This document shows positions 1-37,886 of a stretch of DNA of 37,886 bases, piece by piece. The position numbers and the translations under genes were made by a program. This DNA comes from Candidatus Bathyarchaeum sp. (GTDB lineage Archaea > Thermoproteota > Bathyarchaeia > Bathyarchaeales > Bathyarchaeaceae), in contig JAFGGM010000062.1 of NCBI GenBank assembly GCA_016930555.1, positions 1 through 37,886 of the forward strand. Reading direction: 5' to 3'. Positions within the stretch are counted from its first letter, which is position 1, and every line of letters starts with the position of its first letter. The notes under the pieces were generated by a model that was given only the letters and a program-made list of their open reading frames with translations, was not told where the DNA came from and did not search any database.

Positions 1-80
1 CGGGGAAGGGATTTGAACCCTTGTGGCGCATGGCACCACCGGTTTTCGAGACCGGCACATTACCGCTCTGTCACCCCGGC
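1..80 (-). tRNA. tRNA-Ser (anticodon CGA), 3' acceptor end truncated by the window edge
   Basis: Reverse complement reads GCCGGGGTGACAGAGCGG...CCGGTCTCGAAAACCGG (anticodon loop CTCGAAA), a long variable arm (TGGTGCCATGCGCCACA), and T-arm AGGGTTCAAATCCCT; 5' GCCGGGG pairs with the truncated CCCCG. Confidence 0.93.
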
Positions 81-149
81 AACCAAAGAAGGGTAGAGTT
101 TGTTGTGGCTTAAAAGCGCTTTCACCCATAAAATTGAGAAGGAGAAAGG

Positions 150-1712
150 TTAGCAGCAGTGTGTGTGAAGCGCGTCGTTTGTTTGCTCCAAATAGATGTG
201 CTTTAGCCAGTTTTTGTTGTCTGTGGTGGGGTAGTCTTGGCGGTAGTGGGTTCCTCTGCTTTCTGTTCTGGTGTAAGCAGCTTTTGTCACTAGATAGGCT
301 ACGGTTACCATGTTTTTGAGTTCAAGAAACCGTGTGTTTATTCCATTTTTGCCAATAACAGCCAATCTTGCCTTTAGTCGTTCCAGCTTGTTAAGCATCA
401 AACCCATCTGTTTTTCTTTGCGGATTATCCCAACATAATCCCACAACGCTTTTCTTAGTTCTGTTTTGAGATAATTCAGTTCCTGAGGCTCTATATCAAA
501 AAATACAGTTTCTTTCTGCTTTTGCAGGGTTCCAAGTTTGTTCTTTAGATACTGTTCAGCTTTTTGTGCACCTAAAGACGAAAAAACCACAGACTCAAGC
601 AGAGAGTTGCTTGCTAGCCTGTTTGCGCCGTGTACTCCAGTGCAGGCGCATTCGCCAAAGGCTAGAAGATTAGAGATGGAGGTTTCTCCGTATTCGTTTG
701 TTTTTATTCCTCCGCAGATATAGTGGGCAGCAGGAGAAACTGGAATCAGTTCTTTGGTAATGTCTAAGTCATACTTCAGGCACTCTTTGTGAATCATCGG
801 AAAACGCTCCAAAATGAAGCTTCTACCTTTATGCCTAATGTCCAAGTAAACAGAGCCATGTTTTAGTTCATTAAAGATGGTTCGGGCGATAATGTCCCTT
901 GGAGCAAGCTCTCCCATTTTATCGTATTCCAGCATGAATCTTGTTCCCATATCGTTCACAAGAATTGCACCTTCGCCACGAAGAGCCTCCGAAATTAGAA
1001 AGTGGGGGGCACCAGCCTTGTTCAATGTGGTGGGATGAAATTGCACAAACTCCATATCCTCAATTCTAGCTCCTGCCCTGAGTGCTATTGCTATTCCGTC
1101 ACCTGTAGCAATTTCTGGGTTCGTCGTATTTTGGTAAATGTAGCCGATGCCACCTGTAGCTAAGATGGTTGTCCGAGCAAACACATCATGCACTTTTCTT
1201 TTTTTTATGTCCAATATCTTTGCGCCAATGCATCCCTTGTTTACTAGGATGAGATTGATGGCAAAGCAGTCCTCGAAAACTTCAATGCCCGGGTTTTCGC
1301 GAACACTCTCAGTCATGGCATGTTCTATTTCTTTTCCTGTTGAATCGCCAGAATGCAGCACTCGAGCCATACTGTGTCCGCCTTCTGTAGTTAAATGAAG
1401 CCCATTTTTCGCTTTGTCGAAGGCTACTCCAAAAGAAAGGAGGTTTCGGATAGCTTCTGGACCTTGTTCAGCAAGTATCTTCACCATTCGTTTGTTGGAT
1501 AAGCCAGAACCAACATTTAATGTATCTTCTATGTGCAACTGAACAGAATCATCTTTTCGGGTTACTGCAGCGATTCCACCCTGAGCAAGGTTAGTGTTTG
1601 ATTCCATGATTTCCTTCTTTGTTACAATCGTCACTTTTCCGTACTTTGCGGCTTTTAATGCAAAATTTAGTCCAGCTATGCCGCTTCCGACAACTAGGAA
1701 ATCCGTCTTCAA
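150..1712 (-). CDS. nadB: L-aspartate oxidase
   Basis: N-terminal FAD motif VVGSGIAGLNFALKAA; TNLAQGGIAA and FHPTTL motifs; in operon with nadC and nadA. Confidence 0.93.
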   Translation of the reverse strand: MKTDFLVVGSGIAGLNFALKAAKYGKVTIVTKKEIMESNTNLAQGGIAAVTRKDDSVQLHIEDTLNVGSGLSNKRMVKILAEQGPEAIRNLLSFGVAFDKAKNGLHLTTEGGHSMARVLHSGDSTGKEIEHAMTESVRENPGIEVFEDCFAINLILVNKGCIGAKILDIKKRKVHDVFARTTILATGGIGYIYQNTTNPEIATGDGIAIALRAGARIEDMEFVQFHPTTLNKAGAPHFLISEALRGEGAILVNDMGTRFMLEYDKMGELAPRDIIARTIFNELKHGSVYLDIRHKGRSFILERFPMIHKECLKYDLDITKELIPVSPAAHYICGGIKTNEYGETSISNLLAFGECACTGVHGANRLASNSLLESVVFSSLGAQKAEQYLKNKLGTLQKQKETVFFDIEPQELNYLKTELRKALWDYVGIIRKEKQMGLMLNKLERLKARLAVIGKNGINTRFLELKNMVTVAYLVTKAAYTRTESRGTHYRQDYPTTDNKNWLKHIYLEQTNDALHTHCC

Positions 1713-2665
1713 AGGGTCATCTCCAAGCTCATATCTAAGACCTTCGCGGAATGCGTCAGATAACCCAAGGATACAACGTTGATTCCAGTTTTGGCATATT
1801 CTTGTATGTTTTCTGGAGTTATCTTGCCTGATGCCTCTAAAAGAACAGAATCGTAAAGGTTATTCTCACGAAGAGTCTTAATGACCCCCTCTATTGCCTT
1901 AGGTGCCATATTGTCAAGCATCACAACACACGGAACTTTCAGGTGCAGGCTTTTGAATTTCTTCGCTGCCCGGATAGCCTCTTCGTGGGAGGTTACCTCA
2001 ATTTCTATGAACTCAACTTTATCCGCAAAGGCTGAAGCTTTGGTTATTGCAGTTTCGATGTAATCTTTTGTTCCCTTGCTTTTCAGAGTTTCAAGATGAT
2101 TGTCTTTGATGAGGATGGCGTCCCAGAGACCAAAACGGTGAGTTAAACCTTCACCCAAAAAGACTGCCTTCTTGTCAAGATACCGTAGAGGCGCTTTTCT
2201 GGTTGCCGCTATCCTAGTGCCATGATCTTTCAGCAGTTCAGCTAAACGTTTAGTTTCTGTGGCTATTCCAGACATTCTCTGAAGCACATTTAAGGCGATT
2301 CGTTCGGTTGCCAGAATATCTTTTTGGGTGCCTTGAATCTCCAGAATAGTTTCTCCACTCAAGACTTGTTTGCCATCTTTGATGCAAATCTTAACTTCGA
2401 GACTATGTCTCCGAAGAAACCAGCTTACCTCCTCGATTCCCGCGATGACACCTGCCTGTTTGGCTTTCAAGAGAGCTTTTCGAGGTTTGTTTTCTGCTAG
2501 AATTGCTGTGCTGGTTATGTCTCCAGCTCCAACATCGTCGCGGTATTCTTTTTTGAAAAAGGATTCTAGCCAAAGGAGATAATTCTTATTTGCTAAAGTG
2601 AGCCCCTTGCCTTTCTGGTAAGCCAATTCAACAAGTTTTTGCCGGTCCAAGGTTTCAAGCCACAT
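1709..2665 (-). CDS. nadC: nicotinate-nucleotide pyrophosphorylase (quinolinate phosphoribosyltransferase)
   Basis: DVGAGDITS, RIAATRKAPLRYLDKKAV, GGLTHRFGLWDAILIKDNH-type motifs; 4-nt overlap with nadB. Confidence 0.93.
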   Translation of the reverse strand: MWLETLDRQKLVELAYQKGKGLTLANKNYLLWLESFFKKEYRDDVGAGDITSTAILAENKPRKALLKAKQAGVIAGIEEVSWFLRRHSLEVKICIKDGKQVLSGETILEIQGTQKDILATERIALNVLQRMSGIATETKRLAELLKDHGTRIAATRKAPLRYLDKKAVFLGEGLTHRFGLWDAILIKDNHLETLKSKGTKDYIETAITKASAFADKVEFIEIEVTSHEEAIRAAKKFKSLHLKVPCVVMLDNMAPKAIEGVIKTLRENNLYDSVLLEASGKITPENIQEYAKTGINVVSLGYLTHSAKVLDMSLEMTL

Positions 2666-3578
2666 TTAACATTCTGTCTAGAGCCTTTTTAGCCCTAACC
2701 CTTATATTTTCTGGAATAATGACTTTAAACTGCTCCTTCTCTAGAGCCTCCAGAACAAGCTCTAACGTAGTTCTCTTCATCTGAAGGCATGTTCCTCCAG
2801 GCGGTGCTTGAAAAAACACTTTCTCTGGAAACATTTGCTTCAGCCGCTCTACTACACCTACCTCAGTGGCTATGATGAAGGTTTTATCTGGACTCTTCTT
2901 CACGTAGTTGATCATTCCAGTTGTGCTAAAAACTTCGGTAGCTAAATCCACAACTTCAGGAACACATTCGGGATGAACCAAAACTTTCGCATTCACATGA
3001 AGGGCTTTTGCCTGTTTAAGTCCTTCTGGAGAAAATTTTCTGTGAACATAACACCATCCACTCCAAGGGATGACCTTTTTGTCTGTGTTTTTCATGACAT
3101 AATGTGCCAAATTGGAATCTGGCACGAAAATTACTGTGTCTTCCTCTAAAGAGTTAACCACTTTCACAGCGTTTGCGCTAGTGCAACAAACATCCGATTC
3201 AGCTTTCACATCAGCAGTTGTGTTAACATAGCTGACAACAGCAGCATTAGGATATTCATGTTTCAGTTTTCGTAAACCATCAACATCAACCATGGCAGCC
3301 ATTGGACACTGTGCCTGCGTAGTTGGAATCAAAACTGTTTTCTCTGGATTTAAAATATACGCCGATTCAGCCATGAAGTCAACGCCACAAAAAACTATGA
3401 TGCCCGCATTTGTTTCTGTCGCCTTTTTACTCAATCCATAGGAATCGCCAATGAAATCCGCTACTTCATAGATTTCTGGTCTCTGGTAGACATGTGCCAG
3501 AATTACAGCATTTTTTTCTTTTTTCAGCTGATTTATTCGTTTAATAAGTTTCCTTTCTTCCATTCTGTCACACGGCAT
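2655..3578 (-). CDS. nadA: quinolinate synthase
   Basis: AHVYQRPEIYEVADFIGDSYGLS, FCGVDFMAESAYIL, VHPECVPEV and PPGGTCLQMK motifs with conserved cysteines. Confidence 0.94.
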   Translation of the reverse strand: MPCDRMEERKLIKRINQLKKEKNAVILAHVYQRPEIYEVADFIGDSYGLSKKATETNAGIIVFCGVDFMAESAYILNPEKTVLIPTTQAQCPMAAMVDVDGLRKLKHEYPNAAVVSYVNTTADVKAESDVCCTSANAVKVVNSLEEDTVIFVPDSNLAHYVMKNTDKKVIPWSGWCYVHRKFSPEGLKQAKALHVNAKVLVHPECVPEVVDLATEVFSTTGMINYVKKSPDKTFIIATEVGVVERLKQMFPEKVFFQAPPGGTCLQMKRTTLELVLEALEKEQFKVIIPENIRVRAKKALDRMLNVA

Positions 3579-3616
3579 ATCCTAAAGGTCTAAAGTTTCC
3601 TCACAATTTAAACATG

Positions 3617-4597
3617 TTACGGAAGTTTTGGCATTACAAGGTCAGCTATATCCAAACTGTTATCATAAATCAGGCGAATCGAAGAAGCGACAACGAGAAG
3701 ATGACGTCCCATCTCTGGGGGAAGGTCGCGAACAGTTGTTTCAATCTCATGAAACAGTGAATCAATTTTCTCTTTCTCAGACCGTACTGACTCCGCCACA
3801 GACACGTCACGAGAAAACACTGCACTGATAGCATTTTCATGAGAGGCATATGCAATGTTGTGTAGCTGTAAAAGAAGTCTCGAAATGTCATCTGCAAGTT
3901 TTGCGCCATCCAACTTGATTACAGTCTCGCCAATAGAAGCAGAGTGATCACCTATAGATTCAACCAAACTGGCTGCTAAACGATAATCCAAACAGTCGAT
4001 GGGTAGAATACCGAGTTTTTCACTGAGCCCGGGATTCTGAATCACAGTCCGAAGAACACGAACCAAAAGGAAATAGAGGCGATTAACTTCGTTGTCCCTT
4101 GCAACAACATTTTTGGCTAACTGCAAATCACCCTCCATGAGAGCAGTCATCGCGTCACGGTGTATTCCTGAAACAATGGAGTATTCTCTTCGAAGAATTT
4201 TTTGGGGCGGAAAAGTTGAGGGCTCTAAAAGAGATTGCATAACGATTTTGGAGTGGTTTTCTTCAACGATCTCCAATCCAACCAAATGACTTGATACCTC
4301 TTTCACTCGATCACGATCTGCTGGACTTATTCTATCCTTAGCTTGAACAGTAATTATGTCATAACCAAGGAGATACTTCTCAATGATTACACGATCAAGC
4401 AAAGAAGAAGGTGTAATCATTGCCAGCTGAGGGGCACGTTCCATATTATATTTCGGATTAACGACAAGCGTTCCATCAGCGGTTTCGTTTACAGAAACAA
4501 CAACCCCACGATCAAGCCCATTTCGTTCAGCCCAATCTTTGGGAAGACAAACGAAAAAGGTTCCGCCGCTTGTTCTTTGAATTTTGCGGAGATCCAT
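3617..4597 (-). CDS. PhoU-domain transcriptional regulator with AbrB/SpoVT-like N-terminus
   Basis: N-terminus RKIQRTSGGTFFVCLPKDWAERNGLDRG (AbrB-like swapped hairpin); C-terminal PhoU-like helical domain (ARDNEVNRLYFLLVR, ESIGDHSASIGE). Confidence 0.82.
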   Translation of the reverse strand: MDLRKIQRTSGGTFFVCLPKDWAERNGLDRGVVVSVNETADGTLVVNPKYNMERAPQLAMITPSSLLDRVIIEKYLLGYDIITVQAKDRISPADRDRVKEVSSHLVGLEIVEENHSKIVMQSLLEPSTFPPQKILRREYSIVSGIHRDAMTALMEGDLQLAKNVVARDNEVNRLYFLLVRVLRTVIQNPGLSEKLGILPIDCLDYRLAASLVESIGDHSASIGETVIKLDGAKLADDISRLLLQLHNIAYASHENAISAVFSRDVSVAESVRSEKEKIDSLFHEIETTVRDLPPEMGRHLLVVASSIRLIYDNSLDIADLVMPKLP

Positions 4598-4667
4598 CTC
4601 TGAATCCTCAAGGAGATATTGAATTATTTAAAAGCAAAACGTATTATTAAGAGTTAAGCAAAAAAAT

Positions 4668-4695
4668 TCTAACTGATATAAACTTTTCAGTTAGA
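4668..4695. promoter_or_regulatory. Perfect inverted repeat enclosing a TATA-like element upstream of the PolD DP1 gene
   Basis: TCTAACTGA-TATAAACTTT-TCAGTTAGA: 9-bp arms, 10-nt spacer containing TATAAA. Confidence 0.6.
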
Positions 4696-6338
4696 TGGAA
4701 AAGCCCTTTTTTGTTGAAGGAGAGAAGAGAGTTAATAGGATACTGGACACACATATTACCGTCTCAACAGAAAGGAAACAAAAGGAGGCTAAGAGGGTGA
4801 GTGAAGGCACAAGTCTGCAGAAAGCTGTTTCCTTCACATTAGCGTCAGGATATCAGTTAGATAAGGAGGCCTTCGATTTCTTGAACAACATAGCCGAAAT
4901 AGAAGATCCTCTCTTTTTAATTGAAGAAGCGGTTAAGAAAATTGGGGATTTACCTCAAAAACCCCTCTTTATTGACCGAGTCTTTCTAGAGACTATGAGA
5001 AAAGGACCTTGCGCTGAAGAAAAGTTGCCTTCTCCTGTTCCGTCTCCATCCACTACTGAATCAAGGAAAACCTTCAGACCTTACGCTAAAGATGTTGAAG
5101 ATCAAGTAAAAGTGATTACAGACCCAACAAAAAAAATCTGCACAACAGGAACCATCACAGAATATTTGGGATATTTTCAGGATCGGTTTGAAAGGCTGAA
5201 GAAGATACTTCAAAAGAGAATAGATGCCAAAAATGCAGTACCCATATCTGTTGCATTAAAGGCTCCGCTAAAATCGAAGCTTAACGTTATAGGCATGGTT
5301 ATGGAAAAAGTAGAATCCAAAGGAAAGCTCTTCGTGAGAATTGAGGATTTAGAAACAAGCGCCACCGTATTCATATCCTCAAATTTGAGCCGTGAGATTA
5401 TAGCAAAAGCCCGTTCTCTACTTCTGGATCAGGTCGTTTGCATAAGTGTCGTAAAAGGAAAGAGTGATCTGCTTATCGCTAAAGATTTTATCTTGCCAGA
5501 GGTACCCCAGAAGACCCTCCACAAAGCGTCAGAGCCAGTCTACGCAGCCCTTACTTCAGATATTCATGTAGGAAGCAAAAAATTTATGGAAAAAGAGTTC
5601 AGTCGATTTCTAGAATGCCTTAAGGGAAATCGGGGAAATGATAAGTTAAGAGAGTTTGTGGGGCACATAAAATATTTGGTTATTGCAGGTGACATTGTAG
5701 ATGGTGTGGGAATCTATCCAGACCAGATAGAGGAATTGGCGATATCGGATATTTTTGAGCAGTATAGGGAAGCCGCAAAGCTCATCGCGCAGGTCCCTGA
5801 CTACATAGAAGTTATTATTATACCGGGTAACCATGACGCAACCAGAAAGGCGTTACCACAACCTGCCCTACTTAAAGACTACGCAGAACCGTTATGCGAA
5901 GCACGAAAAATACACTCTCTAGGAAACCCCTCCACAGTTAGCCTCCACGGCGTAGATTTACTTCTATTTCACGGACGAAGCTTAGACGACATCGCAGCGG
6001 TTGCCCCCAACGTCAGCTTCGACACCCCGGAAAAATCCATGAAACTCTTGTTACAAAATAGGCACCTTGCACCTATCTACGGAGAAAGAACCCCTATCGC
6101 TCCTGAAAAACGAGACTTCATGGTTATCGAAAAAATTCCTGACATTTTTCATGCTGGCCACGTACATGTGCTCAAATGCAACCAATACAGAGGAACGCTC
6201 ATAGTTAACTCTGGGGCATGGCAAAAGCAGACAGACTTCCAACAGAAGATGGGACTTGTTCCCACACCAGGAATCATACCCATAGTGAACCTCCAGACAT
6301 CAAAGATTTCAACACTAGATTTCACAGAAGCGTGGTAA
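4695..6338 (+). CDS. polB: DNA polymerase D (PolII) small subunit DP1, exonuclease/phosphoesterase subunit; GTG at 4797 is the more likely start
   Basis: OB region plus calcineurin-like motifs SDIHVGS, VIAGDIVDGVGIYPDQ, IIPGNHDA, FHGRSLDDI, GHVH. AAAGGAGG 9 nt upstream of the in-frame GTG at 4797. Confidence 0.93.
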   Translation: MEKPFFVEGEKRVNRILDTHITVSTERKQKEAKRVSEGTSLQKAVSFTLASGYQLDKEAFDFLNNIAEIEDPLFLIEEAVKKIGDLPQKPLFIDRVFLETMRKGPCAEEKLPSPVPSPSTTESRKTFRPYAKDVEDQVKVITDPTKKICTTGTITEYLGYFQDRFERLKKILQKRIDAKNAVPISVALKAPLKSKLNVIGMVMEKVESKGKLFVRIEDLETSATVFISSNLSREIIAKARSLLLDQVVCISVVKGKSDLLIAKDFILPEVPQKTLHKASEPVYAALTSDIHVGSKKFMEKEFSRFLECLKGNRGNDKLREFVGHIKYLVIAGDIVDGVGIYPDQIEELAISDIFEQYREAAKLIAQVPDYIEVIIIPGNHDATRKALPQPALLKDYAEPLCEARKIHSLGNPSTVSLHGVDLLLFHGRSLDDIAAVAPNVSFDTPEKSMKLLLQNRHLAPIYGERTPIAPEKRDFMVIEKIPDIFHAGHVHVLKCNQYRGTLIVNSGAWQKQTDFQQKMGLVPTPGIIPIVNLQTSKISTLDFTEAW

Positions 6339-6380
6339 ATCTATTGCAAAGCCTGTTTTAGGCAGGCGCGTTCGGTGTTG

Positions 6381-7541
6381 TTAAGGTCCTGTTAAGCAGG
6401 TAGGAACATAACCCACTAGGTCTCGAAGTCTATCACTGTTACTGAATACCATTCTAACAAGGCTGCGGCCTATCCCCAAACGAATTTTTTTAGTGCGGCC
6501 GTACCGTCCCATACTTACAACCCGGGCATTCAATAGCCCCACCATATCTAACTCGCTGATTAAGCCACTTACTCGCCTCTGAGTCAGTGGCGAGAGACCT
6601 GACTGTTCACATAGTTCACAATATATTCCGTAAATGTCGCCCGTGATGCTGTAGCTAACTTTTGTCTTACCCAAGAGGTAAACACTACACAAAACCAGCT
6701 TGGAGTGGACAGGAAGATTCTCCAAAACCTCAACAATCCTGTCATGTTCTACGCGTTTCTCTGCTTGCCTCACATGCTCTTCGCTGACACAATCCGCTCC
6801 TTCTCGCTCTGCTAACTCGCCTGCAACACGAAGAAGGTCTAAGGCCCGTCTAGCATCACCATGCTCTGCAGCAGCCAATGCAGCACACAAGGCTACAGCG
6901 CTATCCTGGAGAGCATTTTCAGAAAAGGCCACTTGGGCGCGTTTCCAGAGGATTTCTTGAAGTTCAGCTGCATCATAGGGCCGAAAAACGATTTCTTCTT
7001 CACTTAAGGAGCTGAGAACGCGTGGGTCCAAAAATTCCTTGAATCTGAGGTCGTTCGAGATTCCTATTATTGAAGTTCTGCCGTGACGAAGAGTCTCATT
7101 CACTCTAGTTAATTCATATAGTAGCGTGTCACCGCGAGCTTTTATTAGGGCGTCGATTTCGTCAAGAACAACAATAAAAATTTTCTTTTGAGCATCTAAT
7201 CCTTGCTTGAATCTGTCAAAGACTTCTCCGACAGCCAAACCCGTGAAAGGAACCCTCACATCTAATGCTTCACACAAGCTTGAAAGAACACGATATTCCG
7301 TGCCAGCTAGACGACAGTTCACATAGCAGATTCCAACAGATGAACCTAGTTCCCGTGATTTGGACGTAAGCATATTTAGTACATATTTGGTGACGGCGGT
7401 TTTTCCTGTGCCGGTTTTGCCATAAATAAAGGCGTTTGAACAAGGAGACCCCCTCAGAACAGGGGCTACTATGCCACCTAAACAGTTGATTTGTTCATCG
7501 CGGTGGGGCAGTTTTTTTGGAATATAATCATGGCGCATCAC
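6381..7541 (-). CDS. cdc6: Orc1/Cdc6 replication initiator; homologous coding sequence continues upstream to about 7616
   Basis: Walker A YGKTGTGKTAVTKY, Walker B VVLDEIDAL, sensor ISNDLRFKEFLDPRV, C-terminal wHTH. Upstream in-frame codons read LNKISTLEDVFNRFLSSNHIFENRE, typical of Orc1 N-termini. Confidence 0.94.
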   Translation of the reverse strand: MMRHDYIPKKLPHRDEQINCLGGIVAPVLRGSPCSNAFIYGKTGTGKTAVTKYVLNMLTSKSRELGSSVGICYVNCRLAGTEYRVLSSLCEALDVRVPFTGLAVGEVFDRFKQGLDAQKKIFIVVLDEIDALIKARGDTLLYELTRVNETLRHGRTSIIGISNDLRFKEFLDPRVLSSLSEEEIVFRPYDAAELQEILWKRAQVAFSENALQDSAVALCAALAAAEHGDARRALDLLRVAGELAEREGADCVSEEHVRQAEKRVEHDRIVEVLENLPVHSKLVLCSVYLLGKTKVSYSITGDIYGIYCELCEQSGLSPLTQRRVSGLISELDMVGLLNARVVSMGRYGRTKKIRLGIGRSLVRMVFSNSDRLRDLVGYVPTCLTGP

Positions 7542-7795
7542 TTCACGGTTTTCGAAAATGTGATTACTGCTAAGAAAACGATTGAAAACGTCCTCAAGAG
7601 TGCTAATTTTGTTCAGTGCTATATTCTCCTCTAAGAGAGGTGGAGTTATTGCCTCGATTGCATTCCCAGCAGATAAGAACTCTCATAAAAAAAACTAGAC
7701 AATTTGCACAAAAAAGCTAAAGGGAAACAAAATTTTCTTGATAAAATCTGTTTGAGGTTAGTTATCATCTTTGAAGTTTGTAAGTGCACCCCCTC

Positions 7796-7817
7796 ACCCC
7801 TTTGTTTCGTGTGGAAA
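7796..7817 (-). promoter_or_regulatory. ORB-like element 1
   Basis: Reverse complement TTTCCACACGAAACAAAGGGGT; compare archaeal ORB CTTCCAGTGGAAACGAAGGGGT (consensus from memory). Confidence 0.65.
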
Positions 7818-8002
7818 AAGGAATCCATTTTATCTTTCTTTGTAGAAAAGAATCCATTTTCGCGGACATTATTATAGTTGAAAAAAATCCCGTTGGAATT
7901 ACTGCGATTTTCAATATTTAATTGCTTTCATCAAAAAAACTAGATCTAAATCTACAATTTTTTGCTATTGAGGCTCGAAAAGAACTCTAGCAGAACTTTG
8001 TG

Positions 8003-8024
8003 CATCCAATGGAAATTGAGGGGT
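8003..8024 (+). promoter_or_regulatory. ORB-like element 2
   Basis: CATCCAATGGAAATTGAGGGGT, 17/22 to the remembered ORB consensus. Confidence 0.65.
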
Positions 8025-8212
8025 CGGTGCCTCCAAAAATCACTTCTTTAGATTATGCTAACATTTATGCGACGAAGAGTCTACCCTATTTATTGGTAGC
8101 TTGGTTGTTAACTCGAATGTAAAACATTGTGAAACCAAATGGTTTATTCTTAGTTTTTGGTGCTAAAATTTGGAAATAAGCGTGATTAGGGCATTTTACG
8201 TGTATAGACGGA

Positions 8213-8234
8213 ACCCCTTGGCTTCTAATGGAAG
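8213..8234 (-). promoter_or_regulatory. ORB-like element 3
   Basis: Reverse complement CTTCCATTAGAAGCCAAGGGGT, 18/22 to the remembered ORB consensus. Confidence 0.68.
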
Positions 8235-8432
8235 ACCGTCTTCGACAATTCCTCTTTTCTGTTTTCACAAATGGGGGATTTAGTGAAGGCTGTGAACCTA
8301 AATATTTGCAAAAACAACCTTTTTTGCTTTTTAAACTGTTTTTTGGGTTTATTTTTTAGACAGTCTTTACCACAACCTCTATAACTTGTGAAGTCGTAAA
8401 TAGTGAAGAAACAGTTCAACTGGTGCTGTGTT

Positions 8433-8843
8433 ATGCCTACCAAAAAAATTCGCGTAGAGGTCTTCAACAATGGGGACCGTTACACGATAACTTTTGAGGG
8501 TCAAGTTACGCGAGATAAGACTCTTCGTCTACTTGATTTGGTTGAACTTTTGGGAGGAGCACCAGCTACTAACTCTTTATCTGAAAGGTCTGCAGCTGAG
8601 ATGCCAAAGATCGAAAAAGTTCGGTTAGTTGCGGAAAAAAATTTTCCTGTAGGATGGTTTTCTTCAAAGGACCTTCAGGCGGCGTATGAGAAGCAGTTTA
8701 ATGAGCCGATTCGTTTGAGTACAGCTTCAACATATCTTTCTCGTTTGGCAGATCGTGGCTTTTTTATTAGAAGTGGGGCTTCAAACCAGAGGCGATATAG
8801 AATTATGACTGCAATATCAAAGCATCAGCTTCATGAAAGATAA
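8433..8843 (+). CDS. winged helix-turn-helix DNA-binding protein (unknown function)
   Basis: ATG at 8433; C-terminal wHTH-like FSSKDLQAAYEKQFNEPIRLSTASTYLSRLADRGFFIRSGASNQRRYRI; lies between oriC and nurA. Confidence 0.7.
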   Translation: MPTKKIRVEVFNNGDRYTITFEGQVTRDKTLRLLDLVELLGGAPATNSLSERSAAEMPKIEKVRLVAEKNFPVGWFSSKDLQAAYEKQFNEPIRLSTASTYLSRLADRGFFIRSGASNQRRYRIMTAISKHQLHER

Positions 8844-8917
8844 TAAATAACTTGATTTTAAGATATGTTGATTTAGTCCTGTTGTGAGACTCTTCGTGGT
8901 TGAGGAGAAACCTGTCT

Positions 8918-9940
8918 ATGAGCAAGATTCAAGAAAATTTGGCTGAATTGAAAACCAAGCTGAAAGCATATGTTGACGGAGGTCGCCAAATAGGTTTCAG
9001 TGACATCAAACCGCAACCGTTGATAATCACCAAGCCTGACATGACAAAAATTAAGCCTCTGAAGAAAGTTAAGACCTGTGATTCAAGGTTTGTAGCTGTA
9101 GACTGCTCCACTAGAACGTTAAAAAGAGCACACAACTGGGGCATTTACCTTATGCGCGTTGCCTACGCTTGGGTTGACGGTCGTACAGTGAACTGGGGAT
9201 ACGACGAAAGTGTTGTTGCTCCAGTGGGAGACCGCCGTTATCGCTCTAACTTCTTGATAGACCGACGGCTCCAGCTTGAAAGCGAGATGGCTTTGAAACT
9301 TCTTCACGAAGAGTCTATAGGGGATTCAGCAGTTGGGGAGACTCTTCGTGGCTTGGATGAAGGTGATTATGTGCTGTTGGATGGTGCCAGCTTTTTTGGT
9401 GGAAAACGAGGCTTTCACACGTCTCTATACGAAGAGGCTCTTCGTAAAAAGGTTAATCTTCTTGCCATAAGTAAACAATCGCCCATGTTATGTGATGAAA
9501 AGGGACGAGATTTTATGGCATCAACAAGTTTTCTTGCGTCATATCCTCTCTGGGTTTACCATCCAGTTAAAGAGGCGAATATGGAGCAGCATCTTTACGG
9601 GGACGTTTCCCTTGTGAAGTTGTGTGAAGACAGTCAACACGTTTTCCGATGTGACATAATGGACCCCTTAGCCTCTAATGATGTGCCCATGTTTCTTTCT
9701 CCCCTTACTTCCCTTTCAGAAGACCCAAGATGTTTAGGTTACCCTGTTACGCTCTGGCTTGCCCACGAATTTTCTGGGGCATCAATCTCAAAAATTCTTC
9801 AGTACTATGACTTAATTGAAGAAGCACTGGCAGCTGATGGCATCTTGGAGACTCTTCGACGGGAAGAGCTTTCCTGTAGTTTTGCTGACAAGCTTCATGG
9901 AATATCAAATCCTCATGAAGGCGGTGAAGGTTTTGTCTAA
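8918..9940 (+). CDS. nurA: NurA domain 5'-3' nuclease
   Basis: DSRFVAVDCSTRTLKRAHNWGIYLMRVAYAWVDG N-terminal acidic motif, YVLLDGASFFGGKR, followed directly by HerA. GAGGAGA precedes the ATG at 8918; the ORF track extends to a TTG at 8900. Confidence 0.87.
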   Translation: MSKIQENLAELKTKLKAYVDGGRQIGFSDIKPQPLIITKPDMTKIKPLKKVKTCDSRFVAVDCSTRTLKRAHNWGIYLMRVAYAWVDGRTVNWGYDESVVAPVGDRRYRSNFLIDRRLQLESEMALKLLHEESIGDSAVGETLRGLDEGDYVLLDGASFFGGKRGFHTSLYEEALRKKVNLLAISKQSPMLCDEKGRDFMASTSFLASYPLWVYHPVKEANMEQHLYGDVSLVKLCEDSQHVFRCDIMDPLASNDVPMFLSPLTSLSEDPRCLGYPVTLWLAHEFSGASISKILQYYDLIEEALAADGILETLRREELSCSFADKLHGISNPHEGGEGFV

Positions 9941-11489
9941 GTTTGAGCCTGTTGGTTTTGTTCGCGACGTTAAAGGGGACACAGTCTCCTTTTTCCTGAA
10001 TCAGGGCGTAACCCTTTCTTTCGGTCAAATTGTTCGAATAGACTCTGAAACCCGAAGCTTCTATGCCCGTGTTGTGGATGCTGGGAGTTCCTCTACGCTG
10101 AATACTAATGAGCAGCTTCGTGAAGCAGAAGGAAAAGAATCCTTTGGACCTTACTCCAGCTTCAGACACGTTGACGCAATTCTCTTCCTTGAAAGACATG
10201 GCGAAAATATTCGTTCTCCAACCTTCAATCCAAACTATATGGATCGAGTATATGCAACATGTGAAGACGATCACTCTGTTTTGCGGCTTTCGGGCGATTT
10301 AGAGATAGGTCGCCTGCGTTCAGGAGAAGAAGTTCTGGGCGACGTGGGCATCAGTGTCAAGGCCATTCCTAAGATGATGGGCATGTTCGGAATGACTGGA
10401 TCGGGAAAAACCAACACCGAACTTATCTTAAATGCCCGCATTATTGACAACCCTGAAACGGTTGGGCTCATCTTCGATTTTGCCGGTCAACTGCTTTCGG
10501 GCAAAGATATTGGGGCTGATAGTGGTCTACGGAATCATCCTCTTTTTCACACCAAAGTTCGCTATTACTCGACACGAGACGGCAAGCTGTGTATAGGCTT
10601 GCATACCCTTACTCCTGGGCGATTGTGGACAATTTTTCCTGACATTGGGAAGCCTCAGGTCAGGCTTGCCCGGCGACTGTATGAACAGCTGGGCAGGTGT
10701 TGGATTGAGCAATCGCTGGAGATATACCGTATTGAAGGTCATGCTGGGGTCGGGCGAATTATTGGTCCCCAGAATAAGAATGCGGTTAGCGCTTTGATGA
10801 GCAGGCTTTCTGACCTTCCGCCTCATCTTTATCCCCCATCCAACTACAATTTTATTGACGACGTGGTCCAAAACGTAAGTCAGGGAATCACGTGCCTCAT
10901 TGACATTTCAGGCTTGACTTCTGAAGAGCAACAGAACGTCACCTGTCTCACTGCCAGCAATGTTGCTTACCATTATAAGCAGTTGTGGGAACGCAATTTT
11001 GACGCGTGGGTAAAGCTTCCAACACTGTTGATTACTCTTGAAGAGGCTCATGAATTTCTTGACCCTGAAATACACAAAACAATCTTCTCCGACATTGCCC
11101 TCACGTATAGGAAGTATCGTGTGGGATTAAATGCTGTAACGCCTAGGCCTTCTAAGATTAATCGTGATGTCTTTGCTGAGCTTTGGACCAAAGTTATCAT
11201 GAAAACTGAGTTGAAGCGGGATAGAGATTATCTGACCCAGAATACGCCATATATGGAATATAGTGACACCGAAATTAAGATGCTTGACATCGGAGAAGCA
11301 CTGCTAATTTCAGAGCCTCAAATTCGGTTTGCCGTTCCACTGAAGGTTATTCACTATCCTGACTATCTGAAGACACGTGGAAAAACTGATTACGATCTGC
11401 CCCCATCAAAAGCCCTCTCTGAAATGGATGAACGTCTGAAACGGCTCAAAGCTGCCGGAGAATCTCTTACCACTGGAGACAAAATCTAG
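9915..11489 (+). CDS. herA: HerA-like DNA translocase/helicase ATPase
   Basis: N-terminal barrel region (FEPVGFVRDVKGDTVSFFLN), Walker A GMFGMTGSGKTNTELI, Walker B TLLITLEEAHEFLDP; starts inside the nurA 3' end. Confidence 0.9.
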   Translation: MKAVKVLSKFEPVGFVRDVKGDTVSFFLNQGVTLSFGQIVRIDSETRSFYARVVDAGSSSTLNTNEQLREAEGKESFGPYSSFRHVDAILFLERHGENIRSPTFNPNYMDRVYATCEDDHSVLRLSGDLEIGRLRSGEEVLGDVGISVKAIPKMMGMFGMTGSGKTNTELILNARIIDNPETVGLIFDFAGQLLSGKDIGADSGLRNHPLFHTKVRYYSTRDGKLCIGLHTLTPGRLWTIFPDIGKPQVRLARRLYEQLGRCWIEQSLEIYRIEGHAGVGRIIGPQNKNAVSALMSRLSDLPPHLYPPSNYNFIDDVVQNVSQGITCLIDISGLTSEEQQNVTCLTASNVAYHYKQLWERNFDAWVKLPTLLITLEEAHEFLDPEIHKTIFSDIALTYRKYRVGLNAVTPRPSKINRDVFAELWTKVIMKTELKRDRDYLTQNTPYMEYSDTEIKMLDIGEALLISEPQIRFAVPLKVIHYPDYLKTRGKTDYDLPPSKALSEMDERLKRLKAAGESLTTGDKI

Positions 11490-12199
11490 GAAGCATTAGT
11501 TTCCCTTCGCTTTAGTATCTTCTGCATCTCTTCCTTTAATCGATACATGTAAGGCATCTTATGAGTGTCCCTCTCCAGATACCCGTCCTTATACAGCTTC
11601 TTCATTAACCTAGCAGTATGCTCCCTTGTGAGCCCAATCAGTTCCCTGATTTCAGGTGCCGTCTTTTCTCCCTCTTTGCCAATAGTCTCAAGAACCATCA
11701 GCTCGGTTTCAGTTAAGGGCTCCAAAGCCCTTTCCCTTTTTATAGGAATCGCCGCCTCTATCTTCACCTCAGGAACATATACCTCTTGCTTGACCTTCTC
11801 TATTTCAATAAGTTTCTGCATTACTTTATTTTGAGCTTCCTTTATGCCCTCAACTTCGCTTTTCATCGCCCTAAGTTGCCCAGAGACGCGTTCTTCAATG
11901 TGGGGAACATCTCCAACTGCTTTAGTTATCTCCGATAATCGTCCTTCATATTCTTCTATCCTGTTTGCGACTTTTATGTTCTCCACTGCTGCTGCCTCAA
12001 CCTTCTCGGCAACATAAAGAACCCTGTCTTTTTGCCTCCGAAATTGGGTGTCAATACCTACAACAATGTCCTCCACGACCCCCCTTGCCCTTTCATACTC
12101 GTAGCGGAGTACCTTCAAGCGCCTATAGTAAAGAAAAACCGCCAAAACCGTGACAGCCAACAGGACGGACGTTGCCACGAGCATTCCCTCTGAGACCAT
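11486..12199 (-). CDS. membrane-anchored coiled-coil protein with C-terminal MarR-like wHTH domain
   Basis: N-terminal TM segment (LVATSVLLAVTVLAVFLYYRR), long helical region, C-terminal LTETELMVLETIGKEGEKTAPEIRELIGLTREHTARLMKKLYKDGYLERD. Confidence 0.75.
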   Translation of the reverse strand: MVSEGMLVATSVLLAVTVLAVFLYYRRLKVLRYEYERARGVVEDIVVGIDTQFRRQKDRVLYVAEKVEAAAVENIKVANRIEEYEGRLSEITKAVGDVPHIEERVSGQLRAMKSEVEGIKEAQNKVMQKLIEIEKVKQEVYVPEVKIEAAIPIKRERALEPLTETELMVLETIGKEGEKTAPEIRELIGLTREHTARLMKKLYKDGYLERDTHKMPYMYRLKEEMQKILKRRETNAS

Positions 12200-12220
12200 C
12201 TAGCCATCCCCCATGTTACA

Positions 12221-12332
12221 TGTGATTTCAGCGTGATGTCGTGTGATATTCATATGGTATCACATATCACACTAGTATATAAGTAGACTTAAGTTTTTTG
12301 TAGCCTTGAGCCTCGTGACATCACATATCACA
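12221..12332. promoter_or_regulatory. Cluster of TGTGAT/ATCACA half-sites upstream of the membrane wHTH gene
   Basis: TGTGATA-N9-TATCACA at 12242-12264; exact 13-mer ATCACATATCACA at 12259-12271 and again at 12320-12332; TATA-like TATATA nearby. Confidence 0.7.
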
Positions 12333-12586
12333 TTTGCTATTCGCCCTTTTCTCACGGCACTCTTAGTGTTGGCCGCTATTTTATTTCTCTCAGTTCTTCC
12401 AATCTGTTAGCCGGCTCTTTGACTTACTGGTAAAAAACCGCCGTTTTCATGAAAAAGGCTCAAAACAGGCTTATTTTTTGCATGGAGATCCCTTCTGTTT
12501 TTTACGCCTTGCAATTTCTCCAAAATATTTGGATTTGCACTATTAGTGATATCTGTTTGTTGTAAAAGCATATGTGATTTGTGATG

Positions 12587-13057
12587 TCACAGCCTTTTTG
12601 ACATGTTTCGAGGTTTGGTGAGCTCTTCGAGACTGTTTTTTAGCTCTTCGTGGAGTAGTGCTATGCTTCTTATGTGTTCTTCTTTTGGTCTCTTTTTTGC
12701 AAGTTTTCTTTGGCTGTTTATGTATGTTTGGAGCTTGTTTGCGACCTCTATGTATGGTTCTAGGCTTGTACCTTCGAGAATTCCCATGTATCCTAACAGC
12801 AGGATTGTGTAAATTGATCGTATAACATTCTGTCTGGCCTGCCTTAAACTTCTATTAAAAGCGCCTCGAGTTACGGCTAAAATCCTTATATTGGCTTTTT
12901 CGTCGTATTTTAGCGGTTTATCGGATATATTTTCTGCTAAAACGTCTATTAAAAGTGTTTCTAGCTGTATTTTTGTTAAATTACTGTTTTTTGAAAGTAT
13001 TTTAACCATTGGGTCTGCTAGCGAGTAGTTTAGCCAATTTTGAGCCTTTTCCTTCAA
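12587..13057 (-). CDS. conserved-looking hypothetical protein, helical
   Basis: 156-aa ORF with normal composition, TTG start preceded by GAGGA; no family recognised. Confidence 0.6.
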   Translation of the reverse strand: MKEKAQNWLNYSLADPMVKILSKNSNLTKIQLETLLIDVLAENISDKPLKYDEKANIRILAVTRGAFNRSLRQARQNVIRSIYTILLLGYMGILEGTSLEPYIEVANKLQTYINSQRKLAKKRPKEEHIRSIALLHEELKNSLEELTKPRNMSKRL

Positions 13058-13457
13058 TTAAAATTCCTCATCCACAAACTCCCTCGTAAAGGATACATTT
13101 TTGTATACGTGACACCTCAACACAAAAACTTTTCCCTAATTGACGAAAAAACTACACATGTCATTACCTTCCATATCTGAAGAAATTACTAGAAAAGCGC
13201 TAAAATATATCGTTAAATTAAATGAAATTATTAAAAAAACGAATATTTAAGCCAACACGAAAAACACGCCTTTTCTCACGTCTTCTCTCTATATTCTTGG
13301 TTCCCAACGAAAATTATCATTTTTTATTCAACTTCATTCGGTGTGTGCGTAAATGTTGCTTTTCTCTCCCTTGTAACTGCCATTTTACTCCCTCTACTCA
13401 GCAACTTTCCAACGCTCTTCTTTCCTCGGCTATGGGTTATATCTCATTTTGTGACCT

Positions 13458-13642
13458 TGTGATATATGATGTGTGTGATTATTATCACACCTGCATCACG
13501 TGTGATTATCACAGAATCACGTGCGACGTCACGCTCCAGCCCCCATTTCTTTTATGGCTTTTTTGAGCTTTTTTCCTGTTTTTATTCCCCTTTTCAGGCG
13601 TTTTCTTGACATCACTGTTTTGTGATATTCTTTTGTTGTGAT
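13458..13642. promoter_or_regulatory. Second cluster of TGTGAT/ATCACA palindromes upstream of the Elf1-like gene
   Basis: GTGTGAT-TATT-ATCACAC (13473-13490); TGTGAT-T-ATCACA (13501-13513); further TGTGAT at 13458, 13621, 13637. Confidence 0.65.
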
Positions 13643-13748
13643 ATGTCTTCTCTTGCGCCTTTAGGACAAATATTTAAGCTGTTACAGAGTTATACATTGA
13701 AGTAGGCAACACAAGCATGTAATTGAACAGGTTATCAGAGGTTTTAGG

Positions 13749-13988
13749 ATGGGCAGACGAAGAAGAAAAGTGGTACGTATACCTAAAAAGAAGTTACCTA
13801 CTGTTTATCTCTGCCCCAAATGTGGAAAACAGGCAATCAATATTGACATATCTCCTGGTGGCGAACATGCTCGAGTGCGGTGTGGAAGCTGCGGCTTAAC
13901 CGAGGAGTTAAAAACTAGACCCGCTTTTGGCGAAATCGACATATACTGCCAATTCACGGACGTATTTTATTCAAGATTAGCGGTCTAA
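13749..13988 (+). CDS. Elf1-like transcription elongation factor, zinc ribbon
   Basis: Basic N-terminus [30 protein letters not shown] with second CxxC (VRCGSCGL) and conserved [13 protein letters not shown] tail. Confidence 0.82.
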
Positions 13989-14004
13989 CAAGGAGATTAA
14001 GCGA

Positions 14005-14763
14005 ATGGTTATTGCAGTGGAGAAATACCTATTAGAGAAAATCGAGAAAGAAGGAACCATTCACATGACTCTCATTGACCCTGAAAAGGTCTCACCTTCT
14101 TCTGCATCTCAACTCGCCACAGAGGCTGAAGCATGCGGCACAGCAGCTATAATGGTTGGCGGCTCCACCTCTTTTTCAACTTCTGATCTTGATGCAGTCG
14201 CAAAAGCCTTGAAAGAATCTGTTAAAATACCTATAATTCTCTTCCCAAACGGCGTCACTGGAATCACCAAATATGCTGACGCAATCTGGTTCATGTCTCT
14301 TCTCAATTCTTCAGACCCATACTTTCTTGTCGGCGCTCAGGTTATGGGCGCACCGTTGGTTAAAAAATACTGTTTAGAACCTATCCCTCTCGGCTATATC
14401 ATCGTGGGGGAGGGAGGCGCAGTAAGCGTTGTTGGAAAAGCAGTTCCTATAACGTATAACGAAAAAGAACGTGCGGCTGACTATGCCTTAGCTGCTGAGT
14501 GCTTTGGTATGCGCTTCGTTTACCTAGAAGCTGGTTCTGGGGTCAGACAACATGTGCCTACTGAAATGGTGCAAGCCGTTAAGCGTGCGACCCATCTTAC
14601 TTTGATTGTAGGTGGTGGCATAAGGACTGGTGAACAGGTCAAAAAGATAGCCAAAGCTGGAGCCGACATCATCGTAACTGGTACTGTTCTGGAAGAAAAC
14701 AAGGGACTCCACAAGATAAAAGAACTAATAGACAGCATGAAAGGCAGCAAAAAAGCCCACTAA
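14005..14763 (+). CDS. geranylgeranylglyceryl phosphate synthase
   Basis: HMTLIDPEKV, IMVGGSTSFS, LFPNGVTGITKYADAIWFMSLLNSSDPYFLVGAQ, YLEAGSG, VGGGIRTGEQ, IIVTGTVLE. Confidence 0.92.
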   Translation: MVIAVEKYLLEKIEKEGTIHMTLIDPEKVSPSSASQLATEAEACGTAAIMVGGSTSFSTSDLDAVAKALKESVKIPIILFPNGVTGITKYADAIWFMSLLNSSDPYFLVGAQVMGAPLVKKYCLEPIPLGYIIVGEGGAVSVVGKAVPITYNEKERAADYALAAECFGMRFVYLEAGSGVRQHVPTEMVQAVKRATHLTLIVGGGIRTGEQVKKIAKAGADIIVTGTVLEENKGLHKIKELIDSMKGSKKAH

Positions 14764-14860
14764 ATCAACTGCACTCTTCCTTTTCTGTAGTTCTGCTTTC
14801 GTTTTTGTGTTAGAAAGACTCAATACTTCGCCCTATGCAATCTAGTTAAGGAGAATAACT

Positions 14861-17800
14861 GTGACTATCCCGATGAGCGACGAGTATCGGCAATATGCTG
14901 CTTCTTTGGAGAAAGAACTTGAGGACATATACTCTGTCGTCACAGAAGCCAGAAAAAAAGGGTTAGACCCTACTCTTGCTCCAGAACCTGAGGTAGCAAA
15001 AGATTTGGCTGCCTTAGTGGAAGGTCTTGTTGGTCCCTCTGGCGTCGCTGAGAGCATACGGGATTTAGCTGAGAAAATGTCTCGAGAAGAACTCACCTTC
15101 AGAATAACTGAACAGATAATAAACGGCGATTTCGGTGCCATGGAAGCCCGAGAAGCTGCTGAGCAGGCAATGAGAACTGCCCTCGCTATATTGACTGAAG
15201 GAATAACTGCGGCTCCTATACAAGGCATAGCAAAAGTGGAAATCAAAACTAACCCTGACAAAACAAAATATTTGGCAATCTATTATGCTGGTCCAATACG
15301 TTCAGCTGGTGGCACAGAACAAGCTTTAACAATCATAGTCGGCGACCACATTCGGCGCCTACTCAAGCTGGACCGCTACAAGCCAACAGACGAGGAAGTC
15401 GCTCGGTTCATAGAAGAAGTACGCCTATTTGAACGCTCAATTGCCCGATTTCAGTACCACATCTCAGATGAAGAATTACGAAGAGGCATACAAAACATAC
15501 CCGTGGAGGTAACAGGCACCGAATCAGACCCCGTTGAAGTTTCCACCTTCAGAAACCTCCCCCGAATAGAAACAAACAATGTTCGAGGCGGAGCTCTCCG
15601 AGTAGTAAACGACGGAATAGTGGGACGGGCAGCCAAAGTGCTGACAACTATCGAAAAACTTCACTTTGATGGCTGGGAATGGCTTGGAGGACTGAAAGAG
15701 TTTTCTAAGAAAAAGAAGGCGGGATTCATGGCGGACGTCATAGCAGGGCGTCCAATTTTCTCGTTTCCGTCTAGAACAGGGGGGTTCAGGCTTCGCTACG
15801 GAAGATCCCGTAACACTGGTCTCGCAGCGGTTGGCATCCACCCCGCCACCATGATGGTTGTCCAAAATTTTCTTGCCGCTGGGACCCAGCTTCGTTTAGA
15901 GGGTCCTGGAAAAGGCGGAATTGTGGTTCCTGTGGATAGTATTGAACCTCCTGTTGTAAGATTAAAGAATGGCTCTGTTGTGCGCGTTACTCTCAAGAAT
16001 TTTAAACCTTTAGAGAAGTCGATTGATAAGATTCTGTTTCTCGGGGACATCCTCATTGGATTCGGCGACTTTCTATACACCAACAAGCCTCTTCGTCCGT
16101 CAGGCTACAATGAAGAGTGGTGGCAAGAAGAACTTACGGCAGCTCTTGACAAGAAGTTTGGTGCCGACTTGAAGGCTGCTGCTGGAGCTATAGGCGTTTC
16201 TGTTTCAGTTCTTGAAGAATGGTTGGCTGCTCCTTACAAGAATAAGCCCAACGCCGAAGAAGCCATTGTGATCTCCTCGGTTTTGGGGGTTCCTCTTCAT
16301 CCCTTATTCACCTTTTTCTGGGAAAACATCAACGTTGAAGAGTTTGGAGCCTTAAGAAGTTGGGGGATCGCTTCTGAAATAAAAAAAGAGAATGATACAG
16401 TTCACGAGATTGTTGGCATCAAAGACAAAAGAGAAAAAGGCATTCTCGAGAAGCTTTGCATCCCCCACGAAGTCATCGCAAACAAAATAAAAATGGTTAA
16501 TGATGAGGCGCACATCCTTGCTTTCTGCCTTGGACTAAACGACCCTGACCGCCACGTAGACTCTTCGGAAAGCGTTTTCGAGACTATACAGGCCTTCACA
16601 GGCATTAAAGTTAGGGAGAAGGCTCCTAGTTTTGTAGGCGCAAGAATGGGACGCCCAGAGAAGGCTAAACAGAGGGAAATGAAGCCCCTTGTTCACGCTC
16701 TGTTTCCTGTTGGGCTTGCTGGCGGTTCCCGACGTAACCTTTCTGAAGCTGCAACTAAAGCTTCGATTGAGGTTGATCTTGCTGTGCGTCGCTGTCTAGG
16801 CTGTAATGAAACAACTTTTTTGGTCAAATGCCTAAAATGTGGTTCGGAAACTGTCTTAGAGAAGATTTGTCCTCAATGTGGAAGAAGCTTTAAAGATGAT
16901 GATTGTCCTGTCTGCAAGGTTTCAACCAGAAGTTACGCCAAACAGCAAATCAACATACGGGCTTTGATGCTTTCAGCCTGCAGGAAACTTGGTCTTCCTA
17001 TGTTAAGTCTGGTTAAGGGCGTGAAGGGCATGACAAACCAAACAAAGACGCCAGAGATTCTAGAAAAGGGGATTCTGCGAGCTAGACATGGTTTGTCTGT
17101 CTTCAAGGATGGGACAATACGTTTCGATGTCACAAATGCTCCTCTCAGCCATTTCACTCCCAAGGAGGTCGGCGTCTCTGTTGAGCAACTCAAAAAGAAT
17201 GGGTACCTCCATGATCAGGACGGTAAACACTTAACAGCCCCTGAGCAGATTTGTGAACTTAAGCTTCAGGACGTAGTTGTTCCCCGGAAATGCGCAGACT
17301 ATTTCGTTCATGTTGCCCACTTCCTTGACGAACTCCTCGAGAAAGTATACGAGCTTCCTCCCTACTACAACATCAACAAAGCTTCTGACCTCCTTGGCCG
17401 TCTCATCATAGGTTTGGCACCACACACCTCAGTCGGTATAGTCGGAAGAATCATCGGTTTCACTCCCCTGAATGTCTGTTACGCTCATCCCTTATGGCAT
17501 TCAGCGAAGCGGAGAGACTGTGACGGCGACGAAGATGCTTTGATGTTGGCTTTGGATACCATCCTGAACTTCTCCAAAATCTTTCTGCCCTCCCATATTG
17601 GAGGAATAATGGATGCTCCTATCCTGATTATTCCTGTGGTGAATCCAGTGGAGGTGCAGCGGCAGGCTCATGAAGTGGATGTTGCGGGACAGTATCCTGC
17701 CCTGTTTTATGAAAAAACTTGGGAGAAGGCAGAAACTAGACAGTTAATCAAGTCAATAGATATTGTTGAGCATCGTTTGAATACTGCAGCTCAGTTTGAG

Positions 17801-18280
17801 GGCTACAAGTACACTGTTCCTGTTTCAGACGTTAACATGGGCAACTCTGAAAGTGTATACAAAAAATTGGGAAAGATGACAGACAAACTCCACAGCCAAC
17901 TCATTTTGGCGGAGAAGATTGAAGCCGTCGACGCTGACGTAGTGGCTAAGAAGGTTTTGACCACACATTTTGTTCGGGACATAGCTGGCAATCTGAGAGC
18001 CTTCACAACTCAAAAGTTTCGTTGCAAAGCCTGTAACAAAAAGTTCAGGAGGTTGCCCCTTCTGGGAAAGTGCTCAGCATGTGGAGGCGAATTAACTCTT
18101 ACCGTCTATCGTGGGGGTATCGAGAAGTATTTGCCTGAAGCCCAGAAGCTTGTCAAGAAGTATGGTCTCTCGGAATATTATGCTCAAAGGCTTTCGATGG
18201 TGGCAGATGAAATCTTAATCTTGTTTGAGGGCAAGAAACCTCGGCAGATATGTCTCACAGCCTTTTCAAGTGAGCCTTAG
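14861..18280 (+). CDS. polC: DNA polymerase D (PolII) large subunit DP2
   Basis: YYAGPIRSAGGTEQA, NNVRGGALRVVNDG, CxxC zinc motifs, HPLWHSAKRRDCDGDEDALMLALD catalytic segment; AAGGAG upstream of GTG 14861; no intein interruption. Confidence 0.95.
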   Translation: MTIPMSDEYRQYAASLEKELEDIYSVVTEARKKGLDPTLAPEPEVAKDLAALVEGLVGPSGVAESIRDLAEKMSREELTFRITEQIINGDFGAMEAREAAEQAMRTALAILTEGITAAPIQGIAKVEIKTNPDKTKYLAIYYAGPIRSAGGTEQALTIIVGDHIRRLLKLDRYKPTDEEVARFIEEVRLFERSIARFQYHISDEELRRGIQNIPVEVTGTESDPVEVSTFRNLPRIETNNVRGGALRVVNDGIVGRAAKVLTTIEKLHFDGWEWLGGLKEFSKKKKAGFMADVIAGRPIFSFPSRTGGFRLRYGRSRNTGLAAVGIHPATMMVVQNFLAAGTQLRLEGPGKGGIVVPVDSIEPPVVRLKNGSVVRVTLKNFKPLEKSIDKILFLGDILIGFGDFLYTNKPLRPSGYNEEWWQEELTAALDKKFGADLKAAAGAIGVSVSVLEEWLAAPYKNKPNAEEAIVISSVLGVPLHPLFTFFWENINVEEFGALRSWGIASEIKKENDTVHEIVGIKDKREKGILEKLCIPHEVIANKIKMVNDEAHILAFCLGLNDPDRHVDSSESVFETIQAFTGIKVREKAPSFVGARMGRPEKAKQREMKPLVHALFPVGLAGGSRRNLSEAATKASIEVDLAVRRCLGCNETTFLVKCLKCGSETVLEKICPQCGRSFKDDDCPVCKVSTRSYAKQQINIRALMLSACRKLGLPMLSLVKGVKGMTNQTKTPEILEKGILRARHGLSVFKDGTIRFDVTNAPLSHFTPKEVGVSVEQLKKNGYLHDQDGKHLTAPEQICELKLQDVVVPRKCADYFVHVAHFLDELLEKVYELPPYYNINKASDLLGRLIIGLAPHTSVGIVGRIIGFTPLNVCYAHPLWHSAKRRDCDGDEDALMLALDTILNFSKIFLPSHIGGIMDAPILIIPVVNPVEVQRQAHEVDVAGQYPALFYEKTWEKAETRQLIKSIDIVEHRLNTAAQFEGYKYTVPVSDVNMGNSESVYKKLGKMTDKLHSQLILAEKIEAVDADVVAKKVLTTHFVRDIAGNLRAFTTQKFRCKACNKKFRRLPLLGKCSACGGELTLTVYRGGIEKYLPEAQKLVKKYGLSEYYAQRLSMVADEILILFEGKKPRQICLTAFSSEP

Positions 18281-18321
18281 AAAGCTTTTTTGTTTTAACA
18301 ACGAACATAGGTTGAGGGTAT

Positions 18322-18630
18322 ATGTTCAAGATAACCCACCACCCCAACGCTTTCCTGACCCTGAAAAGGAACATTCAACCAGGCTTATCAGTTAGGACAC
18401 AGATATTTTCTATTCTTGAAAAGAGGATATGTGACGCTAAAACAGTTTCCAGAGAAACAGACCTTAGCTACAAAACCGTTCTTTATCACCTTCACCTTCT
18501 TGAAGCAGAAAACATTCTGAGCCACAAAGGTAGGCGAACTTATCTTTGGCAACTGACTGGAGTGGGACAGCAAAAACTGGTTGGGAACGCCGCTAAAAGG
18601 GGCAGTCGCAGGGCGATAGTCCGCACTTAG
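18322..18630 (+). CDS. ArsR-like wHTH transcriptional regulator
   Basis: LSVRTQIFSILEKRICDAKTVSRETDLSYKTVLYHLHLLEAENILSHKGRRTYLWQLTGVGQQ. Confidence 0.72.
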   Translation: MFKITHHPNAFLTLKRNIQPGLSVRTQIFSILEKRICDAKTVSRETDLSYKTVLYHLHLLEAENILSHKGRRTYLWQLTGVGQQKLVGNAAKRGSRRAIVRT

Positions 18631-18901
18631 GGCATTTGTTGGCATATTTTGAGAGTGCTGCCTTTTCCAGGTCTATGTTGACGATATTTGCCAGAGATGC
18701 TAACCATGCTAAAACGTCAGCAAACTCGTTTTCTATGGCTTTTATGTCGTCTTCTTTTAGGGCTTCTTTCAGTTCCTCCACTTCATCCATAAGCCAGTCC
18801 AGTGTTCCGTCTCTTCCTCGTTCAGAGTCTCTGTGAAGATATAGTTGCTTCATCATGTTTTGGAATTCGCTGATTTGCATCCTGGGTTTCCTCACAACCA
18901 A
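18593..18901 (-). CDS. MazG-like nucleotide pyrophosphohydrolase with C-terminal cysteine cluster
   Basis: LDWLMDEVEELKEALKEDDIKAIENEFADVLAWLASLANIVNIDLE (MazG EExxE...ExxD) and CPKCGLSPCDC tail. Confidence 0.85.
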   Translation of the reverse strand: MVVRKPRMQISEFQNMMKQLYLHRDSERGRDGTLDWLMDEVEELKEALKEDDIKAIENEFADVLAWLASLANIVNIDLEKAALSKYANKCPKCGLSPCDCPF

Positions 18902-18939
18902 TTCGTAGATATCAGCTAATTAAAATGGCGCCTACTTCA

Positions 18940-19758
18940 TTATCTTCGTCTATAGCCTTCGATGCATCCCTGCTTAATTTGACCAACCAGTTGAGCGATT
19001 TGGGGCAATGTCTCCTCAGGATTTTCTAGGTTCTTCTCATAAACCTTAGCGTAACAGCTTCCAGCTATTGCGCCGTCAGCCCCTGCCGCAACAACATTCG
19101 AGGCTTGCTTTTTGTTTGAGATGCCGAAGCCTGCCATCAGAGGCATATCTGTGTGGCGTCTAACTCTTTGTACCAGTTTCAGTGTGGAGTCATCTAGGCT
19201 CTCGCGTGCCCCTGTGACGCCTTCAACGTTTATGACGTAAAGGAAGCCTGATGCAAAGTCTGTGATTTTCTTTAGCCTGTCCTCGGTTGTTGTTGGGGCT
19301 ATCTGAAATATTACGTGAATGCTGCTGCGTTTTCCTTCAGCCAACAGAACATCCGCTTCTTCAACTGGAACATTAGGAATAATTACGGCTTGAGCGCCAA
19401 CCTCCCTTATTCTGTTCATGAAGGTTCCTACGCCCATGACATAGGGGATATTATAGTAGGTCGTTACAACAATCGGATTCTCTACGCCTCTATCCCGCAG
19501 ATTTTTTATGCCCTGAATACACTTGCTGGGTGTTACACCGTTCTCTAGTGCCCTCTCGCATACTGCCTGAAAGGTTGGGCCATCCGCTGTTGGGTCAGAG
19601 AATGGGATTCCGAACTCAAGGATATCCGCGCCGTTTTCAACCAATGTTTGAATCAGCTTGAGGGAAAACTCTTTGTGGGGATCTCCCAAATAAACGTGGG
19701 GCATATGGGCGCCCTCTCTTTTGTTTTTTAGTTCTTCGAACGTTTTTTCAAGATTCAT
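18940..19758 (-). CDS. trpA: tryptophan synthase alpha subunit
   Basis: YLGDP, ILEFGIPFSDPTADGPTFQ, NVPVEE, GFGISNKKQ; follows trpB. Confidence 0.93.
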   Translation of the reverse strand: MNLEKTFEELKNKREGAHMPHVYLGDPHKEFSLKLIQTLVENGADILEFGIPFSDPTADGPTFQAVCERALENGVTPSKCIQGIKNLRDRGVENPIVVTTYYNIPYVMGVGTFMNRIREVGAQAVIIPNVPVEEADVLLAEGKRSSIHVIFQIAPTTTEDRLKKITDFASGFLYVINVEGVTGARESLDDSTLKLVQRVRRHTDMPLMAGFGISNKKQASNVVAAGADGAIAGSCYAKVYEKNLENPEETLPQIAQLVGQIKQGCIEGYRRR

Positions 19759-20923
19759 GGAAATACCTCATTATGGTTTCTAAGTCCTTGTCGCCTCTTC
19801 CAGAAAAGTTCAGAACCACAAGTTCGTTCTTGTCAAACTCTTCCTTGTGATTCACCATGTAAGCTATGGCATGGGCTGTTTCAAGGGCAGGTATCAACCC
19901 CTCAGCTTTGCTCATGATTTTCACTGCCTCAAACACCTGACTGTCAAAGGCGTAACCCGTTTTCACCCTTCCACTATTACCTAAAAACGAGATTTCAGGT
20001 CCTCTTCCAGGATAATTGAGCCCAGCCGCTCTTGTCCTTGACGGCTTAATCTGACCATTTTCGTCTTGTAGTACTTGCATTAGGGCGCCGTGAAGTATTC
20101 CGGGTTTGCCTATCTGGAAGGCGGCGGCGTTGTTGTCGGATTCTAGGCTTTCGCCTCCCCCCTCAACGAAAATCAGTCTGACGTCTTTTTCTTTTATGAA
20201 TGGTCTGAAGGCTCCCAGAGCGTTGCTTCCTCCGCTGCCGCAAGCTACTATAGTGTCTGGCAGTCTGCCTTCTTTTTCAAGTATCTGCTTTTTGATTTCT
20301 TTTCCAATTACGCTCTGGAATGTTGCAACAATCTCAGGAAACGGATGGGGTCCCACTGTTGAGCCCATAAGATAGTGAGTGGTCATTGAGCAGGTGGTCC
20401 ATTTTCTTAGAGTGTCAGAAACAGCATCTTTCAGAACGCCCATGCCAATGTCAACAGGCGTTACTTTGGCTCCCAACAGTTTTATCCGTTTTACGTTGCT
20501 TGCCTGACGTTTGATGTCCTTCACGCCCATGAAAACTTCTGTCTCTAGTTGGCACACGTTGCCAGCCATGGCTGTTGCAAGGCCGTGTTGTCCTGCCGCG
20601 GTTTCTGTGATTAACCGTGTTTTGCCCATTTCCTTGGTTAAAAGCGCCTGACCTAACGTGTTGTTGAGTTTATGTGAGCCTCCACACACCAGGTCTTCTC
20701 TTTTGAGGTAGACTTTGGAGCCTACGAGTTCGCTGAAGTTCCTTGCGTAGTAGAGTGAGGTTGGTCTTCCAGCATAATCCCTTAGTAGCCCATTGAGTTT
20801 GGCTTGGAATTCTGCTGTTGGATAATGCTTTTCAAAGGCTGCTTCCAGCTCGATGAGAATCGGCATCAAGACTTCATTCACGTACTGTCCGCCGAAATCT
20901 CCAAATTTTCCTTTCTTCTTCAA
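19748..20923 (-). CDS. trpB: tryptophan synthase beta subunit
   Basis: FGDFGGQYV, YLKREDLVCGGSHKLNNTLGQAL, TETAAGQHG, ACGSGGSNALG, LVVLNFSGRGDKDL. Confidence 0.93.
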   Translation of the reverse strand: MKKKGKFGDFGGQYVNEVLMPILIELEAAFEKHYPTAEFQAKLNGLLRDYAGRPTSLYYARNFSELVGSKVYLKREDLVCGGSHKLNNTLGQALLTKEMGKTRLITETAAGQHGLATAMAGNVCQLETEVFMGVKDIKRQASNVKRIKLLGAKVTPVDIGMGVLKDAVSDTLRKWTTCSMTTHYLMGSTVGPHPFPEIVATFQSVIGKEIKKQILEKEGRLPDTIVACGSGGSNALGAFRPFIKEKDVRLIFVEGGGESLESDNNAAAFQIGKPGILHGALMQVLQDENGQIKPSRTRAAGLNYPGRGPEISFLGNSGRVKTGYAFDSQVFEAVKIMSKAEGLIPALETAHAIAYMVNHKEEFDKNELVVLNFSGRGDKDLETIMRYFHES

Positions 20924-20937
20924 TCTGATTCACCTAC

Positions 20938-21600
20938 TCAATTGTCCTGTAACTTGATTTCCTTTGCATTTTCAACAAAAGCCTGAACTTTCTCATGATC
21001 TTTGATTCCGGGTCGAAGTTCAACGCCGCTAGCAACATCCACAGCATATGGCTGAACCGTCCTGACTGCCTCTTGGACGTTTTCGGGCTTCAATCCCCCT
21101 GCAAGGATCAGAGGAAGGGGGGCAACCGCTTCTTTGATTTGTTTGCTTAAGTTCCAGTCATGGATTCTGCCTGTTCCGCCGTATTGACCTTTGATAAAGG
21201 AATCCAAAAGCACTGCATCAAACCTTTTCAGTTCTTCTATTGCTGTTTCTCTCAGGGCGTCTTTTGTCACGTAGACTGTTTTTATCAGGCGAGTGTCCCT
21301 TATTTTCTCACGAACTTCTGAAGCCTCAAATTCGTTTTTCCCGTGAAGTTGGATGGCTGACGGCTTCAATGTTTCACAGATTTCAGCAAGCCCCTTTATA
21401 CTCTCGGGTGCAGTAACCACCAAGCTATCAACGAAGATTGGCACCTGTTTCAGCAAAGTTTTAGCCCTTTCGAGGGTCAGATTTCTTGGCGACGAGGGAA
21501 CCCCCACAAGGAATCCAACAGCATTCGCTCCTGCAGCCACAGCAGCATCCACGTCCTCTTCTCGGGTTATCCCACAAATCTTGACTCTGACTCTTCTCAA
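20938..21600 (-). CDS. trpF: phosphoribosylanthranilate isomerase
   Basis: VKICGITREEDVDAAVAAGANAVGF, IQLHG, LLDSF, LAGGLKPENV, VDVASGVE. Confidence 0.94.
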   Translation of the reverse strand: MRRVRVKICGITREEDVDAAVAAGANAVGFLVGVPSSPRNLTLERAKTLLKQVPIFVDSLVVTAPESIKGLAEICETLKPSAIQLHGKNEFEASEVREKIRDTRLIKTVYVTKDALRETAIEELKRFDAVLLDSFIKGQYGGTGRIHDWNLSKQIKEAVAPLPLILAGGLKPENVQEAVRTVQPYAVDVASGVELRPGIKDHEKVQAFVENAKEIKLQDN

Positions 21601-22397
21601 TGGGTGGTAACAAACTCCTTAACCTTTTTTTCGATGTTGCCAGCCATCATGATTGCTGACCCAATTAAAAAAGCTTGAGCGCCACATCTCCTAAGAAAAC
21701 TGATGTCTGCTGGCGCTATCATTCCGCTTTCACTAACAACGACCTTACCCTGATTATCAACTTTTTTCAGTATTCTCTCAGTTATCCCAATGTCAACTTT
21801 CAGCGTTCTAAGGTCCCGATTGTTGATTCCAACAAGGTCAGCATCGGTTTCTACGGCAGCTTCAAACTCATTTTCGTTGTGGGTTTCCAGTAACACCTCA
21901 AGATTTCTTGTATGCGCTTCTGCAATCATCTCTTCAATACTGTGTTCGCAATATCTTCGTTCAAATAGGGCTTCTATCAACAGAACAACGTTGGCTCCGA
22001 TTCTTGAAGCTGCCTCAAGCTGAGTCAGGTCAATAATTATATCTTTCATGAGAATTGGAAGCTCTATCGCTTCTCTGACCTGTGTCAGGTAACTGAGAGA
22101 GCCACTGAAATGTTTGGGCTCTGTCAGAACCGATATTCCTGTTGCTCCCCCTCTTTCCATGGCTGTTGCAACTTCTTGGGGGTCAAAACTTTTTCTTATT
22201 GTTCCTCTGGAGGGAGAGGCAGCCTTTATTTCTGTGATTACTGCGTTCTGTTTGTTTTTGATAATCGCCATCTTAAGGCTAACCTGAGAGAACGTGCCCT
22301 GAGCTGTAACCTTATAGTAGCCTTGGTTGACGGTTTTTTTGGCGTCAAGTGCCAGTTTGTCGAGAAAATCAGGCATGCTCTGTCTCCAACTGTTCAA
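21597..22397 (-). CDS. trpC: indole-3-glycerol phosphate synthase (ATG at 22376 is a plausible alternative start)
   Basis: VITEIKAASPSRGTIR, ISVLTEPKHFSGSLSYL, LMKDIIID, VGINNRDLRTLKVD, VVSESGM. Confidence 0.94.
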   Translation of the reverse strand: MNSWRQSMPDFLDKLALDAKKTVNQGYYKVTAQGTFSQVSLKMAIIKNKQNAVITEIKAASPSRGTIRKSFDPQEVATAMERGGATGISVLTEPKHFSGSLSYLTQVREAIELPILMKDIIIDLTQLEAASRIGANVVLLIEALFERRYCEHSIEEMIAEAHTRNLEVLLETHNENEFEAAVETDADLVGINNRDLRTLKVDIGITERILKKVDNQGKVVVSESGMIAPADISFLRRCGAQAFLIGSAIMMAGNIEKKVKEFVTTH

Positions 22398-23430
22398 GCT
22401 TTGAAAGGTCTCCGTGCGAGAATTTGATTAATTCCTTGAGTTTTCTGTATGCTGCACCGCTTTCAATTGATTCTTTGGCTACTTCCATTCCGTAACCGAA
22501 ATCTTCAGCCTTGCCTGCTACGATTATGGCTGCTGCCCCGTTAACCTGCACAATTTCCCGCTTTGGGTCAGTAGCGTCAAGGCATCCATTCAAGATTTTG
22601 AAGGTGATTTCTGCACTTTCTTCTGGTGTGGTTCCTTTAATTTCCTCTATTTTGGCTGTTTTGATGTCTAAATCTTCTGGTGCCATCTCCCTTGTTGTAA
22701 TCTTGCCTTCTTTTAACCACGAAACCCGTGTCTTTCCTATGGTAGATATCTCATCTAAACCATCTAAACCATGGACAACCATCGCTTCTTCGGAACCAAG
22801 ACTCTTCAGAGAATTGGCTAGAGGCTCAGTTAATCTGGGGTCATAAACTCCCAGTAGCTGGGAGTTGGCGTCCGCAGGATTCGTCAGGGGACCAAGAACA
22901 TTGAATACTGTTCTGATGCCCACCTCCTTTCTTGGACCAATAGCATACTTCATAGCTGGATGAAAGGCAGGAGCAAACATGAAACCCACCCCCACCTCCT
23001 CGATAGCCCGTTCAACATCCTTAGGAACTATACTGAGGTTAAGCCCAAGCATCTCCAAAACATCGGCGCTGCCACATTTACTGGTTACTGACCTGTTTCC
23101 ATGCTTAGCTACTGCAACATCTGCTCCAGCAACAACAAAGGCTGTGGTGGTGCTGATGTTGAATGTTTTGATTTTGTCTCCTCCAGTTCCGCAAGTGTCA
23201 ACTAGCCGCCCCTTTACTTTGGGGCTAATTTGGTTACAATACTGTTTCATGACGGATGTGAAAGCGGTTATTTCGTCGGATGTTTCGCCTTTCATTCTTA
23301 AGGCGGTTAATAATGCACCTATTTGGGTGTTTGTTGCTTCGCCAGACATTATTTCTTTCATGCTTGCTGCTGACTCTTCGTAGGTTAAGTCTGCGCCGTT
23401 AACCAGTTTCTTTATATTCTCTTTGATCAC
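22369..23430 (-). CDS. trpD: anthranilate phosphoribosyltransferase
   Basis: LVDTCGTGGDKIKTFNISTTTAFVVAGADVAVAKHGNRSVTSKCGSADVLE, FMFAPAFHPAMKYA, NVLGPLTNPA. Confidence 0.95.
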   Translation of the reverse strand: MIKENIKKLVNGADLTYEESAASMKEIMSGEATNTQIGALLTALRMKGETSDEITAFTSVMKQYCNQISPKVKGRLVDTCGTGGDKIKTFNISTTTAFVVAGADVAVAKHGNRSVTSKCGSADVLEMLGLNLSIVPKDVERAIEEVGVGFMFAPAFHPAMKYAIGPRKEVGIRTVFNVLGPLTNPADANSQLLGVYDPRLTEPLANSLKSLGSEEAMVVHGLDGLDEISTIGKTRVSWLKEGKITTREMAPEDLDIKTAKIEEIKGTTPEESAEITFKILNGCLDATDPKREIVQVNGAAAIIVAGKAEDFGYGMEVAKESIESGAAYRKLKELIKFSHGDLSKLEQLETEHA

Positions 23431-24017
23431 CGTTCATTCCGTCCGTCAAGAAAGTTTTTGATTATCTTCTTTCCGTCTTCACACAGTATGGATTCAGGAT
23501 GAAATTGCAGTCCTGTAATTGGGTATGTTCTATGACGAACGCCCATAACTTCGCCATCTTCAGAGGATTCGGCGCTCACTTCGATACATGATGGAATAGA
23601 ACTCTTTTCCCCAACAAGAGAATGATACCGGGTTCCAGCAAAGGGGTTCTTAACACCCTCAAAAACGCCTTTTCCATCATGTTTAATTATGCTCGTTTTT
23701 CCATGCATCAGCCGATTTGCCCTGACAACTTTTCCGCCAAAAACAGAGACTATTCCCTGACTCCCAAGACAAACGCCCAACGTGGGAATCTTGCAGCTCA
23801 TCTTCTGCAGAATTTCCGAACAAACTCCGAAATAGTGAGGGTCCTCGGGGGTGCCTGGACCTGGAGAGATGACAATTCGTTCAGGATTAAGGCGCATGGC
23901 CTGTTCGAGGTCGATTTGGTCGTTTCTGTAAACGAAGGGCTCTCCTCCAAGTTCTCCAATGTACTGGACAAGATTATAGACGAAGGAGTCATAATTATCA
24001 ATAACCAAAACTTTCAT
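23427..24017 (-). CDS. trpG: anthranilate synthase glutamine amidotransferase component II
   Basis: DNYDSFVYNLVQYIGELG, VISPGPGTPED, LGVCLGSQ, GLQFHPESI. Confidence 0.94.
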   Translation of the reverse strand: MKVLVIDNYDSFVYNLVQYIGELGGEPFVYRNDQIDLEQAMRLNPERIVISPGPGTPEDPHYFGVCSEILQKMSCKIPTLGVCLGSQGIVSVFGGKVVRANRLMHGKTSIIKHDGKGVFEGVKNPFAGTRYHSLVGEKSSIPSCIEVSAESSEDGEVMGVRHRTYPITGLQFHPESILCEDGKKIIKNFLDGRNER

Positions 24018-25423
24018 TCTTTTTCACTTCCTGAAACTTCTAACGCTTTCATTAACGCCTGAGCCTTATGCTCAGTCTCAAACCATTCTCTTTCTGGATC
24101 AGAATCCGCTACTATGCCTGCCCCAACCTGAATATGGGCTTTATCTCCGTTAGCAATGAGAGTTCTGATGGTTATGGCAAAGTCTGAGTTGCCATTGTAG
24201 GAGAAATAGCCTATAGCTCCAGCGTATGGTCCCCTTCTTGTGGGCTCAAGTTCTTCAATTATTTCCATTGCCCTAACTTTGGGGGCTCCAGAAACTGTGC
24301 CTGCTGGAAAAACTGCCCTCAGGGCGTCGTAGCAGTCACATTCGTCTCTTAGGTTGCCGACAACCCGCGAAACAATATGCTGCACGTGACTGTATTGGTG
24401 TACTTGCATAAATTCTGGGAGGTGAACGCTGCCAAACTTGGATACTTTTCCGATGTCATTTCTGCCCAAATCCACCAGCATCACATGTTCAGCCCGTTCT
24501 TTGGGATCTGCAAGCAGTTCTTCGGTTAATCGCCTGTTTTCTGTTGGATTCTTTACGTGGGGTCTTGTGCCGGCTATGGGAAAAGTTTCAACAGTCCTAT
24601 TTTCGACTCTCACAAGCATTTCAGGGCTTGATCCAACTATCTGATGCTTGCCAAACTTTAGGAAGTACATGTATGGTGATGGGTTTATCTCTCTGAGGTT
24701 GCAGTAGAAGCCAACAAGATCGCCTTTTATCTGGAAGTCATAACGTTTGGAGAGAACAACTTGAAAGACGTCGCCTGCAGTCACATATTCTTTAGCTTTC
24801 TCCACAGCATCTTCAAACCGCTCCTTGGATATATTGACTTTCAGTTGCCTATGCGCTAGTGCTTCATTATCTGTTGGCTCTTTTAGTAGTTCATCGATTT
24901 CAGGTAGACGATTTTCGTTTAAGTGATAGTATATTGCTTGCCTGTTTCCGTGGTCATAGACTATGCCATCATCGAAAACTCCAACTTCAACGTCAGGGAA
25001 GTTCTGGTCGTCAACTGCGTTTTCGGGTAGATTTTCCCAGCATCGAACAGCATCATAGGAAATATATCCTACAGCTCCGCCGATGAATCTCTGCTCCTTG
25101 AATCCGGGCAAGTTTTTGAGTGTTTCTTGGATTACAAACAACGGTTCGTTAACTTGTTTTCTTTTTTCGTCGCCGCTTCTTTTGTTGTAGACGACTGCTT
25201 CCCCGTCTTTGATTGTAATTTTTAGAGTTGGGTCGAATCCTATGAAGGAGTACTGTGACAGCTTCTTTGGTCCTTCAATTGACTCAAGAATGTATGTATT
25301 TTCGTAGTTGTTGTAGAGTTTTGAGAAGATTTCAAGAGGCGGCTTTTTGAAGGAGAGTTTCTTAATCTTCAATTGGCGAATGAATTTAGTGTTAGTTGGT
25401 TTTGATTTGGGTATGCCAAACAC
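24014..25423 (-). CDS. trpE: anthranilate synthase component I
   Basis: [93 protein letters not shown]. Confidence 0.95.
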
Positions 25424-25653
25424 TATCCCTCATGACGCATCTTTCCTAAGGAACACTGATAGACTATAAAGTCATATTTAAAGCTTCTGAGCCCAAAAAT
25501 ATGCCTTTACCTTTGTTAAAACCCAACAAAAGAGAGCAAGACAATCCAAAGACCTGAACAAAATAGCCAACCCCTTTACAAATAGGTGAATATCTGAAAT
25601 CGGATACACAACTTTAATTAACAGCCCAATTAAATTGTATGAACTGAACTGCC

Positions 25654-25827
25654 ATGAGTGTTCGAAGAAAAAAACAGAAAGATGGAGCGCGGATGCCCGC
25701 CCAAGGCGCTGGGCTTCTAAGATTCTTTGAAGAGGACACTAGAGGCATCAAGGTTAAGCCTGAAATCACTGTCATCTTAGCTATATCCCTAATAGTACTC
25801 AGTATAATAGGATCAGCCTTCTTCTGA
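25654..25827 (+). CDS. secG: preprotein translocase subunit Sec61beta/SecG (57 aa; absent from the supplied ORF track)
   Basis: Translates to MSVRRKKQKDGARMPAQGAGLLRFFEEDTRGIKVKPEITVILAISLIVLSIIGSAFF, the archaeal Sec61beta signature (MPAQGAGLLRFFEED.. plus single TM). Confidence 0.93.
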   Translation: MSVRRKKQKDGARMPAQGAGLLRFFEEDTRGIKVKPEITVILAISLIVLSIIGSAFF

Positions 25828-25834
25828 CAATTTT

Positions 25835-26116
25835 TTATTCTTCGTGCAGAACTTCGATGCGCTGAACAGCACTCAAGTTAACAAAAACTTCACTTCTGTC
25901 TTCTCTGCTTACAATCTGCGGTACAGGCTGAGCTATAGTAGACCGCAACGTCACAACTTCAGCATCAGAAAGCCAGATGCCCGGAGGCTCCCTAGTTACA
26001 GCTGCTAAGGTTCCTTCAAAGCCGTAAGAAGGATCTAAAATTGCAACCATTTTTCGCCCAACATGCCTCTCAAGAATCTGGAATACTGAGGGCGGAGGGG
26101 GTCCGGCCTTTGACAT
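25835..26116 (-). CDS. LSm/Sm-like domain protein
   Basis: ERHVGRKMVAILDPSYGFEGTLAAVTREPPGIWLSDAEVV resembles an Sm1 fold; convergent with secG. Confidence 0.6.
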   Translation of the reverse strand: MSKAGPPPPSVFQILERHVGRKMVAILDPSYGFEGTLAAVTREPPGIWLSDAEVVTLRSTIAQPVPQIVSREDRSEVFVNLSAVQRIEVLHEE

Positions 26117-26394
26117 AGCCCTTCAATTTACGTTAAATTCCGCATAAAAGCTTTTACGCTCCAAAATTATGATTTCAAACATACTTTTTTGCTGCTGCCT
26201 CTGACGTTGGTGTCCAGTTTATTCATATTTATTCAAAAAAGTGTCAATATAATTTTCCTGATATAATCCTAATTATGTAAAAACTGTTGTGTTTTCCTTT
26301 TTTCGCGGAGGATTTAAGTGGAGTGGAATGACAGAAGTATAACATTAATATTTTTGAGGTTTTCCTAGAAGAATATTGGTAGAGAGGCTCCAGG

Positions 26395-28218
26395 TTGACC
26401 AACGATTCAACAGACAAATATATTGATAAAGCTGTGAAACGCTATTCCAAACTGTTTAGTCTTCCCTCTCAAAACAGGCTCATGATATATCTTGGAGTCT
26501 TGGCTCTCCATGGTGGAATCCTGTCAATCCTGCTTCTGAATCCTTCTCTTGAAAATTTTGTTGCTGGTTTTAGCTTTGGCGCAAGCTTTTTTTTTCTGAC
26601 TTTGTTCTCAGACGTGATAATCAGATACAGTTCCATGAAAAACGATCTCATTTTTAATCTGAGGCGCTGTTCCGCCCTCTCTGTTTTCTCCTCCCTTGTC
26701 TGGTTTGCAATAGTCATTCTCGGTAGCTTAATCAGTGCCCTTCTCGGAGCTCCAGAGCTTTGGATAAGATTCTTCTTTCTGGGTTTCAGTGGAGCCCTAA
26801 TCCTTCGTATGTTAGTTCTCTCAGTTACTTCATTCAACGGATTTGTAGGAACCGTTTTCTCTTCCCTCTTGCAGCCCACCCTCGCTGCCATTCCCATAAT
26901 TTTCATGGGGTCTGTAATTGGGCGCAATCTGGAGATCCAGCTACTCGTTTTTACGTTAACTTCCGTTTCTGTGTCTCTTTTGGCTGTTTTTGCCTTCAAA
27001 TACGGCATGGACCAAGTGGGCAAAGGACTACTTGGCATCGACTCCTCTATACTCTTCAAAGCTTTCTTAGCTAACTGGACAGAGGACCTTGTCTCACCCT
27101 TGGAGAATTTCTTTGAGAAGCTTGGCAACGAAGAAGATGTCAAAGTTTCTTTGTTAACTTTCAGAACGGATGAAAGATTAAAGGCAGTGATTGTTGTTCC
27201 AGCCCTGCATCCAGGTCCCTTCAAGAATCTGGGAAGCAGTCTTCTTCCATCCTTGATTCAGACGGGTCTGCAGGACAAGCTGGATTGTGTTGTCTCTGTT
27301 CCTCACGGGTTAGTAGGTCACGAATTGGATGTTTCTACCCAGTCTGAGAATCAAAGAGTTGTCCAGAATATACTTGAATTCGTTGACTCTTTTCCCACTA
27401 ATTCTAAAGCGACCCTTATGGAGCGCACCGAAAGAGCTGACGCAAAAGCAAGCTGCCAACTCTTTGGCGACTGCGCCTTTCTCACATTAACTACCGCACC
27501 AAAAACCATTGAAGACCTTCCCCCAGAACTGGAATCCCTGATTGTAAATGAAGCTGAGAAACGGGGGCTTTCTGTTCTAGCAATTGATGCCCACAACAGC
27601 ATGGGGGGTTCATTTCACCGAGATTCTGCTGTCGCCGCCTTCAGTATAGCTTCTGTTGATTGTCTCGAAATGGCGCTGAAAAGCAAAAAATCGTCCTTCA
27701 AGGTGGGGGCGGCAACGGTTATTCCCAAAGAATTCACTATTCAACAAGGAATGGGTCCTGGAGGCATAAGCGTAATTGTTGTTAAGGTTGAGGCTCAGAA
27801 GGTAGCTTACGTAACCATTGACGGAAACAACATGGTATCTGGATTGAGAGACGAAATTCTTTCAGCCCTGAAGGAGCTGGGAATAGATGATGGAGAGATT
27901 CTCACCACCGACACTCACTCAGTGTGTGGCATGATACGGTCTGCCCGAGGATACAATCTGGTGGGCGAAGCAATCGATCACACGAAACTCATCAGCTATA
28001 TCACACAAGCAACCAACAAAGCTTTGGACAACCTAGAGCCTGCGGAGGCATCGTGGCGCACGGAAACAATCCGTAACGTCAAAGTCATTGGGGAGCACCA
28101 GATAACAGAACTGACTGTTTTGGCTGACAAGACCACAGAACGAACTAAGAGCCTCGCCATATCTCTTTTCCCCGCGGCTGCATTTTCTTTGATTCTACTT
28201 CTGCTTTTCCTCCTCTAA
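26395..28218 (+). CDS. DUF2070-like archaeal multipass membrane protein
   Basis: Multiple N-terminal TM helices, soluble domain with HPGPFKNLGSSLLPS and DAHNSMGG, C-terminal TM; TTG start. Confidence 0.78.
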   Translation: MTNDSTDKYIDKAVKRYSKLFSLPSQNRLMIYLGVLALHGGILSILLLNPSLENFVAGFSFGASFFFLTLFSDVIIRYSSMKNDLIFNLRRCSALSVFSSLVWFAIVILGSLISALLGAPELWIRFFFLGFSGALILRMLVLSVTSFNGFVGTVFSSLLQPTLAAIPIIFMGSVIGRNLEIQLLVFTLTSVSVSLLAVFAFKYGMDQVGKGLLGIDSSILFKAFLANWTEDLVSPLENFFEKLGNEEDVKVSLLTFRTDERLKAVIVVPALHPGPFKNLGSSLLPSLIQTGLQDKLDCVVSVPHGLVGHELDVSTQSENQRVVQNILEFVDSFPTNSKATLMERTERADAKASCQLFGDCAFLTLTTAPKTIEDLPPELESLIVNEAEKRGLSVLAIDAHNSMGGSFHRDSAVAAFSIASVDCLEMALKSKKSSFKVGAATVIPKEFTIQQGMGPGGISVIVVKVEAQKVAYVTIDGNNMVSGLRDEILSALKELGIDDGEILTTDTHSVCGMIRSARGYNLVGEAIDHTKLISYITQATNKALDNLEPAEASWRTETIRNVKVIGEHQITELTVLADKTTERTKSLAISLFPAAAFSLILLLLFLL

Positions 28219-28258
28219 GTGCTTAGTTATCACGAAATTTCCGAAAACCTTATTCTCA

Positions 28259-28768
28259 ATGTTGCACCTTCTGAAGATGGTGTTTATTTTGAGTTCAAAG
28301 GATGAGCTAGTTGCCCTTTTCAAGAATCAAATCAAAATTGAACAGACCATTGTGGATTCTGTTAAAGAAGGATTAACTGAAATCAAGAATCCTGCTGTAA
28401 AGGGCGTTCTGAATGGAATCTCCTTAGATTCCTTGAAGCATGCGCAGATGTATTCCTCTGCAATTACGCTGCTAACCAGCGTTCCTCAAGCGTTGACAGA
28501 AGGTAACCTTGACAAACAGAAAGAACTTGTGAAAAAGCATATACAATTAGAGGTAAAAGTCATACATAAACTCCGCGAGATCATTCCCTCAGTTGAGAAC
28601 GAGAAGGTTAAGCTTCTCTTGAATGCGATTTTAGAGGATGAGAAGCGGCACCACGAACTCCTTAGGAAGGTGTTGAATATTCTCATTAAAGGCGAGACCA
28701 TAACAGACAAAGACTGGTGGGATGTCATGTGGGAAAACGTGCCTTTTCACGGAACCCCAGGTGGATAA
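28259..28768 (+). CDS. ferritin-like/four-helix-bundle protein
   Basis: Helical pattern with repeated E/H motifs (QIKIEQTIV, SLKHAQMY, HIQLEVKVIHKL, EDEKRHHELL). Confidence 0.6.
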   Translation: MLHLLKMVFILSSKDELVALFKNQIKIEQTIVDSVKEGLTEIKNPAVKGVLNGISLDSLKHAQMYSSAITLLTSVPQALTEGNLDKQKELVKKHIQLEVKVIHKLREIIPSVENEKVKLLLNAILEDEKRHHELLRKVLNILIKGETITDKDWWDVMWENVPFHGTPGG

Positions 28769-28840
28769 AAAAATATTTGTTTTAACTGAACGAGCAAAGA
28801 GAACACTTTAATTCGCCTTTCTATCAGCCCATTTTTGGAT

Positions 28841-29800
28841 TTAGTTCATTTCGCAGTCTTTCAGCAGTTTCTGCCAGCGGCGGTTAATTTCGTTTTGGAT
28901 TTCTTCGAGAACATGCTTATTTTCGGGCTTGAACAGGTGCCTGAATCTTCCCTGAGTCTTCAGGTATACATCTACTGGCTTCTTTTTCTCAGGCTTGAGT
29001 GCTATCGTCTTGCTTGGTGCCGATAGCGTATATTTGCCGTATTCAGCCTCCCAAAGTGGAAAGACGCATGTTTCAACTGCTAAACGGGCGATTTCAACAG
29101 ATTTTTCTGTGGCACTTCTCCAGCCTCTTGGACATGGGGCAAAGGCGTGCAGAAATGCTGGTCCGTTTACTTCCATTCCTTTTCTGGCTTTTATTACCAT
29201 GTCTTTCCAATGGGATATGCTGGCTGTGGCAACATATGGCATGTTGTGGGCTACCATTATGTCTGCTAGGGGCTTTTTGAATTCGGCTTTTCCTGGGACA
29301 ACTGATCCTGCAGGGGAAGTTGTTGTCCATGCTCCATGTGGTGTGCCTCCGCTTCTCTGTATTCCCGTGTTCATGTAAGCTTCGTTGTCATAAAGCACAT
29401 AAAGAAAATCATGCCCTCTCTCAACTGCCCCAGACAAGCCCTGAAAACCTATGTCAAAAGTTCCGCCGTCCCCTGAAAAGGCAACAACATCCACCTGCTC
29501 ATCAGGTATGCGTCCTTTTTTTCTCAGAATCTTCAATGCAGACTCTATTCCCGCTGCGTTGGCTGCTGCAGTTTCGAAGGCAGTATGTATCCATGGTATT
29601 TTCCATGCTGTGTATGGGTATATAGTTGAAACTACTTCCATGCAGCCTGTGGAGTTGGTAGCTATGATTGGTCCTCTTGCCGCTTTCATTACAAGACGAA
29701 GGGCTATTGCTGGACCACATCCTGCGCAGGCTCGGTGCCCAGACAGAAACTTTTCTTCTGTTTGAGCGAACTCTTTATTTGTAAATTTCCATTCTGTCAT
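28841..29800 (-). CDS. porB: pyruvate:ferredoxin oxidoreductase beta subunit
   Basis: SGHRACAGCGPAIALRLV, ATGCMEV-like NSTGCMEVVSTIYPYTAW, FSGDGGTFDIGFQGLSGA, YDNEAYMNTGIQRSGGTP. Confidence 0.94.
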   Translation of the reverse strand: MTEWKFTNKEFAQTEEKFLSGHRACAGCGPAIALRLVMKAARGPIIATNSTGCMEVVSTIYPYTAWKIPWIHTAFETAAANAAGIESALKILRKKGRIPDEQVDVVAFSGDGGTFDIGFQGLSGAVERGHDFLYVLYDNEAYMNTGIQRSGGTPHGAWTTTSPAGSVVPGKAEFKKPLADIMVAHNMPYVATASISHWKDMVIKARKGMEVNGPAFLHAFAPCPRGWRSATEKSVEIARLAVETCVFPLWEAEYGKYTLSAPSKTIALKPEKKKPVDVYLKTQGRFRHLFKPENKHVLEEIQNEINRRWQKLLKDCEMN

Positions 29801-29814
29801 CTTCTCATCCCATC

Positions 29815-31044
29815 CTATTCCCTTAAACCTACAAACTGAACTGTCCTTTCGATTTCTCCTGTTTCAGCTATTTTCTGCAGTTCCTTGTAGATGCAGTCAA
29901 TCATGGTTGGTGGGATATCTCTGCCTCCAAGACCATAAATGCGGTTAACCAGTTTTGGTTTGTCAGGCAAGTCATAGACTGCATGACGGATTTCATGGAA
30001 TAGGGGTCCGCCGTTTCCGCCGAAACTACATGCCCTATCCATCACCGCAACTGCCTTCTTGCCTGAGAGATTGCTGACGATGTCTTCTACTGGCAATGGT
30101 CGGAAAGCCCTTATTCTAAGCAGTCCAGCTTTGATTCCGTTTGCCCGCAGTTCATCTACAACAGTTTTTACTGTTCCCGCTGTTGAGCCCATGCACACTG
30201 CTGCTATTTCTGCATCTTCGAGCTTATATGCTTCAACTAAGCCGTTTCCATAGCTACGTCCACTCTGTTCCGCATACTCGTCGTGAACTTGTTTGATAAC
30301 ATCCAACGCTTTTCTCATGGATTCTTCTTGCTGTCTTTTATGCTCGAAATAGTAGTCCTGTAGGTCCAGGGGACCAATCGTTAAGGGGTTTGCAGGGTCA
30401 AGCTTGAAAGGAACAAGCTTGCCTTCGTGATTCGTTACCATAGGAATCTGCCGTATTCCAACAAACTGTTTTACTGCTTCATCTGGAAGAACAGCCACGT
30501 TCTCTAGTGTGTGGCTTAAAACGAAACCATCCAACCCAACCATAGTAGGAAGTGTCACCTCCAAGTCCTCAGCTATCCTAAATGCTTGAATAATCGAATC
30601 GTAGGCTTCTTGGCTGTTTTCTGCGTAAATCTGTATCCATCCGATGTCCCTCTCACACATGGCATCCGAGTGGTCACAATGAATGTTGATTGGAGCAGAC
30701 ATCGCCCTGTTCACAACCGACATTACAATAGGTGTTCTGCAGCCAGAAGCAACACCCAACATCTCATGCATCAAAGCCAAACCAGCAGATGCTGTAGCGG
30801 TGAATGTTCGGGCACCTGTTGCAGAGGCTGTTATGCAGCATGTCATTGCGGTGTGCTCTGATTCCACACAAACAAAGGCTGTTTCTACTTCGCCGTCTGC
30901 AACATATTCACTGAATTTCTCTACAATTATGGTTTGTGGCGTGATCGGGTAGGCCGCCACCACATCCACATCGCATTGCTTAGCTGCGAGGGCAACCGCG
31001 TTGTCTCCGTTTAGGGGAATGGTTTTTTGTTCAACTTTAGCCAT
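29815..31044 (-). CDS. porA: pyruvate:ferredoxin oxidoreductase alpha subunit
   Basis: NGDNAVALAAKQCDVDVVAAYPITPQT, ESEHTAMTCCITASATGARTFTATASAGLALMHE, MDRACSFG. Confidence 0.94.
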   Translation of the reverse strand: MAKVEQKTIPLNGDNAVALAAKQCDVDVVAAYPITPQTIIVEKFSEYVADGEVETAFVCVESEHTAMTCCITASATGARTFTATASAGLALMHEMLGVASGCRTPIVMSVVNRAMSAPINIHCDHSDAMCERDIGWIQIYAENSQEAYDSIIQAFRIAEDLEVTLPTMVGLDGFVLSHTLENVAVLPDEAVKQFVGIRQIPMVTNHEGKLVPFKLDPANPLTIGPLDLQDYYFEHKRQQEESMRKALDVIKQVHDEYAEQSGRSYGNGLVEAYKLEDAEIAAVCMGSTAGTVKTVVDELRANGIKAGLLRIRAFRPLPVEDIVSNLSGKKAVAVMDRACSFGGNGGPLFHEIRHAVYDLPDKPKLVNRIYGLGGRDIPPTMIDCIYKELQKIAETGEIERTVQFVGLRE

Positions 31045-31051
31045 CTTCAGT

Positions 31052-31339
31052 TCACTCCTTTCCTTCCTGAATCATATCTATGGCCTGTGCGGGGCATTCG
31101 TTGGCACATATTCCGCAGCCTTTGCAGAAATCAAAATTATATTCCATCTTGTTTGTTTCCGTGTCATGTTTTATGGCGCCTTCTGGGCAATATATGTGAC
31201 AGAGCATGCACCGGATGCACTTCTCTGCGTTCCAGACTGGTTTGTAAGAGCGCCAGTCTCCTGTTTTGTATTCTGTGCTAGACATCCAGCATGCGCCACC
31301 AAGAGGAATTTCTTTCCATCCTTTCTTTTGTCTGCTCAT
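31052..31339 (-). CDS. porD: pyruvate:ferredoxin oxidoreductase delta (2x[4Fe-4S]) subunit
   Basis: Two CxxCxxCxxxC clusters: CIRCMLCHIYCPEGA and CKGCGICANECPAQA; TGDWRSYKPVW. Confidence 0.93.
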   Translation of the reverse strand: MSRQKKGWKEIPLGGACWMSSTEYKTGDWRSYKPVWNAEKCIRCMLCHIYCPEGAIKHDTETNKMEYNFDFCKGCGICANECPAQAIDMIQEGKE

Positions 31340-31914
31340 TCAGATTTTGCCTCCTTGTAAGCCTCTTTTATGACTCCGATGTTCTTTTCTGCCAATGGAC
31401 CTGGAAAACGATCTTTCACGGCTTTCTCTATGCTCTCCATTTTCACTACGTCTGTTGCCCGAGCTACTGCTCCAAGCATGGCTGTGTTAGTGATTGGTCT
31501 TCCAAGAATCCTCATAGCTAAGTCAGTGGCAGAAACTGTCCAAACAGTTCCTCCTGTCATTTTCAGTTCTTCTTTAATTTTTTTGGGGTCTTTAGGCGTG
31601 TTTACTATAAGAATTCCTTCTTCGCCTAAACCATCTGTTACCGGCACAGTTACCAGAAGTGTTGGGTCCATGACTGCAGCGAGCGTTGGATTATAGACTG
31701 CACAATGCAGTCGTATGGGTTCGTCGCTGATTCTTGTATATGCTTTTACTGGTGCTCCCATTCTTTCAGGACCAAACTCTGGGAAGGATTGGATGTATTT
31801 TCCTTCGTTTATTGCGGCTCGGGCCAGAAGCTCGCTTGCCGTCCATGCTCCTTGACCGCCTCTTCCGTGCCATCTGAACTCTTTGAGGGTCAATAATTTT
31901 CCTCCAAACAGCAT
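31336..31914 (-). CDS. porC: pyruvate:ferredoxin oxidoreductase gamma subunit
   Basis: EFRWHGRGGQGAWTASELLARAAINEGKYIQSFPEFGPERMGAPVKAYTRIS. Confidence 0.94.
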   Translation of the reverse strand: MLFGGKLLTLKEFRWHGRGGQGAWTASELLARAAINEGKYIQSFPEFGPERMGAPVKAYTRISDEPIRLHCAVYNPTLAAVMDPTLLVTVPVTDGLGEEGILIVNTPKDPKKIKEELKMTGGTVWTVSATDLAMRILGRPITNTAMLGAVARATDVVKMESIEKAVKDRFPGPLAEKNIGVIKEAYKEAKSE

Positions 31915-32196
31915 CTAACGTATTTGAGTGAGTTAGAACCATACAATCTTTCCGCCATTCTTAAATTTTTGGGGAAAAATCCTCTATATTTCATCTTTAG
32001 GTCTCTTTTTGGTTAATATGAACCTGTTTGAGGTTGGCTCTTGCTGTTTAAAGAATTGTATACACGGGTTGTGGTCGGTTTTTTCAGAAGCAACACGTTA
32101 GGAAGGTTTGTGTGAAAAAATATAAGAGGATATATGTTGGCTTATGGTTTATTCCGTAATAGATGTTGCATGTTAATTAGATATGGGGTATGAGTT

Positions 32197-32532
32197 TTGA
32201 CTGAAAAAGAAATGAAACATGAAGAAACCGTCCAGACAGATAATATAGTTTTTATCGGCAGGAAGCCTGTGATGAACTATGTGACTGCCTGTATTACATT
32301 CTTCAACAGGGGCGAAAAGCATGTAATTGTCAAGGCAAGGGGAAGAGCAATCTGCAAAGCAATCGATACTGTTGAATTGCTTCGTCGCGCCTTTGTTAAA
32401 GACTTGGAAATTAAGAGCATCGCCATAAGCACCGAAGAGCTGGATAGAGCTGAAGGTGGACAATCTAGCATCTCATCAATTGAAATCATCGTCACTAAAA
32501 CCAAAGACGATCAATCTCAAGAAACGGAATAG
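32197..32532 (+). CDS. albA: Alba DNA/RNA-binding chromatin protein
   Basis: NIVFIGRKPVMNYVTACITFFNRGEKHVIVKARGRAICKAIDTVELLRRAF. Confidence 0.93.
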   Translation: MTEKEMKHEETVQTDNIVFIGRKPVMNYVTACITFFNRGEKHVIVKARGRAICKAIDTVELLRRAFVKDLEIKSIAISTEELDRAEGGQSSISSIEIIVTKTKDDQSQETE

Positions 32533-32659
32533 TCCCGTTGTTTTCAGGGTTTAATCTTTAGCGCTATTTTTTGTTACTTTGGGTTAATTTTTGGAAATTG
32601 CTTCAGGATCAGGGATATGTATAAAAGTACTGTGACTTAATGGGTTGTTGGTGAAATGA

Positions 32660-34003
32660 TTGCCTGATTATCCTAAGATGGTTGTTCGCCCTCCTGGTCC
32701 AAAGGCTAGAGAACTGGTTAAAAGAGACTCTAATGCGATTTCGCCCTCGTACACTCGCTATTACCCCCTTGTTGTAGACTCTGGGCACGACTGCATAGTA
32801 AAAGACGTCGATGGAAACGAGTATGTCGACTTCAACTCTGGGTTGGCATGCTTAAATCTGGGGCACAACCACCCCAAAATAGTCAAGGCAATAAAAAGTC
32901 AGTGCGACAAATTTCTTCACTATGCCAACACCGATTTCTATTACCAAGAAACAGTGAATCTAGCCGAAAAACTGTTCCAAATCACTCCCGGAGATTTCCA
33001 GAAGAGAGTCCACTTCGGAAACAGCGGAACAGAAGCCATCGAAACTGCAATCAAACTTTCCAAATGGCACACCCGCAAACACCAATTTATCGCCTTCATT
33101 GGAGCTTTTCATGGCAGAACATGCGGCGCTACAGCTCTTACAGCCAGTAAACTAGCCCAAAGAAGACACTATTTTCCTCTGATACCAGGAATAACCCATG
33201 TACCCTATCCATACTGCTACCGTTGTCCCTTCAATCTGTCATATCCAGAATGCAACTTCAGATGCATAGACTTCATAGATGACCAAGTTCTGCAAAAGTA
33301 TGTGCCCCCAGAAGAGGTTGCAGGCTTCGTTTTCGAGCCTATCCAAGGCGAAGGTGGATACGTTGTTCCCCCACCAGAATATTTCCAGCGCCTCAAAAAA
33401 CTGGCAGACAAGTATGGTTTACTGATGATTGCTGACGAGGTCCAATCAGGAATCGGTAGAACAGGCAAATGGTTTGCTATCGAGCACTGGAAAACTGACC
33501 CTGACATCCTTTGCTCAGCCAAATCTTTAGCCTCAGGATTGCCCTTAAGTGCAACAGTGGCTCGAACCCGACTGATGGACTGGGAAGCTGGTACCCACGC
33601 CAGCACTTTTGGAGGAAATCCGTTAGCGTGTGCAGCAGCCACAAATGTGATTGATGTAATCAAGGAGGAAAAGCTTCTTGAGAACGCTGAGAAGCAGGGC
33701 AGCTACATCATGAAGTGGCTACAAAACGTGAAACAGGAGCAGGAGATTGTGGGCGACGTTCGAGGAAAGGGGCTAATGATCGGGGTTGAGTTTGTGGAAG
33801 ACAAGGAAAGTAAGATGGCTGGTGTCGATCAGGCTCGAGAAGTCATGATGAGCTGCTGGAGAAGGGGAGTAGCCATCGTAACCTGCGGCGTTTCTACCCT
33901 TAGATTAGTTCCACCCTTAACCATAACCCGAGAACTGGTGGACACGAGCCTAGAAATTCTCGGTGATGTCATCAAAGAAGTTGAAAAAGAAACTTCCGAC
34001 TAG
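32660..34003 (+). CDS. class III PLP-dependent aminotransferase (4-aminobutyrate/ornithine aminotransferase or amino-acid racemase family)
   Basis: VDFNSGLACLNLGHNHPKIV, FGNSGTEAIETAIKLSKWHT, GAFHGRTCGA, IADEVQSGIGRTGKWFAIEHW, STFGGNPLACAA; Cys-rich insert YCYRCPFNLSYPECNFRC. Confidence 0.87.
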   Translation: MPDYPKMVVRPPGPKARELVKRDSNAISPSYTRYYPLVVDSGHDCIVKDVDGNEYVDFNSGLACLNLGHNHPKIVKAIKSQCDKFLHYANTDFYYQETVNLAEKLFQITPGDFQKRVHFGNSGTEAIETAIKLSKWHTRKHQFIAFIGAFHGRTCGATALTASKLAQRRHYFPLIPGITHVPYPYCYRCPFNLSYPECNFRCIDFIDDQVLQKYVPPEEVAGFVFEPIQGEGGYVVPPPEYFQRLKKLADKYGLLMIADEVQSGIGRTGKWFAIEHWKTDPDILCSAKSLASGLPLSATVARTRLMDWEAGTHASTFGGNPLACAAATNVIDVIKEEKLLENAEKQGSYIMKWLQNVKQEQEIVGDVRGKGLMIGVEFVEDKESKMAGVDQAREVMMSCWRRGVAIVTCGVSTLRLVPPLTITRELVDTSLEILGDVIKEVEKETSD

Positions 34004-34567
34004 CTACGTTTCTTTCTCTTCTATGACTTTTATGCTTCCCCGCTCACCCAAATGCAGTTCAGGCTTTCCATTCCGTCCCTCCCGCACGTACCCATGCGAA
34101 ATTCTGATTCTTTGATCCTGTTGAAGCTTTAATTTCTCAACAAGCTCTACTTTGTTGTCCCACAGAATCACCCGCAAACTTCCGCTTCCATCTGAAACAA
34201 CAATGTTGGCAAGCTTTCCTTCTGTCCAGTCTCTACGAGTAAATGTTCTAGATGGATAAACGGCACGCACCTGCCCTGTAACTGTCACGTCATTCAATCC
34301 CGAAACAAGGTCCTGAATCTTGATTTTGAGACGAAACGACTTCTTGACAACTTTTACCCCTAATTCTGAAGCGACAATCCGCGCTGCAGTTTCGTCGGTT
34401 AGAAAATCACCTGCATCTCTCTTTTTTTCTTCAATAATTTTTATGATTCTTTTGCGGTTTAGGTTAGAACGGGACACCAGTATTCGGTTGACAATTTCCT
34501 CTAAGCTAGTTTTGCTTGTTTCCTTTTGTCCCGTAGGCTCAGGCACTGAACCACCTGCTTTGAACAA
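34004..34567 (-). CDS. RPA-like OB-fold single-stranded nucleic-acid-binding protein
   Basis: N-terminal helical module (LEEIVNRILVSRSNLNRKRIIKIIEEKKRDAGDFLTDETAARIVASELGV) and OB fold (VTVTGQVRAVYPSRTFTRRDWTEGKLANIVVSDGSGSLRVILWDN). Confidence 0.8.
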   Translation of the reverse strand: MFKAGGSVPEPTGQKETSKTSLEEIVNRILVSRSNLNRKRIIKIIEEKKRDAGDFLTDETAARIVASELGVKVVKKSFRLKIKIQDLVSGLNDVTVTGQVRAVYPSRTFTRRDWTEGKLANIVVSDGSGSLRVILWDNKVELVEKLKLQQDQRIRISHGYVREGRNGKPELHLGERGSIKVIEEKET

Positions 34568-34631
34568 TCCTATGCTGTACTGCCTTAACTGTTCTTTTGT
34601 TTAACCCTGCCGATACTTAGCAAAAAGAAGT

Positions 34632-34763
34632 CTATTCCTCTTCTTCTTCAGGGGTTTCTTCTTTACCATAAACCATATACAAGAAACCTAGAACCAAAGC
34701 AATGAAAATTAGACCCATTAGAATATAGATAATCGAAGTGAAGTAGGCATCTGCCGTCATCAT
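34632..34763 (-). CDS. 43-aa single-TM microprotein with acidic tail (absent from the ORF track)
   Basis: ATG with upstream AAAGGAGATC; translates to MMTADAYFTSIIYILMGLIFIALVLGFLYMVYGKEETPEEEEE. Confidence 0.65.
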   Translation of the reverse strand: MMTADAYFTSIIYILMGLIFIALVLGFLYMVYGKEETPEEEEE

Positions 34764-34797
34764 GATCTCCTTTGTCTATTATTTGAAGGTGGGGTAT

Positions 34798-35208
34798 TTA
34801 AGCTGTAGCCTTTTTCCACTCTTCCATGAGGCAGTTGTAGAGTCTGTCTTCTTCCTCAATCTTATCATACTCTTCCAGTGCATCCGCAATTTTTTGTGCA
34901 ATAAGGTGATAGCAGATGTTTGCTTCCCTGTCCATTACGCGGAAATAGAAGTCGTCACAGGAACAGAAACCCGCGGCTGGCATAATCTGATACTCCCTTT
35001 CTCTGCCCACAACTATCCAGACAATCCTACCGCTTGGACTAAAGAAATACTTTTTGACACGCTTCTCCTTTACAGTCTCCCAGGCTTTATTGAACTGTGA
35101 ACCAAAGGCTTCTGAGAGTTGAGTTAATTGATTTTCTGTTATTTCTCCCTTAGTTTTTGCTTCGCTGCAAACTTTTTCGAGCACCTTGATTTCTTTGGCT
35201 ATTTTCAT
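34798..35208 (-). CDS. SWIM zinc-finger protein, Shu2/SWS1-like motif
   Basis: FCSCDDFYFRVMDREANICYHLIAQKIADAL = CxC-Xn-CxHxxA. Confidence 0.75.
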   Translation of the reverse strand: MKIAKEIKVLEKVCSEAKTKGEITENQLTQLSEAFGSQFNKAWETVKEKRVKKYFFSPSGRIVWIVVGREREYQIMPAAGFCSCDDFYFRVMDREANICYHLIAQKIADALEEYDKIEEEDRLYNCLMEEWKKATA

Positions 35209-35279
35209 GTTCCATTTCCCCTATGTGAGATATTGGCTTCTAAGGAGAATTCTCTATTTTAGATGAGCTGCTTACTATG

Positions 35280-35915
35280 CTATTCGATTTTTATCTCTTC
35301 TCCACTTTGCTTCCTTTTATCTTCAATTTTGGGTACTGTAATCTCCAGCACGCCATTCTTGTATGATGTCTTAGCTTTCTTAGGAACAATTTTCGTTGGC
35401 ATCTCAATTTCCTTAAAGTATTTACGGTCAGGAATGTGAACAGAAATCGTTAACTTGTCTTCTGTTCCATGCAGTTTGATGTCCTCTTTTGCGACTCCAG
35501 GCAACTCCACTATCACCTTTATTTCGCCATTTGCGCTGATTATGTCCACAAGAGGTTCCCGTTCTTGCTTCAATTCTATGCAGGATTTGTTGTTGCCACA
35601 CTTTTCAGGGTCGTTTGAGGCCTTCACGTTGCCGAACTCTCTGATTTTTGGTTTTCCGTCCGGTCCAATGGTCATGCTGTAGCCGTAAACGAACGGTCCC
35701 CACTCGGGTATTGTTGAGCCGTCAGGAAGCTTGCGTTCCCGTTTTAGATCTTCTGGTATATGTGTTTTGAATTGGCTGAATTCTCGTTCCATCATTTCTT
35801 CCATCTCCTTCATCATCTCTTCGATGTCTCCGAAGAACCAGTTTCCAAAGAATGGGCTACGCCTTTTCTTTCTTTTGTACCATTCAGGCAAGTCATCGTC
35901 TGACACAACTTTCAC
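35280..35915 (-). CDS. Hsp20/alpha-crystallin small heat shock protein with long N-terminal region
   Basis: EPLVDIISANGEIKVIVELPGVAKEDIKLHGTEDKLTISV...KTSYKNGVLEITVPK. Confidence 0.9.
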   Translation of the reverse strand: MKVVSDDDLPEWYKRKKRRSPFFGNWFFGDIEEMMKEMEEMMEREFSQFKTHIPEDLKRERKLPDGSTIPEWGPFVYGYSMTIGPDGKPKIREFGNVKASNDPEKCGNNKSCIELKQEREPLVDIISANGEIKVIVELPGVAKEDIKLHGTEDKLTISVHIPDRKYFKEIEMPTKIVPKKAKTSYKNGVLEITVPKIEDKRKQSGEEIKIE

Positions 35916-36000
35916 CTTTCACTAGTACGTAGTTCTGAAATTCATTAAAACCTTTCTGAATTCATTTTTCGCCTCTACTGTTGCCTGTTTTCTTTGCTGT

Positions 36001-36846
36001 TTAACTCAGTGGCTTCAGCTGATTCACTGTTCCAAGAAACGTTCCGTCCAGTAGATATACCTCTGCCTCGTCCATGTTCACGCAACCACACCGTAATATT
36101 GGACCAATGTAGGCATCAGCTTTCTTCCCCTTTCTTTTATCGTTGACAGGTCGTCCTCCCAGAAACTGATTAAAGGAAGGCATTATGAAAAGCTGTGAAA
36201 CCTTGACTTTTGCTTCATTCTGTTCTTCTAGAATGTTAATGCTTTTGGTGCCCAAGTATTTACGAAGAGTCTTTGCTAGCTGGGCTCCATTGCATGGTGC
36301 CTTAAGCAAGACCTGTCTTGTCATTCTTAGTCCCATGGGGTCGCGGATGGCTACTGTGGGGTGAACGTGACCTGTGATTAGGCTTCTGCATTCTAGCAGT
36401 TCTGGGGTTGGCCATGCGTGTCCGTGGAAAAGTCCGATGTCTCCGAAGTTGGTGCCTGATGCGGGGACAATTTTTACTTTTTCGGGTAGGAGGGGTTCAA
36501 GGTTTCCGTCATGGTTTCCTAGTAATACTTGAAGGTCTGGAACCTGTTTTTGTATTGTTTCGAAGAATTCTGGGATGTCCTTCCATTCTTCGAAGGCTAC
36601 TTTTGCTATGGCGTCTTTTATGTCTCCCAGAAAAGTTACTTGTGTGGGTTTTGTCGCTTTGATTACCTTAAGGAGCTCGTTCTTGAGTTTTGAGGTTTGG
36701 GATGGAACATGAACTCCTCTCTGGCTCAGCAGCCTTTCCCAGCCTATATGAAGGTCAGCCACCACTAGGCATCGATCACTGTTGTTCTGCAGTAGTAGGG
36801 CTGGATACTGCTGTACAGGCTTTATCTGCGTCAACTTACCACACAA
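36001..36846 (-). CDS. metallophosphoesterase (archaeal Lhr/SbcD-like phosphoesterase family)
   Basis: LVVADLHIGWE, VTFLGDIKDAI, LLGNHDGN, LFHGHAWP, ITGHVHPTV. Confidence 0.87.
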   Translation of the reverse strand: MCGKLTQIKPVQQYPALLLQNNSDRCLVVADLHIGWERLLSQRGVHVPSQTSKLKNELLKVIKATKPTQVTFLGDIKDAIAKVAFEEWKDIPEFFETIQKQVPDLQVLLGNHDGNLEPLLPEKVKIVPASGTNFGDIGLFHGHAWPTPELLECRSLITGHVHPTVAIRDPMGLRMTRQVLLKAPCNGAQLAKTLRKYLGTKSINILEEQNEAKVKVSQLFIMPSFNQFLGGRPVNDKRKGKKADAYIGPILRCGCVNMDEAEVYLLDGTFLGTVNQLKPLS

Positions 36847-36880
36847 TATTCTTTGGCGTTGTCTGTTAAAAACTGGACTG

Positions 36881-37705
36881 CTAGCCGCCCGAACTTAGAG
36901 CCTCTGTGATAGCTTTGTACATTTTATTGTTTGATGCTGCAATAAAGGACAGCCTTTGGGTGGCTTCTAGGGGAGCGTCTAGCCCTTTTCCTTCTGGCGT
37001 AACAATGATTCCGCCTGCTTCCTGTAGTATGAGGTATGAGGCGACTATGTCTGTTACTCGCAGTTTTCCTCGCATGTCAATGAAGGCGTCTGCGCTGCCG
37101 TCTGCAACGTAACAGATTTCTTGGGCGTTGGCTCCGAAATGGCGAAAATGTTTTCCTACCTTGAGCAGTCCCTTCAGTTTGGCTAAAAGCTCCTCTATCT
37201 TGAGGGTGTTCAGGTCAATGCCGATTACTGCATCATCTATGTTGACTGTTTCTGAGGGTTTGATGAGGTTGCCGTTTTTGAAGGCGCCGCCGTTCTTTTG
37301 GGCGGTGTAAACTATGTCATGGACTATGTCGTGGACGATTGCCGTCTCCATGTCCTTAAGCTGTGAGCTGCTTGAGACTGCGATGACGTTGGCGCTGAAG
37401 GGTAGTCCATGAATGGCGTTGGTTGTGCCGTCCACAGGGTCTGTTACTACATAAACTTCGGATGAGCCAAAACCGATTTGTTTTGTACCCGCCTCTTCGC
37501 TGACAAGGGTACAGGACACTTCATGTTTGTTTAGGCAGTCTATTAGGGCTTTCTCGGCAGCCAAGTCGATCCTTTTTGATTTGTCTCCGCCTGCTCCGAT
37601 GCCGAAACTGACAGCGGCTTTTGGGCAGCCATAGTATCTGAGGGCGGCTTTTCTCATCTTTTGTGAGCATTCCTGTAATATTTCCAACCAGTCCATACTT
37701 GTCAC
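36881..37705 (-). CDS. inositol monophosphatase / archaeal fructose-1,6-bisphosphatase family
   Basis: LVSEEAGTKQ, VVTDPVDGTTNAIHGLPFSA, DMRGKLRVTDIVASYLILQEAGG. Confidence 0.9.
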   Translation of the reverse strand: MTSMDWLEILQECSQKMRKAALRYYGCPKAAVSFGIGAGGDKSKRIDLAAEKALIDCLNKHEVSCTLVSEEAGTKQIGFGSSEVYVVTDPVDGTTNAIHGLPFSANVIAVSSSSQLKDMETAIVHDIVHDIVYTAQKNGGAFKNGNLIKPSETVNIDDAVIGIDLNTLKIEELLAKLKGLLKVGKHFRHFGANAQEICYVADGSADAFIDMRGKLRVTDIVASYLILQEAGGIIVTPEGKGLDAPLEATQRLSFIAASNNKMYKAITEALSSGG

Positions 37706-37801
37706 TTCTCAGGTTTGGTATTTGTAGGGGGCTTCTTTAAGCTTATATTGTGTTATGGGCGAAAAGACACTTAAGGAAGATTTGTTTTTCTGAAACAAAG
37801 A

Positions 37802-37886
37802 GCGGGGGTCGCCGAGCTAGGTCAAAGGCGCAGGCTTCAGGAGCCTGTCCCGTAGGGGTTCGTGGGTTCGAATCCCACCCCCCGCA
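37802..37886 (+). tRNA. tRNA-Leu (anticodon CAG); CCA not encoded within the window
   Basis: GCGGGGG acceptor pairs with CCCCCGC; anticodon stem-loop CAGGC-TTCAGGA-GCCTG; long variable arm; T-arm GTGGGTTCGAATCCCAC. Confidence 0.94.

Follow-up and report, generated by a model that had tools for sequence, protein, structure and literature searches.

What are 15 copies of one short half-site doing among the replication genes of an archaeal chromosome, and which protein reads them? An initial annotation took them for operators in three spacers around a winged-helix gene and an orphan gene. The window, by which we mean the whole 37,886-nucleotide stretch analysed, comes from a Bathyarchaeia MAG, the PolD large subunit of which is 70% identical to the nearest named record (BA2). 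The hexamer field spans 12221-13642, and its setting is as follows:

4695-6338: PolD small subunit
6381..7541, minus strand: Orc1/Cdc6 initiator (Pfam Cdc6_C, 7e-28)
7542..8402, no strand: probable oriC, the 860-bp spacer upstream of orc1/cdc6
7795-7817, 8005-8024 and 8212-8235: three canonical ORB-type boxes, conserved in the family
8403-8843: HTH8403, a small wHTH protein
Between HTH8403 and mwHTH: NurA, then HerA
11486..12199, minus strand: mwHTH, with a predicted N-terminal TM helix, a coiled coil, a linker and a C-terminal MarR-fold winged helix
12587..13057, minus strand: orphan, a 156-aa helical protein with no Pfam family
Between the orphan and the PolD large subunit: a zinc-ribbon protein, then GGGPS
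14861-18280: PolD large subunit

A dense hexamer field that occurs once per genome

All 15 TGTGAT/ATCACA hexamers reported for the field were recovered exactly (12221, 12242, 12259, 12266, 12320, 12327, 12573, 12580, 13458, 13474, 13484, 13501, 13508, 13621 and 13637), against about 0.7 expected, the rest of the window containing 0.70 per 1,422 bases. When the region was resampled 2,000 times under a first-order Markov model, hexamer counts averaged 0.88 and reached 6 at most, which was also the count in the densest 1,422-base stretch of 60 resampled windows. Among all 6-mers of the window, ATCACA/TGTGAT shows the strongest local clustering; only a poly-A 6-mer rivals it in number per stretch, and none matches its enrichment over its own frequency. 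The genome-wide scan suggested earlier found the paired form, TGTGAT-N(0-14)-ATCACA, at three places in the genome itself (an assembly of 1.14 Mb, 84% complete), all of them inside the field, and in a sample of about 780 kb taken from two relatives no 1.45-kb stretch outside the field had more than 5 hexamers, so that a comparable density was encountered neither in the scan of the genome nor in the relatives' sequence. The homologous field of G212 has 10 hexamers. There is one array per genome, and a regulon signal is absent. A control pattern, the motif read backwards, matched 6 times in G117 versus 0-1 times in the other genomes.

The hexamers are absent from the bodies of the 12587-13057 ORF and of the wHTH gene, and the site at 12580-12591 overlaps the stop codon of the former. 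Degenerate half-sites (CGTGAT, TGTGAC and GTCACA) also sit at conserved positions, so the field comprises more than 15 half-sites. The spacing is variable, as first described: TGTGAT and ATCACA are separated by 1, 4 or 11 bases, and there are direct repeats in addition. The short direct and inverted repeats are clustered in AT-rich spacers. Rfam and tRNA scans of the field gave no matches.

Conserved blocks of the array

In an alignment of 19 family members, blocks A-C stand out as conserved, with unconserved sequence between them; the elements of the field are:

12221..12271, no strand: block A, TGTGATTTCAGCGTGATGTCGTGTGATATTCATATGGTATCACATATCACA, five half-sites whose order and approximate spacing are conserved in the family
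12314..12332, no strand: block B, CGTGACATCACATATCACA
12573..12591, no strand: block C, TGTGATTTGTGATGTCACA, block B mirrored, overlapping the orphan stop codon
13091..13108, no strand: a separate dyad, GGATACATTTTTGTATAC, about 35 bp upstream of the orphan start, its motif unlike the array
13450..13533, no strand: block D, TGTGACC..TGTGAT..TGTGAT..ATCACA..ATCACGTGTGATTATCACA..ATCACG..GTCACG, upstream of the orphan
13607..13642, no strand: block E, TGACATCAC and two TGTGAT half-sites, after block D

The possibility that the sites would lack conservation in relatives is therefore not borne out by the alignment. Block B and block C form an inverted pair; the GTGACATCAC part of block B is kept in nearly all family members, and the palindrome of block C at the orphan 3' end (TGTGAyrTCACA) is also present in other families, reaching another class as TGTGATATCACA (genome L202). 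Block E was found in members of the genus at variable spacing. The core of the half-site is GTGA/TCAC, usually within TGTGAT; in family f24 the outer bases have drifted to CGTGAC/GTCACG and the GTGA core is retained. The separate dyad is conserved in every aligned family member and is probably the promoter or operator of the orphan gene.

Selection on sites inside coding genes

The description of the sites as lying in spacers is correct for the window, but relatives carry them inside aminotransferase, hypF, mwHTH and orphan genes, with synonymous codons fixed. The equivalent of block D lies within an intact aminotransferase coding sequence in L055, L060, L071, L077 and other loci, and in the genus of the window the gene is missing at this place and the sites are retained. 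Block D appears to be a retained piece of an aminotransferase gene otherwise lost here, 12 codons of which still read ITPASRVIITES. Across 14 genomes, synonymous conservation of the aminotransferase gene was 0.90 in residues 157-167 versus 0.57 overall, and the codons most conserved synonymously were those that build the half-sites. Ser165 is encoded by TCA in 13 of 13 cases, and site codons were identical to the reference in 84% of relatives versus 45% for other codons (p 5e-5).

A similar pattern was observed in family f17, whose left field lies inside hypF; the distance between the f17 sites and the start of mwHTH is about 1.5-2.5 kb. Synonymous conservation along hypF is highest in windows that coincide with the sites, and codons at the sites agree with the reference in 83% of relatives, as opposed to 38% elsewhere in the gene (p 5e-9); at two f17 loci (L136 and L142) hypF was not seen and the array is retained. 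Most of the array of ammonia oxidisers falls within the mwHTH gene itself, where it exceeds the synonymous-shuffle expectation in most genomes (p <=0.005 for five of the eight genomes from f29 and for both from f58), the excess inside the orphan gene being less clear by the same shuffle. Since the site codons are frozen and the array survives the loss of the gene around it, the array is selected as DNA inside coding genes, which speaks against a mere promoter and in favour of a DNA docking array.

The array accompanies mwHTH across genomes

Where mwHTH is present (62 loci in 61 genomes), the surroundings of the orphan gene contain 10.7 hexamers on average, as opposed to 0-3, about the number expected by chance, in the 15 genomes without a detected mwHTH (families f10, f18, f19, f22, f23 and f27); this coupling is one by count, in which related genomes are not independent. 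The genomes without mwHTH retain the orphan, and most of their fully read loci retain orc1, HTH8403 and a PolD subunit. There are two exceptions, namely G180, with 8 hexamers and no mwHTH detected in an assembly that is 86% complete, and family f24, in which the hexamer count fails because the motif there is the CGTGAC/GTCACG variant. In G273, mwHTH is present along with 8 hexamers. We left out matches in f55, f56 and f59 (L225-L227), which resemble other wHTH paralogues.

The persistence of Orc1, HTH8403 and the orphan in genomes that have no array argues against each of them as a dedicated binder. Both the neighbouring wHTH protein and the orphan product had been put forward initially for binding assays. 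The former is probably the binder of the array, considering its phyletic coupling and its CRP-type recognition helix (see below). The latter is disfavoured as a dedicated binder because it is retained where both mwHTH and the array are missing. The orphan is a near-universal single-copy gene in the class (113 of 120 near-complete class genomes, mwHTH being found in 103 of the same 120) with weak homologues across the phylum, and it is a core archaeal gene that is flanked by the array yet not dependent on it. Its profile searches of PDB and NCBIfam returned nothing useful, and its AF2 model is poor (pLDDT 54).

Predicted fold and recognition helix of mwHTH

The AF2 model of mwHTH (pLDDT 79) consists of a single helix (residues 4-137), a disordered linker and a wHTH domain, with a TM-like stretch at about 5-24 followed by the coiled coil and a recognition helix that begins at R192:

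mwHTH residues 192-204: recognition helix, REHTARLMKKLYK

A TM-like segment was predicted in 58 of 63 mwHTH homologues and is absent in all five f24 proteins; the protein is thus predicted to sit in the membrane. In f24 homologues (L197, L199, L201, L203 and L209), the missing TM segment coincides with the array drifted to CGTGAC/GTCACG, and these proteins may represent a soluble or differently anchored version of mwHTH. Searches did not find mwHTH in viral contigs or plasmids.

By Pfam, mwHTH is a MarR/TrmB-type wHTH protein, with MarR at 33.0 bits versus a cut-off of 24.6. In a PDB fold search with the model, AspA (5k5q) was the second-best match, many MarR regulators scoring similarly. The full-length profile gave mainly coiled-coil noise against PDB sequences, and the comparison was then run on the C-terminal domain alone. 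Residues R192, E193 and R197 align on R180, E181 and R185 of CRP (hhalign E 7e-4), and the ungapped score between the two helices was reached by one of 2,000 shuffles. In CRP these three residues make the contacts to TGTGA, and TGTGAT is part of its consensus half-site; the presence of such base-reading residues at equivalent positions in mwHTH would explain the TGTGAT half-site of the array. The helix pattern REH(T/S)(A/S)R (here REHTAR) is retained in essentially all mwHTH homologues, and f24 proteins keep it alongside the GTGA core. The CRP/FNR-like appearance of the half-site, pointed out from the beginning, has thus found a counterpart in the protein. It had also been remarked that no CRP-family protein was visible, which holds formally: a Pfam scan of mwHTH yielded wHTH families alone and no cyclic-nucleotide-type sensory domain, and Crp-type models scored below their Pfam cut-offs (HTH_Crp_2, 22.1 bits versus 27; Crp, 16.7 versus 21). 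Judged by the missing nucleotide domain and these scores, mwHTH is not a member of the CRP family.

A probable oriC near the array

The initial description of the locus was incomplete in that it overlooked a probable oriC beside the field. Based on its ORB-type boxes, the 7542-8402 spacer is probably oriC; an ORB adjoins orc1 in most family members showing the pattern, and the distance from the field to oriC is 4-5.5 kb. We also considered the field as oriC itself with divergent ORBs and rejected this, since the canonical ORBs sit in the spacer upstream of orc1 (7542-8402) and the ORB consensus does not occur in 12221-13642. GC skew failed to place origins in sampled stretches of two genomes because the skew tracks the coding strand.

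The gene order orc1-ORBs-HTH8403-mwHTH-orphan-GGGPS-PolD large subunit extends from Bathyarchaeia through ammonia oxidisers: it recurs in f29 and f61 and partly in f58, which are considered ammonia oxidisers because they encode archaeal AmoA. Phylum-wide, the array is usually 1-6 kb from oriC/ORBs. The array is away from orc1 in f17 and G005 (0.3-0.5 Mb) and probably also in G030, and therefore proximity to oriC is not obligatory. On the single contig of G005 (L045), ORB and orc1 are at about 1.44 Mb and mwHTH, array and orphan at 0.41 Mb, either because array and oriC are naturally apart in this genome or because of an assembly join.

Several other observations concern the origin. HTH8403 keeps its position beside oriC from Bathyarchaeia to ammonia oxidisers and is a candidate origin-associated regulator. 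The ORBs of ammonia oxidisers match the family-conserved ORB-type boxes of 7542-8402. A second Orc1/Cdc6 paralogue is encoded at G000:C56:62042-62296.

Possible functions of the array

We consider the chances about even that the array is an origin-proximal, centromere-like membrane-docking array. In such a system, mwHTH would be anchored in the membrane through its one N-terminal helix, the long coiled coil would extend it into the cytoplasm, and the winged-helix head would bind half-sites through their GTGA core, with a recognition helix reading DNA in a CRP-like manner. Many mwHTH molecules on many half-sites could dock the locus at the membrane near oriC, and the docked locus could position or separate sister origins, autoregulation of mwHTH being a by-product. 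The locus has what may be expected of a centromere-like element, that is, one clustered array, sites tolerated in genes and a dedicated binder, presumably mwHTH. That its purpose is docking or segregation seems to us about as likely as not. That an ATPase-independent docking system, composed of a membrane coiled-coil protein with a CRP-like head and a codon-freezing array, extends from Bathyarchaeia to ammonia oxidisers is plausible if slightly doubtful. ParA was not recognised among the Pfam-scanned nearby ORFs or in the ORF list of the window. The separation of array and orc1 in f17 and G005, the f24 proteins without TM segment and the failure to identify an NTPase partner count against docking, and the ancient synteny could merely reflect a conserved cluster of replication genes.

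Another explanation is autoregulation, with mwHTH as a membrane-bound transcription factor and the sites as its many operators, through which it would repress or activate its own expression, that of the orphan and possibly that of the replication operon next to it. Membrane-tethered wHTH regulators exist, the lack of a dispersed regulon fits purely local control, and the window has sites upstream of each proposed target: blocks A-C occupy the spacer ahead of mwHTH, block D precedes the orphan gene and block E the Zn-ribbon/GGGPS/PolD operon. However, relatives have sites deep within aminotransferase or hypF coding sequences or within mwHTH and the orphan gene, the f17 sites are far from the mwHTH start, the most widely conserved element is the palindrome at the orphan 3' end, an odd place for an orphan operator, and about 15 half-sites greatly exceed what autoregulation requires, which makes this account rather unlikely. 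Alternatively, the array might titrate or tether oriC and thereby limit or time initiation (by sequestration or in a datA-like way) with no part in segregation. That ORBs lie 1-6 kb away throughout the phylum is consistent with such a role, for which the ORB cluster downstream of oriC2 in Haloarcula, a negative regulator of that origin, offers a precedent (PMC4010727). But the array does not consist of ORBs, genomes without it still encode orc1, and where orc1 is elsewhere (G005 and f17) the array stays by mwHTH and the orphan, and we consider origin control unlikely.

The binder could also be a different protein, such as an Orc1 paralogue, HTH8403 or the orphan product, whose genes lie close by or elsewhere in the genome, that of the orphan always adjoining the array. 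This is improbable given their persistence without the array; furthermore, a second Orc1 seems unnecessary, as G013, G068 and G212 keep the array with one Orc1 match only (in incomplete assemblies), and the TGTGA-type recognition helix was found in mwHTH, the sole candidate compared with CRP. Finally, short repeats clustered in AT-rich spacers might suggest a non-functional remnant of a decaying mobile element or simple repeat, but positions conserved across families, an array unique in the genome, frozen synonymous codons and sites that outlive the loss of their gene make this highly improbable.

On the membrane-docking reading, the array may fasten or mark the chromosome near its origin. SegA/SegB has been reviewed as the main proposed segregation machinery of archaea, its mechanism being unclear (PMC7617429). 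How chromosomes are positioned and separated outside Sulfolobales is largely unknown, and the locus provides a concrete candidate, consisting of one protein and one site array by the origin, for much of Thermoproteota including ammonia oxidisers. Moreover, it combines a DNA-reading code like that of CRP with a predicted membrane protein of MarR fold and illustrates a DNA signal maintained within protein-coding genes. In the openly accessible papers that we searched, we found no description of the array-mwHTH locus.

Comparison with known systems

The array shares with E. coli CRP sites the TGTGAT half-site, and mwHTH shares with CRP the R, E and R at equivalent positions of the recognition helix. 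However, mwHTH differs from CRP in having no cAMP domain, a MarR-type wHTH, a predicted membrane anchor and one locus instead of a regulon, and the fixed TGTGA-N6-TCACA spacing of CRP sites contrasts with the variable spacing of the array, in which only 13474-13489 fits CRP. Archaeal ORBs are likewise conserved repeats adjoining orc1/cdc6, but their consensus (TCCAnTGGAAA..AGGGGT in 7542-8402) is unrelated to the array, and the array is missing from some orc1-bearing lineages.

Among partition systems, AspA of the Sulfolobus plasmid pNOB8 (PDB 5k5q and 4rs8) is also an archaeal wHTH protein, and it binds plasmid centromere DNA. It works with ParB and ParA on the plasmid and has neither a TM helix nor a long coiled coil, whereas ParA/ParB were not recognised beside mwHTH; the MarR-like character of the mwHTH wHTH, with AspA one of many MarR-fold matches, counts against the docking reading. 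TubR-tubC, a plasmid partition system, places a wHTH protein on an iteron array beside its own gene, and it differs from the mwHTH array in its tubulin-like TubZ motor, its soluble TubR and its plasmid location. ParB-parS sites are origin-proximal, Noc-NBS sites are membrane-linked, and both kinds of DNA docking site are tolerated inside genes. ParB and Noc are nonetheless CTPase-fold proteins unrelated to mwHTH that read other motifs, ParB having ParA as a partner.

The SegB sites of Sulfolobales are chromosomal, palindromic, mostly intragenic and concentrated around segAB and oriC1, and the authors of that work suggest membrane tethers (PMC12284271). SegB differs in being a ribbon-helix-helix protein that acts on TCTAGASTCTAGA, with sites also scattered along the chromosome and SegA as partner ATPase, features not seen here, and its core AGA(C/G)TCT is absent between 12221 and 13642. 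By analogy, the array would work most like the AspA centromere, SegB sites, parS or tubC arrays.
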